Of a stretch of DNA of 64,000 nt, positions 1-64,000 are shown in pieces; position 1 is the first letter of the stretch, and the number at the start of each line of letters is the position of its first letter. The position numbers and the translations under genes are program-made. Location: positions 1 through 64,000 of the forward strand of contig SUUI01000003.1 of NCBI GenBank assembly GCA_015062605.1. Direction: 5' to 3'. The DNA comes from Eggerthellaceae bacterium (GTDB lineage: Bacteria > Actinomycetota > Coriobacteriia > Coriobacteriales > Eggerthellaceae). Under the pieces are notes generated by a model. It ran no database searches and was not told the DNA's origin. It was given only the letters and a program-made list of their open reading frames with translations.

Positions 1-2
1 GT

Positions 3-182
3 GCCTACAGCATGCAGAAAACCCCATTCGCGATGCTCTCGCGTGCGTTGTGCATGCAGCGTGGCCGCGTCATCGTCATCAACCTTCCGGGTAGCAAAAA
101 AGCTGCCACGGAAAATTGGGAAGGCCTCGAGCCGGTTTTAGCGCATGCCGTGTCGATGATGGCGGGTGGCGGTCATGAATAA
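3..182 (+). CDS. MogA/MoaB-type molybdopterin biosynthesis protein, C-terminal end (partial)
   Basis: Only the last 59 codons are in the window; the gene enters from the left edge. The visible residues include a segment reading INLPGSKKAATENWEGLEP followed by LAHAV, which matches the conserved C-terminal part of the MogA/MoaB/MoeA-domain family, proteins that adenylate molybdopterin before metal insertion. This is the cytoplasmic late step of molybdenum (or tungsten) cofactor synthesis. It is followed after 13 bases by a methyltransferase and then an XdhC-like gene, so it probably heads or belongs to a cofactor-maturation operon. The family call rests on this short motif only; MogA and MoaB cannot be separated here. 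Confidence 0.75.
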   Translation, partial: AYSMQKTPFAMLSRALCMQRGRVIVINLPGSKKAATENWEGLEPVLAHAVSMMAGGGHE

Positions 183-195
183 CGAAGGAGCGTCG

Positions 196-1167
196 ATGGG
201 CGAAGCATTGCAGACGGGTGCTGATGCGGCAATCGATGCCGCGAAGGACACGCTGGCATCCATAAGCTCCCGCGTCTTGCGCGATGCGGTTCACCAGTCG
301 CTCATCGATACCGACTGGGGTGCGCAGTGGAAGAAAGAGCAGGGAGAGTACCATGCCGATGATAATGCGGCGTATTGGGACAATCGTGCCCCGAAATTCG
401 GAACCAAGCGCGGTATAAGCCCTTATGTGCTCGCATTCATCGAGCATCTCGCACTTGAGCCAGAAGACTCCGTGTTCGATATGGGGTGCGGCAACGGAGC
501 GCTAGCGATTCCGCTCGCGAAAGCGGGACATAAGGTCATCGCGCGCGATTTCTCACGCGGCATGCTCGCTGCCCTTGCGGAGGAGATCGATGCGCAGGGC
601 ATTGCCAACATCGATTACGCCCAGATGAGTTGGGAAGACGATTGGGAAGCATGCGGAATAGGCACGCACATCGTCGATGTCGCCTTCGCATCGCGTTCCA
701 TCATCACCTCTGACCTGAAGGCTTCGCTTGAAAAACTCTCGAAGGTCGCTCGCAAGCGCGCATGCGTCACGGTTTCGACGAATGCGACGCCGCATACCTC
801 GTCTGATATCCTCAAGAGCCTTGGTGCGACTTATGTCAAGGAACGCGACTCCATGTACACCTTCGCCATCCTCATTCAAATGGGTTATCATCCCGAGGTG
901 AGCTATATCCTTAGCCAGAGATGCGATGCCTACGAGGATAAAGGGGATGCGCGCGCTGCGATTGAGCGGATGATTATGAGCGCGGAGCCGTACATTTCGG
1001 CAAAGGATGCATGTCGCTGCAGGGAGAATCTACCCGCATGGCTGGAAGAGAATCTAGTTCCCAACGAGAATGCGGGTCAATTGAATAGCCATAACGAGAT
1101 CGAAGGCCCTTGGCGGCTCGCAGTTCCGCGCGAGGTGCGTTGGGCGTTCATCAGCTGGGAGGTCTGA
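196..1167 (+). CDS. class I SAM-dependent methyltransferase
   Basis: A 323-residue protein with a Rossmann-type methyltransferase core. Motif I reads VFDMGCGNGALAIPLA around residues 94-110 and is followed by the acidic post-motif segment ARDFSRGML. The substrate is unknown. An in-frame GTG at 166 and ATG at 175 lie upstream, but the ATG at 196 has a well-placed GAAGGAG (184-190), so I chose it. It lies between the molybdopterin gene and an XdhC-like gene, and its stop precedes the next start by one base, so the two are almost certainly co-translated. This context suggests a role in maturing a molybdenum enzyme or its cofactor, but the sequence itself does not show one. Confidence 0.8.
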   Translation: MGEALQTGADAAIDAAKDTLASISSRVLRDAVHQSLIDTDWGAQWKKEQGEYHADDNAAYWDNRAPKFGTKRGISPYVLAFIEHLALEPEDSVFDMGCGNGALAIPLAKAGHKVIARDFSRGMLAALAEEIDAQGIANIDYAQMSWEDDWEACGIGTHIVDVAFASRSIITSDLKASLEKLSKVARKRACVTVSTNATPHTSSDILKSLGATYVKERDSMYTFAILIQMGYHPEVSYILSQRCDAYEDKGDARAAIERMIMSAEPYISAKDACRCRENLPAWLEENLVPNENAGQLNSHNEIEGPWRLAVPREVRWAFISWEV

Positions 1168-1168
1168 C

Positions 1169-1678
1169 ATGAACGAATTGAATGAGACGCGCGTTTTTTA
1201 CTTCGGTGCAAGCAATGTGAGCGCTTCAGCCGCGAAGCTCTCGAAGCAGTTCGGCTTTAAAGTCATCGTGCTCGATAACGAGCAGAGGCGTCTTGATAAT
1301 CCGCTGTTCGATGGTTGCGAGAAGCATATCGTCGATTTCAACGACTTGGGCGATTTGGGCATTACCAAAGACGATATGCTGTGCGTCATCACACCTGGTC
1401 ATACGTTCGACCCTCAGGCGTTCACGTACGCGATCTCGACACCGGCATTCTACGTGGGCATGATGGGCAGTGCGAAGAAGAACGCGAAGGTGTTCGCGTA
1501 TTCGCTCGACCATGGCTGCACCCAGGAACAGATAGATGCATCCTATGTGCCGATCGGCATCAAGATGTCGTGCGCCGATGCTGATGAGATCGGTCTTTCC
1601 ATTGTGTGCCAGCTCGTGCAGGTTCATAACGAGTTCTATCCACGCGAGCTCGATCACGATAAGCTGCATCGGGAATAG
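1169..1678 (+). CDS. XdhC-like Rossmann-domain protein
   Basis: A 169-residue protein that resembles only the C-terminal (XdhC_C) half of XdhC/CoxI proteins. It has an N-terminal nucleotide-binding-like strand (VFYFGASNVSASAAKL), then the family signature YVGMMGSAKKNAK, and finally a PIGIK...ADEIGLSIVCQLVQ segment. XdhC proteins deliver and sulfurate the molybdenum cofactor for xanthine-dehydrogenase-type enzymes. The usual N-terminal XdhC domain with its CxxG motif is absent, so this is a short version. It is the last gene before an intrinsic terminator. Assignment to the XdhC_C fold is fairly sure; the client enzyme is not visible nearby. Confidence 0.75.
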   Translation: MNELNETRVFYFGASNVSASAAKLSKQFGFKVIVLDNEQRRLDNPLFDGCEKHIVDFNDLGDLGITKDDMLCVITPGHTFDPQAFTYAISTPAFYVGMMGSAKKNAKVFAYSLDHGCTQEQIDASYVPIGIKMSCADADEIGLSIVCQLVQVHNEFYPRELDHDKLHRE

Positions 1679-1710
1679 GTGGTTTTAAGCCATTCCCTGA
1701 AAACACACCG

Positions 1711-1739
1711 AGATGCGCCCGAATGGGCGCATCTTTTTA
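1711..1739 (+). terminator. intrinsic terminator after the XdhC-like gene
   Basis: A perfect 9-bp stem (GATGCGCCC / GGGCGCATC) with a GAAT loop is followed directly by a T-rich run. It ends the molybdopterin-methyltransferase-XdhC operon. Confidence 0.85.
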
Positions 1740-1850
1740 TAGCGCAAACGTCTTTCAATAAGAAAATAAGCAACATTTAGTTGTGCATCTATGCTTCTAA
1801 TAGATTCCATTTCTGGATAAGTCGCTTTCGAAGAATCCCAGATGGCAACG

Positions 1851-1884
1851 TACAATTGTCCTGACATGCGCGGAATCGTCCGCG
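1851..1884 (+). promoter_or_regulatory. candidate promoter and operator of the molybdopterin oxidoreductase operon
   Basis: A -10-like TACAAT lies at 1851-1856 with a poor -35. The perfect inverted repeat CGCGGA-ATCG-TCCGCG follows at 1869-1884, just past the expected start of transcription. The rest of 1740-1929 shows nothing I can name. The LysR gene downstream of this operon is the obvious candidate regulator, but its site is not recognisable here. Confidence 0.35.
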
Positions 1885-1929
1885 GTATCCCAATTGTCGT
1901 AAGCAAGTGAGAAGAAAAGGGGGTAATCC

Positions 1930-4344
1930 ATGTCAGATGAAAAATGGGTATGCACAGCCTGTCCGGGTTGGGGCGATCATGAATTCTGCGCCATCAAAAC
2001 CGTGGTCAAAGATGGCAAGATCGTGCGCACCGAAGCCCTGCCCTATACCGGCGCCGAAGCAGGTGAAGGGCATTGCTGCCAGAAGGGCACGGCATCGTGG
2101 CGTGCCGTCTATGCAAAGGATCGATTGCTCTATCCCTTGAAGCGCGCCGGCGAGCGCGGCGAGGGAAAGTGGGAGCGCATCAGCTGGGATCAGGCGTTTT
2201 CCGAAATCGGCGCCAAGATGCTCGAGCTAGGCGAGAAGTACGGCCACGACACGATTGCGTTCTGGAACATCACCGCATCGCTGCCGCCATCACAGGGTTT
2301 GGACACGGTACTTGGCAACCGTCTGTGCGGCACATGGGGCGGCACGGATCCGCTGAACGCGTACGGTCTCGATAACGGTCCCTACTACGCGTCGTATTTC
2401 GATTTAGGTGATTTCTACAAGTACATGATGATCGACCCGGTGAAATTCGACGCAACGACGTATCTGATCGTTTGGGGTGGAAATCCTGTCGAGAACCAGC
2501 AGCGCGTAGCTAAGCATATCGTTGAAGCGAAGAGCCGTGGTGCCAAGATCGTCGATGTGGGCCTGCTCTTCGATGGTACAGCCGGCTATGCCGACTGGTT
2601 CATTCCGGTCAAGCCCGGTTCCGATACGGCGCTCGCGCTTTGTGTGGCGCGTCAGATCGTCGAGCGCGGCGAATACGATCGTGCTTTCATGCAGAAGTAC
2701 ACTGTTGCGCCCCTGCTCGTTGACGTCGCAACCGGCAAGTTCGCTGAGAGCGAGGGCTGGTTCTTCTACTGGGACGAGGAAGCAGGCGAAATGAAGGCTA
2801 CCGCTCGCGGTGCCGAGGAATACGAGGGTACGCCTGCCTTCGATGGCGAGTATGTGGTGAACGGGGTTACCTATAAACCTGCGTTCCAGATGCTTCGCGA
2901 TCATTTGGCGCAATACACGCCCGAGTATCAAGAGACCATAACGGGTGTTCCCGCAGCAGATGCCATCAAGCTTGCCGAGGAATACTCGGCGCACCGTCCC
3001 GCATTCATCGTCGGTGCGCTCGGCTTGCGTTATCAGAACCAAGGCGATGCATATCGGGCGTTGTACCTGCTCGGCATGCTCACGGGCAATCTGGGCCATC
3101 CTGCAGGTGGTGTTACCTCTGAGATCCAGCCGTGCGGTTGGCCGCTTGGATTCAACAATCCTTCCATCATCTTCCCCGATGGACGCGAGGGCGATAAAAC
3201 CACGTTCGTTAAGAACGGAGATTTCTTCGATGCCGCGAAGACTGGCAAGTACAAGGGCTTCATCAAGGTACAGGGTAATCCCGTTCACAACTGCCCGAAT
3301 CGCAGCCGTTGGATCGAGGACACGTTCCCCCAGATGGAGCTCATCGTCGATATCGATGTGTGGATGACGGATACTGGCGAATATTCCGACTACGTTCTGC
3401 CTGCGTGCATGGCGTTCGAGCGTGAAGAGCTCATCGCTGCCGCCAACTACAACCATGTGGTCTTACAGCAACCGGCCATCGAGCCTCAGGGGGAATGCAA
3501 GGATCCGTCGTTTATCTACCATGGCCTTGCGAAAGCGTGCGGGCTCGGCAAGTATTACGAGAAGGAGGATGGCGAGCCTATGGTCGCCGCCGACTGGATT
3601 CGCATGCGTCTGAATTCGCCGCAGCCGTTCTTGACGGGTATTGAGCCGCCTTTGACCTACGAGCGCCTCGCCGAGGAGAAGATCATCCGTGCAGCGGTTC
3701 CGCCTATTCCGTGGGATCCGTTCTTCGGCATGAAGTTCCCCACGCAGACCGGCCACATGGAATTCTATTCCGAGCGCTTAAGCACGATCGGCGCCCCGAT
3801 GGCAACCTATCACGAGCCTTACGAGGTACCAACAACCACGCGTCTCGCAGAGGGCACAGCAAAGGGCAAGTACCAGTTCTTCAGCGGCCGTCAGCGCTTC
3901 TTCATGCAGTCGATCTTCACTGATGACCCGGTCATGGCTGACTTCTCTGGTGGCAAGCCGACAGGCCGTATCAATCCCGTCGATGCTTTAGCCGAGGGCA
4001 TACAGGATGGCGACAAGTGCGAAGTGCTCAATGAGCGCGGCCATGTCATCATCGAGATGCGTCTCGATGAGGCGATTCCTCCCGGAACGATACAAGTATG
4101 GTTCGGTTGGCGCAAGCGCGCCTTCGATGCCGAAGAGGGCCCCGAGAGCGGCATGTATTCGGAGTTGCTCGTTCCTTTGGGCGACAATGATACGCTCGAT
4201 GAGAGGGCTCAGTTCTGGTATCAGTGCACCGAGGCCGACAACGCCGTCGGTTACATATTGGGCGGAACTACGTATTCGGCGATGTCGGGAGCGTGGGATA
4301 CCATTTGGGACTGCGCATGCGACGTCCGCAAGGTCGAGGAATAG
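1930..4344 (+). CDS. molybdopterin oxidoreductase catalytic subunit (DMSO reductase family)
   Basis: An 804-residue bis-MGD enzyme. The N terminus carries four potential [4Fe-4S] ligands with unusual spacing: C8, C11, C20 and C49 or C50. Typical family blocks follow, such as VWGGNPVENQQRVAKHI near residue 180 and FIKVQGNPVHNCPN near residue 445. The C-terminal cofactor-binding domain contains GRQRFFMQS and a GRINPVDAL stretch. There is no Tat or Sec signal, so it should be cytoplasmic. It is transcribed with a small Fe-S protein (14-base gap) and has no membrane anchor. In gut Coriobacteriia such enzymes often reduce or dehydroxylate phenolic compounds; a catechol-dehydroxylase-like role is a guess from lineage and context. 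The substrate is not identifiable from sequence. Confidence 0.85.
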   Translation: MSDEKWVCTACPGWGDHEFCAIKTVVKDGKIVRTEALPYTGAEAGEGHCCQKGTASWRAVYAKDRLLYPLKRAGERGEGKWERISWDQAFSEIGAKMLELGEKYGHDTIAFWNITASLPPSQGLDTVLGNRLCGTWGGTDPLNAYGLDNGPYYASYFDLGDFYKYMMIDPVKFDATTYLIVWGGNPVENQQRVAKHIVEAKSRGAKIVDVGLLFDGTAGYADWFIPVKPGSDTALALCVARQIVERGEYDRAFMQKYTVAPLLVDVATGKFAESEGWFFYWDEEAGEMKATARGAEEYEGTPAFDGEYVVNGVTYKPAFQMLRDHLAQYTPEYQETITGVPAADAIKLAEEYSAHRPAFIVGALGLRYQNQGDAYRALYLLGMLTGNLGHPAGGVTSEIQPCGWPLGFNNPSIIFPDGREGDKTTFVKNGDFFDAAKTGKYKGFIKVQGNPVHNCPNRSRWIEDTFPQMELIVDIDVWMTDTGEYSDYVLPACMAFEREELIAAANYNHVVLQQPAIEPQGECKDPSFIYHGLAKACGLGKYYEKEDGEPMVAADWIRMRLNSPQPFLTGIEPPLTYERLAEEKIIRAAVPPIPWDPFFGMKFPTQTGHMEFYSERLSTIGAPMATYHEPYEVPTTTRLAEGTAKGKYQFFSGRQRFFMQSIFTDDPVMADFSGGKPTGRINPVDALAEGIQDGDKCEVLNERGHVIIEMRLDEAIPPGTIQVWFGWRKRAFDAEEGPESGMYSELLVPLGDNDTLDERAQFWYQCTEADNAVGYILGGTTYSAMSGAWDTIWDCACDVRKVEE

Positions 4345-4358
4345 GAAGGAGCACCATC

Positions 4359-4817
4359 ATGGCTGAGACAAAAATCGTATGGGCTCATTCTCCGGCTGCT
4401 GAGGAGATTCCGGAAGATGCCATCTTCGTTGATCGTTTGCGTTGCACGGGCTGCTGGACATGCTCGCTCGCATGCATGACGGGCAACGGCCTTAAGGATG
4501 GGCAGTTCTTCGTGACCGTTCGCACCTTAGGATCCGGCGAGGGAATCGACCGTCCCGCGGGCGTTTGGCCTGATCTGCATATGTCGTGGATGCCTTTCTA
4601 TTCGAAGCATTGCATCAAATGCAAACCGCGCACCGAGGCAGGGGAGCTGCCGTATTGCGTAGCCCAGTGCCCGAACAAAGCGCTCGCTTATGGTGCGGAT
4701 GCAGTCGAGAAGATTGCTGCAGCACGCGCACGTGGCGCACGCATCTACCAGCTTCCCGGTTGGGAGCAGGGTAAGGAAGGTGTGATCTACGCAAGCCCCG
4801 ATCGTAAGATCATCTAA
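4359..4817 (+). CDS. 4Fe-4S electron-transfer subunit of the molybdopterin oxidoreductase
   Basis: A 152-residue ferredoxin-like protein starting at ATG 4359 behind GGAAGGA. It has eight cysteines in two groups: CTGCWTCSLAC near residues 29-39, and CIKC followed by CVAQCP near residues 83-102. This fits two [4Fe-4S] clusters. DmsB/HycB-like partners of such enzymes usually carry four clusters and about 180-200 residues, so this is a reduced version. It would pass electrons between an unknown donor and the catalytic subunit encoded just upstream. It is the last gene before a strong hairpin terminator. Confidence 0.85.
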   Translation: MAETKIVWAHSPAAEEIPEDAIFVDRLRCTGCWTCSLACMTGNGLKDGQFFVTVRTLGSGEGIDRPAGVWPDLHMSWMPFYSKHCIKCKPRTEAGELPYCVAQCPNKALAYGADAVEKIAAARARGARIYQLPGWEQGKEGVIYASPDRKII

Positions 4818-4837
4818 AAGCGAAGCGCATTCGCACA

Positions 4838-4871
4838 AAGCGGCAGGGCATCGTCCCTGCCGCTTCTTTTA
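4838..4871 (+). terminator. intrinsic terminator between convergent genes
   Basis: An 11-bp perfect stem (AAGCGGCAGGG / CCCTGCCGCTT) is followed by CTTTTAT. It ends the oxidoreductase operon and may also act on the convergent LysR gene, whose stop lies 26 bases beyond. Confidence 0.85.
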
Positions 4872-4896
4872 TGCATGCCTCGCTACCAGATGCTCG

Positions 4897-5856
4897 CTAT
4901 CTATCAAGCGGATAGCGCTTCATATACTCGGGGTACATTTCTGCGAGGAGTCGCTTCAGCCGATCGATCGCGTGCCTTGCCCGCACATTCGGCTTCGCAT
5001 TCTTAGCGTATACGAAGCCCATCTTGCACATCGAGCGCGGAGTGGAGAAAGGCGTGTAATGCAAACCATCGGTATGGACGCGCGGACTGTCTTGGGCGAG
5101 CATGAAGCCGAATGAGTCGAAGGTTGATGCAACCTCGGGAGATCGTGTAGCATACTCCAGCGTTTGCCTAGGTTGCGCGATGCCGAACCGTATGTTGTTC
5201 AACGGATAATCCTCCATGACGCACTCGACAAGACGCATCATCTCACGGTGCGTATCGACCGCGAGAGGGTAGTCTACAAGCTGCTCTCTATGGATGGCAC
5301 GGTAACCCGCGAGAGGAGAACCATCGAGCCATACCACGCCGAACTGCGAGCTGATGATGGGCTCGAAGATGAGCTCATCCTGATTAGCGAGGAACTCAAG
5401 CGTATTCGCGTTGGCATCGATGCAATACAGCTCGCTTCCGTCGCTTTTGGCAGCGCTTTCGAGTATTTGGGAAAAGGGCTCCTCGGCGATGCGTGCGCTC
5501 GAGACGGCGTTCGTTCCATCAACGAAGGGGCGGGAGATCTGCGCTATGTAATACGTGACGTGGAAGGTGAGGCTCGAGTCATCGGGAGCCATGAAGCGAT
5601 TCTCGGTATAGAGCTCATCGAGCATGGACGAGTATTCTTCGAGCATGGCTTCGGCATGCGCCGAGAACGCTTCGCCTGCGCTCGTGAGACGTATTCCGCG
5701 TCGCGTGCGCTCGACGAGCTTCACGCCAAGTTCGGATTCGAGCGCTGTTACCGCTTTGTTCAAGCCTTGCTGCGAAATAAACAGGCGTTTCGCAGCTGCG
5801 TAGAATGATTTTGCTTGCGCGAGCTCTGTGAAGTAACGGAGAGTTTCGATTTGCAT
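4897..5856 (-). CDS. LysR-family transcriptional regulator
   Basis: A 319-residue protein with an N-terminal winged helix-turn-helix (residues about 1-60, including AAAKRLFISQQGLNKAV) and a C-terminal co-inducer-binding region. The start at 5856 (MQIETLRYF) is preceded by GGGAGGA; an upstream in-frame ATG at 5889 has no such site. It is convergent with the molybdopterin oxidoreductase operon across a shared terminator, which suggests, without proving, that it controls that operon in response to the enzyme's substrate. Confidence 0.88.
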   Translation of the reverse strand: MQIETLRYFTELAQAKSFYAAAKRLFISQQGLNKAVTALESELGVKLVERTRRGIRLTSAGEAFSAHAEAMLEEYSSMLDELYTENRFMAPDDSSLTFHVTYYIAQISRPFVDGTNAVSSARIAEEPFSQILESAAKSDGSELYCIDANANTLEFLANQDELIFEPIISSQFGVVWLDGSPLAGYRAIHREQLVDYPLAVDTHREMMRLVECVMEDYPLNNIRFGIAQPRQTLEYATRSPEVASTFDSFGFMLAQDSPRVHTDGLHYTPFSTPRSMCKMGFVYAKNAKPNVRARHAIDRLKRLLAEMYPEYMKRYPLDR

Positions 5857-5960
5857 GATTCCTCCCGAACACGCATGATTAAATATCATGGCAGCATAGT
5901 ACTCTTACAACTAAAGGTTGTCTAATGCTGCAGCGAATGGGAGTAATGCAAAAACGCCAG

Positions 5961-6692
5961 CTAGGCTTCTTTCGTCTCGACGAGCGCCATGAAAGCGATT
6001 TGGCCGTCTTCGCCCAATCCGCGCACCTTGATAGCGCGATCCTCATGCAGAGTTTCGAGGATAAGCGTGCTTCCTGCGAGCACCTCATGGCGATAGTCGA
6101 TCTGCAGGCTTTCTACAGAAAGATTCTCGTCAAGTTCGATCGCATCGAGGATGAGCCGGGCATACATCGCGTTGTTTAAATGCCCGTTTTGGTCGAAATC
6201 GGAGAAACCGGGTGTCATGCTTATGGATGAATCGGGTTCTTTGTCGAGATTCTTGATCTTCTTAGGCTTGCTCTCGAAAGTGCGCGCCTCATCGAAATCC
6301 TTCGGGCCATCGTAGGCGAGAAGCGCACTGGCAAACGACCTCTTCTCAATGCTAACGACCATCCATTCGCTCGTGGCCTTGGCGATAAGCTCGCCTGATT
6401 CGTCTGTAATAAGGAAGTCACGTAAGAAGGAGAGCTTCGTTTGCGTATGAGGCCATGTGCGGACCGTGACGCAGCTGAGGCGCTCAGGCTGTTTCACTAT
6501 TGTCAGCTTCATGCGGGTTACAATCCAGAAGATGCCCTTATCGCGGAGTTCCTCATCGCTAAAGCCCATTTCCTTTGCATGGATGGTCGCTACATCCTGC
6601 ATGAGGTCAAGGGCTGCTTGGGGTTTTAAGTGGCCGTATAGGTCGAAGTCCATCCAGCGGAGACGGTAGTTGCGTTCCAGTGTGAAAAGCAT
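5961..6692 (-). CDS. acyl-ACP thioesterase
   Basis: A 243-residue protein built as two hot-dog domains. The first half contains RWMDFDLYGHLKPQAALDLMQ and the second half DFDQNGHLNNAMYARLILD, the D-x-x-x-H-[LV]-N-N signature of FatA/bacterial acyl-ACP thioesterases. These release fatty acids from acyl carrier protein in the cytoplasm. A good ribosome-binding site (GGGAG) precedes the start. It is transcribed alone, on the same strand as the LysR gene but about 100 bases upstream of it. Confidence 0.85.
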   Translation of the reverse strand: MLFTLERNYRLRWMDFDLYGHLKPQAALDLMQDVATIHAKEMGFSDEELRDKGIFWIVTRMKLTIVKQPERLSCVTVRTWPHTQTKLSFLRDFLITDESGELIAKATSEWMVVSIEKRSFASALLAYDGPKDFDEARTFESKPKKIKNLDKEPDSSISMTPGFSDFDQNGHLNNAMYARLILDAIELDENLSVESLQIDYRHEVLAGSTLILETLHEDRAIKVRGLGEDGQIAFMALVETKEA

Positions 6693-6799
6693 CCGAAGCT
6701 CCCTTTCTGTGCTGTCCTGAGTGCTCGAACCAAGATATCATAAGAGCGTTCTCGCGTTTGCTTTCGTTTTCGATAATGGTTTGGAAGGCGGTGAAGGTT

Positions 6800-7420
6800 G
6801 TGTCTAACATCGTTAAAGATGAAAACGGTGTGTATCGCTGGGTATACGAATTCAATCTTTATAAGAATCCCACTATCCTTTTCACCGTGTTGAAGATTTT
6901 CCTCAGTGTCATCGCTATCGGTTTGGTGATCATGCTTGTGGGTTCGATTCCCGATCTGGTGAAGGGGTATGCCGATTCAAGCGATGTAGCAGAAACGCTT
7001 AGATTCGGCGGTATCTTCATCGCGCTCTTTATCGTGCTTACCATTGCCGGCTATTTGATTTACGCGCTGATGCAGGGCGGGAAGTACTGCGTGGTGTTCA
7101 CGATGGATGAGGATGGCATCACACACAAGCAGCTTCCAAGGCAGTATGAGAAAGCTCAGGTAATAGGCGCACTCAACGTGCTTGCAGGCCTTGCGAGCGG
7201 AAACGCCGCGCAAACTGGCATAGGCATCGTTACGTCAACCCGCGATTCGATTACGAGCACATTCGATGCAGTGCGAAGCGTGAAGGGCTTTCGTGCGCTC
7301 CGCGTCATCAAGGTGAATGAACCGCTTGCCAAGAACCAGGTTTACGTTGATGCAGAGGATTACGATTTCGTGTTCGGGTTTATCCGCGATCATTGCCCGA
7401 ACGCCAGCGTAAGAGGATAG
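6800..7420 (+). CDS. conserved membrane protein of unknown function
   Basis: About 206 residues with two transmembrane helices in the first half (IFLSVIAIGLVIMLVGSI and GIFIALFIVLTIAGYLI) and a soluble C-terminal half that reads like a PH-like domain. I chose GTG 6800 (protein begins MSNIVKDENGVYRW) because GGAAGG and GAAGG lie just upstream. ATG 6776 or TTG 6758 would add a short unlikely extension. I do not recognise the family. It lies between an acyl-ACP thioesterase (divergent) and a hydrolase (convergent). Confidence 0.7.
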   Translation: MSNIVKDENGVYRWVYEFNLYKNPTILFTVLKIFLSVIAIGLVIMLVGSIPDLVKGYADSSDVAETLRFGGIFIALFIVLTIAGYLIYALMQGGKYCVVFTMDEDGITHKQLPRQYEKAQVIGALNVLAGLASGNAAQTGIGIVTSTRDSITSTFDAVRSVKGFRALRVIKVNEPLAKNQVYVDAEDYDFVFGFIRDHCPNASVRG

Positions 7421-7428
7421 GTTGCTGG

Positions 7429-8172
7429 TTAGAGGGCGGGTAGCGCCGAAGCCGTCTTTTCCTGCTGCTCCTCGCGCGTGATGCTTGGCGTGCCATCGCC
7501 TTCTTGGAAACCATAGTTGCCAAAGAATGCATGGTTTCCTCCATCGATGATCTCTTCATGGGCGCTATTGGGTAGCTTTGCTTTCGCTTCAGCGTACTTT
7601 TCGCGATTCATGACACCGTCATTGCTTCCATAGACGAGCATCACGTTTCCAGCATAATCGGACAAATCGGTGGATGGATAGGCGGCGAGCAGGATGATCC
7701 CGGCGTACTCAGATTCATGGCGTGACAGATAATCGCTAGCTGCGACCCCTCCAAGCGAATGGCCAGCAAGCAGCCACGTTTGGATGTCTTGGAACTGGCC
7801 GATAATGCCATCGGCGGCATTCATGTCGAGGATCGCGAGGTTGAATAGCGGTTTAATAAGTACGCACGTGATGCCCTTTTGCGCGAAGCGGGTGAGCAAT
7901 GGCGCATAGGATTCAGGCTGGACTTTTCCGCCTGGGTAGAAGACGAGTCCCGCGTGGGGATTCTCTGCCACAAACGCGATGGCGTCGTCTGAAAGCTTTC
8001 GTACGGTCACGCCATCTTGCGGGCCGTTCTCGTCGGCGATGGCGGCAAGCGCGTTTTCGTCTGCATGATAGTAATCGCTCACATACCATGCGAAGCCAGC
8101 GATGAGAAGCATGAAAACGATGCCGATGGCGACCATGATGCGCTTCGCTATGGAGCTATTTGCGTGCGCCAA
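7429..8172 (-). CDS. membrane-anchored alpha/beta hydrolase
   Basis: About 247 residues. An N-terminal transmembrane segment (MVAIGIVFMLLIAGFAWYV) would anchor the enzyme outside the membrane. The hydrolase core shows the nucleophile elbow AGHSLGG (catalytic Ser), then an Asp in VYGSNDGVMN and a His in IDGGNHAFFG, a complete Ser-Asp-His triad. It resembles dienelactone-hydrolase-like Abhydrolase_5 proteins; the substrate is unknown. The start is uncertain: TTG 8172 has AAAGG eight bases upstream, and ATG 8136 is the alternative. Confidence 0.78.
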   Translation of the reverse strand: MAHANSSIAKRIMVAIGIVFMLLIAGFAWYVSDYYHADENALAAIADENGPQDGVTVRKLSDDAIAFVAENPHAGLVFYPGGKVQPESYAPLLTRFAQKGITCVLIKPLFNLAILDMNAADGIIGQFQDIQTWLLAGHSLGGVAASDYLSRHESEYAGIILLAAYPSTDLSDYAGNVMLVYGSNDGVMNREKYAEAKAKLPNSAHEEIIDGGNHAFFGNYGFQEGDGTPSITREEQQEKTASALPAL

Positions 8173-8310
8173 GAGAATTACCTTTCGTACTATTATCCAT
8201 GCTGATGAAAAACATGGTTCGCCCATGATACCCCATGAAGGCGCTTTTTCGCTTGGCGATGGCATGCTTGGTATAATTGCCGTACCGGATCGATGAGCTT
8301 GGAGGATCTC

Positions 8311-9132
8311 GTGGAAAGAATCGATATCGCGCTCGTTCAGATGCAATCGAAGGTAGGAGACGTTGCCGCCAACTTGTCGGCAATGAAGCGCATCATGCGA
8401 GCTGCCGCAGAAGAAGGCGCCCGAATCGTATGTTTCCCAGAAGCGAGTCTGACGGGTTATAGTGCAACCCGCGCAGACGAGATCGCTCTTTATCCGACAT
8501 GCCCCGAGGTGTGCGAGCTTTTCGATTTGGCTGATATGCTGGGCGTTGCTGTGTGTTTCGGCATGTTCGAACGAGCGGCAAACGGGGAAGTATTCATTGC
8601 GCAACCTCTGCATGCGTCGGATGCAACGCTTTGGCATCGAAAAACGCATCTGGGGGAGAAAGAGCAAAAAAAGATAAGCTCGGGGCAGACTATCGGGACT
8701 ATCGATATCTTCGGCGTTCGGGTCGGAGTCCAGGTTTGTTGGGAAACGCATTTCCCCGAGTTATCCACCATCCAGCGCGCTCAAGGAGCCGAGGTGGTGC
8801 TCATGCCGTTTGCAAGTGGGGCAAGCGGGGAAGCGCGTCGAGAAGCATGGCTTAAATACCTTCCTGCGCGTGCTTCCGACAACGGCATGTACGTCCTCGC
8901 GACGAATGCTCTGCTCGATCCCGAGACGACAGCAAGCCCGACCGCCCTCGGGGGCGGAATGATGGCCATAGACCCATACGGTAAGGTCGTAGGTGAGTAT
9001 TTCAAGACGGATGAATGTGTGTTCATCTGCGATATCGACGGTATGCTCCCACGTAATTCGGCCAGCTCATCGATGGGTGGTCAGTCGTACTTCGACAATC
9101 GCAGACCCGAGCTGTTCGAAAAGTATCGCTAA
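8311..9132 (+). CDS. carbon-nitrogen hydrolase (nitrilase superfamily)
   Basis: A 273-residue protein with the three catalytic residues of the nitrilase superfamily: Glu in CFPEASLTGY, Lys in WHRKTHLGE and Cys in VQVCWETHFPE. Members hydrolyse amides or nitriles, for example N-carbamoyl-putrescine or omega-amides; the substrate is not evident. GTG 8311 has GGAGG at 8301-8305, so I prefer it to ATG 8293, which lacks a site. Its last four bases overlap the end of the convergent YjbQ gene. Confidence 0.88.
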   Translation: MERIDIALVQMQSKVGDVAANLSAMKRIMRAAAEEGARIVCFPEASLTGYSATRADEIALYPTCPEVCELFDLADMLGVAVCFGMFERAANGEVFIAQPLHASDATLWHRKTHLGEKEQKKISSGQTIGTIDIFGVRVGVQVCWETHFPELSTIQRAQGAEVVLMPFASGASGEARREAWLKYLPARASDNGMYVLATNALLDPETTASPTALGGGMMAIDPYGKVVGEYFKTDECVFICDIDGMLPRNSASSSMGGQSYFDNRRPELFEKYR

Positions 9133-9527
9133 TTCCCGACGATCTGCACATGGAAACTGCGTTTGCGCGGACCATCGAACTCGCAGAAATAGATGCCTTG
9201 CCATGTTCCGAGGGCAAGCGTGCCGTGCGTGATAGGGATAGTTTCCGATGCCCCGACAAGGGTTGATTTCAGGTGCGCATGGCTATTGCCTTCTATGTGC
9301 CGGAATTCTGAGCGATCCGAAGAGCCGAATGCGTCCGCTAAAGCGAAGAGCAGATCATGCTGCACATCTGGATCGGCGTTCTCGTTGATGGTTATCGCAG
9401 CTGTCGTATGGGGGCAGTACACGGTGCACAGTCCTTCTGTAACCTTGCTTTCTCGTACAGCTTTCTTCACCTGAGAAGTGATGTCGTGGAAAGAGAAGCG
9501 CGAAGTCATAAGCTCGAACGATTCCAT
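9129..9527 (-). CDS. YjbQ/UPF0047 family protein
   Basis: A 132-residue protein with the full signature of the YjbQ family: CPHTTAAITINENADPDV, then EGNSHAHLKSTLVG, then LALGTWQGIYFCEFDGPR. Family members are small beta proteins; some have weak thiamine-phosphate synthase activity, but the physiological role is unsettled. AAAGGA precedes the start. Monocistronic, convergent with the nitrilase-family gene. Confidence 0.9.
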   Translation of the reverse strand: MESFELMTSRFSFHDITSQVKKAVRESKVTEGLCTVYCPHTTAAITINENADPDVQHDLLFALADAFGSSDRSEFRHIEGNSHAHLKSTLVGASETIPITHGTLALGTWQGIYFCEFDGPRKRSFHVQIVGN

Positions 9528-9653
9528 TTAACGTCCTTTCATGTGCAGGAAAACCGTTTCCATGTCGGGTTTTTCCATACCATTGCATGCTCAGCAAAGG
9601 GTTTTTATGTAGCGATTTGCCATGCGTACGATTATTTGCGTTACCTCATACTA

Positions 9654-9736
9654 TAATCATCGGGCATTTTGTTGAGGCAGGCAACTAAAAGGAATATCTG
9701 AACAGCGGCGGACGCGGGGGTTCGCAATCGGTCCGC
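9654..9736 (+). promoter_or_regulatory. candidate promoter and leader of the surface-polymer gene
   Basis: TATAAT at 9654-9659 is a perfect -10. The leader then holds a hairpin with arms GCGGAC (9708-9713) and GTCCGC (9731-9736) shortly before the start at 9759. No T-run follows, so I do not call a terminator. The rest of 9528-9758 shows nothing else. Confidence 0.4.
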
Positions 9737-9758
9737 AGCTTATCATGTAGGTGGGCAA

Positions 9759-11360
9759 TTGACGCATTCTGGCTTAATCGATCAGGGCTCTTCATTCTCT
9801 AGTCGCATTCGTTCGATCGATGTGATTTCCATCATGCTTGCGCTTTCCTGCATCGTCATGGGCGTGTTTTTCTACACGTTGTCCGATACGCGTTCTGCTT
9901 TGGTCATACCCCTCTTAGGCGCTCTTTTCGTCATGCTTGCCTGGGCGTGGTATCGCTTTAGAGGCGTTACCGACACGTCCGTCGAGAGAAGAATGTTTCC
10001 GATAGCCCTCATTTGTTTGGCGCTGATGTACGGGCTCGTGTTCCCTCCGGAGTCGGTTCCCGACGGAGTCTATCACTACAAGGTCTCATACTACTGTGCC
10101 AACCTCATCGAGCATTCCGATAATCCGCATCTGATCAGGGCGGAAGATGAGGAGCTTTTGAGTATCGCAAACGGCGTGCCCGTCATCGTCGATAAGAGCA
10201 GCATCTCTCCGATCAAGAGGAACCTGTCTGCGTTCGATTCGAATGAGGAATTAATCGAAAACGCCGACTACAGTGCTTTCGTCGACGGCCTCAACATCAC
10301 TTCTACCTTCATCCAGCAGAAACTCGCTCCTGCACTCGGAGTTTTTCTCGGGAAGGCTATCGGGCTCAATGCCTTCTGGGTCTACACCTTGGGGATGATA
10401 TTCAATCTACTTTACGGAGTCGTGCTCATCATGCTTTCCGTGAGGATTACCCCGATCGGGAAGAAGACCTTCATGGCGATCGCTTTGCTCCCCATGACCC
10501 TGCATCTGTTAGGCTCCCATTCCTACGATGTCGGCACCTTGGGACTCGCGTTTCTCCTTACGGCATTGCTACTGCGCGCAATACGCCGCGAAGACATGAT
10601 CACCATAAAGGAGCTGTTGTGCATCGGCATCGTGGGATGCCTGCTTGCTCCATGCAAGACCGTGTACTCGCTTATCATCTTTCTCGCGGTCTTGATACCC
10701 GCATCCCGTTTTCCTTCAAAGGGACGGGCGATTGCGGCCAGAGCGATCATCATCGCGCTTCCGTTCGCGGTGATAGCCCTGCTCCAGCTGCCAGGCATCT
10801 TGACCATGCTCGGCATCACGCAGCCAGCAGCGCAGGCGGCTGAGGTGTCGAGCGGGGAAGGTGCCATGCAGCCCTACGTGCTCGGTGATCTCGTCACTGA
10901 TCCGGGCTTTGCGGCAAGCTTGTTCCTTAACACGTTTTTCGTCAAAGGTTGGGAGTATCTGCTCACGTTTGTCGGTTCGGCTCTTGGATGGCTCCAAGGC
11001 AACCTGATTGCTCCTGAATATCTCACGCTTGTGCTTCTGTTGCTTGTCGGGCTTTCGGTTGTGCGGTCTCCAGAGGACAAGGGGGTTCTTCCGCCGAAGG
11101 CACGTATTCTGCTGTTCATCGTATTCGCCATCGCAGTATTGGCCATCATGCTCGCGCTATGCCTCGATCATACGCCGAACACATATGATTACATCGAAGG
11201 CGTCCAGGGACGTTATTTCCTGCAGATCGCCCCGCTGCTCTTGATTGCATTGCGCGGCAGTGCGTTCTGCTTCAACAGGAGAATGACGTTCACTCTCATC
11301 ATCTCGTTTGTAGCCTTAAACGCTACCTATATCGGTTTTATCTTCACAAGGCTTCTATGA
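9759..11360 (+). CDS. DUF2142 polytopic membrane protein
   Basis: A 533-residue protein with about 11-13 hydrophobic helices and an early extracytoplasmic loop containing VFPPESVPDGVYHYKVSYY, the PP-x(3-4)-PDE/G-x-YH motif of DUF2142. These proteins resemble polyprenyl-linked sugar glycosyltransferases and often sit in polysaccharide clusters. The TTG start has AGGTGGG at 9749-9755. It is followed by an MBOAT acyltransferase and an SGNH-like protein, supporting a role in a cell-surface glycan. Molecular function is inferred from family and context only. Confidence 0.78.
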   Translation: MTHSGLIDQGSSFSSRIRSIDVISIMLALSCIVMGVFFYTLSDTRSALVIPLLGALFVMLAWAWYRFRGVTDTSVERRMFPIALICLALMYGLVFPPESVPDGVYHYKVSYYCANLIEHSDNPHLIRAEDEELLSIANGVPVIVDKSSISPIKRNLSAFDSNEELIENADYSAFVDGLNITSTFIQQKLAPALGVFLGKAIGLNAFWVYTLGMIFNLLYGVVLIMLSVRITPIGKKTFMAIALLPMTLHLLGSHSYDVGTLGLAFLLTALLLRAIRREDMITIKELLCIGIVGCLLAPCKTVYSLIIFLAVLIPASRFPSKGRAIAARAIIIALPFAVIALLQLPGILTMLGITQPAAQAAEVSSGEGAMQPYVLGDLVTDPGFAASLFLNTFFVKGWEYLLTFVGSALGWLQGNLIAPEYLTLVLLLLVGLSVVRSPEDKGVLPPKARILLFIVFAIAVLAIMLALCLDHTPNTYDYIEGVQGRYFLQIAPLLLIALRGSAFCFNRRMTFTLIISFVALNATYIGFIFTRLL

Positions 11361-11584
11361 CATTCAACGAGACTGATGGTCCGTTTCGTTCGCATGACGA
11401 TGCGTTGCTTGCCGTTCAGATTGGTGTCCATTTTTTCGGATAGTTTATTAGCCCGTTTTCTGTAGTGCCAGCATCCGTCATACCGGTTCATCTGATACAA
11501 TGAACATGTAAGTGTCTGCACCCAAACCACACCAGTAATATGAACGAACACCTACTTGGGGAAAACGGTTAAGCAAGTATTACC

Positions 11585-13174
11585 ATGAACTCGTATTTCT
11601 CCTTAGCTTTCAATCTCATTCTCCTTCCATGCACGATAATCGTGTATTGTCTCGCACCCCGTAAAGCCCGTTTCGCTGTTTTGCTTGCAGCAAGCTATGT
11701 GTTCTTCTGGTGCTTAAGCGGCGCGCTCATCGCGTTCATCCTCATCTCGACTGCCATCGTTTATGCGTGCGGACGCCAGATGGCATCGCTCTTATGCAGG
11801 CGCGATGAGTTATTGGCTGAGGCTTCATCGGGCAAGAAGCAGATCAAGAAGGATTGCAAGCGCCGTATGCGCTACGTGCTCATCGTGGGTGCCGTTCTGA
11901 ATTTCGGGATGCTTTTCACGCTGAAATATCTCGGTTTCTTCAGCGCATCGGCAAGCTCGCTCCTTGCGTTGCTCGGCTTCGAGATTCCTGAAATCACAGC
12001 AACCATAGGAGTGCCGATCGGCATCTCATTCTATACGTTGATGGCCGTTTCCTATCTCGTTGACGTCTATCGCGAAACGGTGGAAGCAGATTCCAACATC
12101 GGTCACGTCGCGTTGTTTCTGGCTTTCTTCCCTCAGATCATGGAAGGCCCCATCTGCCGCTATGGGCAGACAGCCAAAGCGCTATACGCGGGCGATCCAG
12201 TTAAGCTCGGAAACATGTACCGAGGCATTCTCAGGATCCTGTACGGCATGGCGAAAAAAATCGTCGTCGCTGACAGGCTGAATGCGTTTGTCGATAACGT
12301 TTTCACCGATTACACTTCCTTCGATGGCGGCATCATCGCCCTCGCAGCCGTTCTGTACACCATAGAGCTTTATTGCGACTTCTCTGGCACGATGGATATC
12401 GCGGTCGGCATCGCGCGCATCTTCAACGTGAATCTGCCCGAGAATTTCAGACAGCCGTTCTTCTCCCGTACATCTTCGGAATTCTGGATGCGTTGGCATA
12501 TCACGCTCGGTACATGGTTCAAGGATTATGTGTACTATCCGATATCCTTATCGAAGCCCTGCAAGGCGTTGACGAGCAAGGCAAGGAAAAGATTCGGCAA
12601 TCGATACGGCCCTTTGCTTGTAAGCTCCATTGCACTTTTCGTCGTGTGGTTCTTCAACGGGCTGTGGCATGGCGCAGGATCGCAATACCTGCTCTTCGGC
12701 ATGTATTATTTCGTTATGATTTTCTTAGGCGGGTTGATCGAGCCGCTCGCCTCAGCGATTGCCGAGGAACTGCACATTAATCGAGACGGCATGCCATACC
12801 GGGTTTTCCAGAATCTACGCACGCTCATTGTGATATTCGCAGGCGAGATGATTTTCAGAGCGACAAGTGCGGCAGATGGCTTGACGATGCTAGGCACTGC
12901 GATTTCTGGTTTTACGATTGAGTCGTTTTCCCAGGGAACCGTTTTCATGATAGGGGTGGACCCTTATGATTTCGCCATCGTGGTGCTTGTGCTTTTGGCG
13001 ATGTTCGTCATCGGCGTCATCAAGGAGCGCGGGGGCGACCCGTGCGAATCGATAGCACAGCAAAACGATGTCGTTAAGTGGGGAGTGTTGGTATTCATTG
13101 CTTTGTTCATCATCGTGTTCGGTGCGTATGGTCCGAATTACACGCCAGTCGAGCCGATGTATGCGCAATTTTAA
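11585..13174 (+). CDS. MBOAT-family O-acyltransferase (AlgI/DltB-like)
   Basis: A 529-residue polytopic membrane protein. It contains the MBOAT hallmarks: ELYCDFSGTMDIAVGIA, then SEFWMRWHITLGTWFKDYVY, then VVWFFNGLWHGAG with the conserved catalytic-type His (WHGAG). AlgI, PatA and DltB relatives move acyl groups, usually acetyl, across the membrane to extracellular polymers. It is followed 22 bases later by an SGNH-like membrane-anchored protein, the usual partner of AlgI-type enzymes (AlgJ/AlgX/DltD). The upstream 224-base gap holds no clear promoter. The acceptor polymer is unknown. Confidence 0.87.
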   Translation: MNSYFSLAFNLILLPCTIIVYCLAPRKARFAVLLAASYVFFWCLSGALIAFILISTAIVYACGRQMASLLCRRDELLAEASSGKKQIKKDCKRRMRYVLIVGAVLNFGMLFTLKYLGFFSASASSLLALLGFEIPEITATIGVPIGISFYTLMAVSYLVDVYRETVEADSNIGHVALFLAFFPQIMEGPICRYGQTAKALYAGDPVKLGNMYRGILRILYGMAKKIVVADRLNAFVDNVFTDYTSFDGGIIALAAVLYTIELYCDFSGTMDIAVGIARIFNVNLPENFRQPFFSRTSSEFWMRWHITLGTWFKDYVYYPISLSKPCKALTSKARKRFGNRYGPLLVSSIALFVVWFFNGLWHGAGSQYLLFGMYYFVMIFLGGLIEPLASAIAEELHINRDGMPYRVFQNLRTLIVIFAGEMIFRATSAADGLTMLGTAISGFTIESFSQGTVFMIGVDPYDFAIVVLVLLAMFVIGVIKERGGDPCESIAQQNDVVKWGVLVFIALFIIVFGAYGPNYTPVEPMYAQF

Positions 13175-13196
13175 GGGATAAGGCAGGAAAGCATTC

Positions 13197-14174
13197 GTGA
13201 TTAAGCCGTCAGAAGAGACGATTAAAAGAGCCTTGAGGGCGCTTTCGGGCGCGGTGCTCGCCGGCCTGGCCATCCTTCTGCTCCTTGGCTTGCTCTCGCT
13301 GTTGTTCATCCCGAAGAACAACACGGCAAGAGATGGCATCCTCGACCAGAAGGCCAACGGTATCTTAGGCGAGCCGAAGAATACCATTGATGTTCTCTTC
13401 GTCGGGGATAGTGAAGTCCTAAGCGCCTTCTCACCCTTGGAAATATGGGGCGAATACGGATTCACCTCATACGATTGCGCCATGAAGGGCCACCGTATGC
13501 CCGACAGGTACTCGTTATTGCTCCAGGCGACAGAAGAGCAGAAGCCGAAGGTGGTCGTCATCGAAACCCATGATTGTTATTCTCCGTTCACGCCCGGCAT
13601 GGCCTTCATCCGCAGCGTACAGGACGCGCTTCCCGTGCTTGAATACCATGACCGCTGGAAAAGCTTGACTTTTGCCGACGTGACGGAGGAACCGGACGCG
13701 ACGTGGACTGACGACTTGAAGGGTTTCTACCTCAACACGGATGTTGAGCCTGCTAACGACGAAGGCCATATGGCACCTACCGACGAGGTTGAGAAGCTTG
13801 CCGTCATGAATAGATGGTATCTGAAGAGGATGATCGACCATTGCCGTGAGATCGGCGCTGTGCCAGTGCTCGTGAGCTCGCCGAGTACCTATAACTGGAA
13901 TACTGCGCGCCATAACGGCATCGCGGAGTTCGCGAAAGGCGCGAATGTCGAATACATCGACCTGAACGTGGAGCCGACCAAGGTCGACATCGACTGGGAG
14001 ACCGATACACGCGATGGGGGAGATCACTTGAATCTTTATGGTGCGGTAAAGGTCTCGGACTGGGTCGGGGAGTACCTAAGCGAAAGCTACGGTCTGTCCG
14101 ACCATAGGGAGGATCCGAAGTTCCAAGCGTGGAACGAAGCGCTTGAGCGTTACGAGGAGCTCATCGACAGATAA
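13197..14174 (+). CDS. membrane-anchored SGNH-like protein (AlgJ/DltD-type partner)
   Basis: A 325-residue protein with one N-terminal transmembrane helix (LAGLAILLLLGLLSLLFI) and an extracytoplasmic domain. It shows an SGNH-like block I (VLFVGDSEVLSAF, with Ser after GD) and a late DGGDHLN that supplies a Asp-x-x-His-like pair. Such proteins complete O-acylation of extracellular polymers with an MBOAT partner, which here is the gene just upstream. The GTG start has AGGAAAG about six bases before it. The SGNH call is motif-based; catalytic activity is not certain. Confidence 0.72.
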   Translation: MIKPSEETIKRALRALSGAVLAGLAILLLLGLLSLLFIPKNNTARDGILDQKANGILGEPKNTIDVLFVGDSEVLSAFSPLEIWGEYGFTSYDCAMKGHRMPDRYSLLLQATEEQKPKVVVIETHDCYSPFTPGMAFIRSVQDALPVLEYHDRWKSLTFADVTEEPDATWTDDLKGFYLNTDVEPANDEGHMAPTDEVEKLAVMNRWYLKRMIDHCREIGAVPVLVSSPSTYNWNTARHNGIAEFAKGANVEYIDLNVEPTKVDIDWETDTRDGGDHLNLYGAVKVSDWVGEYLSESYGLSDHREDPKFQAWNEALERYEELIDR

Positions 14175-14202
14175 AAAAATCACCGCCTGAATGGACGGTG
14201 AT
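14173..14202 (-). terminator. intrinsic terminator of tRNA-Asp
   Basis: Read on the minus strand, the stem ATCACCG / CGGTGAT is followed by TTTTTTT, immediately 3' of tRNA-Asp. The hairpin also lies at the end of the plus-strand surface-polymer genes. Confidence 0.85.
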
Positions 14203-14213
14203 GAGGGTTTTGA

Positions 14214-14290
<77 letters not shown>

Positions 14291-14508
14291 GTGCGTTATG
14301 CAGCGACAGACATTTTACTTGCAAATGGTTGCTCGTGCAATAGGTTTTCAGGGTTTTTTCCCAACGGTCAGGACCTGGCATCAAGCGATAGGCTTAGCTT
14401 TTGCTATGCACATAATCGCTCTTTTCCCGTTATCGCGGAGTGAATGCGTACGCATATGCGCGCAAAGGCGCTACAATGGCGTAGAACGAAAGACATTAAG
14501 GATAAGCC

Positions 14509-16677
14509 TTGCGCATTTTACGATATCTTCTTGAGCATAAGCTTGCTTTGTTGGTTGTCGTCTCGATGTTTGTCATCCAGGCGTTCTGCGACCTATCGCT
14601 GCCATATTTCACATCGCAGATCGTCGATGTGGGCATCCAGCAATCCGGCGTCGAGGACGCCGTTCCCGGGTCCATGAGCTCGGAGACGTTCGAACGCATT
14701 GCAGCACAGCTTTCAGAAAGCGATGAGGCTCTTTTACGTGATGCCTACACGCAAGCGGAAGATGGTTTATGGAAGCTTGGAGATGTGGATGGCGAAGCGC
14801 GCGCAGGGCTCGATGCCGCCTTGTCGTTCCCGCTTGCCGTGGGCTATATGCCCCAGATAGCGCCCAATGTGGATACAGCGGGCGCTGTCGATGCGTATCT
14901 GGCCGGGACGCTTTCAAAGGAAGAACTTCTCGGCATCGTCGATCAAGCGAAAGAGAGCGCCCGTGCGAATTCCCCCGATAGTTTCGAAGCCTTCATCGCG
15001 CAGCAGAGTATCGAGGCGGTCAAAGCAGAATATAGGGCATGCGGCATAGATGTCTTTGACGTTCAGCTCGGATACCTGATCCGCATCGGCCTGTTCATGC
15101 TACTAGCGACGCTTCTTGCGCTTATCGTGCATTGCGTGATGAATTTCGCAGCGTGCCGTACTGCGACCAAGATAGGCCGCGATTTGCGTACAAGGCTATT
15201 CACGAAGGTCATCTCGTTCAGCGATGCGGAGATCAATCGATTCTCTGCGGCATCGCTTATTACGCGCGGCACCAACGACATCCAGCTCATCCAGCAGCTG
15301 TGTCTGATGTTCCAGAGGCTCATGGTGTATTCGCCCATCCTCGCGATTGGCGGCATCATCATGATTGCTCAAACCAATGTCTCCATGAGCTGGATCATCG
15401 GGCTTGCAATCGTGCTCGTGGTGATCGTCAGCGGCATACTGATGGCAATCACCATGCCGAAGTTCAAAATCATGCAGACCTTGATCGACAAGGTGAACCT
15501 TATAGCTCGCGAGATGCTGACGGGTATGTCGGTGGTCCGCGCGTTTAATCGCCAGACATATGAGGAGCATCGCTTCGACGAGGCAAATATCGCCCTGCTC
15601 GGTACGCAGTTATTCACGAATCGCGCGATGGCATTCATGATGCCATCGATGATGCTTATCATGAACGCGGTTTCGGTCGTGATCGTGTGGGTTGGTTCGA
15701 GCTATGTCGATATGGGAACCATCCAAACCGGCGACCTGATCGCGTTCATCACGTATGCGATGGTCATCGTATCGAGTTTTCTGTTCCTGGGCCTTATAGC
15801 CATCATGATTCCGCGTGCAAACGTTGCATCGGTGCGCGTCGATGAGGTTATCGCAACATCTGCTTCCATTGCCGACGCAGCGCGTGTCTACGATGGCTTG
15901 GTTCCCGACTCCGATGGCGCGAAGATCGAGTTCAAGGACGTATGCTTCGCATATGCCGATGATTCCACGAATGCGATCGACCACGTAAGCTTCACCGTGC
16001 CAGCGGGTTCCACATGTGCGATCATAGGTCCCACAGGCTGCGGCAAGACGACGATTCTAAAGCTCATCGAACGCTTCTTCGATGTCACAAGCGGACAGGT
16101 GCTCGTCGATGATGTAGATGTTCGCGCGTTAAGCCAGCACAAGCTTCATAGCCTGCTCGGTTATGTTCCTCAACAAGCATTTCTATTCTCAGGAACCATC
16201 GCGACCAATGTCGCGTATAGCGATTCCGAAATGCCCGAGGAACGCATCGAAACATCGCTATCGATTGCTCAGGCAACCGACTTCGTCCATGCGAAGGAGA
16301 AGGGTCTGGATGAGGAGGTCTCGCAAGGAGGCACGAACGTCTCGGGCGGGCAAAGGCAGCGCCTTGCGATCGCCCGCGCGCTTGCGACCGATGCGAAGGC
16401 GTTTTTGTTCGATGATAGCTTCTCGGCGCTCGACTACAAGACCGATGCCGCGCTTCGCCGGGACCTGAAAGAAAAACTCTACGGAAAGACGGTTCTAATC
16501 GTTGCCCAGCGTATCGCAACCATCATGGGCGCCGATCAGATCATCGTGCTCGATGAGGGTCGCATCGTAGGATGCGGCACGCATGTAGAACTTTTGAACT
16601 CGTGCGAAACGTACCGCGAGATTGCCCTTTCCCAGCTCTCCGAGCAAGAACTTTTCGGGGGAGGTGAAGTCGCATGA
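14509..16677 (+). CDS. ABC exporter half-transporter with degenerate catalytic site
   Basis: A 722-residue fused permease-ATPase. Walker A is GPTGCGKTT, the signature is VSGGQRQRLAIARA, and Walker B reads AFLFDDSFSALD, with Asp in place of the catalytic Glu. This is the pattern of the degenerate-site subunit of heterodimeric exporters (LmrCD, BmrCD, TM287/288). Between TM1 and TM2 (residues about 48-185) lies a mostly helical, acidic insertion of some 140 residues, which would face outside. The TTG start follows AAGGA. Its last four bases overlap the partner gene (ATGA). Substrate unknown; multidrug or lipid export is the family norm. Confidence 0.88.
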   Translation: MRILRYLLEHKLALLVVVSMFVIQAFCDLSLPYFTSQIVDVGIQQSGVEDAVPGSMSSETFERIAAQLSESDEALLRDAYTQAEDGLWKLGDVDGEARAGLDAALSFPLAVGYMPQIAPNVDTAGAVDAYLAGTLSKEELLGIVDQAKESARANSPDSFEAFIAQQSIEAVKAEYRACGIDVFDVQLGYLIRIGLFMLLATLLALIVHCVMNFAACRTATKIGRDLRTRLFTKVISFSDAEINRFSAASLITRGTNDIQLIQQLCLMFQRLMVYSPILAIGGIIMIAQTNVSMSWIIGLAIVLVVIVSGILMAITMPKFKIMQTLIDKVNLIAREMLTGMSVVRAFNRQTYEEHRFDEANIALLGTQLFTNRAMAFMMPSMMLIMNAVSVVIVWVGSSYVDMGTIQTGDLIAFITYAMVIVSSFLFLGLIAIMIPRANVASVRVDEVIATSASIADAARVYDGLVPDSDGAKIEFKDVCFAYADDSTNAIDHVSFTVPAGSTCAIIGPTGCGKTTILKLIERFFDVTSGQVLVDDVDVRALSQHKLHSLLGYVPQQAFLFSGTIATNVAYSDSEMPEERIETSLSIAQATDFVHAKEKGLDEEVSQGGTNVSGGQRQRLAIARALATDAKAFLFDDSFSALDYKTDAALRRDLKEKLYGKTVLIVAQRIATIMGADQIIVLDEGRIVGCGTHVELLNSCETYREIALSQLSEQELFGGGEVA

Positions 16678-18536
16678 GCGAATCGCGCAACAGTGCATAC
16701 GATAGACGTGCTGAGGAGCGCCGCCGCAAACCGCATCGAGGCGGTCCTGGGCGATGGGCGAACGTGGAGAAGCCCCGCGACTTCAAGGGAACGCTCAAGA
16801 AGATGCTCGCGTATTTGGGGCGCTATCGTATCGCGCTTCTCATCGTATTTATTCTGGCCATCGGGTCGACGGTCTTCGGTGTTGTCGGCCCCAAGGTGCT
16901 CTCAACTGCCACGACCGAGCTGTTCAATGGCCTCGTTGCCAAAGTGAACGGAACGGGTGGGATCAACTTCGACGCCATCGCGACGATTCTGATCACGACC
17001 TTCCTCATCTACGCCGGTTCTGCGATCTGCGCGTTCGTACAGGGTTGGACGATGGCGACGGTAACGCAGAAGACCTGCTATCGGCTGCGTCAGGATATCG
17101 CCGAGAAAATCAACAAGATGCCGTTCGGATACTTCGAACAAAACTCCATTGGCGATACGCTCTCGCGCATCACCAATGACATCGATACGCTCGGGCAGAC
17201 GCTCAACCAAGGCCTTACGCAGCTTATAACCTCCATCGTGACACTCATCGGCGTCGTAGCGATGATGATCAGCATCAACGCCGTCATGACAGGCGTGGTG
17301 CTCCTGATCATCCCATTGACGGTGCTTTTCATCGTCAAATTCGTGAAGTTCTCCCAGAAGTTCTTCACAATACAGCAGAACACGCTCGGCGATATCAACG
17401 GTATCGTAGAGGAAACCTTCTCGGGGCACGCCATCGTTCGCGCGTTCAACCAACAAGAACAGACGCTCGATCAATTCGGCGAAGCGAATACGCGCTTGTA
17501 CGATTCCGGTTGGAAAGCGCTTTTCGCAAGCAGCTTCATGAAGCCCGTGATGGACTTCATCGGCAACTTGGCGTATGTCGCGGTCGCGATACTTGGCAGC
17601 TATTTCGCGGCTATGGGCATCATCACGGTCGGTGATATCCAGGCCTTCATCCAATACGTGAAGAACTTCACGCATCCGCTGGTCCAGCTTGCCCAAATCT
17701 CCAATGTGTTCCAGCAGATGGCTGCTGCCGCCGAGCGCATCTTCGATTTTTTGAGCGAAGAGGAGCTCGCTCCCGTAAGCGATCCGCAGGAGGCGCCGAC
17801 AAGCGAGGCGAGTGTCGAGTTTTCCCACGTACGTTTCGGCTACGACCCCGAAAAGCCTGTCATTAAGGATTTCTCCGCACATGTCGAACCTGGCCAGACG
17901 GTTGCGCTCGTTGGTCCAACAGGTGCGGGTAAAACGACCATGGTGAAGCTCTTGATGCGCTTCTACGATGTGCAGGATGGTTCGATCATGATAAACGGGC
18001 GCGATATCCGCGAGTATACGCGCGATGATCTCAGGAGCCTGTTCGGCATGGTGCTTCAAGATACGTGGCTTTTCAGCGGAACGATCCGCGAGAACATCCG
18101 TTATGGCAAACCTGATGCGACAGACGAGGAAGTCGAGCAGGCTGCGCGCATCGGTTATGCCCATCATTTCATTCAAACTTTGCCAGGTGGTTACGACTTC
18201 GTTATCAACGAGGATGCGGGCAATATCAGCCAAGGGCAACGTCAGCTTTTAACCATCGCACGAGCGGTACTTGCGAATCGTCAGATGCTCATTTTAGATG
18301 AGGCTACCAGCTCAGTCGACACGCGCACAGAAGAGCGCATCCAAGAGGCCATGGACGCGCTTATGGCCGGACGAACGTCCTTCGTTATCGCACATAGGCT
18401 TTCCACCATCCGTTCCGCTGATTTGATTCTGGTCATGCAGGATGGCGATATAGTCGAGCAGGGAACTCATGAGGAGCTCATCGCGCTTGATGGCTTTTAT
18501 GCGGAGTTGTACAATTCACAATTCAAAGTACTTTAG
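16674..18536 (+). CDS. ABC exporter half-transporter, catalytically competent partner
   Basis: A 620-residue permease-ATPase with six transmembrane helices, Walker A GPTGAGKTT, and Walker B LILDEATSSVD with the catalytic Glu. Its own signature is altered to ISQGQRQLLTIARA, as expected for the subunit whose signature faces the degenerate site. The two genes overlap by four bases, so a heterodimer is nearly certain. A basic, disordered N terminus of about 35 residues precedes TM1. Downstream is a HAD phosphatase gene, six to twelve bases away depending on the start. Confidence 0.9.
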   Translation: MSESRNSAYDRRAEERRRKPHRGGPGRWANVEKPRDFKGTLKKMLAYLGRYRIALLIVFILAIGSTVFGVVGPKVLSTATTELFNGLVAKVNGTGGINFDAIATILITTFLIYAGSAICAFVQGWTMATVTQKTCYRLRQDIAEKINKMPFGYFEQNSIGDTLSRITNDIDTLGQTLNQGLTQLITSIVTLIGVVAMMISINAVMTGVVLLIIPLTVLFIVKFVKFSQKFFTIQQNTLGDINGIVEETFSGHAIVRAFNQQEQTLDQFGEANTRLYDSGWKALFASSFMKPVMDFIGNLAYVAVAILGSYFAAMGIITVGDIQAFIQYVKNFTHPLVQLAQISNVFQQMAAAAERIFDFLSEEELAPVSDPQEAPTSEASVEFSHVRFGYDPEKPVIKDFSAHVEPGQTVALVGPTGAGKTTMVKLLMRFYDVQDGSIMINGRDIREYTRDDLRSLFGMVLQDTWLFSGTIRENIRYGKPDATDEEVEQAARIGYAHHFIQTLPGGYDFVINEDAGNISQGQRQLLTIARAVLANRQMLILDEATSSVDTRTEERIQEAMDALMAGRTSFVIAHRLSTIRSADLILVMQDGDIVEQGTHEELIALDGFYAELYNSQFKVL

Positions 18537-18548
18537 GGAGAGTTGTTG

Positions 18549-19286
18549 GTGGATTCGATTATGGGCGAACAGATTACGCAAGATGCCGCGCAGGCCAGTG
18601 CGTCTGATACGTGCGTCAAAATCGCCGTATTCGATTTCGATGGTACCTGCATCGAAGGCAATTCACCCGTTATCCTAGTCAAGCACCTGGCAAGCGAGCA
18701 TATGCTCGACAAGCGAGAGATCGCCCATATCATCTTTTGGGCACTCCGCTATAAATTCCATCTCCCGCAAACCGAGCACAAGGTCCGCCGCCGCGTCTTC
18801 TCGGCGTTCAAGGGCAAGAGAGTCGATGTAGTCGATGCCTATCTTGAGCATTTCTATTACGACAAGATCAAACCCTTGTGGCGCAAGGAAGCGATTGAGC
18901 AGATCAATCGGCTTCGCAGCGAGGGTTTCGTCATCATAGCTGTTTCGGCGACCTTCGAGCCAATAGTCCGTTGCGCGCTTAACGACGGGCTGTACGACTA
19001 CCAGGTCTCCACGATCATGCGTACAACGCCCGATGGACGCTATACGGACGAAGTTGAGGGTAAGCCCATCGAAGGTGAGGAGAAGGTCTTCGCCATCAAA
19101 CGTCTTGCCGACGAGAAGTTCGGCGAGGGCAATTGGGAGCTGACCTATTGCTTCGCGGACCATTATTCCGATATCGGTGTTCTCTCGAGTGCCAAAAATC
19201 CCGTCGCTGTCACCCCCGACTCGACGCTTCGCCGTTGCGCAACCCGTAACGGATGGGCTATAGTTTCGTGGGGAGGGGAGGCATGA
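18549..19286 (+). CDS. HAD-superfamily phosphatase (SerB-like subfamily IB)
   Basis: About 245 residues. Motif I is VFDFDGTCIEGNS, motif II VSATFEPIV, and the C-terminal acidic motif FADHYSDIGVL. The all-helical cap between motifs I and II matches HAD-IB hydrolases (phosphoserine phosphatase and CicA-like). The physiological substrate is unknown. Three possible starts (TTG 18543, TTG 18546, GTG 18549) follow GGGAG at 18536-18540; GTG 18549 has the best spacing. It is coupled to the next gene by an overlapping ATGA. Confidence 0.82.
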   Translation: MDSIMGEQITQDAAQASASDTCVKIAVFDFDGTCIEGNSPVILVKHLASEHMLDKREIAHIIFWALRYKFHLPQTEHKVRRRVFSAFKGKRVDVVDAYLEHFYYDKIKPLWRKEAIEQINRLRSEGFVIIAVSATFEPIVRCALNDGLYDYQVSTIMRTTPDGRYTDEVEGKPIEGEEKVFAIKRLADEKFGEGNWELTYCFADHYSDIGVLSSAKNPVAVTPDSTLRRCATRNGWAIVSWGGEA

Positions 19287-19306
19287 TGGCTGCAGGAGGT
19301 GAGCAG

Positions 19307-20836
19307 ATGCCGCACGATTTCGAAAATGCGCCCGATACAAGCGGGAATCTTTCAGAGCAACCGAATGAATTCCTCAAGCGCGCCACGCAGGCATATGCCG
19401 CGGGCGATGCGGTGCTCGCTATGCATCTCTACCTCGCAGCGTTCGAGCAGGCGTATGCTACAGGCATGCCCTCTGCCCATGATGCGGTCGTCGATGGTTT
19501 GAGGGAGGCTTGGGAGCTTGCTTGCAAGCTCAAGGAACGGTCGATCGCCGAGTACGTGTTCTCCAAGCTCGAGCCTTACCTTTCCCAGGATGAGATCAAG
19601 GAGTGCGGCGAAAGGTTGCAAAACCTTGCGCTCGGCAAGCTCGAGGAGATCGGCATCCATGCGGGAGACATCGAAGAGATCACGAATGCCATAGCGCAAG
19701 AGGTATTTGGTCTCGAAAGCGCTTCCGATTTCCATATCAGATCGATCAAGCCTTTCGACTTGACGCTTCCTCCCATGAAGGAGTTCGACGTCCAGCCTAA
19801 AGCGCAAAGCGATTCGAAAGAGGTAGATGCATCCAGTGCATGCACGGCATGCGGACCCGACAGCGCTCAAAAGGATGAAGAGATCGCCGATGCGGTTTCA
19901 GATTTCCTCGCCTCTGGGGAAAGGCTCACGTATAAGAATCTCGTTGGCTACGATGATGCCATCAGGGTCATGCGTTCGCTCGGTGTGGGCATGGGGGAGG
20001 ACCCGGAGCATATCAAGCTCGTCGAGATGCTTAATGCCCGTCATGGTCTTTCCGCCGCTCCTGCTCCCGATTCGCTTTTGATGCGCTCCCCTGCGCGCGA
20101 GGACGCATGCCGTTTCATGGAAGCCACTCTCGGGGAGCTTGGCGTTCCCGGCATCCGCATGCATGTCGAGGAGAGCTGGCAGGGCGCCGTGATGCTGTGC
20201 CTGTCTGCACAGAAGAGCAAGGATTTCACGTTCGATGGGCGTCTCGGGCGTTTTGAAGGGCGAGGTGCCCTACTGCTCGAGGATATCGACCTGTGGGAGT
20301 TCCCGCAGCCTCAGGAACCCGAGGATGGCTTGAGCGCGCTCATGCTCGCGCAGATGTCACGCGGTGCACGCGAGGCCGTCAATCTCATCCGCACCGCTGT
20401 CGAGGATCCCAACGTCTATGTTTTGGCAACCGCTTCCTCTGAAGGTCCCATAGAGCCGTTTTTGCTCGAGATCCTAGGCCCCTTAACCGAGGTCGACATC
20501 GCGTACCCGACGGCAGGGGAGAGAGCGGCGCTTTGGATCGACCTTGCGAAGAAGCATCCGTCCATCCGCGGCGTGAATCGTGTTTCTCTCGTTCGCTTCT
20601 CTGCGAATCTCGCACGATTCGACATCTGCATGGCGGCGCGCGATGCGATCGAGGATGCATATAAGCAGGGTTTGCGTGCTGGAAGGTACACGCCGGTCCA
20701 TCCTTACGATCTTTTCGAGAAGCTTGCGGCGTACCAACCGCTCGATTCTAAGGAATACGCGGAACTCGAAGAAGCCATGATTAGGGATTTCAGCCGCGGC
20801 CTGAATTCCGACGACCCGCTGTTCGAGGGCCGATGA
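19307..20836 (+). CDS. degenerate AAA-like protein with N-terminal helical repeats
   Basis: About 509 residues. The N-terminal 110 residues are helical and TPR-like. The second half resembles an AAA+ module: YKNLVGYDDAIRVM, a Walker-B-like ALLLEDIDLW, a sensor-1-like VYVLATASSE, and a lid with VSLVRFSANLARFDICMAARDAI. I find no Walker A (GxxxxGK[ST]), so it probably does not hydrolyse ATP. ATG 19307 has a consensus AGGAGGTGAG at 19294-19303; ATG 19283, overlapping the preceding stop, is an alternative that adds eight residues. Function unknown; it sits between a HAD phosphatase and mutY. Confidence 0.7.
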   Translation: MPHDFENAPDTSGNLSEQPNEFLKRATQAYAAGDAVLAMHLYLAAFEQAYATGMPSAHDAVVDGLREAWELACKLKERSIAEYVFSKLEPYLSQDEIKECGERLQNLALGKLEEIGIHAGDIEEITNAIAQEVFGLESASDFHIRSIKPFDLTLPPMKEFDVQPKAQSDSKEVDASSACTACGPDSAQKDEEIADAVSDFLASGERLTYKNLVGYDDAIRVMRSLGVGMGEDPEHIKLVEMLNARHGLSAAPAPDSLLMRSPAREDACRFMEATLGELGVPGIRMHVEESWQGAVMLCLSAQKSKDFTFDGRLGRFEGRGALLLEDIDLWEFPQPQEPEDGLSALMLAQMSRGAREAVNLIRTAVEDPNVYVLATASSEGPIEPFLLEILGPLTEVDIAYPTAGERAALWIDLAKKHPSIRGVNRVSLVRFSANLARFDICMAARDAIEDAYKQGLRAGRYTPVHPYDLFEKLAAYQPLDSKEYAELEEAMIRDFSRGLNSDDPLFEGR

Positions 20837-20839
20837 GGT

Positions 20840-21706
20840 ATGGCCGCACTCGAGGGCGCATGGCCTAAAGATGCTCCGAGTCGCCAAGAATTCATAGAGA
20901 AAGTCTATTCGCAAGGAAAACTCGCCTATCGAGAGATGCCATGGCGCAACATCTCTGATGCATATGGCGTGCTGGTTTCCGAGGTGATGCTGCAGCAAAC
21001 GCAGGTTTCCCGTGCTTTAGGGCGTTGGGAGCGCTTCATGAAACGTTTTCCAACGGTTGAATCCTTGGCGAACGCCCAGATGGGCGAGGTTCTCGAAGAA
21101 TGGCAAGGTCTCGGGTACAATCGCCGTGCGCTTTCCCTGAAGCGCGCATGTGAGACTTGCATGTCCGATATGGGAGGCACGTTGCCCCATACGGCCAAGG
21201 AGCTACAGGCGCTTCCTGGCATAGGCCCTTCGACGGCTGCGGGTGTTGTAGCGTTTGCGTACAACAAGCCCGCCGTCTATCTCGATACCAATGTTCGTGC
21301 GGTGTTCATCCATGAGCTGTTCCCGGATAGGGATCAGGTGAAGGATCGGGAGCTCATTCCTTTGGTTGAGGATACCTGTCCTAATACCGATCCCCGCACG
21401 TGGTATTACGCATTGCTCGATTATGGCGTCGTACTCAAAAGCCAGGGGGCTAACCCATCAAGGCGCAGCGCGCAGTATGCCAGGCAGAGCTCGTTCCAGG
21501 GCTCGCATCGGCAGAAGCGCGCCGAGGTGCTCAGGATCGTTTTGGGAAACCCAGGCATAGCATATGACGAGCTCAAGGCCCGGCTCGATTTGTTCGAAGA
21601 AAAGAGCGGACGAGGTGTATGCACGGATGAGGAGTTCGATTCAATCATAGAAGACCTGATCAATGAAGGCTTCTTTTCAAGGGATGGCGTGTATTACCAT
21701 GCGTGA
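20840..21706 (+). CDS. mutY: MutY-like adenine DNA glycosylase without Fe-S cluster
   Basis: A 288-residue HhH-GPD glycosylase. It shows MPWRN, the catalytic-Glu segment SEVMLQQTQVSR, WQGLGYNRRA, the hairpin LPGIGPSTAAGVV, and the catalytic Asp in YLDTNVRAV. These are typical of MutY, which removes adenine mispaired with 8-oxoguanine. The [4Fe-4S] loop (C-x6-C-x2-C-x5-C) expected after LLDYG is missing, and the C-terminal NUDIX-like 8-oxoG domain is replaced by about 50 residues resembling a winged helix. It starts four bases after the previous gene. Confidence 0.82.
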   Translation: MAALEGAWPKDAPSRQEFIEKVYSQGKLAYREMPWRNISDAYGVLVSEVMLQQTQVSRALGRWERFMKRFPTVESLANAQMGEVLEEWQGLGYNRRALSLKRACETCMSDMGGTLPHTAKELQALPGIGPSTAAGVVAFAYNKPAVYLDTNVRAVFIHELFPDRDQVKDRELIPLVEDTCPNTDPRTWYYALLDYGVVLKSQGANPSRRSAQYARQSSFQGSHRQKRAEVLRIVLGNPGIAYDELKARLDLFEEKSGRGVCTDEEFDSIIEDLINEGFFSRDGVYYHA

Positions 21707-21748
21707 TTCCTTCATGTTCGCAAATGTTTTTCGTCTTCGGGGCATGCT

Positions 21749-22330
21749 ATGGGCATAGTTGACCTGTTGCTGATAGGTATCGGGCTATCCATGGATGCAT
21801 TCGCCGTGTCCTTGTGCAAGGGTCTTGGCATGAAACGCCTGGATTTACGCCAGGCGGTCATCATCGGCGTATTCTTCGGTGGCTTCCAAGCGCTCATGCC
21901 TGTTGTCGGTTGGGCACTCGGCAAGCAATTCGAATCCTATATCACATCCATCGACCATTGGATCGCCTTCGCCTTGCTCGCGTTCATAGGTGGCAAGATG
22001 ATCTTCGATGCGGCGCGCGGGGATGGTTATGACGAGCTCGCTGGGAAAAGCATGGGCAAGCTCGATTACAAGGAGCTTTTTATGCTCGCAGTTGCGACGA
22101 GCATCGATGCGCTTGCCGTTGGCATCACATTCGCGTTTTTACAAGTGAGTATCGTTGGCGCGGTGAGCATCATCGGAATCATCACTTTTGTCCTTTCCGT
22201 TGCAGGTGTTGCGATAGGCAATCAGTTCGGCGCCCGCTTCGAAAAACCGGCGGGTATCATCGGCGGCATCGTGCTCATCCTTATCGGCGTTCGCATCCTG
22301 CTCGAGCACCTTGGAATCATCGCTTTTTAG
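21749..22330 (+). CDS. mntP: manganese efflux pump MntP
   Basis: A 193-residue protein with six transmembrane helices arranged as an inverted repeat. The paired motifs GLSMDAFAVSLCKG (residues about 12-25) and ATSIDALAVGITFAF (about 116-130) carry the conserved Asp residues of the MntP (DUF204) family, which exports Mn2+. No manganese riboswitch fits in the 42-base gap upstream. A symmetric repeat lies just downstream. Confidence 0.92.
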   Translation: MGIVDLLLIGIGLSMDAFAVSLCKGLGMKRLDLRQAVIIGVFFGGFQALMPVVGWALGKQFESYITSIDHWIAFALLAFIGGKMIFDAARGDGYDELAGKSMGKLDYKELFMLAVATSIDALAVGITFAFLQVSIVGAVSIIGIITFVLSVAGVAIGNQFGARFEKPAGIIGGIVLILIGVRILLEHLGIIAF

Positions 22331-22332
22331 GG

Positions 22333-22352
22333 GCAAAGCAAATTTGCTTTGC
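22333..22352. repeat. 20-bp perfect palindrome after mntP
   Basis: GCAAAGCAAA and TTTGCTTTGC abut without a loop. A run of A rather than T follows at 22355-22360, so it is a poor terminator for mntP. It may act as a cruciform or protein site. Confidence 0.5.
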
Positions 22353-22412
22353 AGCAAAAAACCAACCGCATTTCCAAGGGTTTTTAAGCCCCTTACGTTT
22401 ACGGTGATATTT

Positions 22413-22451
22413 CTCGTGTTACACGAGGAAATGGTCGTAACATTTTGTCAC
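22413..22451 (+). promoter_or_regulatory. NikR-like operator upstream of the hydrogenase operon
   Basis: GTGTTAC (22416-22422), 14 bases, then GTAACAT (22437-22443). This differs by one base from GTGTTAC-N13/14-GTAACAC, the operator known for NikR in Desulfovibrio-type bacteria. The left half lies in a local palindrome CTCGTG-TTA-CACGAG (22413-22427) and the right half in GTAACA-TTT-TGTCAC. A perfect version of the motif lies in front of the FecBCD-type transporter at 43060-43086. It is about 120-150 bases before hyaA, a distance compatible with activation as well as repression. Confidence 0.5.
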
Positions 22452-22470
22452 CATTTGCAGTAATAAATCA

Positions 22471-22505
22471 TCATTTTTCATGCGACTCTCTTCATTTTTT
22501 ATGCG
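22471..22505 (+). repeat. tandem 14-bp direct repeat in the hydrogenase promoter region
   Basis: TCATTTTTCATGCG (22471-22484) and TCATTTTTTATGCG (22492-22505) match at 13 of 14 positions and start exactly 21 bases apart, two helical turns. This spacing suits a dimeric regulator such as a response regulator binding one face of the DNA. It lies 60-95 bases upstream of hyaA. Confidence 0.45.
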
Positions 22506-22564
22506 CTTTCGTACAAAATGAGATTCGTAGTATTGTGAGTGAGAGCACATGAGGAGGTGTGCAC

Positions 22565-24826
22565 ATGGAAACAGAGGCCACTGCTACAGAGTTTCAGGCT
22601 TTGCTCGAGGCGCGAGGGGTTACGCGTCGTAGCTTCATGAAGCTTTGTGGCGCCATCGCTGCTGCCGCAGGCTTAAGCCAGCTTGCAGCTCCGAAGGTTG
22701 CGCAGGCTGTCGAGGATTCCGTGATTGGCGCTGCATCGGGCAAGCTTTGTCCGGCGATTTGGATTGAGGGCGCATCATGCACGGGATGTACGGAGTCGTT
22801 CGCGCAGGTCGACACGCCGGATCCGGCCACGGTCGTCCTTGAGATGCTTTCCTTGAACTATTCGGAGACTTTGTCTGCTGCTGCAGGCTATTCCATGGAA
22901 CAGGCTAAGGCCCAAACCATCGAGAAGTTCAAGGGCGAGTATATCCTAGTGTATGAGGGCGCCGTCCTCGAGAAGTGGGGCGGGCAAGCATTGCGTGTTG
23001 CAAACGAGCCAGGCACCAAGCATCTTCTTGAAGCTGCGCAGAATGCCAAGTATGTCGTCGCGTTCGGTTCGTGCGCGGTTAACGGCGGTTGGATGGGTGC
23101 AGAGCCGAATTCCTCCGACGCTCTCGGTGTATCGAAGTTCCTGAAGAAGAACGGTGTCGTTACTCCCGTCGTGAATATCCCCGGATGTCCTGGCAACCCC
23201 GAGCATCTCGTCGCCGTTCTTGTCGACGTATTGCTGGTGGGCAAGGTTCCGGAGCTCACCGCCGATGGCAAGCCGAAGCAGATCTTCGGCCAGACCATCC
23301 ATGACAACTGCGAGCGTCGCGGTCATTTCGAGAACGGCGAATTCGTTCGCCAGTTCGGTTCCGAAGAAGAGGCGAAGGGCTATTGCCTTTATGCTATGGG
23401 TTGCCGCGGTCCTCAGACCTATGCCAACTGCGGCGTGACGCTTTGGAACCACGGTCGCTCTTGGTGCGTGCAGGCTGGTTCTCCTTGCATCGGGTGCTGT
23501 GAGGCAGATCCCGATGATCCGAGCCAGAATTGGGTACAGGTCAACACGCCGTTCTACGAGCGTCATCGCGACCTTCGTATCGGCAGCATCGCATTCCAGC
23601 CGACTACTATCGCTGGCGGTATCACCGTTCTGGCCGCTGCCGCGCTTGCCGTTCATGGCTTCGGCATGAAGAAGACTGGCCGCACCGACGGTGGCGCTGA
23701 CTTTGAGAAGATCCGTAAGTGGGATGCTGAGCATCCCGATCAATCCATCGGCCAGTACAGCGATGCAGTCTGGGCTGAGGCGAAGGCTGCCCAAGTCGCG
23801 AAACCGGTCGAAGAAGCTGCCGCTCCCATAGCGGCTGCCATCGATGAGAAGGCTGCCGTAGGCGCTGCAGCTGCCGTAGGTACGGTTGCCGCCATTGCCA
23901 AGGGTGCATCCGATGATGCTCCTGGTTGGAAGACCGGCACCACCGAGGATGGCGTCGAGACCTTCGCCGAGGGTTACAAGCAGCTCTGGAACGACACCTT
24001 CAACGCCGGTTCCCAGCATGTCGCGAATTCCGTGACCGCCGATCTGACCGATCCGGATGCCGACAAGACGACTGGCTGGCGTGCAGGCACCGTCGGTGGC
24101 GAGGCTGCCGCGGAGTATGCTGCCACGCATGGTTGGCGAAACGGTACCGCTGGGTACGGCGAGACCTTTGAGGCATTCGCTGATAATCCCGGTGAGCTTT
24201 GGAAGACCACCTTCAACGCCGGTTCCCAGCATGTCGCGAATTCCGTGACCGCCGATTTGACCGATCCGGATGCCGATAAGACGACTGGCTGGCGTGCAGG
24301 CACTGTAGGTGCCGAAGGCATCGTTGCAGATGTCGAGGCTGCTGTCGGTAAAGTTGGCCAAGCCGCCGCAGGCTGGCGTGCCGCTTCCGTAGGAGCTGAC
24401 GGCATCGGCGTAGCCGACAATACGGCTGATTCTTTGTTCGAAGCTCTCACCAATGGCGGTCTGAGCCATTCCAAGGGCGCGGGTGCTGACCTCTCCACTG
24501 ACGGCATCGACAAAACCGTCGGTTGGCGTGCTGCTTCCGTAGGTGCTGATGAGGCCGCAGGCGACCTCGTTTCTGAGATTACCGAAGCGGTCAAGGATGC
24601 TGTTGCCGATATCGCGGTTCCCGCCGAGGCGCTGTTCAACAAGGGAATGGCTCACTGGCTCGGCGATGACGCTGTCGATGATTTCGTCTATGAGCCCGTA
24701 AAGGCTGTGGAACGTCAGATCTCCACGAATCCCGATGAGAGCATCTCTGCCGAGGCGCTGTTTAATGAGGGAATGGCCCACTGGCTCGGCAGCATTGCAG
24801 ATAAGCTGAAGGGAGGCGATGAGTAA
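22565..24826 (+). CDS. hyaA: [NiFe] hydrogenase small subunit with long repeat-rich C-terminal tail
   Basis: A 753-residue protein. Residues 1-45 are a Tat signal (RRSFMKLCG). The Fe-S core follows, with C72/C75 in EGASCTGCTESF, then SCAVNGGWMG, IPGCPGNPEH, HDNCERRGHF and GSPCIGCC, as in group 1 small subunits. A membrane anchor sits at about 349-368 (IAGGITVLAAAALAVHGFGM). Normal HyaA-type proteins end there at about 370 residues. Here some 385 more follow: an Ala-rich linker, then from residue 454 repeats with six GW[RK]-type modules and five L[FW]...G..H modules. By the usual topology the tail would be cytoplasmic. ATG 22565 has GAGGAGGTG; the gene overlaps hyaB by one base. Confidence 0.93.
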   Translation: METEATATEFQALLEARGVTRRSFMKLCGAIAAAAGLSQLAAPKVAQAVEDSVIGAASGKLCPAIWIEGASCTGCTESFAQVDTPDPATVVLEMLSLNYSETLSAAAGYSMEQAKAQTIEKFKGEYILVYEGAVLEKWGGQALRVANEPGTKHLLEAAQNAKYVVAFGSCAVNGGWMGAEPNSSDALGVSKFLKKNGVVTPVVNIPGCPGNPEHLVAVLVDVLLVGKVPELTADGKPKQIFGQTIHDNCERRGHFENGEFVRQFGSEEEAKGYCLYAMGCRGPQTYANCGVTLWNHGRSWCVQAGSPCIGCCEADPDDPSQNWVQVNTPFYERHRDLRIGSIAFQPTTIAGGITVLAAAALAVHGFGMKKTGRTDGGADFEKIRKWDAEHPDQSIGQYSDAVWAEAKAAQVAKPVEEAAAPIAAAIDEKAAVGAAAAVGTVAAIAKGASDDAPGWKTGTTEDGVETFAEGYKQLWNDTFNAGSQHVANSVTADLTDPDADKTTGWRAGTVGGEAAAEYAATHGWRNGTAGYGETFEAFADNPGELWKTTFNAGSQHVANSVTADLTDPDADKTTGWRAGTVGAEGIVADVEAAVGKVGQAAAGWRAASVGADGIGVADNTADSLFEALTNGGLSHSKGAGADLSTDGIDKTVGWRAASVGADEAAGDLVSEITEAVKDAVADIAVPAEALFNKGMAHWLGDDAVDDFVYEPVKAVERQISTNPDESISAEALFNEGMAHWLGSIADKLKGGDE
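23996..24303 (+). repeat. two near-identical 95-bp direct repeats inside hyaA
   Basis: Copies at 23996-24090 and 24209-24303 are offset by 213 bases (71 codons) and differ at only about three, mostly synonymous positions. They encode the stretch from FNAGSQHVANS through DPDADKTTGWRAG. Near identity at the DNA level points to a recent in-frame tandem duplication or ongoing conversion. Confidence 0.9.
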
Positions 24827-26526
24827 TGACTCGTTCAATCATCGATCCTATTACCAGAATCGAAGGTCACCTTCGTGTTGAAATGGAAGTCGAAGGCGGC
24901 GTCGTAACTGACGCTTGGGTGTCGGGCGGTTGCTTCCGCGGAATGGAGCTCGTCGTCGAGCACCGTACACCTGAGGATGCCGCGCAGATCGTCCAACGTA
25001 TCTGCGGCGTTTGCCCGGTCTCGCATTCCCATTCTTCCACGATTGCCGGAGAGAAAGCTTACGGCATCACCATTTCGAACAATGCTCGCCTCATCCGCAA
25101 CATGATCGAAGGTGCGCAGTTCCTGCATAGCCATATCCTGTGGCTGTACAACCTGTGCGCGCTCGACTACGTCAACCCGCTGCACGCTCTTGAAGCCAAT
25201 CCAGATGATGCAATGGCTCTCGCTAAGCAACTCGGTACTTCAACGAACAGCAATTTCGCAGCTCTCCAGGAGCGCCTGAAGAAGTTCGCCGCCAATGGCC
25301 AGCTTTCCATCTTCTCGGGCAACTGGTTCGATGCTGACGGCGGCGACGCATACAAGCTTCCCGCTGCAGGCGATCTGCTGTTGACCTCGCATTATCTGGA
25401 AGCCTTGACCATGCAGTCCAAAGCATCTGAAATCGCTGGTCTACTCGGCGGTAAGATGCCCCATGTCATGACCATCATCCCCGGCGGCACGGCATTCGTT
25501 CCGACCGCCGAGAAGCTCGATGACCTCCTGTTCCTCATCAGGGAACTCAAGGATTGGGTCGAGGGTACCGTCCTGCAAGATACCGTTGCCCTCGCAACCT
25601 ATTACCCGGATGTCTTCAAGTTCGGCAAGGGCGTTGGGCGTTACATCGCCTGGGGCGTTTTCGAAGGTCCCGATTGGCCGTATGGAAATGATTACACCGC
25701 GCAGATGGCTAATCGTTATATGCCGTCTGGTGTTGTCAATGACGATTTGAGCCTTGAGGATCCTATCGAGAACAACATCACCGAGTATGTCGGCCATTCC
25801 TGGTATCAGGGCGGTCAGACCTTCACGGCTCCGTACTTCACCACGCAACCGAACTTCACCGAGTACTACGAGAAGGATTCGGTCGGCGCAGACGGCATCG
25901 GCAAGGTTGCCGAGAAGTACACGTGGGTCAAATGCCCGCAGTACAAGGATATGCCGTACGAGGCCGGCGGACTTTCCCGCGTCCTCGCAGCGTATCTGCG
26001 TGGTGTGCCGTTCGTCGTCGAGCAGGCTAACGCTCTCATGAAGACTGCAGGCATCGGCATTCCCGAGCTGCAATCCACGCTCGGTCGTTCCGCAGTCCGC
26101 CAGATAGAGACCGTCTACATCGCCAACCTTATGGAGCAGTGGTGTCTCGAGCTTATCGAGGCTATCAAGGGTGGCGACTCCGAATTCTTCAAGGAGCCGC
26201 TTACCAAGACCGGTTCCGGAACGGGCTTCTGGGAAGCTCCTCGCGGTGCCCTTTATCACAGCGAGAAAGTCACCAACGGTCTCATCGATGGCTACCATAT
26301 CATCATCCCGTCGACATGGAACTTGGCTCCGCATAACGAGCGTGGCGAATACGGTCCGCTCGAGCAGGCGCTCATCGGCGTGCCGGTCGAGACCATTGAG
26401 AAGCCTATTAATGCTCTGCGTACCGTTCATAGCTTCGACCCGTGCACCGCATGCGCAGTGCATGTGACCGAACCGAAGACGGGCAAGACCTTCGAAACCG
26501 TCACCAGCCCTTGGGGGGTGAAGTAA
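24826..26526 (+). CDS. hyaB: [NiFe] hydrogenase large (catalytic) subunit
   Basis: A 566-residue protein with both nickel-binding motifs: the N-terminal RICGVCPVSHS and the C-terminal DPCTACAVH. Processing after the His would remove the last 15 residues (VTEPKTGKTFETVTS...), releasing the mature enzyme; hyaD nearby encodes the protease. It catalyses reversible H2 cleavage, in this type normally H2 uptake coupled to respiration. It should cross the membrane with the Tat-targeted small subunit. The start codon overlaps the hyaA stop, behind GGGAGG. hyaC follows one base later. Confidence 0.96.
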   Translation: MTRSIIDPITRIEGHLRVEMEVEGGVVTDAWVSGGCFRGMELVVEHRTPEDAAQIVQRICGVCPVSHSHSSTIAGEKAYGITISNNARLIRNMIEGAQFLHSHILWLYNLCALDYVNPLHALEANPDDAMALAKQLGTSTNSNFAALQERLKKFAANGQLSIFSGNWFDADGGDAYKLPAAGDLLLTSHYLEALTMQSKASEIAGLLGGKMPHVMTIIPGGTAFVPTAEKLDDLLFLIRELKDWVEGTVLQDTVALATYYPDVFKFGKGVGRYIAWGVFEGPDWPYGNDYTAQMANRYMPSGVVNDDLSLEDPIENNITEYVGHSWYQGGQTFTAPYFTTQPNFTEYYEKDSVGADGIGKVAEKYTWVKCPQYKDMPYEAGGLSRVLAAYLRGVPFVVEQANALMKTAGIGIPELQSTLGRSAVRQIETVYIANLMEQWCLELIEAIKGGDSEFFKEPLTKTGSGTGFWEAPRGALYHSEKVTNGLIDGYHIIIPSTWNLAPHNERGEYGPLEQALIGVPVETIEKPINALRTVHSFDPCTACAVHVTEPKTGKTFETVTSPWGVK

Positions 26527-26527
26527 C

Positions 26528-27277
26528 ATGGCGCATTTAGCACACTATCGTGAGGCTCATCCGCTGCCGTTCGTCATTACGCACTGGATCAACCTCATCA
26601 GCATGTTTTTCCTCATCATCACGGGCTTCATGATCCACTTCCCATTCTTCGGTGGATTGATGGGCGTTGTACGTGGTCTGCATGTCTTCTTCGGCATCGT
26701 GATCTTCGTCAACTGCATCGTCCGTATCATCATGTCCTTCTTCATCAAGTCCGCTCCGACAGCTGGTACGCGCGAGCAGGTTCCTGATTACAAGACTTGG
26801 CTGCCGCAGGCTGACAACAAGCACCAGGGTCCCGAGTGGGTTAAGTACTACCTGTTCATGAAGAAGGATCATCCGCTGTCCGCGAAGCTCGGCGTTCCGC
26901 AGAAGCTTTCCTATCTGCTGATCCCGATCCTGATCATCCTGCAGTTCTACACGGGTATGGCTCTGTGGGGACCGACGATGGACTGGGGCATCTTCGCTGT
27001 CGGCACCGACTTGGTCGGTGGTCAGATGAATCAGCGCGTCATCCACTACTTCCTGATGTACGTATTCATCATCTTCATCTTCATCCATGTGTATCTTGCT
27101 AACGTCGAGGGCACCGCTCCCACGAAGCTCATGTTCTTCTGGAAAGAGCATGGCGGACTGGTGTACGATCCCGAGAAGCATGTCATCGTAGGTGAGGACG
27201 ACCTGTCCGGAAACATCCGTATGCTTGAGGATGATGAAGTCGCCGAATTGATTGAAGAGGCGAACGAAGAAGCCTAA
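26528..27277 (+). CDS. hyaC: Ni/Fe-hydrogenase b-type cytochrome subunit
   Basis: A 249-residue protein with four transmembrane helices and histidines placed for heme b ligation (VITHWINLI in TM1, VRGLHVFFG in TM2, VIHYFLMY and FIHVYLAN in the C-terminal half). HyaC-type subunits pass electrons from the small subunit to quinone. A soluble acidic tail of about 45 residues ends the protein. It starts one base after hyaB and is followed by a strong terminator, so hyaABC form one transcript. Confidence 0.93.
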   Translation: MAHLAHYREAHPLPFVITHWINLISMFFLIITGFMIHFPFFGGLMGVVRGLHVFFGIVIFVNCIVRIIMSFFIKSAPTAGTREQVPDYKTWLPQADNKHQGPEWVKYYLFMKKDHPLSAKLGVPQKLSYLLIPILIILQFYTGMALWGPTMDWGIFAVGTDLVGGQMNQRVIHYFLMYVFIIFIFIHVYLANVEGTAPTKLMFFWKEHGGLVYDPEKHVIVGEDDLSGNIRMLEDDEVAELIEEANEEA

Positions 27278-27305
27278 CGCTTGAGCGAACACCGCATGCG
27301 TTTTT

Positions 27306-27336
27306 ACGGAGCCCGGCATCGTCGGGCTCCGTTTTC
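27306..27336 (+). terminator. intrinsic terminator after hyaC
   Basis: A 10-bp stem (ACGGAGCCCG / CGGGCTCCGT) with a 7-base loop, followed by TTTCTGTTTT. Confidence 0.88.
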
Positions 27337-27350
27337 TGTTTTCGCTTCGC

Positions 27351-27356
27351 TATAAT
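27351..27356 (+). promoter_or_regulatory. candidate -10 box upstream of the small membrane protein and hyaD
   Basis: A perfect TATAAT lies just past the hyaC terminator and 52 bases before the next start. The -35 is poor. It suggests that the next two genes are separately transcribed. Confidence 0.45.
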
Positions 27357-27407
27357 GTGACACTGACCCGAGGATAAACCATAAGCGTTGATGGGGAAGG
27401 AGGCGAC

Positions 27408-27836
27408 ATGGGCCAACCGCTCACAGACGAACAGATTGCACGTGAGGAAAAATTCCTTGAAGGCATTCCGCGCATCAACATTGGCGCGTTGTTCCTCCCA
27501 CCCATCTGGGGTCCTGCTCATGGATTCTGGGTTACGATTCTTTTCTACCCCGCATGGCTGTTTGCCGATAACTGTTTCTATTCCGCGTATTCGGTGCATA
27601 ATGCTCCTTCGATCTTACTTGCCATCATCGTCTTTATCGTGCTTGTGGCAGCAACCGTCGTCTTCTCGATATTAGGTCAGCCCATTGCCGCCCATCGTGC
27701 GGCGGAACGGGGAAAGACGAAAGAGGAGTATCTGAGCACGCAACGCAAATGGGCGATTGGCTGTGTCATCGCTGGTATCATCATGATCGCGCTCGCCACG
27801 TATTACAATCTTTTCATTAGGGCGCCTTTCGCATAA
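27408..27836 (+). CDS. small membrane protein within the hydrogenase cluster
   Basis: A 142-residue protein with three hydrophobic helices. The motif IGALFLPPIWGPAHGFW leads into the first, with ILLAIIVFIVLVAATVVFSI and IGCVIAGIIMIALATYY after it. I do not recognise a named family. GGGGAAGGAGGCGAC precedes the ATG. It lies between the structural genes and the maturation protease, so an accessory role in hydrogenase assembly or membrane attachment is possible but not shown. Confidence 0.72.
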   Translation: MGQPLTDEQIAREEKFLEGIPRINIGALFLPPIWGPAHGFWVTILFYPAWLFADNCFYSAYSVHNAPSILLAIIVFIVLVAATVVFSILGQPIAAHRAAERGKTKEEYLSTQRKWAIGCVIAGIIMIALATYYNLFIRAPFA

Positions 27837-27863
27837 GCGCGTGATGTTTTAGGAGTTCTGCTA

Positions 27864-28418
27864 ATGATTGATCTGCCTGACAATGCATCGATGCAAGGCG
27901 AAAGCGTCACCTCATCGAGGAGATGTGCCATCATCTGTGTTGGCAATAAGCTCATGCTCGATGAGGGTATCGGACCAGCGGTTTACGAGGCGCTCCTCGA
28001 ACGCTATGAGATTCCCGATGATGTTTCCTGCTTCGATGTTGGTTGCATGAGCCTTGATATGCTTCCCGTAATCCGCGACTACGACTTCATCGTGACAGTA
28101 GATGCGGTCGATGGTACGGGTGAAGCACCTGGTACGGTGTTTCGGTTCCAGCCTGAAGATGTGGCACGGCATGCAGGTGCGATGGCATCGCTTCATGACA
28201 TGAAGCTCATCGACCTGTTCGATTCAGCTGCGTTATTGGGCTATGAGGCGCGTGGTGTGTGCCTCGGCATGCAAGTGCTCAATATGGAGCCTGCCGAATA
28301 TACCATCGGGCTGACCAAGCCAGTCTATGATGCTTTGCCTTTGCTCCTCGAAACCCTAGAGGCGGAGCTTTATCGCGAAGGGTTTATCCTGCGTAAGAAA
28401 AGTGAAGTTTCGGATTGA
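27864..28418 (+). CDS. hyaD: hydrogenase maturation protease HyaD/HycI family
   Basis: A 184-residue protein with the family motif GNKLMLDEGIGPAVYE near the N terminus, including the Glu/Asp that senses nickel, then CMSLDMLPVIRDYDFIVTVDAVD with a second conserved Asp, and LHDMKLIDL with the conserved His. It cuts the C-terminal peptide from the large subunit once nickel is inserted. Its substrate is presumably the product of hyaB, 1.3 kb upstream. AGGAG precedes the ATG. The last 30-40 residues are charged. Confidence 0.92.
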   Translation: MIDLPDNASMQGESVTSSRRCAIICVGNKLMLDEGIGPAVYEALLERYEIPDDVSCFDVGCMSLDMLPVIRDYDFIVTVDAVDGTGEAPGTVFRFQPEDVARHAGAMASLHDMKLIDLFDSAALLGYEARGVCLGMQVLNMEPAEYTIGLTKPVYDALPLLLETLEAELYREGFILRKKSEVSD

Positions 28419-28433
28419 AATCACGTCTCGCAA

Positions 28434-29093
28434 TCACTGTGATTTCTTAGCGCTCGGACAAATGTCACTTAATTCGCAGTCGTTGCATCTAGGGCGACGT
28501 GCAACGCACACCTCACGCCCGAAACGTACGAGCTGGTGATTGATCGGCTTCCAATCCTTCCTATCGAAAACCTTAAGCAAGTCGAATTCAGTAGCTTGTG
28601 GCGTGGGCGCATTGCTGAGCTTGAGCATATGCGTGATGCGGAAGACGTGCGTGTCGACAGCGATTCCTTCCACGTCGTCGAAAGCGACATTGAGCACGAT
28701 GTTGGCGGTTTTACGTCCGACGCCGGGGAGTTTGGTAAGTTCGCCCATCGTAGAGGGGACGTTTCCTTTGAAATCTTCAAGCACTATGCGGGCGCATTCG
28801 ATGACGTGAGCTGCCTTCGTGCGGAAGAATCCTATGCTGCGGAGTATTTCCTCGACATCCTCTTGCTTAGCTTGGGCGAGCGCTTCTATGGTGGGGTAGC
28901 GTTCCCACAGTACGGGAGTAACCTTGTTGACGGCCTTATCGGTAGTCTGCGCCGAGAGGAGCACGGCGATGACCAGATGGAAGGGGTCGCCGTCATAAAT
29001 AAGCTCGGTTTCGGCCTCCCCGTAACGCTCGTTCATCCGTAAAGCTACGGTTGCTGCACGCTCGCGTTTCGATTTCAGTGATTCCCGTGGCAT
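28434..29093 (-). CDS. nth: endonuclease III
   Basis: A 219-residue DNA glycosylase/AP lyase for oxidised pyrimidines. It has LLSAQTTDKAVNKV, the hairpin LPGVGRKTANIVLNVAF with the catalytic Lys, and the Asp in VDTHVFRI. The C-terminal four-cysteine iron-sulfur loop C-x6-C-x2-C-x5-C is complete. Convergent with hyaD across 15 bases. The intact cluster contrasts with the cluster-less MutY in this window. Confidence 0.95.
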   Translation of the reverse strand: MPRESLKSKRERAATVALRMNERYGEAETELIYDGDPFHLVIAVLLSAQTTDKAVNKVTPVLWERYPTIEALAQAKQEDVEEILRSIGFFRTKAAHVIECARIVLEDFKGNVPSTMGELTKLPGVGRKTANIVLNVAFDDVEGIAVDTHVFRITHMLKLSNAPTPQATEFDLLKVFDRKDWKPINHQLVRFGREVCVARRPRCNDCELSDICPSAKKSQ

Positions 29094-29200
29094 GTGTTTC
29101 CTTATAGGTGTCGAAGCTTTTCTGATGTGGTGCCATTATAGTCCGACTCTTCTAGGGCAAGCATATCGAAACTTAGATTCGCCCATCTATGTGCTTACGC

Positions 29201-29284
29201 TATAATGCGCATAGCCTAATAGAGACCGGGGTGATGAAGCGACTCTATGCAAACACCCCTATATAACCGCGAAACGCGGGTTTT
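29201..29284 (+). promoter_or_regulatory. mfd promoter and leader with attenuator-like hairpin
   Basis: TATAAT at 29201-29206 is a strong -10. The leader contains paired arms GGGGTG (29228-29233) and CACCCC (29254-29259), then a compact hairpin CCGCG-AAA-CGCGG (29267-29279) followed by GTTTT. A ten-codon frame ends directly at the base of this hairpin. The hairpin stem is short (5 bp), so termination would be weak. Confidence 0.4.
29234..29266 (+). CDS. possible leader peptide upstream of mfd
   Basis: A ten-residue frame, MKRLYANTPI, starting at ATG 29234 and ending in TAA right before the CCGCG-AAA-CGCGG hairpin. The GGGG just upstream is a poor, close ribosome-binding site. If translated, the stopped ribosome would cover the hairpin. 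This is an inference from arrangement only. Confidence 0.2.
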   Translation: MKRLYANTPI

Positions 29285-29331
29285 CGTGCTGTATGGATTA
29301 GTTCGAGCCATGCAGTTTAGGACGGATAAGG

Positions 29332-32300
29332 ATGCTGATCGATTCGCTTGCATACACCTTAGAACGCTCCCAGGCGCTCGATGCGTTTTGGGGCAAGCTC
29401 GATGCTGGAAGCGATGCGGCTTTGGCCGTCGCAAGCTCTGCGCGCGCGTTCCTCGTCGCAGCTCGTTTCGCAAGATGTCCGCAGCCTACGCTTGTGGTCA
29501 TCGCGGGTGAAGATGCGGCTGCATCGTTTTCACGGATGCTCCGCGCATACCTTTCCGATGAGTACGTGCTGCGATTTCCGGCGCGCATGGATGTGCCTTT
29601 CGGCTCAAGGAAGCCTGATGTGAACATCATTGCCCAGCGCATGAGGGCTGCGTGGGCGCTCTCTTCCGGGAAGCCTTGTATCGTCGTAGCATCTGCTGGC
29701 GCGCTCGTAAGGCTTTTGCCTCCGCATGCAAGCCGTGCGCATGAACCTCTTATCCTTTTTGCCCAAAGAGAGCTTTCGGATATGGGCATAAAAGATGTTG
29801 AAGAATTCGATGACGTCCTTCGCACGCTTCAGGAGCGTGGATACAAAAACACCGGCGAGCTCGATGGACCAGGGACGTTTTGCACGCGAGGCGGTGTCAT
29901 CGATGTATTCCCGGGGAACCTCGCATATCCCATCCGACTCGATTTTTTCGGAGATGAACTTGAAGAGATCCGGCGAATCGTGCCCTCAACCGGGCAGACG
30001 ATAGCGAACCTAACCCAAGTCGAGGTCTTTCCCGTTGCGGAGCATTCTTGTTCTCAGAGCGCATCCGAACGGGCTAGAAAAAGCCTCGAATCACGCGCTC
30101 GGACGAATCAGGCTTTTCGAGAGCTTCTCGAAAAGCTCGAAGGCGGCATGGACTTCGAGGAGTCGAGTGCGCTGTTGCCCTATCTGTACGATTCCCTTGA
30201 GACCCTTGGTTCCTATCTTGCGGACGATGCGCTTTCCGTGCTTATCGAACCGCGCTCGCTTTTCGATGATGCCGTGCATACTTATGCCGACATAGAGGCA
30301 AGGCTTAAGGGTACTAGCATCGCTCCTGAGGGAATCATCTGCCAACCTGCATCGCTCGATTTTGGGAGCGTGCAGCGTGCGACCTATGTGTCCATCATGC
30401 GTGTCGGGGGTGCGGCGGATGATGAGCTTCCTGTAAAGCGGGTTGAGGTCGCTGGTTCTCCTGAGAAGCTCTTCGGGAGATTGAGGGGCTTTCTGGATGG
30501 AGGTTTCACTACGGTATTATCCGTCCCGAACCATCGGGCACGAAAGGATATCGAGCTTTCGCTTGTGGATTACGAACTGCCGTTTTTGGAGGTGCTCGAT
30601 AGTGCTGAGGGCGTGAGTTTAGCAACGCTTGAATCTGAACACGAGGCCGCATTATCTTGCAAGCGGCTTCGCCGCGGCGTGGTCAACGTCGTCGATGTCG
30701 ATATCCCCTTGGGCATGGTCATCCCCAAGGCACGCCTCGCACTTGTGTCGTTATCGGATACGCAAGGATCGACGCGTACTCGCTCATCGAAGCGGATTGA
30801 TATCACGAAGATCACCTTCCCGTATAAACCAGGTGATTATGTCGTGCATGCGGCTCATGGTGTCGCGTTATTCAAGGATCTTGTGTGCCGTGAGATCGAT
30901 GGGACGATGCGCGACTATTTGTTGTTGGAATACGCGCAGTCTGACAAGCTCTTCGTGCCTGTCGAGCAGCTCGATCGCGTGACGCGCTACGTGGGTCCTG
31001 AGGGATACAGTCCACGTCTGACGAGACTGAACACATCCGACTGGTCGAGAGCCGTGCGCAAGGCAAGCAAGGCCACGAAGAATCTCGCCTTCGACTTGGT
31101 TGACGTGTATTCGAGGCGCGCTTCGGCGCAGGGATTCCGCTTCAGTCCGGATACGCCATGGCAAGTTGAGATGGAGGACGCGTTCCCGTTTGAAGAGACG
31201 CTTGACCAACTCCGTGCAATCGCCGATGTGAAAGCAGATATGGAATCACCGCAGCCCATGGATCGGCTCATCTGCGGTGATGTCGGTTTCGGGAAGACAG
31301 AGGTCGCGATGCGTGCGGCATTCAAGGCCGTGCAGGATGATAAGCAGGTTATGGTGCTCTGTCCGACGACCATTTTGGCGCAGCAGCATTACACGACGTT
31401 TTCGGAGCGCTGCGAACCGTTCGGCATCCGCGTGGATGTGCTCTCGCGTTTTAAGTCATCCGCACAGCAGCAACAAACACTCGAAGGATTCGCGTCAGGG
31501 GACGTTCATATTCTTGTTGGGACGCATAGACTGCTCTCGCGGGACGTCAATCCGCACGATCTCGGTCTTGTCATCATCGACGAGGAGCAACGTTTCGGCG
31601 TTGGTCATAAGGAACAGTTCAAGAACCTGCGAGAGTCCGTCGATGTTCTCACGCTTTCTGCGACACCTATACCGAGAACCTTGCAGATGTCGCTTTCCGG
31701 CGTGCGTGATATGAGCTTGATCAACACGCCCCCTGATAACCGCAAGGCTGTCAAAGTGCATGTAGGGGAGTGGGACCCTGATATCGTTTCCGGGGCCATC
31801 AGGCGCGAGCTCGAGCGCGGTGGACAGGTTTATTACGTGAGCAATCGCGTTCGAACGATCGACGACGCGGTTCGCCGTGTCAGCGAAGCAGCGGGCGAGG
31901 CGCGTATCGGAGTGGCGCATGGCAAAATGAGCAAGGAAGAGCTCGAACGCGTCATGGAGGAATTCAGCGTTGGGGAGCTTGATGTTCTCGTTGCGACGAC
32001 GATCATCGAGAGCGGCATCGATAACCCCCATACCAATACGCTTATCATCGAGGATTCTCAGCGTCTCGGCTTAGCACAGATGTATCAGCTTAAAGGGCGA
32101 GTCGGTCGTTCCGCTGCGCAGGCATACGCATATTTCATGTTTCCCGAGCAGGTACCGCTTACCGAGCAAGCGCATGCGCGCTTAGTCGCGATTGATGAGC
32201 ACCAGGAACTCGGCAGCGGCATGAGCATCGCGATGCGCGACCTTGAGATCAGAGGTGCTGGCAGCCTGCTCGGAGCAGAGCAGAGCGGAAATATGTCTGC

Positions 32301-32844
32301 GGTCGGATTCGATCTGTTCGCGCAGATGCTTTCCTACGCGGTGCAAGCAGCACGAGAGGGGAGCGATGCTGACGCAGGCGCCCTTCCACCTGCGCTTTCC
32401 GATATCACGGTTAATATTGCCGGGCGTGCGTTCATTCCCGAGGATTTCATCCCCGATGTGGATGTGCGCGTCGTATGGTATCGGCGTATCGCCTCCGCGT
32501 TCACCGAGGAGGATGTTGACGATATCGAGCGGGAGCTTGCTTCCGGTGGTAGGGAGCTTCCCATCGAGACGAGAAACCTGCTCGATAAAGCACGTCTGAA
32601 GGCGTTTGCGTACGAGCATGGCATACAGACCATTTCAGTGGTAGGTGGCAAGCTAATCATCGAACCGGTTGACGTGCCACGCGCTTTGAGCATCAAGATG
32701 CGGCGCTACGGGGGAAGATTCACGCCATCGAACCGCAAACTCCGACTTCCACTCAAGTATTTCGGTACGATTGAGCCAGACGGATTGCTCGCATGTGTTG
32801 CACGCTTTGTCCATGAGCTTATCGATGAAGATGCTAAGGAATGA
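29332..32844 (+). CDS. mfd: transcription-repair coupling factor
   Basis: A 1170-residue Mfd. Domains in order: UvrB-homology region (about 1-350), RNA-polymerase interaction domain with [15 protein letters not shown] near 505-520, the SF2 translocase with Walker [20 protein letters not shown] box, [13 protein letters not shown] and GRVGRS, then the C-terminal TRCF domain. It displaces stalled RNA polymerase at lesions and recruits UvrA. Length is normal for the family. ATG 29332 follows GGATAAGG. The DMT transporter gene starts two bases after its stop. Confidence 0.97.
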
Positions 32845-32845
32845 A

Positions 32846-33793
32846 ATGGCGGATACGGCCTCTAGGAAACATTTCGCGTTCGGCGTGTTCTGCACGCTGC
32901 TCGGTGGTGCGCTCTGGGGCTTTTCCGGGGCTTGCCTGCAGAGGCTGTTGGGCTCATACGATATCTCCCCCTTGTTCGTCACTGTGGTGCGCATGGTGGG
33001 GTCGGGCATCGTTTTCCTCATCATCCTGCTCATTACCAAACGTGATGAGATGAAGAGGATATTCAAAGATGCGCGCATGGTGGGGCGTTTCATATTCTTC
33101 GGAGTAGTCGGCCTTTTCTTCTGCCAGATCACTTACATTATGACCATCATGTACACGAACGCAGGTACGGCAACCGTTCTCCAATGCACGGGTACCATTT
33201 TTATCATGCTCTTCAGCTGCATCCTTGCCCGCAGGCTTCCGTTTCTTCGCGACTTCATCGGCCTCATACTCGCCGTGACCGCGACAGTGCTTATTGCGAC
33301 GCAGGGAGATCTTTCGACGTTGTCCGTGCCGCTTGAGGGCCTTATCTGGGGTCTTTTGTGCGGTCTTACGGTAATGACGTACGTGATGTATCCCAAGAAA
33401 CTGTTCGCGCAATGGGGGAGTCTTCCCGTGACGGGACTCGGTATGCTGTTCGGTGGTATCGCAGCAGCGCTTCTGTATTGTGCCGGACCGCTCTATGGGC
33501 AGCCTTTGGCGCTTCCTGATCTCGATGCTGAGGGAATCATTCTGTTCGCGCTTGTCGTTGTAGTCGGCACAATCGCAGCCTTCGCCTTGTATCTGCATGG
33601 CGTATCCATCGTCGGCTCGGTGAAGGGTGGTCTGCTCGGCACGATCGAGCCTGTGAGTGCAACTGTCATTTGCGCTGTGTGGCTCGGGACGGTGTTCACG
33701 GGTTACGATATAGCTGGTCTTATCATGATGATCGTCATGATCGTGCTCGTTTCCGGAAAAGAAAGCGAAAAGAACCAGGATCAAAGCGCATGA
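32846..33793 (+). CDS. EamA/DMT-family transporter
   Basis: A 315-residue protein with ten transmembrane helices in two EamA halves, for example GGALWGFSGACLQRLL in the first and LYLHGVSIVGSVKGGLLGTIEPVSAT in the second. DMT members export amino acids or other metabolites; the substrate is unknown. ATG 32846 has AAGGA at 32836-32840 and lies two bases past the mfd stop, so it is probably co-transcribed with mfd. Confidence 0.85.
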   Translation: MADTASRKHFAFGVFCTLLGGALWGFSGACLQRLLGSYDISPLFVTVVRMVGSGIVFLIILLITKRDEMKRIFKDARMVGRFIFFGVVGLFFCQITYIMTIMYTNAGTATVLQCTGTIFIMLFSCILARRLPFLRDFIGLILAVTATVLIATQGDLSTLSVPLEGLIWGLLCGLTVMTYVMYPKKLFAQWGSLPVTGLGMLFGGIAAALLYCAGPLYGQPLALPDLDAEGIILFALVVVVGTIAAFALYLHGVSIVGSVKGGLLGTIEPVSATVICAVWLGTVFTGYDIAGLIMMIVMIVLVSGKESEKNQDQSA

Positions 33794-33844
33794 TTCGGGG
33801 AGTCTTTCCCGTATGCGGCACGATGTAAGACGTAATCAAACTTT

Positions 33845-34873
33845 TCAGACAAAGATCTCGGCTGTCATGAGCGAGAGCGTGATAGCTTGTGCGGGGCATA
33901 CGGCGCTGCAGTATCCGCATCCAATGCAAGATTTCGGATCGTAGCTAATTTTCGAGGTGCCGAATTCGGTGCGCAGTGCATGGGTCGGGCACTTTTTCGT
34001 GCACGGATGATCGTTGCATGCGCATGCGGCCTTGTTTAGCTTTGCAATTGTGAGAGGGATGCGGTTCGCAATATCAGGGTCGGCTTCCACGGCACGTTTC
34101 AATAGCTCGAGGCTCGGTGGGATGACACGGGGTTTGTATGCGCTTTTGAGGGCAAGGACGCTTGTTTGCGCATCTGCTGTAAATGCACGTGTGTGCATAC
34201 GCTCCTGCAAGGTGAGCAGATCGTCGACTACCGTTGAGGTGCGCTTTCGACGCTCTCCACTTGCGAGGTCTTTCAGTGTCGTTCCGATATCTTCTGCGAT
34301 CTCGCGTCTGTCACCTTCATCAATCCCGCCCAAGTCGTGCATGAGGCTTTCCCGCTGTGGGATGCGGCTTTCGAAAGTCACGTCTCCACTTGTGACTTGC
34401 CGTGCTTTTCCGAGCGCATAATCCCACATGGGGTATCCGCGAGTTCCAGCTTGTGTGCATGATGCGCACGTGGACTCATCGCAGCAGATGGTTATGGGGA
34501 TGCGATGTGCAAGCAAAGCAATCCAAACTTCGGGGGAAAGCTCAGCAAGACAGGTAAGTACGATGACATTGCCTGCAGGTTCGTATACATCATCCGGAAG
34601 GGCTTCCATGCAAGTGATGTAGACGGCGCCTGTGCGCTCTGCGCTCGACATCGCGTGTGTGAGCACATCGAGCGACAGGATGTCGGTTGCAACGAACGCA
34701 TCGCAGATGCCTGCGCATAATGCACACGATGTGCAGAGTTCTTCGCTTATGCGTGGAACCTCTCCTGTGTCCAATGAGATCGCTTGAGCAGGGCATACGA
34801 TGCTGCATCGCTCGCATGTGCTTCCCAGAGGTCGTACACACCAGCGTTCGTCTATGGCTATACGGTTCGGCAT
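33845..34873 (-). CDS. multi-cluster 4Fe-4S protein of unknown function
   Basis: A 342-residue protein. The N-terminal region has CERCSIVCPAQAI and CTSCALCAGIC, a two-cluster ferredoxin-like layout. A middle domain contains ICCDESTCASC, and the C terminus has CNDHPCTKKCPTHAL and CIGCGYCSAVCPAQAI. The centre (about 70-240) otherwise has few recognisable motifs; VYITCMEALPDDV and VIVLTCLAELSP recall the ferredoxin-linked beta strands of corrinoid or CoB-type reductases but I cannot assign it. The start has no strong ribosome-binding site. It lies downstream of gltX on the same strand, 34 bases away. Confidence 0.78.
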   Translation of the reverse strand: MPNRIAIDERWCVRPLGSTCERCSIVCPAQAISLDTGEVPRISEELCTSCALCAGICDAFVATDILSLDVLTHAMSSAERTGAVYITCMEALPDDVYEPAGNVIVLTCLAELSPEVWIALLAHRIPITICCDESTCASCTQAGTRGYPMWDYALGKARQVTSGDVTFESRIPQRESLMHDLGGIDEGDRREIAEDIGTTLKDLASGERRKRTSTVVDDLLTLQERMHTRAFTADAQTSVLALKSAYKPRVIPPSLELLKRAVEADPDIANRIPLTIAKLNKAACACNDHPCTKKCPTHALRTEFGTSKISYDPKSCIGCGYCSAVCPAQAITLSLMTAEIFV

Positions 34874-34907
34874 GGCAATCGCTTACGCGCCCAGTCAGAA
34901 AACTGAC

Positions 34908-36503
34908 CTACTTCGAGCCGAATACGATATCCAAGCATGCATCGATGCGTGCAAGAACATCTTTGCGCTCCAAGAGCTCTATCGATTCGAATAGCGGCGG
35001 TGACACCATATTGCCGGAGAACGCAACGCGAAGCGGTTGAAGCAGGTTGCGAAGCTTCATATCGAGCGGCTCGGCCAGGTCTTTGCACTTTTGCTCCAAT
35101 ACGGCGCATTCCCATGCGTTGCCCTCGTCAGCCAGTACCGCACGGCAGGCACGCAGCGCCTCTTCAGCGCGTGCACCTTCTTTGCGCAGGATCTTATTCA
35201 CGCTCTTCTCATCGAGCCACACGCACGGTCCCCAGAACATATAGGCGAGCTTGCTCTCGCACTCCGTAAGCGATGTTTCGCGTTCCGCAACGAGAGGATA
35301 GAGAGCTTCGTAGAAGGCCGGATGTGCAGCATAGTCATCGTCGAATGCGGCCCATTGCTCCTCGTTGAGGGGTTCGGGTTCTGCGGGCGGCTCATCTGGA
35401 TCCGGAGTCGGAATGATGGCGGAATGCATGTACGGATAGCCTTCCGAGAACGCGCGTGCAAGCCAGGGCCAACTCTTGCGCACCCACTCTGCAGCACCCA
35501 TCTTCTGGATGTACTGACCGTTCATCCATGAAAGCTTCTTCTCATCGAAGACGGCATCCTTCTTCGTCACACGATCAAGGCTGAAATTGTCACAGATCAC
35601 ATCGCGCGACATGATCGTCGTCTCGCCGTCAAGCGACCAACCCAATAACGCGAGGAAATTCACCATGGCATCGGGTAAGAATCCGCGGTCGCGGTATTCT
35701 TCTACGCTCGTTGCGCCATGGCGCTTCGAGAGCTTTTTCCCATCGGGACCTAGAATCATGGAAAGATGGGCGAAGGTGGGGACGGGTTTTCCGAGCGCTT
35801 CGTAGATGAGCACTTGCTTCGGCGTATTGGAGAGGTGGTCATCTCCGCGGATGACATGTGTGATTCCCATGTTCACGTCATCGCACACCACTGCGAAATT
35901 GTAGGTGGGGCTCCCGTCGCTACGGACAAGGATCATGTCGTCCATGACTTCTGCAGGAAAGCTCATATGCCCATATACCGCATCCTCGAATTCGATGGGC
36001 CCATGGTTTTCTGGGACGGCGAGCCGCCAGACGTGGGGCTCTCCAGCATCGATGCGCGCTTGCGCTTCTTTCTCATCGAGAACGCGGCATGTGCGATCGT
36101 AACCTGCATAGCCACCTTCGGTCTTCTCTGCAAGTGCGCGCTTCTGGTCGAGTTCTTCTTTCGTGCAGAAGCACGGATACGCCGCTCCTGCGGCTTTTAG
36201 CTGCTCGAGCGCATCAGCATAGGTTCCCATGCGTTGCATTTGGAAATACGGGCCGGCTTCGCCGCCGACCTCGGGACCCTCGTCCCAATCGAGTTCGAGC
36301 CATTTCATCGCATTCAAGATAACCTGTACGTTCTCTTCGGTCGATCGCTCGGGGTCGGTATCCTCGATGCGCAGGATGAATGTTCCACCCGTTGCCCGTG
36401 CGAATGCCCAGTTATAGATTGCCGTTCTCGCGCCGCCGATATGCAGTCGTCCCGTTGGGGATGGGGCGAAGCGAACGCGAACACCGGAAGTCGGTTGTGC
36501 CAT
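34908..36503 (-). CDS. gltX: glutamyl-tRNA synthetase
   Basis: A 531-residue class I synthetase. The HIGH-type motif is SPTGRLHIGGARTA and the KMSKS-type motif is KLSKRHGATS. The C-terminal anticodon-binding helical domain is present. It charges tRNA-Glu; many actinobacteria use the same enzyme for tRNA-Gln with the amidotransferase pathway. A clear AAAGGA precedes the start. Confidence 0.96.
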   Translation of the reverse strand: MAQPTSGVRVRFAPSPTGRLHIGGARTAIYNWAFARATGGTFILRIEDTDPERSTEENVQVILNAMKWLELDWDEGPEVGGEAGPYFQMQRMGTYADALEQLKAAGAAYPCFCTKEELDQKRALAEKTEGGYAGYDRTCRVLDEKEAQARIDAGEPHVWRLAVPENHGPIEFEDAVYGHMSFPAEVMDDMILVRSDGSPTYNFAVVCDDVNMGITHVIRGDDHLSNTPKQVLIYEALGKPVPTFAHLSMILGPDGKKLSKRHGATSVEEYRDRGFLPDAMVNFLALLGWSLDGETTIMSRDVICDNFSLDRVTKKDAVFDEKKLSWMNGQYIQKMGAAEWVRKSWPWLARAFSEGYPYMHSAIIPTPDPDEPPAEPEPLNEEQWAAFDDDYAAHPAFYEALYPLVAERETSLTECESKLAYMFWGPCVWLDEKSVNKILRKEGARAEEALRACRAVLADEGNAWECAVLEQKCKDLAEPLDMKLRNLLQPLRVAFSGNMVSPPLFESIELLERKDVLARIDACLDIVFGSK

Positions 36504-36546
36504 TGCGGTTCCTTTCTTGCTTTTCCGATTCTTCTTCGGCTTGCGA

Positions 36547-37344
36547 TTAGCCTATGGAATCATAAGGGCTGTAGTATACGGATTGCTGCGCCTCGGCTTG
36601 GATTTCGCGAGCGCGGACGCGTGCGCGGCGCACGCACTTCGATCCGATGAGGATGAAGATGATGCTAATCAACGCGGAGACTAGCGCCCAGATTCCTGCG
36701 ATTGCGACCCAGAAGCTTTCAGGCAGCATGCAAATCAAAAGCGAGTTCTCGGAAAACGTCCACGTCCCCTCCTTGAATAAGAAGGAGTGGAACAAGGCGA
36801 ATAATCGGTCGAAATCGACGAAGGCGAATACGGCGAGGGCGATGAAGCTTACGATGACGATGCAACCTGATATGATGAGCACGCGCCCGAGGTTGCGCTG
36901 CTTAGCGACCAAGCCGGTGAGGAGCAGAAAGACCACGGCGACGCATGCGATGATCGCAAGCACTTCACGTGCGGTCGTAGCAATCTTGTAGCAGTCATCA
37001 AGATGAGTGAAGGCGCGTTCGTCTAGGACGTATGCGTCCGGCGCGGCAGCGAGACGGGTTCTCGTCGTCTTCGCATAGGGGGTAGAGGCATCGTCATTGA
37101 TCTTCGCTAAGGCGTCATAGAGGCTGTTCTTGCTATGCATGCCGAATGCGTATTCATGCGTTTCCGCGGCAGCTGAAGAGAGCTGTGCACGGCTGAACGG
37201 CGAATTCGCGACATCGCATGTCACGTATGACACCGCTCCCGTCAAACGCGGGAAAGATGAGACAGCGAAGAATCCAGCGGCTATCATCGTTATGGAAAGC
37301 GTGATAGTCGCTAAGAAGCAGATGATGAAGCGGAGTACCTTCAT
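36547..37344 (-). CDS. DUF1461 integral membrane protein
   Basis: About 265 residues with four transmembrane helices. The family pattern includes AFTHLDDCYKIATTA ahead of TM2, and FHSFLFKEGTWTF...LLICMLPESFW ahead of TM4, as in TIGR01906/DUF1461. The role of the family is unknown. I begin at ATG 37344 (MKVLRF); ATG 37359 would add five residues and has no better site. Transcribed toward gltX, ending 43 bases from its start, so it may lie in the same operon. Confidence 0.75.
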   Translation of the reverse strand: MKVLRFIICFLATITLSITMIAAGFFAVSSFPRLTGAVSYVTCDVANSPFSRAQLSSAAAETHEYAFGMHSKNSLYDALAKINDDASTPYAKTTRTRLAAAPDAYVLDERAFTHLDDCYKIATTAREVLAIIACVAVVFLLLTGLVAKQRNLGRVLIISGCIVIVSFIALAVFAFVDFDRLFALFHSFLFKEGTWTFSENSLLICMLPESFWVAIAGIWALVSALISIIFILIGSKCVRRARVRAREIQAEAQQSVYYSPYDSIG

Positions 37345-37669
37345 AAACAACACCCACATATCTCGTTGGTATAGCCTAAAGAGCCGTCTGATCCGGCCTA
37401 AGGCGCTTTTCAGCTAAAACCGCCATGCCTTGCTGCACGGAACATCCGACGATGCCATTATACGCTGGCAGATGATGCGCTTCGCTGTAAAGTCGATTGA
37501 ATGCTCTGCCTTTCCGTGAGTCGCTTAAGTCTGTTTGCCCCGTGTGTGATGCTTGGAGAAAACGTCATCGAAGACTTTGTACGAAAAGCGATAATCGGCT
37601 TTCATGTGGAAACGCGAACAGGTATCATGCTCCATGAAAGACAAAGACAAACTGTGAGGAGAATGATTA
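37345..37669. other. intergenic region between the DUF1461 gene and metK
   Basis: About 325 bases between divergent genes. I looked for a SAM riboswitch in front of metK and saw no fitting structure and no terminator hairpin. A GATAAT at 37590-37595 could be a -10 for metK but lacks a -35. A GAGGAG ribosome-binding site lies at 37656-37661. Confidence 0.4.
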
Positions 37670-38932
37670 ATGAGCGAACGGCAGAATTCCTATCTTTTCA
37701 CATCCGAATCGGTTACCGAGGGCCATCCTGACAAGATTTGCGACCAGATATCCGATGCCATATTAGATGCCCTCCTTGCTAAAGAGGCGATGTTAGAAGA
37801 AGCGGGATATGTCTCGCCGACGGGTGTTCCCGCGAGCTTGAAGAACGTCCGTTGCGCTTGTGAAACGCTTGTCACCACTGGCCTCGTCGTCGTTACTGGC
37901 GAAATCCGCTCAGAGTCCTACATCGACGTTCCCGAGATCGTGCGCGATGTCGTGCGCGATATCGGCTACGACCGTGCGAAGTTCGGATTCGATGCTGATA
38001 CGTGCGGGGTCATCAATGCAATCCATGGTCAGTCTCCTGACATCGCGCAAGGCGTTGACGAATCGTGGGAGGTTCAGCATGGCATGGCGCAGGAAGATTC
38101 GTATGACTCTATCGGCGCCGGCGACCAGGGCATGATGTTCGGCTATGCGTGCAACGAGACGAAAACGCTCATGCCCATGCCGATTTATCTGGCGCATCGT
38201 TTGTCTGAGCGCCTGAGCGCGGTCCGCAAAGATGGCACGCTTCCTCTCTTGCGCCCCGATGGGAAGACGCAGGTTTCGGTGCGCTATGTTGACGGCAAGC
38301 CCACGCAGGTCGAGAAGGTCGTCGTTTCCACGCAGCATTCCGAGAAAGTCGAGTCCGGCGAGCTGTATGACCAACTTCTCGAGCATGTGATAAAACCGGT
38401 GTTTAAGGCGGAAGGCGTTGTCCTTGCCGATGATGCCGAGATTTATGTGAACCCGACCGGACGTTTCGTGGTCGGTGGCCCCATGGGCGATTCGGGCCTT
38501 ACCGGTCGTAAGATCATCGTTGATACCTATGGTGGAATGGGCCGTCATGGTGGCGGAGCTTTTTCGGGCAAGGACTGCACCAAGGTAGATCGTTCCGCGG
38601 CATACGCGGCACGTTGGGTTGCCAAGAACATCGTCGCGGCCGGACTTGCGAATCGTTGCGAGATCCAGCTTGCATACGCTATCGGCCTCGCGAAGCCGAT
38701 TTCGATCATGGTCGATACCTTCGGTACGGCGCATGTTGACGAGGCGATGATAGAACGTGCAGTCAACGAGGTCTTCGACCTCCGCCCTGCAGCGATCATC
38801 GATGAGCTCGAGCTTCGCCGTCCGATTTACCGTCTGACTTCCAATTACGGGCATTTCGGTCGCGAGCTGCCTGAGTTCACATGGGAGCGTACCGACAAGG
38901 TCGATGCCCTTCGTGCTGCTTGCGGTCTGTAA
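37670..38932 (+). CDS. metK: S-adenosylmethionine synthetase
   Basis: A 420-residue enzyme that makes SAM from methionine and ATP. Conserved blocks: [18 protein letters not shown] near the N terminus, [13 protein letters not shown] in the centre, and the P-loop-like [19 protein letters not shown]. Full length. Upstream GTGAGGAGA serves as ribosome-binding site. It is followed 25 bases later by priA. At least two SAM-dependent methyltransferases lie elsewhere in the window. Confidence 0.97.
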
Positions 38933-38957
38933 TCTGGATAGTTAGCTAGGTGCCCGA

Positions 38958-41288
38958 TTGGCGAGGCTCGCATCTGTCATACTCGATATTCCCACCCAGG
39001 CGCTTGATAGCCCCTATACGTATGCGGTTCCATCCGACCTTGACGATGTTGCGGTCGGTTGCGCCGTATATGTTCCTTTCGGGCATCGTCCGGCAATCGG
39101 TTTCGTAATCGATTTGTTCGATGGAGATGCAGCAGACCTCGGAATCAAGAACGTCAAACCAATACAGCGTGTATTGAGCGCTCCGTATTTCAATGAGGGC
39201 GGCGCAGCGTGCGCCCGTTTCCTTGCGCATCGCTATGTTGCTCCGCTCTCGTCATGCATCCGTCTGTTCACACCTCCTGGAGGGGTCGCCCGCTTAAGAA
39301 GCGCGGATGGCGCATGGCATGTCGATCAGCCGTCAGTCGGACAGGTCGACGATAGATGGGTGATGCGCGGGGAGGGATTCGACGAGTACATTCCTCGCAG
39401 GACAGCTGTGAAACAGCGGGCGATTATGTCTGCGCTCTCGAAAGGCGAAGTCCGCGTAGCGGAGCTGACGGCTGAGTACGGTTCTGTTTCAAGCGCGCTT
39501 AAATCCTTGGTCGCAAAGGACGTCATCCGTATCGAGCATCGGCGTAGGTATCGTGGCGATGCTGCGACAATTGCTGCCGATGATTCTGTCGAGGGTAATC
39601 CCGGTGATGCCAAGTCAGCTTTCATTCCTTCGCCCAAACCTGAACTTACGGATGGTCAGGCACATGCGCTTGCGGCTATCGATAATGCAATCGCGCGTTC
39701 GGATGGGCGTGTGGTACTCATCGATGGGGTGACGGGAAGTGGGAAGACCGAGGTGTACCTTCGTGCCATCGAGCACGTTTTGGCAGAAGGGAAAAGTGCC
39801 TGCGTCCTTGTTCCTGAGATTTCCTTGACGCCTCAAACTGTCGCGCGCTTCCGCGGACGTTTCGGGTCGATCGTCGCCGTTATGCATTCACGCATGAGCC
39901 AAGGCGAACGCTACGATCAATGGGATTTCATCCGCTCAGGGGAGGCGCGCGTTGTGGTCGGCGCTAGAAGCGCACTTTTCACTCCCATGAGTAATCTTGG
40001 CCTCATCGTGATCGATGAGGAGCACGAGGGGTCATACAAGCAAGACAGCGCTCCACGCTATGTTGCCCGCGATGTGGCGGAATGGATGGTCAAGCGTCAA
40101 GGCGGAACGCTCGTCTTAGGCTCGGCGACCCCTTCGATAGCATCGTTGTATAAAGCATCCAAATGCGATACGTGGAGCCAGGTATCCCTGCCAAAACGTG
40201 TGAACGGGCGTGATCTTCCCGAGATCCAAGTCGTTGATATGGCGAAGGAGTTCTCCTCCGGCCATCGGCTGATGTTCTCACGTTCTCTGATCAACGCCTT
40301 GGAGACGGAGCTCAATGCAGGCCATAAAGCGGTTCTTCTGCTCAATCAGCGAGGGTTCGCGCGATTCCTTCTGTGCCGCGATTGCGGGTATGTTCCGACC
40401 TGTCCATCGTGCTCGACTTCCCTGACATTCCACGAACGTGGCAATCTGTTGATGTGCCATCATTGCGGATACAAGGAGCTGGCACCAGCACGATGCCCCA
40501 AATGCGATAGTCCGTATCTCAGGCGTTTTGGTGCGGGTACGCAACGCGTGGAAGATGAGCTCCGTGCGCTGCTCGAGAGCTTTACCGGCGAAGCGAAAGA
40601 GGCGCCCATCATTCGCATGGATGCCGATACGACATCGAAGAAAGGTGCGCACCAAAGCCTCTTGGAGTCGTTCGCCTCTGCGCAGGCGGCGGTTTTGCTT
40701 GGAACCCAGATGATCGCGAAGGGACTCGACTTCGATGATGTGACCGTTGTCGGTGTCATCAACGCCGATACGATGCTCAAGCTCCCTGATTTTAGGGCAG
40801 GGGAGCGGACTTTCGATCTTATCGAGCAAGTTGCGGGCCGTGCAGGGCGTGCTGAGCTTCCCGGCACGGTGATCGTGCAAACATATTGCGCAACAGATAG
40901 TGCCATTCGCGCGGCTGCTGCATACGATAGAGATGCATTCCTTGCCGAAGAGCTGCACAAGCGCAAGCTGCTGTACTATCCACCATTCTCGAGGCTTACC
41001 AATGTGTTGGTGTGGGGTAAGGATGAGCGTGCCGTGCGTACGCAGGCTCAAAACATCGAGGTGGGCTTGCGTGGCTGTTTCGAGAAAAGCGACCTCGATT
41101 CATGGGAAGTGCTTCCGGCAACACCGTGCGTACTTGCCCGCCTGCGAACGATGTACCGTTGGCATGTTGTTATCAAATGCGCGCCTGAAGCCGATGTTTC
41201 ATCGGTTATCGAACCGTTCTTCCGCGCTCGTGCAAACGATTCGTTGACTAACGTTGCGGCCGATGTAGATGCCTACGACCTTCTCTAG
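38958..41288 (+). CDS. priA: primosomal protein N' (replication restart helicase)
   Basis: A 776-residue protein. The N-terminal DNA-binding domain (ILDIPTQALDSPYTYAVP) is followed by the helicase core: GVTGSGKTEVYLRAI (Walker A), VIDEEHEGSYKQD (DEEH box), GSATPSIAS and VAGRAGRAELPG. The zinc-binding block between helicase lobes is complete (CRDCGYVPTCPSC, CHHCGYKELAPARCPKC). It reloads the replisome at stalled forks. The TTG start at 38958 follows AGGTG; no better start is visible. Confidence 0.95.
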   Translation: MARLASVILDIPTQALDSPYTYAVPSDLDDVAVGCAVYVPFGHRPAIGFVIDLFDGDAADLGIKNVKPIQRVLSAPYFNEGGAACARFLAHRYVAPLSSCIRLFTPPGGVARLRSADGAWHVDQPSVGQVDDRWVMRGEGFDEYIPRRTAVKQRAIMSALSKGEVRVAELTAEYGSVSSALKSLVAKDVIRIEHRRRYRGDAATIAADDSVEGNPGDAKSAFIPSPKPELTDGQAHALAAIDNAIARSDGRVVLIDGVTGSGKTEVYLRAIEHVLAEGKSACVLVPEISLTPQTVARFRGRFGSIVAVMHSRMSQGERYDQWDFIRSGEARVVVGARSALFTPMSNLGLIVIDEEHEGSYKQDSAPRYVARDVAEWMVKRQGGTLVLGSATPSIASLYKASKCDTWSQVSLPKRVNGRDLPEIQVVDMAKEFSSGHRLMFSRSLINALETELNAGHKAVLLLNQRGFARFLLCRDCGYVPTCPSCSTSLTFHERGNLLMCHHCGYKELAPARCPKCDSPYLRRFGAGTQRVEDELRALLESFTGEAKEAPIIRMDADTTSKKGAHQSLLESFASAQAAVLLGTQMIAKGLDFDDVTVVGVINADTMLKLPDFRAGERTFDLIEQVAGRAGRAELPGTVIVQTYCATDSAIRAAAAYDRDAFLAEELHKRKLLYYPPFSRLTNVLVWGKDERAVRTQAQNIEVGLRGCFEKSDLDSWEVLPATPCVLARLRTMYRWHVVIKCAPEADVSSVIEPFFRARANDSLTNVAADVDAYDLL

Positions 41289-41345
41289 GCGGTAATACAG
41301 CCATTCTTATCTTAGAAAACAAGTTTGTATCACTGTGAATAGGGA

Positions 41346-41374
41346 GTTCATTATTCTTTTCATTGTGATATAAT
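41346..41374 (+). promoter_or_regulatory. candidate rpoD promoter
   Basis: A perfect -10 TATAAT at 41369-41374 with a weak TTCATT-like -35 at 41347-41352 (16-base spacer). The start codon is about 60 bases downstream. Confidence 0.5.
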
Positions 41375-41432
41375 ATCATGTTGCGTTTTTATGCCCTATT
41401 TTTGTATGCATGTGTTTCGAAAGGAAGACAAC

Positions 41433-42926
41433 GTGGCCCAAGCTTCCAAGAAAAAGGCAACAACCGAAGAGACAATTGAAGAAGTCATGACCGAGGTAAC
41501 CCAGACGAAAACCAAGAAGAAGGCTGAGGAGACCTCGGAAGCAACGAAGAAGAAAACTAAATCTACTCGGGCGAAGAAAGCATCGAAGAAGAAGGTCGTA
41601 GAGGAAGCAGCTGAGGAAATCCAGGCAAAGGATGTTGAAACGCCTGTTTCTGAGTCCGCTCCTGAAAGCGCTGTAGAAGAGGCTGCCCGCGTCGCGAAGG
41701 AGATTGAGCAGATCATTGATGCGCACGACGTCGCTGACGAGCTCGATGACGATGCGAATGTCGTAGAGGATCTCGAGGACCTCGAGGCGCCGGCCGTTAT
41801 CGACGAGGATATCGTCGAAGATGGTCCGTCCGTTGAAGACGAGAAGCTTGCAAGTGAGATTAGCTCCGAGGAGGATTTGCTTGAGGGCATCCCCGAAGAG
41901 GAGCTGAAGGCTGCTTCCAATGTCCAGCTTCCTAAGATAACCTCTTCGCGCGTTGCACGGTCCCGCGCACATCGTCGTACGGCCGACACGGGCGTCACGA
42001 TGCTCACGGGCGATCCCGTCCGCATGTATCTCAAGGAGATCGGCAAGGTGCTCTTGCTTACTGCTGACGAGGAGATAGATCTTGCGATGAAAATCGAGGC
42101 CGGCGTCGCAGCGACAGAGGAACTTGAGAAGGCCGAGGAGGAAGGCCGTGAGCTCGATCGTCGCGAGAAGCGCCGCTTAAGCCGCATCGAGCAGGTCGGT
42201 CTTGACGCTAAGCAGCAACTCATCGAGGCGAACCTGCGTCTCGTCGTCTCCATTGCTAAGCGCTATGTGGGACGCGGCATGCTGTTCCTCGATCTCATCC
42301 AAGAGGGTAACCTGGGTCTTATTCGTGCCGTTGAGAAGTTCGACTATACAAAGGGATTCAAGTTTTCAACGTATGCGACGTGGTGGATTCGCCAAGCTAT
42401 CACACGAGCAATTGCCGATCAGGCGCGAACCATCCGCATTCCCGTGCATATGGTTGAGACCATCAACAAGCTTGTGCGCATCCAGCGCCAGCTTTTGCAA
42501 GAGCTTGGTCGCGAACCTACTCCCGAGGAAATCGGGCAGGAAATGGGCCTTCCCGCCGAGCGTGTACGTGAGATTCAGAAGATCAGCCAAGAGCCAGTGA
42601 GCCTTGAGACTCCTATCGGCGAGGAAGAGGATAGCCAGCTTGGTGACTTCATCGAAGACGATGCAGCGGTTGTTCCGCCCGATGCGGCGAGTTTCAGCAT
42701 GCTCAAAGAGCAACTTGGCAAGGTGCTTGACGGTCTCGCAGAGCGCGAGCGCAAAGTTATCTCGCTTCGTTTCGGGCTTGAGGATGGGCATCCCCGTACG
42801 CTTGAGGAAGTCGGGCGCGAGTTCGGCGTTACGCGTGAGCGCATCCGCCAAATCGAGAGCAAGACACTTGCGAAGCTGCGTCATCCTTCCCGCTCGAGCA
42901 AGCTGAAGGATTATCTCGAGAGCTAA
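41433..42926 (+). CDS. rpoD: principal RNA polymerase sigma factor
   Basis: A 497-residue sigma-70. Regions 1.2 to 4.2 are intact: [17 protein letters not shown], the region 2 core [36 protein letters not shown], and region 4 [19 protein letters not shown]. About 180 residues precede this: a Lys/Ala/Thr-rich basic stretch (residues 1-65), then a strongly acidic Glu/Asp-rich stretch to about 175. Such N-terminal tails are usual in actinobacterial HrdB-type factors. GTG 41433 follows AAAGGAAG; an upstream in-frame ATG at 41391 has none. Confidence 0.96.
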
Positions 42927-42949
42927 TGATTAATCTCATATGACTGATC

Positions 42950-42983
42950 GAACGGATGGCAATCTTCGCCATCCGTTCTTTAT
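42950..42983 (+). terminator. intrinsic terminator after rpoD
   Basis: A perfect 11-bp stem (GAACGGATGGC / GCCATCCGTTC) with a 7-base loop is followed by TTTAT. Confidence 0.9.
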
Positions 42984-43049
42984 GCATATCTTCTGTTTGC
43001 CGATTACCGATTCTTCATCAAATGCCTGTGTGCGCTAAAGGGACCGCAT

Positions 43050-43089
43050 TATACTGATGGTGTTACGGAAATTAATTACGTAACACCAT
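43050..43089 (+). promoter_or_regulatory. promoter and NikR-like operator of the FecBCD-type transporter
   Basis: The -10-like TATACT (43050-43055) is followed by a perfect inverted repeat with 11-bp arms, ATGGTGTTACG (43057-43067) and CGTAACACCAT (43079-43089), separated by 11 bases. Its core, GTGTTAC-N13-GTAACAC (43060-43086), equals the operator reported for NikR in Desulfovibrio-type bacteria. It overlaps the expected start of transcription, the classic place for a repressor. A one-mismatch copy lies upstream of the hydrogenase. Confidence 0.65.
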
Positions 43090-43143
43090 ACAGCCTTGCG
43101 TAGGTGGGGCGGGTTAAAGTTCTACGAGAGAAGGGATTTCATC

Positions 43144-44280
43144 ATGGTAAGCGGATTAAAGGAGCGCTCGGGCGCAAAGAAGATGCTTGCGCTTACTGGC
43201 GCGCTCATTGCTTGCATCGCCCTGATGTGCGGCTTGCTTGTCGGTTGTGGTTCTTCTGGTTCCGGCTCATCGTCAACTGGCGGTAAGATCACCGATGCCT
43301 ATGGTCGTTCGATCGAGGTTCCCAAAGACGTTAAGAGCGTTGCGACCGTCGGTAGTGGCGCGCGCATCGTCGTTTATGCGGGTGGTGTCGATAAGCTTAT
43401 TGCCGTGACCGAGATGGATACTAACACTGCTGCTGTGCGGCCATACACAGTCGTATTTGCTGAGAAGTTTGCTTCTCTTCCGACCACAAGCAATGGCAAT
43501 CATCTCAACGAGACGTCCGTCGATGTCGAGAAGATGGTCGAGCTCGCTCCGGATGTCATCATCTCTAGCCGCAGCGCCGAGGAATGCAACCAGCTTCAGG
43601 AAGCAACCAAGATTCCGGTCGTTGGTGTGAGCTATCAGGATGAGGTCTTCGGCGACGATTTGATGAAGTCGATCGAGATCGTCGGCAATGTGATCGGTAC
43701 GTCCGACCACGCCAAGAGCGTTGTCTCGAAGATCAAGGGCTGGAAGGATGAGCTTTCCAAGCTCACGAGCGGCATCAAAGACGACCAGAAGCCGAGTGTG
43801 TATGTCGGTTCTGTCAATTACAAGGGCGCCAAGGGCTTCACAGGTACATACGGCAAGTTCTCGGTGTTTACCGCTAACGGCATCAAGAACGTTGCCGATG
43901 AGAAGGGTGCCACCGGTTGGTTCGAGACCGATTACGAGCAGGTCGGCGCTTGGAACCCCGATATCATTTTCCTGAATCCTGCAAACAAGACCATGCTCAA
44001 CGAGGAATATGCGAATAACACCGAGTTCTTCAATGGTTTGAAGGCAATCCAGAACAACCAGGTGTATACGCTCCCGGCATTCAACATGAACGGCACGAAC
44101 GCTGAGTTGGGCATTTGCGCATCGTATTTTAGCGGTGCTACTGTCTACCCCGAACAGTTCAAGTCCATCGACTTGACCAAGAAATACAACGAGATCTTAG
44201 AGACCATGCTCGGTAAGGCATGCTATGAGGAGCTCGCTGCGAAGGGCATCTCGTTCGGTTCGATGAAGCTTGGCGAATAG
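43144..44280 (+). CDS. ABC transporter substrate-binding lipoprotein (FecB/BtuF-type, probable nickel or metal chelate)
   Basis: A 378-residue lipoprotein. The signal peptide ends in a lipobox (LLVGC) at residues about 32-36, followed by a Ser/Gly linker. The binding domain has the class III (helical-linker) layout: ITDAYGRSIEVPKDVKSV, then VDVEKMVELAPDVIISS, then WNPDIIFLNPAN. Such proteins bind siderophores, cobalamin or metal chelates. The NikR-like operator in its promoter points to nickel. ATG 43144 follows AAGGG. Permease and ATPase genes follow. Confidence 0.88.
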   Translation: MVSGLKERSGAKKMLALTGALIACIALMCGLLVGCGSSGSGSSSTGGKITDAYGRSIEVPKDVKSVATVGSGARIVVYAGGVDKLIAVTEMDTNTAAVRPYTVVFAEKFASLPTTSNGNHLNETSVDVEKMVELAPDVIISSRSAEECNQLQEATKIPVVGVSYQDEVFGDDLMKSIEIVGNVIGTSDHAKSVVSKIKGWKDELSKLTSGIKDDQKPSVYVGSVNYKGAKGFTGTYGKFSVFTANGIKNVADEKGATGWFETDYEQVGAWNPDIIFLNPANKTMLNEEYANNTEFFNGLKAIQNNQVYTLPAFNMNGTNAELGICASYFSGATVYPEQFKSIDLTKKYNEILETMLGKACYEELAAKGISFGSMKLGE

Positions 44281-44342
44281 CCGCCGTTATATTGCGCGCA
44301 TGGGCGATTTCCGATGCACGAACGATAGTTGAATCTATAATG

Positions 44343-44371
44343 GGGGAGCTATGAGAGCGTCATAGCTCCCC
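44343..44371 (+). promoter_or_regulatory. 12-bp intra-operon hairpin after the binding-protein gene
   Basis: A perfect stem, GGGGAGCTATGA (44343-44354) and TCATAGCTCCCC (44360-44371), with a 5-base loop. No T-run follows. Placed between binding-protein and permease genes, it probably protects the upstream message from 3' decay and lowers permease expression relative to the binding protein. Confidence 0.65.
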
Positions 44372-44403
44372 GTTAACAAGAAGGAACGTAACCGCGAAGA
44401 TAC

Positions 44404-45516
44404 ATGGAACCGCAAGATCTGAAAACCGCCCACGCTAGCAATCGTGCAAGCGATGCAACGCTCGAAGTGCGCAATGCCTATCGGTCCTATGTTCATCGCA
44501 AGTGGCTGGCGCTCGTCATCGTTGCGGTTCTCACATTCGGTCTAGCGTTTATCTCGGTCATGCATGGAAGCTCCAACTTGCCCGCTGGCGATGTGCTAGC
44601 CGCGCTTTTCGGGCTCGGTGACGAGCATACGAGCATGGTTGTTTGGAGCCTGCGCATGCCCCATGTGCTCACTGCCGTCATCGGTGGTATCGCGCTGGCG
44701 CTGGCAGGTTGTTCGTTCCAAAGCGTGCTTGATAATCCGCTTGCCTCGGCGAGCACGCTCGGCATCTCGCAGGGTGCTGCATTCGGAGCATCGGTGGCAA
44801 TCATCGTGCTTGCTTCCTTCGATCCGATGGCATCTTCGGTCCACGACGGCGTTGTGTTCACGAACCCAACTACGACGGCTGTGTGCGCGTTTTTCGGTGC
44901 ACTTATCGCGATGCTCGTCATTTTGGCGCTTTCGCGCTTCCGCGACATGACGCCGCAGAGCATCGTCTTGGCAGGCGTCGCGCTCTCGGCGATGTTTTCC
45001 GGCGTGACGGCTCTCATCCAATACTTTGCGAACGACACGCAAGTCGCAGCTGTGGTGTTTTGGACGTTTGGAAGCCTGCGGCGTACTGGTTATTCGCAAA
45101 TCGGGATCATGGCGCTCGTGACCATCGCTGCCGCCGTATTCTTCCATTTCAATCGATGGAATTACAATGCCATGGAAAGCGGGGAGGGCTCGGCTCATGG
45201 TTTGGGCGTCTCTGTGAAGAACGTACGCCTATCCAACATGCTCGTCGCAACCCTTGCTGCTTCGACCGTGATCGCATTCTGCGGCACGATTAACTTCATC
45301 GGGCTTATCGCCCCGCATATCATGCGTCGTTTCATAGGAAGCGACTATCGTTACCTTCTTCCTGCCTCGGCATTTGCGGGTGCGGCTATTCTATTGATTA
45401 GCGATCTGATTGCATCATCGGTGATGACCGGCGTGATTTTGCCCATTGGTGCGATCACATCTCTTGTTGGCGCTCCGGTGTTCTTGTACTTGCTTATGAA
45501 GGGAATGCGTCGATGA
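44404..45516 (+). CDS. FecCD-family ABC transporter permease
   Basis: A 370-residue polytopic protein with about nine to ten helices. FecCD hallmarks are LRMPHVLTAVIGGIALALAG, FQSVLDNPLASASTLGISQGA and FIGLIAPHIMRRFIGSDYR. It forms the membrane channel for the lipoprotein's ligand. An N-terminal cytoplasmic segment of about 35 residues is longer than usual, and no strong ribosome-binding site precedes ATG 44404. The end overlaps the ATPase gene by four bases (ATGA). Confidence 0.9.
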   Translation: MEPQDLKTAHASNRASDATLEVRNAYRSYVHRKWLALVIVAVLTFGLAFISVMHGSSNLPAGDVLAALFGLGDEHTSMVVWSLRMPHVLTAVIGGIALALAGCSFQSVLDNPLASASTLGISQGAAFGASVAIIVLASFDPMASSVHDGVVFTNPTTTAVCAFFGALIAMLVILALSRFRDMTPQSIVLAGVALSAMFSGVTALIQYFANDTQVAAVVFWTFGSLRRTGYSQIGIMALVTIAAAVFFHFNRWNYNAMESGEGSAHGLGVSVKNVRLSNMLVATLAASTVIAFCGTINFIGLIAPHIMRRFIGSDYRYLLPASAFAGAAILLISDLIASSVMTGVILPIGAITSLVGAPVFLYLLMKGMRR

Positions 45517-46295
45517 GCGTTTCAAACCAGCATGAGAATATCGCTCTCACCGCAAACGATGTAGGGTTTAGCTACGTCGCCGATCAGAGCGTGCTCGAAA
45601 GCGTGAGTGCCGATATAGTTCCAGGGAGTTTTCTAGCTATCTTGGGTGTGAACGGCTGTGGCAAATCGACCTTGCTTTCATGCTTGGATGGCATTCTACG
45701 CCCGAAGCACGGGGTGATTCTTCTAAATGGCAGCGAGCTTTCCTCATTCTCCCGAGAAGAGCGAGCACAACACGTCGCCTATGTTGCCCAGCATAGCCAT
45801 GCGAATCAATTAACGGTATATGACAGTTTGCTTCTCGGACGAAAGCCCTATGTTCGCTTCTCCGCTTCAAAGGAAGATCACGACAGGGTTGATGAGATTA
45901 TCGCTCTGCTTTCTCTCGAGCCGCTTGCCCTTCGCTTCGTCGATGAGCTTTCGGGAGGGGAATACCAGAAGATCATCATCGCCCGGGCATTCGTGCAAGA
46001 CCCCGATGTGCTGTTGCTCGATGAGCCGACCAACAACCTTGATATGGCAAATCAAATCGAGGTGCTCTCGTTGGTTCGCGAGGCGGTAGATCAGCGTGGA
46101 TTGGCTGCCTGTGCAGTAATGCATGATATCAACCAGGCGCTTCGCTTTTGCGACCGCTTCCTCATGGTGAAAGATGGCCGTGTGGCGGCATATGGGGACA
46201 AAAGCATCATCACATCTGAGCGCATCCTCGATGTATATGGTGTCGAAGCCGACATCGTGGAACATGGACCCTACATGCTCGTTGTCCCGAAATAG
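45513..46295 (+). CDS. ABC transporter ATP-binding protein (FecE/BtuD-type)
   Basis: A 260-residue ATPase with Walker A GVNGCGKSTLL, Q-loop YVAQHSH, signature LSGGEYQKIIIARAF and Walker B VLLLDEPTNNLD. It energises uptake by the permease encoded just upstream. Together with the binding protein it forms a complete importer. A methyltransferase gene follows after 43 bases. Confidence 0.93.
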   Translation: MSVSNQHENIALTANDVGFSYVADQSVLESVSADIVPGSFLAILGVNGCGKSTLLSCLDGILRPKHGVILLNGSELSSFSREERAQHVAYVAQHSHANQLTVYDSLLLGRKPYVRFSASKEDHDRVDEIIALLSLEPLALRFVDELSGGEYQKIIIARAFVQDPDVLLLDEPTNNLDMANQIEVLSLVREAVDQRGLAACAVMHDINQALRFCDRFLMVKDGRVAAYGDKSIITSERILDVYGVEADIVEHGPYMLVVPK

Positions 46296-46338
46296 CAAAT
46301 CAACGTTTTCGCGTGTTGGATATGATCAGAGGTTCGTT

Positions 46339-46932
46339 ATGAATGAGATAGAAGCATATTTTGACGAGAAGGCTCCCGAGTGGGATGCACATTGCGAATG
46401 CCCAGGAATCAAACACATGGCCGTCGCGCATATTGCTGGTGTAACAGAGGGCTCGCGTGTTCTTGATGTCGGTTGCGGAACCGGTGTAATGGAGCCAGCG
46501 CTTTTCGCCTGCGGTGCGAAAAGCATCGTTGCGCTCGATTTGTCAGAAAAGATGATTGAGATAGCAGCATCGAAGTACCCGAGCATGCCCGTTTCTTTCG
46601 AGCAGGCGTGTGTAATCGAATATGCCACTCGAGATGGAATCGAACCGTTCGATCTGGTCGTCATATATAACGCTTATCCGCACATTCTCGACAAACAGGC
46701 TTTGGTTACAGCGGTATACCGTTTGCTTGCGCCGCACGGCCGCTTCCTCGTGGCGCACGGGGCGAGCAAGGAAACGATTAATGCACATCACCAAGCGGTT
46801 CCCGAAAGCGTGACAACTGGACTAAACAGCGCGGAAGAGGAGAGCGCCTTATGGTGCGATTCCTACGACATTGACGTCCTTATTGATACACCGTATTTCT
46901 ATTGTTTCGGAGGTACGAAGAGGGAAGCGTAG
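46339..46932 (+). CDS. class I SAM-dependent methyltransferase linked to the ABC importer
   Basis: A 197-residue protein with motif I VLDVGCGTGVMEPALFACG, post-I LDLSEKMIEIA, and IEPFDLVVIYNAYPHI as motif II. Its Methyltransf_11/25 fold is clear but the substrate is unknown. ATG 46339 has AGAGG six bases upstream. It directly follows the FecBCD-type genes, so it may modify or release the imported chelate, or simply share regulation. Confidence 0.8.
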   Translation: MNEIEAYFDEKAPEWDAHCECPGIKHMAVAHIAGVTEGSRVLDVGCGTGVMEPALFACGAKSIVALDLSEKMIEIAASKYPSMPVSFEQACVIEYATRDGIEPFDLVVIYNAYPHILDKQALVTAVYRLLAPHGRFLVAHGASKETINAHHQAVPESVTTGLNSAEEESALWCDSYDIDVLIDTPYFYCFGGTKREA

Positions 46933-46969
46933 CCGATGCTCCACGGGCAAGTAGACACGCAAAAAAGAC

Positions 46970-46997
46970 TTGCGCGTTTGCAGGCTTTTGCTATAAT
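46970..46997 (+). promoter_or_regulatory. tRNA-Asn promoter
   Basis: TTGCGC (46970-46975), a 16-base spacer and a perfect TATAAT (46992-46997), 28 bases before the mature tRNA. Confidence 0.7.
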
Positions 46998-47025
46998 TCT
47001 TTTTTGCGCACTCAAGCGCCTGAAT

Positions 47026-47100
47026 TCCTCGGTAGCTCAACGGCAGAGCATCCGGCTGTTAACCGGAGGGTTGTAGGTTCGAATCCTACCCGGGGAGCCA
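47026..47100 (+). tRNA. tRNA-Asn (anticodon GTT)
   Basis: A 75-nt cloverleaf. Acceptor arms TCCTCGG and CCGGGGA pair, with discriminator G and encoded CCA. The anticodon stem TCCGG / CCGGA encloses CTGTTAA, giving GTT. The T loop contains GGTTCGAATCC. Confidence 0.97.
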
Positions 47101-47110
47101 TGAATCTTCG

Positions 47111-47135
47111 AAGCCCGCTTCGGCGGGCTTTCTTG
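47111..47135 (+). terminator. intrinsic terminator after tRNA-Asn
   Basis: Stem AAGCCCGC / GCGGGCTT with a TTCG tetraloop, followed by TCTTG. Confidence 0.75.
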
Positions 47136-47318
47136 ATGCCCTGACGGCAGATTCAATCTCTTCTTGAGGGGGCGCACGATTAGTTGCCAATGCTTTAAAT
47201 CGCGCAGATTCCCATCGTGCATAGGCTGTAAACCCGCAAAGAGCCCCGGCATGTTTGAATGCTGACAGCTCAGAGGGAGTAGCGTTACAATCTGTAATAT
47301 GATGCTTGGGGGGATATC

Positions 47319-48116
47319 ATGAAGATTACGGCTCTGATAGAAAATACATCGGCTCACGATGATTGCATCGCCGAATTCGGTCTGAGCTTCCTCATTGAGG
47401 CGAATGGACGTCGTATCCTCTTTGATGCTGGTCAAACAGGCAAAATCGTCGAAAACGCCCAAGTTCTCGGCATCGATTTGCAATCGGTCGATGCCTGCGT
47501 TCTCTCTCACGGCCATTACGATCACGCCAATGGATTTCCCTCGTTTTTCCAGATGAATGGTCAAGCGCACCTGTATGTGAGGCGAGGTTTTGAAGGCGAT
47601 TTTTGGGCCGAGCGAGGTGATTTCATCGGAGTAACACGTGAACTGGTCGAAAGCAATCGGGTGGTAGTGCTCGACCAGGAGCGCTTCGATCTCGGCGATG
47701 GGTTTATGATCCTGTCATACGCGTATCATGAGCCGATGTTTCCCATTGAGCCCTTCGGCTTGTACATAAAGGAGGAAGAGAATCTTATTCCAGATACCTT
47801 CCTTCATGAGCAGTATTTGTTGGTTGTTGAGGGTTCGACGCGCTTGCTCGTGAGCGGTTGTTCTCACCGGGGGATCCGCAACATACTGCATTGGAGCGTT
47901 GGGGAGGTTCCGACGCACATTCTGGGCGGCTTCCATTTCATGAAGGTTCCTGTAGACGATACGGCATACTTTGATGCTGCAGCCGATGATCTGCTGCGAT
48001 TCCCAGCTACGTACATGACGTGCCATTGTACGGGGCTTGATCAGTATGAATACCTTAAGAAGCGTATGGGCAATCGGCTTGACTACATCGCTGCTGGTCG
48101 AGTTATCGAAATATAG
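47319..48116 (+). CDS. metallo-beta-lactamase-fold hydrolase
   Basis: A 265-residue protein with the metal-binding motif SHGHYDHANG near residue 66 and later conserved histidines in VSGCSHRGI and TCHCTG. It resembles the archaeal-type dihydropterin-phosphate (DHPS-like) MBL subgroup. That group is loosely linked to pterin metabolism, but the substrate cannot be inferred. The ATG has GGGGGGA upstream. It converges with the ThiF gene that ends the aldehyde oxidoreductase operon. Confidence 0.82.
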   Translation: MKITALIENTSAHDDCIAEFGLSFLIEANGRRILFDAGQTGKIVENAQVLGIDLQSVDACVLSHGHYDHANGFPSFFQMNGQAHLYVRRGFEGDFWAERGDFIGVTRELVESNRVVVLDQERFDLGDGFMILSYAYHEPMFPIEPFGLYIKEEENLIPDTFLHEQYLLVVEGSTRLLVSGCSHRGIRNILHWSVGEVPTHILGGFHFMKVPVDDTAYFDAAADDLLRFPATYMTCHCTGLDQYEYLKKRMGNRLDYIAAGRVIEI

Positions 48117-48146
48117 AAAGATGGAGAAACAGCTACGTGGATTGCT

Positions 48147-48836
48147 TTAGCGTAGCTCAATGTCATCGATAGAGCCATCGAGTAAATCGACCATGAGCAG
48201 GCGATTGCGAATCTGCCCTGGGCGGTCAAGCAGGACTTTTACGCATTCAGCTGCCTGAATTGCAGAAATGACGTATGCCGTGAAAGGCAGGTTGCCGAGC
48301 AGTTTATGCTGGCTTTCTCTCTTGGTGTCACCATAGATGGTCGGAAACGACACATCGCCGGGATATACAGTGCACGTTTGACCGAACCAGCCTGCGATGG
48401 CACCGTACACAATGGGAATACCGAGCTGTTGGCAGGCATGTGCTGCCCAGAAACGCGCCTCGAAATTATCGAGGCAGTCGATGACGCAATCGACTCCCGC
48501 GAGCAACTCGGTGGCATTGGCTTCGGTGAGGTAGGTGACGCAGGATTCGACGGAAACTTCGCTGTTGATCTCGTTCACGTGTTCAGCAGCAACAATCGCT
48601 TTTTCTCGGCCCAGCACTGTTTCGGTGCTGAGCAGTTGTCGGTTAAGGTTGCTTTCCTCAAAAACATCCCCATCAACGACGCGCAAGTAACCGACGCCGA
48701 TACGGGCGAGCGCCTCGATAACCAAGCCTCCGAGCCCACCGCAGCCGACGATTGCCACGCGTTTGCCTGCGAGTACTGCGCATTCCTCAATCGAGAGCGC
48801 TTGCATGTTCCTGTCGTAGCGATGTTTAAGGTTCAT
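48147..48836 (-). CDS. ThiF/MoeB-family adenylyltransferase
   Basis: A 229-residue E1-like enzyme. The nucleotide-binding GCGGLGGLVIEALARIGVG, the Arg/Asn segment ESNLNRQLL and VDCVIDCLDNFEAR are typical. Such enzymes adenylate the C-terminal Gly-Gly of a ubiquitin-like sulfur carrier. The carrier is very likely the MoaD-like protein encoded 3.5 kb upstream in the same operon. The usual C-terminal zinc CxxC pairs are not present, which some ThiF/HesA relatives also lack. Last gene of the operon. Confidence 0.85.
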   Translation of the reverse strand: MNLKHRYDRNMQALSIEECAVLAGKRVAIVGCGGLGGLVIEALARIGVGYLRVVDGDVFEESNLNRQLLSTETVLGREKAIVAAEHVNEINSEVSVESCVTYLTEANATELLAGVDCVIDCLDNFEARFWAAHACQQLGIPIVYGAIAGWFGQTCTVYPGDVSFPTIYGDTKRESQHKLLGNLPFTAYVISAIQAAECVKVLLDRPGQIRNRLLMVDLLDGSIDDIELR

Positions 48837-48899
48837 ATGTGTTCCTCGATTGCCTTCGGGTCTATGGTTTTCAATGCAATTACGTGCGGGTATTATCCA

Positions 48900-49196
48900 T
48901 TATCCGCCAGAGGACAGGAATCGCAAAGTGAATATGTGCTTGAAGGCGGCAAGCGCATCATGGTTGCCGTATGCGGAAAGCCTCGTACGCTCAAAGGCGA
49001 GCGTGCCGAGCACTCGGTTTTCAAGTGGTTCGATGGCGACGCAGCATTCTTCGTCGCCATCGTTAAACACCCATTGCATGCTTGCGTTCAGCTTTAAAGC
49101 GAGCTCGTCGCGAAGCCATGCTTCGATTCGGCGATAGGCAATGCCGCAATCGATTTCGATATTTCCTTCGCTAGCATACGTTTTGGTTACGCGTCC
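48900..49196 (-). CDS. open frame in frame with the preceding Fe-S gene but without a start codon
   Basis: Ninety-eight codons are open between the TAA that ends the NuoG-like gene and a TAA at 48902-48900. The translation looks like a folded protein, with segments such as IEIDCGIAYRRIEAWLRDEL and CVAIEPLENRVLGTLAFER, ending HIFTLRFLSSGG. The first in-frame ATG is only at 49079, within the apparent domain. A GTA stands where a GTG start would fit, eight bases after AAGGA. Possibilities are stop readthrough, a non-standard start, a recent start mutation or a sequencing error. I do not recognise the family. Confidence 0.45.
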   Translation of the reverse strand, partial: GRVTKTYASEGNIEIDCGIAYRRIEAWLRDELALKLNASMQWVFNDGDEECCVAIEPLENRVLGTLAFERTRLSAYGNHDALAAFKHIFTLRFLSSGG

Positions 49197-49967
49197 TTAT
49201 ACGAAACGGTATGTTTGCATCATCTCGTTTGCGAGTTTCTTTTTGCGGCATGCATCGCATACTGCTTGCGCATCGATGTTTTTGTCGTCAGCAGCAAACG
49301 CAACCGATTCTTTTGTGCCCATGAGCGCCCCGCATTCAACGCAGAATTGTAGTTCGAACTCGCGGTTCCATATGGTGCGGGTCCTTTCCGCTTCGACATA
49401 GTCGATTGCGTTTGTCGGACAGACGTTTGCGCAGCTTAAGCATCCAACACAGAACGCAGATGGCTTATCGAATGGTGTGGATACCTTTTTGTCGATGCCG
49501 CGGTTCACGGTGCTGATGGCACCCGTGCCAAGGCTTGCGCATGCCTGCACGCATAAGCCGCACAGAATGCACTTCTCGTTATCGATGGTAACGAGGCGGT
49601 CAACGCCGTTCACATCGAGCGCAGCACCCATCTGGCCTATACCAGGCGCATCAGGGGCGCGGTGCGCGAGCAGGGCATATAGGACTGCCCGTTCTTCACG
49701 GATCTTGTTGCTTTGCGTGAAAATCTCACATTCGCCATCGATGGGGTAGACGCACGAGGTCACGATTTTCGTCCTGCCACGCTGTTTCAATTCGACGATG
49801 CAGATGCGGCAGCATGCGCGATGGTTGTCGAAGGCGTCGTGACGGCACAGCGTGGGGATGTAGATCCCGTTGCGTTTGGCTACGTCGAAGATGTATTCGC
49901 CCTTCTCGCAGGTGCATTCGATGCCGTCGATGGTGACGGTCAGCATCTTATTGTCGTTCACACTCAT
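49197..49967 (-). CDS. NuoG/HndD-like iron-sulfur subunit lacking a catalytic domain
   Basis: A 256-residue protein. An N-terminal [2Fe-2S] ferredoxin domain (CRHDAFDNHRACCRICIVE) is followed by cluster motifs CILCGLCVQAC and CVGCLSCANVCP. The end carries a four-cysteine group (CVECG and CDAC) instead of the H-cluster domain of HydA/HndD or the NuoG molybdopterin domain. It therefore acts as an electron wire. ATG 49967 has GGAGG at good spacing and overlaps the NuoF-like gene by four bases. In this operon it probably links the NADH-binding subunit to aldehyde oxidoreductase or ferredoxin. Confidence 0.88.
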   Translation of the reverse strand: MSVNDNKMLTVTIDGIECTCEKGEYIFDVAKRNGIYIPTLCRHDAFDNHRACCRICIVELKQRGRTKIVTSCVYPIDGECEIFTQSNKIREERAVLYALLAHRAPDAPGIGQMGAALDVNGVDRLVTIDNEKCILCGLCVQACASLGTGAISTVNRGIDKKVSTPFDKPSAFCVGCLSCANVCPTNAIDYVEAERTRTIWNREFELQFCVECGALMGTKESVAFAADDKNIDAQAVCDACRKKKLANEMMQTYRFV

Positions 49968-51760
49968 GACGGCCTCCTCTCGGTCAGCACGGCGTCGGCG
50001 TTGCACGCCTCGCGGCAGCTGCCGCATGCGATGCACTTGATAGGATCGATGACGTGCGCCTGCTTTCGCACTCCCGTAATCGCGTCGGCAGGGCAGGCGC
50101 GCTGGCACAGGCCACAGCCGATGCATTTGTCCGGATCGATGGCGAATTGCGTAAGCTTTGCGCACACGCCTGCTGGGCAACTTTTCTCGTTGATATGTGC
50201 TTCGTACTCGTTGCGGAAGAATTTGATGGTGGTGAGTACCGGGTTTGGTGCGGTGCGGCCGAGCGCGCACAAAGAGGCATCTTGCATCATGTGGCCGATA
50301 CGCTCCAGAAGCTCGATATCGCCATCTTTGCCACGACCTTCGCAAATGTCGGTGAGGATTTTGCGCATCTGCCGCAAACCCTCACGGCACGGAGTGCACT
50401 TGCCGCAGCTTTCCTCGCAAAGGAAGTCGACGTAATAGCGTGCTACCTCAACCATGCATGAGCGGTCGTCCATGACTATCATTCCGCCGGATCCCATCAT
50501 CGCTCCGTATTCGACGAGCGTATCGAAATCCACGGGCAGGTCAAGCAGTGATTCGGGGATGCAACCGCCCGAGGGGCCGCCCGTCTGTATGGCCTTGAAG
50601 GGGCGGTCGCCGATGATGCCTCCGCCGATATCGTAAATGAGCGTGCGTAGTGTCGTGCCCATTGGAACCTCGACGAGGCCTGTGTGCTTGACCTTACCGA
50701 CCATTGCGAACACCTTCGTGCCCTTTGATCTTTCAGTACCAAGTTCGGCATATTTCTCTCCGCCGTCGCGCAGGATGATGGGAATCGATGCGAGCGACTC
50801 TACATTGTTGAGCACAGTCGGATGATCGAACAGACCACGCTGTACGCTTCGGACATATTTTGCGCGTGGTTCGCCGACCTTGCCCTCGATTGACTGCATG
50901 AGTGCCGTTGATTCGCCACAGACGAAGGCGCCCCCGCCGCGGACGATGGAAAGATTGAGTTTGTGGTCGGTGCCTAAGATTGACTCACCGAGGATGCCAG
51001 CTGCGTACGCATCGTCGATGGCGTGCTGGATGTGGTCGCGTGCTAAGGCATACTCATCGCGGATATAAAGGATGCCTTCTTCGGCTTGGATGGCGAGTGC
51101 ACCGATGATCATGCCTTCGATGACTGCATGCGGGCAACCTTCCATCGTCGAACCGTCCATGAACGCGCCAGGGTCGCCCTCATCGCCATTGCAGACGATA
51201 TATTTAGGCCACTCATCATAGCTCGCTGCTGAGCGCCATTTGGTGCCCGTGGGGAAGCCTGCGCCGCCCTTGCCTCGCAAACCGCTTTTCTCAACCTCAG
51301 AGATGATCTCGTCCGGTGTCATGGTAAGCGCGCGTTTGAGGCCCTCGTAGCCGCCGCGTGCGATGTAGTCATCGATTGAAAGCGGGTCGATGATGCCGAC
51401 GTCCTTGAGCACGACCTTGTGCTGCAGTGCATAGTATGGGTTATCATCCATGTGCTCGAAAAACTCGCCGTCTCTCCTGAACATGAGCTTCTTTATCGGC
51501 TCACCCTCAAGCGAGTCGATGACGGCGGAAGCGTCCTTCGCGGAAACCCGATAGTACATGAGGTCGCGCGGCATGAAGCGCACGACCGGACCCTGCTCGC
51601 ATTCTCCCGAGCAGCCTGTGCGCACGACATCGATTGCAACATCGCCGGTTAGTTCGCGCGCGGCAAGTTCAGCCTCAAGTGCGGCGGCGACATCGAGTGC
51701 TCCGTTTGCAATGCAGCCTGTGCCGCAACAGACTAAGATCTTTTCGGTTCCGTTGATCAT
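49964..51760 (-). CDS. NuoF/HndC-like NAD(P)H-binding flavoprotein
   Basis: A 598-residue protein. The N-terminal thioredoxin-like [2Fe-2S] domain (VCCGTGCIANGA, TGCSGECEQG) is followed by the NuoF core with the FMN/NADH glycine-rich motifs GLRGKGGAGFPTGTKW and VCNGDEGDPGAF, and the cluster motif ESCGKCTPCREG. A C-terminal ferredoxin pair follows (CIGCGLCQRACP, CIACGSCREAC). The same layout occurs in electron-bifurcating HydB/HndC. No hydrogenase gene follows; the operon supplies an aldehyde oxidoreductase instead. Confidence 0.93.
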   Translation of the reverse strand: MINGTEKILVCCGTGCIANGALDVAAALEAELAARELTGDVAIDVVRTGCSGECEQGPVVRFMPRDLMYYRVSAKDASAVIDSLEGEPIKKLMFRRDGEFFEHMDDNPYYALQHKVVLKDVGIIDPLSIDDYIARGGYEGLKRALTMTPDEIISEVEKSGLRGKGGAGFPTGTKWRSAASYDEWPKYIVCNGDEGDPGAFMDGSTMEGCPHAVIEGMIIGALAIQAEEGILYIRDEYALARDHIQHAIDDAYAAGILGESILGTDHKLNLSIVRGGGAFVCGESTALMQSIEGKVGEPRAKYVRSVQRGLFDHPTVLNNVESLASIPIILRDGGEKYAELGTERSKGTKVFAMVGKVKHTGLVEVPMGTTLRTLIYDIGGGIIGDRPFKAIQTGGPSGGCIPESLLDLPVDFDTLVEYGAMMGSGGMIVMDDRSCMVEVARYYVDFLCEESCGKCTPCREGLRQMRKILTDICEGRGKDGDIELLERIGHMMQDASLCALGRTAPNPVLTTIKFFRNEYEAHINEKSCPAGVCAKLTQFAIDPDKCIGCGLCQRACPADAITGVRKQAHVIDPIKCIACGSCREACNADAVLTERRPS

Positions 51761-52251
51761 GCCTGCCCACCTCCTTCAGCTCCCGAACTGGCATACATTT
51801 CGATAATGCCGGGGACCTGATCGACGCGCAGCTTATTGTGGTACACGCCATCCACGAGCATGACAGGTGCAAGTGCGCAAGAGCCGAGGCAATTGACGAG
51901 TTCGATAGAGAATTTCCCATCCTCGCTCGTTTCGCCTGGATCGATCCCAAGGTCGCGCTTGAGTTCCGTCACGAGGTTCATGGAACCACGCAGATGGCAT
52001 GCGGTGCCATTGCAGATCTTGATGATGTGCTCACCCTTCGGGGTAAGCGAAAGCGCCTTGTAGAACGTGGCCATGGAGTACAGCTGCGACTGTGCACACC
52101 CCAAGTACTCCGATAGTGCCGCGATTCCCTCCTCAGGAATGTAGTTGAACGCATGTTGCATATCCTGCATTGCGGCCAAGGCGAACCGCTGGTCTTTGGG
52201 ATATACCTCAATGATCTTTTCGATCTTCGAGATTTGTTCGGAATCGGTCAT
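51757..52251 (-). CDS. NuoE/HndA-like [2Fe-2S] subunit
   Basis: A 164-residue thioredoxin-fold protein with four cysteine ligands: CNGTAC-HLRGS near residue 89 and CLGSCALAPVM near residue 130. It pairs with the NuoF-like flavoprotein. ATG 52251 has GAGGTG six bases upstream; the GTG at 52257 is less likely. The end overlaps the next gene by four bases. Confidence 0.93.
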   Translation of the reverse strand: MTDSEQISKIEKIIEVYPKDQRFALAAMQDMQHAFNYIPEEGIAALSEYLGCAQSQLYSMATFYKALSLTPKGEHIIKICNGTACHLRGSMNLVTELKRDLGIDPGETSEDGKFSIELVNCLGSCALAPVMLVDGVYHNKLRVDQVPGIIEMYASSGAEGGGQA

Positions 52252-52352
52252 ACGCACCTCGTTTTCCCGTGAGAAAGGATTTGGGAAAGCGATCCTTCCT
52301 TCACGGAGTTATGTCGCACGTTCAAGGGGAAACCCTGGCGTGCGAACCTTGC

Positions 52353-52625
52353 TTACCCACCGGCGACGACGGGAGTGATGGCGACGTAATCATCTTCTGT
52401 CAGAGGCGTCGCCACGCCATCGAGATGCTCGATGTGGCGACCGTTGACCATGATGATGACATCGTCACCCTTGTCGGTGCCGTCGTCATTCAATAAGAGG
52501 TTTTGGAATGCAGGCCATCGTTGGGATAGATTGCCCATAAGCGTTAAAACGTCGCGCGGCGCAGGAACGTCACACGATTTGCATTGGGCTATGTGCCGAT
52601 ATGTCGCGAAGAACTTTACAAGCAT
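52353..52625 (-). CDS. MoaD/ThiS-like ubiquitin-fold sulfur carrier
   Basis: A 90-residue protein beginning MLVKFFATYRHIA and ending in VVAGG, the Gly-Gly tail needed for adenylation and thiocarboxylation. It also has IIMVNGRHIEHLDG, typical of MoaD. It would donate sulfur to molybdopterin or tungstopterin, with activation by the ThiF protein at the operon end. The ribosome-binding site is GGGGGG at 52638-52633, seven bases from the ATG. MoaD-like genes are common neighbours of tungsten aldehyde oxidoreductases. Confidence 0.88.
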   Translation of the reverse strand: MLVKFFATYRHIAQCKSCDVPAPRDVLTLMGNLSQRWPAFQNLLLNDDGTDKGDDVIIMVNGRHIEHLDGVATPLTEDDYVAITPVVAGG

Positions 52626-52718
52626 CACGAATCCCCCCGAAGCTGATGCCCATTTGAAAGTATGCTACGTGAATCCGTGTCCCTATGTAATTATCCCCCA
52701 TAAACCTTTTTGGTACAA

Positions 52719-52809
52719 TGTGAAGCAATCGGCGAGTAGCTGGGTGCAGCTCTCTTTAGGGAGCCGCCCCAGCATCTCGCCCTGGGGGGGCATGAAAACA
52801 CGCATCACA
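52719..52809 (-). ncRNA. structured leader RNA upstream of the moaD-like gene; possible riboswitch
   Basis: Read on the minus strand, TGTGATGC (from 52809) and GCTTCACA (to 52719) close the element. Inside is a long arm GGCGAG-AT-GCTGGG pairing with CCCAGC-TA-CTCGCC, capped by a further stem GGCTCC/GAGAGC. A seven-C run (complement of 52784-52790) is unpaired and could bind the GGGGGG ribosome-binding site of moaD (52638-52633). Placement between aor and moaD suggests a molybdenum/tungsten-cofactor sensor, but I cannot match the Moco/Tuco consensus, so a different class or a simple processing structure is possible. Confidence 0.45.
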
Positions 52810-52816
52810 CTTACAC

Positions 52817-52847
52817 GGGCGGGCTGCCCTGAAGCGGCTCGCCCGCC
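52817..52847 (-). terminator. GC-rich hairpin after the aldehyde oxidoreductase gene
   Basis: GGCGGGC and GCCCGCC (outer arms 52847-52841 and 52824-52818 on the minus strand) form a stem five bases past the aor stop. No T-run follows, so it is more likely an mRNA 3' stabiliser or weak attenuator before the moaD part of the operon than a full terminator. Confidence 0.45.
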
Positions 52848-52851
52848 TGTA

Positions 52852-54663
52852 TTAATAGGTGATGCTCAACTCGTCGAGCTTCTCCTGCGTTGGAATACCC
52901 TCGGCAGTCCAGTTACGCTCGGCGTAGTATTCAGCTAGCATGGTCTGCAGCTGGCTGACCTTGCCCTTGGCCGGGCCAGAGGGGAGTGCCTCACGCAGAA
53001 GACGCGGAGGCAGCGTGTCCTTCTCGACGCCAGCCTCGATATTGAAGCGCTTCTCGAGGTTCCAGATACGCTCGCCCTTGAGCAGGATCTCTTCGTCTGT
53101 CTCGTCGCTTCCTACTGCTTCACGATACTGGCCTGCGATTTCAGGAAGGCCGATGCCGAAGGTTGTGAACAGGCATATGCCGGTGGAATCGCACAACGCG
53201 GTGAGGTCTTGGAAGAGCTTGAGCACAGCACCCTTGCCCTCGGCAACCTGCGGGTCGAGTTTCATAGGTATACCGAGCACTTCGGGGCTGATCATGTAGC
53301 CGCGGACATGGCATCCGCCGCGGTTAGAAGTGGCATACTCGAGTCCGATGCCCTGGATGGCGCGGCCGTCATAAGCTGGCATTTCCTGCTTCTTCGTGGA
53401 CATCGACAGCTCGGGATGTCCGTACTTCTCGGCAAGGCGATAGGAACCAAGTCCGATGATGTTGCCGAAACCTTCGCCGTCAGCGCACATCTGCGTGAGT
53501 TTGACCATGGCGGCAGCGTCACCGAAGCGAAGCGGGAAGCCGATGTCTGACTCGGGGATGGCACCCATCTCGAAGAGCTCCATGGCGCATGCCACGGTGG
53601 AGCCGAGAGTAATCGGGTCCATGCCCTGCTCGTTGCAGATGCAGTTGGCCTTGACAATGGCGGAGATGTCGTTCACGCCGCAGGCAGCGCCGTAGGACCA
53701 ACCAGCCTCATACTCGGGGCCCTCGCCGAAGCAGTCGAAATCGCCTTTGCCTTCTACCTTGGTCACACGACCGCACGCGATGGTGCAGCCGAAGCAGCCT
53801 TGGTTCTTGACAAGGTGGGTCTCGACGAGGCGCTCGCCCGATGTATCGTCTGCCTTATCCCAGAACGCACCGTCGCGGGCATTGCGGAGCGGTAGACCGC
53901 CGACCTCGTTGACGATGTTGACGAGGATCTCTGTTCCGAAACCAGCGAGGCCAGCACCGGTGACAGGATGCGCACGGAGCATATCGCGGGCCTTGATGGC
54001 TTCTTCCATGAATTCTTTCGGATGCGCGACGAATACGCTGCCCGTACCGCGCACAACAACGGCCTTCAGGTTCTTCGAGCCCATGACCGCGCCCATGCCG
54101 CCACGGCCTGCGGCGCGGTTCTTGTCGTTCATGACGCCCGCGAAGAGCATGCCGCGCTCGCCCGGGGTGCCGATGCACGATACTCGAACCTTGCCATGCT
54201 TTTCAACCAATGCGTCGGTGACTTCATGGACGCCCTTGCCCCATAGCTCATCAGCTGGGAGCAATTCGACCAAGTCATCATCGATATGCAGATAGACAGG
54301 CTTTGCAGCCTTGCCCTCGAAGATGATGCCGTCATAGCCGGCGTACTTTAGCTCGGGACCGAAATGACCGCCAGAGTTCGCCGCACCGATAATTCCAGTA
54401 AGCGGAGATTTCGAAACGACTTCGTAACGGCCAGATGAGCACGCTGCTGTGCCGGTGAGCGGGCCGGTCATGAAGATGATCTTGTTCTCGGGGGCAAATG
54501 GATCGACCTTCGGGTCGACTTCGTTGCAATAGTACTTTGTGCCCAAGCCACGTGCGCCGACATAATCCTTGGCGTCCTGCATGTTGAGCGGTTCCTTAAC
54601 AATAGTGCCTTCGGTCAGATTGATACGAAGTATCGTTCCGATCCATCCGTTTCCGCGTGTCAT
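52852..54663 (-). CDS. aor: aldehyde:ferredoxin oxidoreductase (tungsten type)
   Basis: A 603-residue protein. The N-terminal domain has [10 protein letters not shown] and the tungstopterin-binding [21 protein letters not shown]. Cluster ligands are C-x2-C-x3-C in [12 protein letters not shown] and a later Cys in [16 protein letters not shown]-family enzymes oxidise aldehydes to acids, or reduce acids, with a tungsten bis-pterin. It overlaps the upstream ferredoxin gene (TAATG) and is followed by moaD and NADH-module genes. Substrate is not deducible; no signal peptide, so cytoplasmic. Confidence 0.93.
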
Positions 54664-55139
54664 TATGCACACACCTCCTCGACAGCTGCTTTGAGCTTGT
54701 CTGCGGCGAGCTGCTTCTTATCGGGCACTTCGTCAGGGTCGACGAGGCTGATAGCACCAGTCGGGCAATTCCTGGCACACCAGGCTTCGCCCTCGCACAG
54801 ATCGCACTTGTGGATGATGCGCTTGGCAGGTGAGTACGAGATGTTGCCGAGCGGGCAGGCGCTTACGCACATCTTGCAGACAATGCAGCGGTTCGGATCA
54901 TGCGTGACCACACCGTCTGCCTGGCGCTTCAAGGCGCCAGTCGGGCAAATGCCCACGCAAGCGGCTTCATCGCACTGCAAGCACATGATGGGCACCGTGA
55001 TCGCTGCTTCTTCATAGTGGAAGACGCTCACGTTCGCAAGACGAGGATTGAACTCCTCGAAATGCCTGAAAGAGCACACAAGCTCGCACGTGCGGCAGCT
55101 TATGCACTTCTTCGGGTCTACGACTAACTGTTTAGCCAT
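54663..55139 (-). CDS. four-cluster ferredoxin partner of aldehyde oxidoreductase
   Basis: A 158-residue polyferredoxin of the DmsB/HycB type with 16 cysteines: [37 protein letters not shown] and [15 protein letters not shown]. It begins [12 protein letters not shown], behind GGGGG. First gene of the operon and overlapping aor, it should accept electrons from the tungsten enzyme. AorA-type ferredoxin subunits play this role in NAD-coupled aldehyde oxidoreductases. Confidence 0.9.
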
Positions 55140-55249
55140 AGAGCACCCCCTTTCTCCTGTATTGGTTGAGCAAATCGCATGGAACCCCGACATAATACGC
55201 GGTCTGCCCAATTCTTCTCTGGCTCTATTGAACCATGCAGAACAATAAA

Positions 55250-55368
55250 TTAGGCAGATTAGGACAATACCTGGGAAGGTTTTTGTGCAAAAACTGCTTA
55301 AAAAAGGGTAAACTAGGCAGAAAGAATCGCATTAAATTGCACAATTATTAGGCAATTTAATCTAGGCA
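55250..55368. promoter_or_regulatory. control region between the aldehyde oxidoreductase operon and the Fic gene
   Basis: An AT-rich gap (55140-55454) with a perfect inverted repeat ATTAAATTGC (55331-55340) / GCAATTTAAT (55352-55361), 11-base spacer. Four copies of YTAGGCA lie at 55250, 55313, 55348 and 55362. These look like binding sites for one or more regulators of the divergent genes. No regulator of a family with a known matching site is in the window. Confidence 0.5.
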
Positions 55369-55454
55369 ATATGCCCAGCGATTCCTCTTAGCATATTAAG
55401 CGTTGTTGCGACTGCGCATTTGGTTTTTCGAACAAGGACCTTGGAGGCTCCCCT

Positions 55455-56495
55455 ATGCGAACGTTCGATTACCGTCATCTGCCGCAGCGTCTCTTCGATC
55501 GTCAGGTCGGGGACGCAAATGTGCGGCTTTATGAAGACAAAGGCAAACTTGATTTGCTCGAACAGTTACATGGCGATCAATTGGCGCTCTTGCGCGAGTC
55601 AGCTCACTTTGAAAACGTGGATGCATCGACGCACATCGAGGGTCTATACGCAGATCCAGGACGTGTGCGGGCGATTGTCGACGGAAGCGAACCGGTAAAT
55701 GAGACCGAAGCTCAGTTATTGGGCTATTCAAATGCTTTGCTTCTCGTCGAGAAGCACATAGGCGAGCTCGATCTTTCCACTTCGACCATCGTTAAGCTCT
55801 TCGAAACGATGTACGCGCATCGCGATCTCGGCACGAAGAGCCGCTATCGGAAGAATGATTACGTCTATGTTCAGGTAGATGGGCATATGCAAGCAATGCA
55901 GGTCAGTCCCATCAATGCGTTTGAAACGCCTCTTGTGCTTGGCGGTGCCTGCGACAGTCTCGTGACTGCTTTCGATGCCGATACCTGTAGCCCGCTTATT
56001 TTAGCGGCTGTATTCACGGTCGATTTCCTTTGTATTAGGCCCTTTGACGAAGGAAATGGCCGCATTGCACGCCTTTTCGCGGAGCTTATGCTGGAAAAGG
56101 CGGGCTTTCGGGTTGCGCGTTACTCCAGCATCGATCGGATCATCGAGAATTCTGCGATGGCTTACTACGATGCTCTCAACTCATGCGTTGACAAATGGGA
56201 TCGCGGAATGAATGACTATGCGCCGTATGCGCACTATTGGCTTTCGGCGATTCACGAGGCGTATCAGAATCTTTTCGCTAAAGTTGAGCTCATGCTCAGC
56301 GCAAGCGGCAAGTCCGAACGCGTGCGCATGTATTTGGAGCAGTCCTCAGGCGAGGTGAACAAGCGCATGGTTCGGGAGGCGCTTTCCGACGTGAGCGAGG
56401 CGACGATAGAAGCTGTGCTTGGGCAGCTTGTCAAAGAAGGCGCTATCGAGAAAATCGGTGCAGGGCGTGGGACACGCTATCTTTGGCGTAAATAG
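55455..56495 (+). CDS. Fic-family protein with altered catalytic motif
   Basis: A 346-residue protein with Fic_N, Fic and a C-terminal winged-helix domain. The N-terminal inhibitory motif STHIEG fits (S/T)xxxE(G/N). The Fic loop reads IRPFDEGNGRIAR, so the catalytic His of HPFx(D/E)GNGR is Arg (codon AGG). AMPylation should therefore be impaired, although de-AMPylation or a purely regulatory role remains possible. The C-terminal winged helix (EVNKRMVREALSDVSEATIEAVL) suggests DNA binding. It is divergent from the aldehyde oxidoreductase operon and could regulate it. Confidence 0.85.
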   Translation: MRTFDYRHLPQRLFDRQVGDANVRLYEDKGKLDLLEQLHGDQLALLRESAHFENVDASTHIEGLYADPGRVRAIVDGSEPVNETEAQLLGYSNALLLVEKHIGELDLSTSTIVKLFETMYAHRDLGTKSRYRKNDYVYVQVDGHMQAMQVSPINAFETPLVLGGACDSLVTAFDADTCSPLILAAVFTVDFLCIRPFDEGNGRIARLFAELMLEKAGFRVARYSSIDRIIENSAMAYYDALNSCVDKWDRGMNDYAPYAHYWLSAIHEAYQNLFAKVELMLSASGKSERVRMYLEQSSGEVNKRMVREALSDVSEATIEAVLGQLVKEGAIEKIGAGRGTRYLWRK

Positions 56496-56645
56496 AAAAG
56501 TCCAATTATTTCCCATAGTGAAGATGCGCCCTTTTCGCTCTGAGCGTTTATAAGGTCTTCCCGATCATCTTCCCAAATTCCTGCTTAATCAAGCGCATGT
56601 AATTATTCAGCGAGAATTATATCTATTTGTTATTTAATTAAGTCT

Positions 56646-56700
56646 GATACGGTATCGATAATGATTCGCCTAAGAGGGCGAAATTCGGCAGATTATCTGC
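56646..56700 (+). promoter_or_regulatory. cluster of palindromes upstream of the transhydroxylase-like operon
   Basis: Three inverted repeats lie about 20 bases apart: GATAC-G-GTATC (56646-56656), TTCGCC-N6-GGCGAA (56665-56682) and GCAGAT-T-ATCTGC (56688-56700). Two TATCGATAAT/GATAATGG-like AT stretches nearby could serve as -10 boxes. The remaining part of 56496-57068 holds no confident gene. Confidence 0.4.
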
Positions 56701-56772
56701 GATAATGGTATTAAACAAAACATAAAGGCAAAGCGCTAGCCAATTTTCGACCATTCGGAGAGGATGCACGAA

Positions 56773-56997
56773 ATGGCCAAACGCTTCAAAGCAAGTAGAA
56801 TTGCGCTCACTGCGCCTAAGGCGAAGCTTGGCCTAGGCATCGGGCAACTCAGCTTCTTCCTGTTAAATTACATCAAGTTTGCGCGCTATGCTTTCCGCGT
56901 TTCGCTCAGCGAATTGCATCGCCCAACAATCATCCAAGATGGCAAATCCTCATTGTTTCTATGTACGGAGGACAAAATCGCTGTCATGAATTCGTGA
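56773..56997 (+). CDS. doubtful small open frame
   Basis: A 74-residue frame beginning MAKRFKASRIALT behind GGAGAGG. It is basic at the start with one short hydrophobic stretch (GLGIGQLSFFLLNYIKFA). I recognise no family. It may simply be part of the leader of the following molybdoenzyme gene, which starts 71 bases later. Confidence 0.2.
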   Translation: MAKRFKASRIALTAPKAKLGLGIGQLSFFLLNYIKFARYAFRVSLSELHRPTIIQDGKSSLFLCTEDKIAVMNS

Positions 56998-57068
56998 AAG
57001 CCACCATGCATTACGCATGATCTCGGTATGTGAAAGGGAAGAGGAGGAAGAGAGAAAGGAGATGGAGT

Positions 57069-59675
57069 ATGTCATCAGGGAAAATAGCAGATAAGACGGT
57101 GTTGAAGAATCTTGGCTTCTGCGGTTTCGCGATCAATTCGAACACTTCGTGCGTAGATGTCAAGGACGGCAGGATCGTGCGAATCAGGCCGCTGCACCTC
57201 GATGAGTCGTACACCAAGGAAGAGCTCAATTACTACTATCTTGAAAAAGATGGGCACGTATTCGAGCCTGGATTCAAGACGTTGATTCCGCCGTTCTCGA
57301 TTGCGTACAAGAATCGCGCATATTCTGGGAACCGCGTGCCCTCACCGCTTATCCGTGTGGATTGGGACCCGAAGGGCGAGCGCAACCCGCAGAATCGCGG
57401 CATCTCGAAGTATCGCAAGATATCATGGGATGAGGCGCTCGAGATCATATCCGATGAGATCAAACGTATTCACGATGAATACGGGAATCATTCCATCTAT
57501 TGCCAAGCCGAGGGTCATGGTGAAGGCAAGGTTGCATCCGGCGCTCATGGCTGCCCGCAGGAAATGCTTGCATATTGCGGTGGTTCGACCATCCAGGCGC
57601 GCCAACCTGACAGCTGGGAAGGTTGGTACTGGGGCGCCAAGCATATGTGGGGCATGGAGCCTCTCGGGCAATGCACATCCGCTAATGGCACTTTCCGTGA
57701 TATCACGCAAAATGGCGATGCCGTATTGTTCTGGGGCTGCGATCCCGAGACAACCACGTGGGGCTGGAACGGCCAACAGCCTTCGCGCATGTGCTTCTGG
57801 TTCAACGAGATCGGTGTGAAATCGATTTATGTTTGTCCTGACGTCAATTATGGTGCTGCCTGCCATGCCGACAAGTGGATTCCTGTTCTGCCTAATACCG
57901 ATGCTGCTTTGCAGCTTGCTATCGCGTACGTGTGGCTTACCGAAGATACGTACGACAAGGAATACATTGCAACGCATGCCGTCGGGTTCGAATGGTTTGA
58001 GCAGTATGTATTAGGCGATCTTGACGGAGAGCCTAAGACGCCGAAATGGGCAGAAGGCAAATGCGGCGTTCCCTCGTGGGAGATCAAAGCATTTGCTCGC
58101 TATTGGGCTAAGCACAACGTGTCGACCGCTCATAGCAATGGCGGCGGTTTCATACGCGGTGCATTCGCCCATGAGCCCGCACGTCTCGAAGTTGCTTTGC
58201 ATGGTATGCAAGGTATCGGCGGTCCAGGCAAGCATCAGATCAAATTCATCGAATGGACGATGCTCGGAATGCTGTCGATGTCGCCACTTCCCGAGCCTGT
58301 CTTCGTCCCATCGAATGAGGCGGCTTACCATGGCTGGGATCTTGCTGGCGAGGAGCCGAACCGCCACATCATCAAGACGCTTATACCGCAGGCAATCCTC
58401 AATCCGCCGATTAGTTGGTACGGCCATGGTATCTGCACGTATCCACGCGAGGATCAGTTCTTTAAGTTCCAGTTCCCGCGTGAAGGCGAAGAGCGCTTGC
58501 ATATGATCTGGGCGGATGCACCATGTTGGTCCACATGCTGGAACGGTGGCAACATCTATGAGGAGGCTTTGCGCCACGAATCCATCGAATTCGTTCTCGT
58601 GCAGCATCCATGGATGGAAAACGATACGGTTTTCGCCGATATCATCCTGCCTGTGAAGACCGTCTTCGAATGCAGCGATATCACGACGGATAGCCTTGCT
58701 GGGCAGTTCCCGCTGTACTACGTGGAGGACGTTGCGATAGACCCAGTCGGTGAGGCACGTTCGGATGCTGAGATTGTGGCCGATATTGCAGGTGCCCTCG
58801 AGCGCTTTGGCGGGAAGTACGAGGGCCTTCGCAACAAATTCATGAGAGGTATGACCCACGAGGAGACGATTCGCAAGGCTTTCGATGAAAGCGGCATCCC
58901 TGAAGACTTCACATGGGAAGACTTGATGGAGAAGAAGTTCTGGGCGGGTCCCGTCAATCCGGATTGGGAGAATACGCCTGCGGGCCTCATCGCTTTCCAT
59001 GATGATCCTGAATCGAACAAGCTCCAAACGCCTTCAGGCAAAATCGAATACTATTCCTCGACGCTTGCGCGCTTCTTCCCGGATGACGATGTGCGCGGTC
59101 CGTATCCCAAGTGGATCGAAGAGACCGAAGAGCATAAGGAACGCATCTCAAGCGAGCGTGCGAAAGACTATCCATTCCTGCTCGTTACCAACCATCCGCG
59201 CTGGCGCGTGCATGCTCAAATGGATGACGTCCCCTGGTTCCGCGAAATCGAGACCTGCAAGGTTAAGGGCCCCGATGGGTATATGTATGAGCCTATCTGG
59301 GTGAACCCCGTCGATGCCGAGAAGCTTGGATTGGAAAATGGCGATATTGCACGCTTGTTCAATGAGCGCGGCAGCGTCCTTGGCGGAGTTAGAGTGACCG
59401 AGCGCATCATGCCAGGTGCGTTGTACCAAGACCATGGTGCCCGCATCGACTCGATCGTCGCTGGTACTGGCGGCTTGGATCGCGGCGGAGCGAATAACCT
59501 CATCTGCCCGAATGCCACGACTTCCAAGAATGCCGCAGGAGAAGTGACGAATAGCTTCCTGGTCGGCATCGAGAAAGTCTATGTCAAAGCGCTTGCTGAG
59601 CAGTATCCCGAGCAATTCGGGCGTGCTTATGACGACGTCAACGGCTTGCTCGCCAAAGCCTACATCGAGGATTAG
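57069..59675 (+). CDS. transhydroxylase-like molybdopterin enzyme, large subunit
   Basis: An 868-residue DMSO-reductase-family protein. The N terminus has only two cysteines (FCGFAINSNTSC), so the [4Fe-4S] cluster found in most relatives is lacking, as in pyrogallol-phloroglucinol transhydroxylase. Blocks include IRVDWDPKGERNPQNRG, SWDEALEIISDEIKRIH, GDAVLFWGCDPETTTWGW, and late GLENGDIARLFNERGSV. There is no signal peptide. ATG 57069 follows AAAGGAGATGGAG. Its partner gene has the transhydroxylase-beta layout. A phenolic substrate is likely; identity is open. Confidence 0.83.
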   Translation: MSSGKIADKTVLKNLGFCGFAINSNTSCVDVKDGRIVRIRPLHLDESYTKEELNYYYLEKDGHVFEPGFKTLIPPFSIAYKNRAYSGNRVPSPLIRVDWDPKGERNPQNRGISKYRKISWDEALEIISDEIKRIHDEYGNHSIYCQAEGHGEGKVASGAHGCPQEMLAYCGGSTIQARQPDSWEGWYWGAKHMWGMEPLGQCTSANGTFRDITQNGDAVLFWGCDPETTTWGWNGQQPSRMCFWFNEIGVKSIYVCPDVNYGAACHADKWIPVLPNTDAALQLAIAYVWLTEDTYDKEYIATHAVGFEWFEQYVLGDLDGEPKTPKWAEGKCGVPSWEIKAFARYWAKHNVSTAHSNGGGFIRGAFAHEPARLEVALHGMQGIGGPGKHQIKFIEWTMLGMLSMSPLPEPVFVPSNEAAYHGWDLAGEEPNRHIIKTLIPQAILNPPISWYGHGICTYPREDQFFKFQFPREGEERLHMIWADAPCWSTCWNGGNIYEEALRHESIEFVLVQHPWMENDTVFADIILPVKTVFECSDITTDSLAGQFPLYYVEDVAIDPVGEARSDAEIVADIAGALERFGGKYEGLRNKFMRGMTHEETIRKAFDESGIPEDFTWEDLMEKKFWAGPVNPDWENTPAGLIAFHDDPESNKLQTPSGKIEYYSSTLARFFPDDDVRGPYPKWIEETEEHKERISSERAKDYPFLLVTNHPRWRVHAQMDDVPWFREIETCKVKGPDGYMYEPIWVNPVDAEKLGLENGDIARLFNERGSVLGGVRVTERIMPGALYQDHGARIDSIVAGTGGLDRGGANNLICPNATTSKNAAGEVTNSFLVGIEKVYVKALAEQYPEQFGRAYDDVNGLLAKAYIED

Positions 59676-59691
59676 AGGGGGGAGTGAGATC

Positions 59692-60495
59692 ATGGGAAAG
59701 GTATTCGTTTTCAACTACAACCGTTGCAATGGCTGCCGCGGTTGCCAAGTTGCCTGCAAAGATGAGCATTGCGATCAAGCTTGGCCATCTTACACCGAAG
59801 CGCAGCCGATCATCGGCCAATTCTGGATGAAGGTCCAAGATCGCGAACGCGGTAAGGTGCCCTGGGTCAAAGTGACATACGAACACACATGGTGCAACCA
59901 TTGCGAGAAATGCACTCTGATCGAGATGGCTCCGGATGCGGTCTATCGTCGTGACGACGGGCTCGTTATTATCGACCCAGAGAAGGCTAAGGGTGTCGAA
60001 GGTCTTGTCGAGGCTTGCCCATTCAATGCCGTTTATTGGAATGAAGGCCTAAGCTTGGCGCAGAAGTGCACAGGCTGCGCCCATTTGCTCGACAGTGGAT
60101 GGGATGTGCCGCGTTGCGTAGACGCCTGTGCCACAGAAGCGCTACGTTTTATGGACGAGGAAGAGGCTAAAGCCATCGGTGCAGAGCCTTCCGAGCTCGG
60201 CAAGGCTATGGGCTCGAAGATTTGGTATCTGAACGTGCCGAAGCGCTTTGTCGTTGGTACGCTTGTCGACCTTGCCGAAGACGAGGTTGTCATCGGCGCG
60301 AAAGCCGAGCTGCTTGCGGCAGACGGAACGCTCGTCGCCGAGCTTGAAACCGATGATTTCGGTGACTTCAAGTTTGATCAAGTCAATCCTGCCGCTTACA
60401 CGATTCGACTTTCTGCGCCGAAAAAGACGATTGAGGTAGCTGCAGATTGCACGTCTGAAGATCTATTTGTTGGAGTGATAGACGCCTCTGCATAA
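59692..60495 (+). CDS. transhydroxylase-like Fe-S subunit with C-terminal transthyretin-like domain
   Basis: A 267-residue protein. The first 180 residues carry three ferredoxin-type cluster regions (CNGCRGCQVAC, CNHCEKC with a later CPFNA, CTGCAHLLDSG with CVDAC). The last 75 form a beta-rich transthyretin/Cna-B-like domain (LVAELETDDFGDFKFDQV, AYTIRLSAP). The beta subunit of pyrogallol transhydroxylase has the same combination. It starts 16 bases after the large-subunit gene behind GGGGGGAGTGAG and ends at a hairpin terminator. Confidence 0.85.
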   Translation: MGKVFVFNYNRCNGCRGCQVACKDEHCDQAWPSYTEAQPIIGQFWMKVQDRERGKVPWVKVTYEHTWCNHCEKCTLIEMAPDAVYRRDDGLVIIDPEKAKGVEGLVEACPFNAVYWNEGLSLAQKCTGCAHLLDSGWDVPRCVDACATEALRFMDEEEAKAIGAEPSELGKAMGSKIWYLNVPKRFVVGTLVDLAEDEVVIGAKAELLAADGTLVAELETDDFGDFKFDQVNPAAYTIRLSAPKKTIEVAADCTSEDLFVGVIDASA

Positions 60496-60524
60496 GGTCT
60501 GTAAGCCTTAAGCTTCGACCAAAG

Positions 60525-60556
60525 GAGCGCCCTCGGCAATCGCCGGGGGCGCTTCG
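60525..60556 (+). terminator. terminator after the transhydroxylase-like operon
   Basis: Arms GCGCCCTCGGC and GCCGGGGGCGC form a GC-rich hairpin (one mismatch) followed by TTCGTATT. The T-tract is weak. Confidence 0.7.
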
Positions 60557-60626
60557 TATTGGTATGCGTTTTATCGGCCCGCATGCCAAGCGAGGTGGTA
60601 GGGCAGGGTCGATTATGTTGAGATTA

Positions 60627-60711
60627 TAAGCAAGCTTACCATTCATGATTTTTCTCTTGACTTAATAAGGAAGCTTATTATAATACTCAATGGAAAAAGT
60701 AAGCATACTTA
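60627..60711 (+). promoter_or_regulatory. marR promoter with three TAAG-N4-CTTA operators
   Basis: TTGACT (60657-60662) and TATAAT (60679-60684) form a good promoter with a 16-base spacer. Palindromes TAAG-N4-CTTA occur at 60627-60638, 60666-60677 and 60700-60711. The middle copy extends to TAATAAG-N4-CTTATTA and fills the -35/-10 spacer; the third follows the start of transcription. Such placement is typical of MarR autorepression. Confidence 0.75.
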
Positions 60712-60730
60712 TTAATTGAAAGGAAACAGT

Positions 60731-61378
60731 ATGGCTATCAACAACGAAGAATTAATGGATAAGCTTGTTCGCACAGGTATGATCTTGCGTCATGTCGACA
60801 ATGGTGGCCCTCTCTGCAAGAAACACGGTCCTCATGGACATAGGGGCCCGCATGGTCATCATGGTGGTTTCGGCGGCTCTTGTGATTCCGAAGGGCATCC
60901 TGGGTTTTCGCCCGAAGGAGCACCTGATTCGCATGTGTTCCATGGGCACGGTCATGGTCCTGGACCTCGCAAGGGTGGTCACCGCCAAGGACAGGCGCGC
61001 GTGCTGACCGCTGTTGCAATGAAGGAAGGTATTAACCAGAAGGAACTTGCGTTTTTGCTGGGCATCCGCCCGCAAACATTAGGTGCTATGCTCCAGAAGC
61101 TTGAGGAATTCGAGTTGATTGAGCGTAGGAAGTCCGAAACCGATGGTCGCGCTATCGAGGTTTGGCTGACGGAAGCTGGACGCACGCATGCTGCCGAAAT
61201 CGCAGAGCGCCATGCGCTCGCGGCAACCGACATCCTCGCGGTTCTCTCTGAGGAAGAAAAGGGACAATTAAACGTTATTCTTGATAAAATCGGCGCCGAA
61301 CTTGAAAAACATCGTCCGCGTCCCCACGGCCGCTGCTGCAAGCATCCTGAGGGGGATATGGATAAGCCCGAAGCTTAG
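60731..61378 (+). CDS. MarR-family regulator with His/Gly-rich insertion
   Basis: A 215-residue protein. A winged helix-turn-helix follows residue 90 (VLTAVAMKEGINQKELAFLLGI, RPQTLGAMLQKLEEFELIERRK). Ahead of it, residues about 32-88 hold a Gly/His-rich segment with HGPHGHRGPHGHHGG and HVFHGHGHGPGP, a likely metal- (Ni, Zn) or pH-sensing loop. A shorter Cys/His tail (HGRCCKHPEG) is near the end. It probably represses its own promoter through the TAAG-N4-CTTA sites. AAAGGAAA precedes the ATG. Confidence 0.85.
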   Translation: MAINNEELMDKLVRTGMILRHVDNGGPLCKKHGPHGHRGPHGHHGGFGGSCDSEGHPGFSPEGAPDSHVFHGHGHGPGPRKGGHRQGQARVLTAVAMKEGINQKELAFLLGIRPQTLGAMLQKLEEFELIERRKSETDGRAIEVWLTEAGRTHAAEIAERHALAATDILAVLSEEEKGQLNVILDKIGAELEKHRPRPHGRCCKHPEGDMDKPEA

Positions 61379-61415
61379 GGTCGCTTCGAATAGGATGAAT
61401 CGATTCGCGGTTTTG

Positions 61416-61458
61416 AGCGCGGTAGTTTGCACAAGCGAACTGCCGCGCTAATATTTTT
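61416..61458 (+). terminator. intrinsic terminator after the marR gene
   Basis: A 15-bp stem (AGCGCGGTAGTTTGC / GCGAACTGCCGCGCT, two G-U pairs) with an ACAA loop, then AATATTTTT. Confidence 0.9.
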
Positions 61459-61609
61459 GAGAACCAGATGCCGGAGATCGTTCTTATGCTAAAACGGCAT
61501 CATCGCGCCTTTCAGCGCTTAACCGTTTCGCTTTCGCCTGCGATGGGTAAATCATGCCCAAGTTCTGCGACAATTGCAGCGTAGATGGGCGAAGAAAGAA
61601 GGGTTGTAC

Positions 61610-62656
61610 GTGGCAGCAGCGGTAAAAGACTTCTTGAAGCGTAAAGATATCGAAATCAGCTTCCAGCGATATGCGATTGATGCTTTATCGGCTATGGCGC
61701 AGGGTTTGTTCGCCTCGCTTTTGATTGGCACCATCTTCAATACGATCGGCAACTTGTCCGGTGCCACGGTATTCAACGATATCGGCGCATTCGCGACAGC
61801 GGTCGCGGGTCCTGCGATGGCGGTTGCGATTGGATATGCTTTGAAGGCATCCCCGCTCGTTTTATACTCTCTTGCCGTTGTCGGCTATGCGGCTAACTCT
61901 GCAGGCGGCGCAGGTGGTCCGCTCGCTGTGCTTGTTATAGCCATCATCGCTGCAGAACTCGGTAAGGTGGTTTCGAAGGAGACTAAGGTTGACATCTTGG
62001 TGACTCCTGCTGTCACCGTTGGCTTGGGTTGCGCGCTTGCCCTTCTTATCGGACCCGGCATCGGAGCCATCGCGACAGCAATCGGCAACTTCATCATGTG
62101 GGCAACCGAACTCCAACCCTTCTTCATGGGCATCCTCGTTGCAGTGGTCGTCGGTATGGCGTTGACGCTCCCGATCTCCTCAGCTGCTATTTGCGCTGCC
62201 CTTGGCCTGACGGGTCTTGCGGGTGGTGCAGCGCTCGCGGGCTGTTGCGCGCAAATGGTCGGTTTTGCCGTTATAAGCTTCATCGATAACGGATGGGGAG
62301 GCATCGTATCTCAGGGCATCGGCACCTCGATGCTCCAGATGGGCAATATCATGCGTAAGCCCTTGATTTGGGTTCCGCCGACCGTGGCAGCGGCAGTATG
62401 CGGGCCGATTGCAACATGCGTTTTCGCCATGCAGCAAAACGGGCCTGCCATCGCGTCCGGCATGGGCACCTGCGGATTCGTCGGTCCTATCGGGCTGTAC
62501 AGCGGGTGGATCGCAGATGGAATCACGCCAGGCGCCTTCGAATGGCTCGGTATGCTTCTCGTATGCTTCGTTCTTCCTGCAGTCATCAGCTGGATCGTTG
62601 CCTTCGCGATGCGCAAGGCGGGTCTCATCCAGCAAGGCGATATGAAGCTCGATTAA
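61610..62656 (+). CDS. PTS EIIC-like integral membrane protein
   Basis: A 348-residue protein with about nine to ten helices and many small residues (GPGIGAIATAIG, GGAALAGCCAQM, GFVGPIGLYSG). It fits the PTS_EIIC_2 (DUF-type) family of stand-alone EIIC-like proteins; no EIIA or EIIB gene is beside it. Function may be transport outside the classical PTS. GTG 61610 follows AAGGG at good spacing. It is preceded by a terminator, so it has its own promoter, which I could not identify. Confidence 0.8.
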   Translation: MAAAVKDFLKRKDIEISFQRYAIDALSAMAQGLFASLLIGTIFNTIGNLSGATVFNDIGAFATAVAGPAMAVAIGYALKASPLVLYSLAVVGYAANSAGGAGGPLAVLVIAIIAAELGKVVSKETKVDILVTPAVTVGLGCALALLIGPGIGAIATAIGNFIMWATELQPFFMGILVAVVVGMALTLPISSAAICAALGLTGLAGGAALAGCCAQMVGFAVISFIDNGWGGIVSQGIGTSMLQMGNIMRKPLIWVPPTVAAAVCGPIATCVFAMQQNGPAIASGMGTCGFVGPIGLYSGWIADGITPGAFEWLGMLLVCFVLPAVISWIVAFAMRKAGLIQQGDMKLD

Positions 62657-62767
62657 TCATCTTCATCTATTAAGGTCTAACTATAATGCACAAGTTTCGT
62701 CACATCGACGTGCGATGTTCCATCATGGTATAGTGAACATGCTTAAGTATCGTGAAGGGGGAGCGTG

Positions 62768-63628
62768 ATGGCAGGCAAGCATGCGAAGAAGAGGCGTTGG
62801 CCAATAGTATTGGGCGTCATCGTGGTCGTGCTTTTCGCGGCTACCGTATTTTTGAAGATGCCCGGTGAACCGGCAACGCAGAAGCTCCAACCGTTCTTTG
62901 AGCAGCCGATTGCGCATCGCGGTTATTTCGATAACGACTCAGACGCGCCCGAGAACACGCTCGCCGCTTTCCAACGCGCAATCGACCATGGCTATGCTAT
63001 TGAAATCGACACGCAAGTTACAGCTGATGGTACCGCTGTCGTCCTGCATGATAAGAGTCTTCTTCGTACGAGCGGCATTGATAAGAATGTCGAGGAGATG
63101 ACCGATGACGAGCTGGCCCAGTGTCGCGTTTTCGGGACTGACGAGCATATTCCAACGCTGCGCGAGGTGCTCGACCTGATTGCTGGCAAGGTACCGCTGC
63201 TTGTGGAAATCAAGGGCGAAGCTGGAGATGATGTGGCTACGATTTCTGCCAAGACCGCTGAAGAACTCGATTCCTATCAAGGCGTCTATGTCGTGCAATC
63301 GTTTAATCCATTTGCGCTCCAGTGGTGGATGAAGAATCGTCCCGAAGTGCCGCGCGGCATCCTCTCTAAGGATTTCATCGCTGATGGCGAAGGGCAATCG
63401 ATCATCAACCGTATAGCGCTTTCCGGCATGTTCACTAATGTGCTTTGCCGTCCGAATTTCCTTTCCTATGAACTTACGTCCTCGGGTCAGCTGACATTCG
63501 CCGCCATGAAGAAGCTTTCGAATCTGGATTGCTTCGCCTGGACGCTCAAGAGCCAGACGGAGCTCGATGAAGCACGTGCCCAAGGGTTTAAGGGATTCAT
63601 CTTCGATAGCTTCGAAGCGCATCTGTAA
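62768..63628 (+). CDS. membrane-anchored glycerophosphodiester phosphodiesterase
   Basis: A 286-residue protein. One N-terminal helix (IVLGVIVVVLFAATVFL) anchors an external GDPD domain with IAHRGYFD, PENTLAAFQ, EIDTQVTADGTAVVLHD and LLVEIKGE, the catalytic His and metal-binding Glu/Asp residues of the family. It cleaves glycerophosphodiesters from lipid or teichoic-type polymers. ATG 62768 follows AAGGGGGAG. A metallophosphoesterase starts 42 bases after it. Confidence 0.92.
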   Translation: MAGKHAKKRRWPIVLGVIVVVLFAATVFLKMPGEPATQKLQPFFEQPIAHRGYFDNDSDAPENTLAAFQRAIDHGYAIEIDTQVTADGTAVVLHDKSLLRTSGIDKNVEEMTDDELAQCRVFGTDEHIPTLREVLDLIAGKVPLLVEIKGEAGDDVATISAKTAEELDSYQGVYVVQSFNPFALQWWMKNRPEVPRGILSKDFIADGEGQSIINRIALSGMFTNVLCRPNFLSYELTSSGQLTFAAMKKLSNLDCFAWTLKSQTELDEARAQGFKGFIFDSFEAHL

Positions 63629-63670
63629 TCAAGTCGAAGCTACTTAGATTCGAATGGGACGGTTTGCACA

Positions 63671-64000
63671 TTGGCGGTTTTCCTAACGGGGGATACCCAC
63701 AACGTCATCGATGTCGATAAGGTCGTTCGTTTCGACGATCATGGACTAACGCGGGATGACTACCTCATCATCCTAGGTGATTTCGGATTCATCTGGACAC
63801 CTCCTTGTACGCTGGAATCCGCGGGCGAGGATGCGTATCTCGCATGGCAGGAAGACGAGCGATGGCTCGATTGGTTCGAAGCGCGGCCTTACACGACCCT
63901 TTGGATCGATGGCAATCATGAGAACTTCGACCTCATTGAGCAATACCCGATAGATACGTGGCACGGAGGGCGTGTGCAGCGAATCCGCGAGCACGTCATG
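63671..64000 (+). CDS. metallophosphoesterase, N-terminal part (runs off the window)
   Basis: The 110 visible codons begin MAVFLTGDTHNVI at TTG 63671 and include the calcineurin-like metal motifs GDTH, ILGDFGF and DGNHENFD. The enzyme should hydrolyse a phosphodiester or phosphomonoester; substrate unknown. The ribosome-binding site is weak, so the start is uncertain. It may share a transcript with the glycerophosphodiesterase gene. Confidence 0.85.
   Translation, partial: MAVFLTGDTHNVIDVDKVVRFDDHGLTRDDYLIILGDFGFIWTPPCTLESAGEDAYLAWQEDERWLDWFEARPYTTLWIDGNHENFDLIEQYPIDTWHGGRVQRIREHVM

Follow-up and report, generated by a model that had tools for sequence, protein, structure and literature searches.

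An apparently genus-specific repeat tail on the [NiFe] hydrogenase small subunit of an Eggerthellaceae bacterium

Gene content of the locus

The window, by which is meant the whole analyzed stretch of 64,000 nucleotides, contains a hya gene cluster with the following features (evidence in brackets).

22565..24826, + strand: hyaA, [NiFe] hydrogenase small subunit, 753 aa (translation, Pfam, NCBIfam)
22622..22642, + strand: twin-arginine motif TRRSFMK, residues 20-26 of HyaA (sequence; TIGR01409 at 19-48)
23600..23668, + strand: C-terminal transmembrane anchor, residues 346-368 with approximate limits set by eye (sequence; hydA match stops at 363)
24811..24816, + strand: Shine-Dalgarno sequence GGGAGG for hyaB; in the hyaA frame it codes for part of the KGGDE end (junction comparison)
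24826..26526, + strand: hyaB, [NiFe] hydrogenase large subunit (PF00374, E=2.5e-149)
26528..27277, + strand: hyaC, cytochrome b subunit (PF01292; TIGR02125 match under its curated cutoff)
27408..27836, + strand: small hydrophobic protein of 142 aa, within the hya cluster (no family above cutoff in Pfam or NCBIfam)
27864..28418, + strand: hydrogenase maturation protease, HyaD/HybD type (PF01750, TIGR00072)

Translation of 22565-24826 gave 753 residues and a stop, and the frame is free of internal stops. Pfam placed Oxidored_q6 at residues 72-221 and NiFe_hyd_SSU_C at 241-318, while the NCBIfam models for hydA (TIGR00391, above cutoff) and for the Tat signal (TIGR01409) matched residues 10-363 and 19-48, respectively. 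Residues C72, C75, C170, C208, H246, C249, C274, C280, C289, C308 and C311 are invariant across 30 aligned sequences and, from what is known of the family, are presumably the cluster ligands. A helix at residues 346-370 in a low-quality AlphaFold model of the full chain coincides with the anchor. The domains, the Tat signal and the adjacent genes for a large subunit and a b-type cytochrome identify the product as a group 1 small subunit of the HyaA type. Its membership in the Eggerthellaceae, its closeness to the HyaA proteins of that family and the literature fit an assignment to HydDB group 1i. The genome from which the window derives (G000; 1.7 Mb, 98% complete) has a single hyaA copy.

At the hyaA-hyaB junction the stop codon of the first gene overlaps the start codon of the second (TAATG, 24824-24828), and GGGAGG or a close variant was found upstream of hyaB in most of the 99 listed junctions. 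Since the end of hyaA both overlaps the start of hyaB and encodes its Shine-Dalgarno sequence, the hyaA frame is tied to the next gene. The C-terminus conserved among Eggerthellaceae HyaA (KGGxE or EGR) is a case of nucleic acid constraint resembling a protein motif: it was rejected as a conserved protein motif because it is mostly the hyaB Shine-Dalgarno sequence, translated in different frames.

Elsewhere in the window, genes for the following redox proteins were identified, which are possible redox partners in the metabolism of the organism.

49964-51760, - strand: NuoF-like NADH-binding iron-sulfur protein
52852-54672, - strand: aldehyde:ferredoxin oxidoreductase
57030-59675, + strand: molybdopterin oxidoreductase with a pyrogallol-hydroxytransferase-like N-terminus

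Architecture and topology of the HyaA tail

HyaA continues for 385 residues past its anchor. The first of these (369-405) form the proximal segment; an Ala-rich linker follows (406-450), and the repeats take up 451-753. The tail is rich in Ala, Gly and Asp.

23669..23779, + strand: proximal cytosolic tail (residues 369-405), which bears DFEKIRKWDAEHPDQSIGQY, a motif conserved across the family (alignment of 30 Eggerthellaceae HyaA)
23780..23914, + strand: Ala-rich linker, residues 406-450; compared with the HyaA of a second species (L033), it differs by an in-frame indel of 18 nt close to its start
23915..24823, + strand: apparently genus-specific repeats, residues 451-753, as three ~62-residue units and then two short ALFN[KE]GMAHWLG units
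23924..24109, + strand: repeat unit 1, GWK...LWNDTFNAGSQH...GWRAGTVG (unit alignment)
24131..24322, + strand: repeat unit 2, GWRNGTAG...LWKTTFNAGSQH...GWRAGTVG (unit alignment)
24371..24556, + strand: repeat unit 3, GWRAASVG...LFEALTNGGLSH...GWRAASVG (unit alignment)
24629..24664, + strand: ALFNKGMAHWLG module
24755..24790, + strand: ALFNEGMAHWLG module

The earlier note had described a Tat-targeted small subunit running about 385 residues past its anchor and carrying, from residue 454, GW[RK] modules (six) and L[FW]...G..H modules (five). On the first point translation, Pfam and NCBIfam agree, and the full tail also occurs in a second species; the module positions were also confirmed, with GW[RK] at residues 454, 504, 523, 575, 603 and 653 and the L[FW]...G..H modules starting at 474, 545, 624, 690 and 732. 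Of the former, a codon-level scan found five GWR copies of the pattern GWRx[AG][TS][AV]; the sixth is a GWK. Tandem Repeats Finder returned no row for the tail, the copies probably being too diverged or too far apart. Two long repeat copies (23984-24109 and 24197-24322) are identical to each other at 112/126 nt, as against 106/126 and 102/126 nt between each copy and its orthologue, which suggests gene conversion or recent re-duplication.

In small subunits of the HyaA/HybO type the tail following the C-terminal Tat anchor is cytosolic. By this standard topology of Tat tail-anchored small subunits the HyaA tail probably lies in the cytosol, in support of what the earlier note had supposed. A role in biogenesis, whereby the tail would hold a maturation factor or chaperone until cofactor insertion or help to set the Tat stop-transfer point, would suit a Tat substrate whose anchor is a C-terminal helix, which is the family topology (PMC10924467), and a gene that sits with those for HyaB, a b-type cytochrome and a maturation protease. 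Such a role is nevertheless very unlikely: other Eggerthellaceae HyaA do without the array, no extra gene accompanying the tailed HyaA was seen in the hya operon, and a tail that stays after export would be an odd site for a proofreading signal.

AlphaFold modeling of the tail (three sequences, a shallow alignment) gave a mean pLDDT of 34 and no confident domain, and the full chain (30 close sequences) gave 42. The known core was modeled poorly too, so the low tail pLDDT is uninformative and is not taken as disorder. Within the alignment of the ~62-residue units the W, L, G and H positions are fixed, and the charge-hydropathy index puts the repeats near the boundary, slightly on the folded side. 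Both observations would agree with the three units forming a folded repeat domain, with a ligand or metal bound through the recurrent W and H. This reading is improbable in view of the lack of matches in Pfam, NCBIfam and PDB sequences, the histidine of the fifth L[FW] module lost in L033, and the presence of the motif in single copies within low-complexity regions of other proteins, more in keeping with a linear motif than with a domain; the missing AlphaFold domain is a weak point against it, given the shallow alignment. The L[FW] modules were also considered as membrane-binding amphipathic helices, an idea that was dropped on their hydrophobic moments (0.03-0.21, against a tail mean of 0.16).

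Distribution of the tail

A HyaA match was found in 127 of the 138 family genomes. In 95 distinct complete Eggerthellaceae HyaA from outside the genus the post-anchor tail has 35-141 residues (median 56) and no GW[RK], whereas within the genus it has 385 and 391 residues. The yardstick used in the earlier note, of about 370 residues ending shortly past the anchor, was therefore too short for this family. Most of the family tails consist of GMKxxGRxDGGADFExxRxWDxxHPxxSIGxY or a close variant, a variable stretch and then mostly KGGxx or EGR; both their length and their sequence past the proximal motif vary among genera. The part that the genus has in common with other Eggerthellaceae is the proximal segment of about 35 residues (DFExxRxWDxxHP) only. 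The repeat array was thus inserted between two constrained pieces, the proximal segment and the Shine-Dalgarno-coding end.

A tree built from 67 HyaA cores groups the genus as one clade, next to three HyaA of other Coriobacteriia MAGs, whose tails are 55-105 residues long and lack GW[RK]. Gain of the array on the stem of the genus is therefore the simplest reading.

Searches of 138 family and 396 phylum genomes with an HMM of the repeat unit recovered the genus itself and weak matches only, one of them in G118, and searches with the tail found no match in phage and plasmid collections and a single weak one (in genome G118) in a class-wide sample of 398. The earlier note had known of no description of such a tail, and this stood: Pfam, NCBIfam and PDB sequences hold no match to it, and the accessible text of the openly licensed literature holds no description of such a small-subunit tail or of the GWR motif. 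Its proposal that homologous tails be sought on other Coriobacteriia hyaA genes, as a sign of a conserved module, had the opposite outcome, the array appearing confined to one genus among the genomes searched.

Conservation and selection

The second species (G092/L033) carries the full tail on a protein of 759 aa with 90% identity, and in a third genome (G091/L034) the tail is in frame as far as the contig end. In public records these sister genomes are listed as the Eggerthellaceae bacterium isolates RGIG2580, from goat jejunum, and S2M_St_28. Between the two complete tail copies, both from a single genus, there are no frameshifts, and the sole length change is one of six residues near the linker start. 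The dN/dS values between the two species were 0.04 for the core, 0.20 for the linker and 0.18 for the repeats, while the proximal segment (371-405) has zero amino acid changes at a dS of 0.6. The in-frame copies in relatives, the low dN/dS and the frame tied to hyaB together indicate that the tail is maintained as protein-coding sequence. Judged by these comparisons it is not an assembly artefact and is kept by purifying selection, and it may be retained in the mature protein.

Neither species has lost any of the six GW[RK] or of the three long L[FW] modules. Changed residues amount to 2/36 in the GW motifs, 4/36 in the L motifs and 52/231 in the spacers, synonymous change being similar; when the motif mask was shifted circularly, only 7 of 303 placements gave so few changes, which is modest support (about 2-3%). 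The five L[FW]...G..H modules of the earlier note are all present in HyaA, but the fifth has lost its histidine in L033, where it reads KGMSRWLG.

The main rival to a functional array is that the tail represents a tolerated, weakly constrained in-frame repeat expansion, with little function beyond solubility, in a segment in which family tails vary freely. The differences among genera in tail length (35-141 aa) and in sequence past the proximal motif would be expected from it, as would the Ala/Gly/Asp-rich composition, the homogenized or re-duplicated long copies and a constraint about four times weaker than that of the core by dN/dS. We regard it as rather unlikely, for a dN/dS of 0.18 is far under neutrality, the spacers have changed more than the motifs have, and the motif is also carried by unrelated proteins of relatives.

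The GWR motif in other proteins

In G118 (genus g44) the weak match is to a stand-alone protein, Ala-rich and apolipoprotein-like, with the C-terminus EEAAKPVTGWRSGTVGGKEASE. The same genome encodes a membrane protein with DEEAAKPVYGWRTATAGG close to its N-terminus (membrane call by eye or from a weak domain match) and a polyphosphate kinase, identified by Pfam (L245:1300-4737, C81), whose long E/P-rich C-terminal tail contains GWRSATA, GWRFATA and GWRSATA. This kinase tail has a basic aromatic end, KRRGFFSRLFGRK. The motif was also seen in four more g44 genomes (G115, G114, G116 and G112). Related Ala-rich proteins of G115 and G114 end in the variant GWRNAGTAR. By eye or from weak domain matches, an ABC-2-like membrane protein of G116 has GWRSGTAR near its C-terminus, with a matching hit in G124, and a membrane protein of G112 with a zinc-ribbon-like N-terminus has GWRSATA. 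The Ala-rich, apolipoprotein-like family (L175-L196, L206-L212) occurs in several Eggerthellaceae genera; a few of its members end in the GWR motif, and in many the sequence [RK]DLDGDG.IG, which is EF-hand-like, lies close to the C-terminus.

Codon-level scanning of G118 gave 9 matches against 2 for the reversed control (0 + 2), and 5 of the 9 are in frame, in the polyphosphate kinase, the apolipoprotein-like protein and the membrane protein. The window's own genome gave 7 matches (5 of them in HyaA) against 1 in the reversed control. Motif counts in other g44 genomes were about equal to control counts, so that single occurrences there could be due to chance and it is G118 that carries weight. 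No second GWR protein besides HyaA was found in G000, which weakens a shared-partner model there, and a class-wide sample of 358 genomes yielded no further clear GWR carrier beyond G000 and G124.

Weak GWR matches reading GWRSGSAGALQAQG..FKS proved to be translated tRNA-Val (tac) genes, as ARAGORN confirmed at 11/11 loci checked; such frames (L219, L221-L223, L225-L228, L230, L231, L243) are a trap for tryptophan-motif searches. Other pattern matches were short frames and were judged spurious.

The seven-residue pattern GWRx[AG][TS][AV] is common to HyaA and unrelated g44 proteins, where it lies in low-complexity segments predicted to be cytosolic, and its origin could be convergent. On this basis we propose a group of GWR-motif tail proteins, to which HyaA would belong. 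A more far-reaching reading, which we think unlikely, is that it is an undescribed bacterial docking motif, by which some gut Eggerthellaceae would gather unrelated proteins (the hydrogenase, the polyphosphate kinase and the apolipoprotein-like and membrane proteins) at a single partner or condensate in the cytosol, the HyaA tail being the most multivalent client.

Proposed role of the tail

The motifs are more conserved than the spacers and the motif recurs on unrelated proteins, so the tail behaves like a multi-copy binding region. This lends partial support to the earlier note, which had named partner binding, clustering of the enzyme and maturation as possible roles. The explanation that we favor, and to which we would give roughly an even chance, is that the tail serves for multivalent docking in the cytosol through its array of short linear motifs, and it is predicted to tether or cluster the hydrogenase on the inner side of the membrane. 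The array would have been gained in frame on the genus stem between the proximal tail and the Shine-Dalgarno-coding end; it would form a flexible cytosolic tail whose aromatic/arginine motifs may dock onto a cytosolic partner or onto each other, with repetition lending avidity, and such docking would hold or gather the membrane-bound enzyme.

Group 1i hydrogenases, which are expressed in the sheep rumen (PMC6776011), may act as H2 sinks, with a role yet to be settled (PMC5037454, PMC6776011). A cytosolic tail under selection would provide a handle for finding what such an enzyme attaches to. If GWR were a docking tag, it would constitute a new bacterial short linear motif that could be tested with peptides.

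Comparison with known systems

With its Tat signal, iron-sulfur domains, C-terminal anchor and hyaABC plus protease gene order, the protein resembles group 1i HyaA (PMC5037454). Identity to other Eggerthellaceae HyaA is mostly 60-77% over about 400 residues, and the proximal tail and the end carrying the hyaB ribosome binding site are common to them. It differs from the other HyaA of the family in its 385 post-anchor residues, as opposed to 35-141, and in a repeat array seen in this genus only. What appears to be new here, by these sequence comparisons, is a known enzyme type carrying a genus-specific, selected repeat tail.

In CsoS2 and EPYC1, repeats of a short motif make up multivalent, disordered scaffold tails. 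The HyaA tail is like them in working principle only, in that short-motif copies are separated by low-complexity spacers; the array differs in being borne by a membrane-anchored enzyme. The tail of the G118 polyphosphate kinase has the same GWR motif (three copies) in a low-complexity context, but its spacers are of Glu/Pro instead of Ala/Gly/Asp, it lacks the L[FW]...G..H modules and it belongs to another genus.

A survey of Tat tail-anchored proteins admitted only those whose helix is at most 50 residues from the C-terminus (PMC10924467). HyaA resembles the proteins of that set in combining a Tat signal peptide and a single C-terminal helix on one chain. It differs from them in the ~385 residues following the helix, which place it beyond the 50-residue limit, so that a protein of this kind would be missed by design; HyaA suggests that a Tat substrate is able to keep some 385 cytosolic residues, outside the definition used there.
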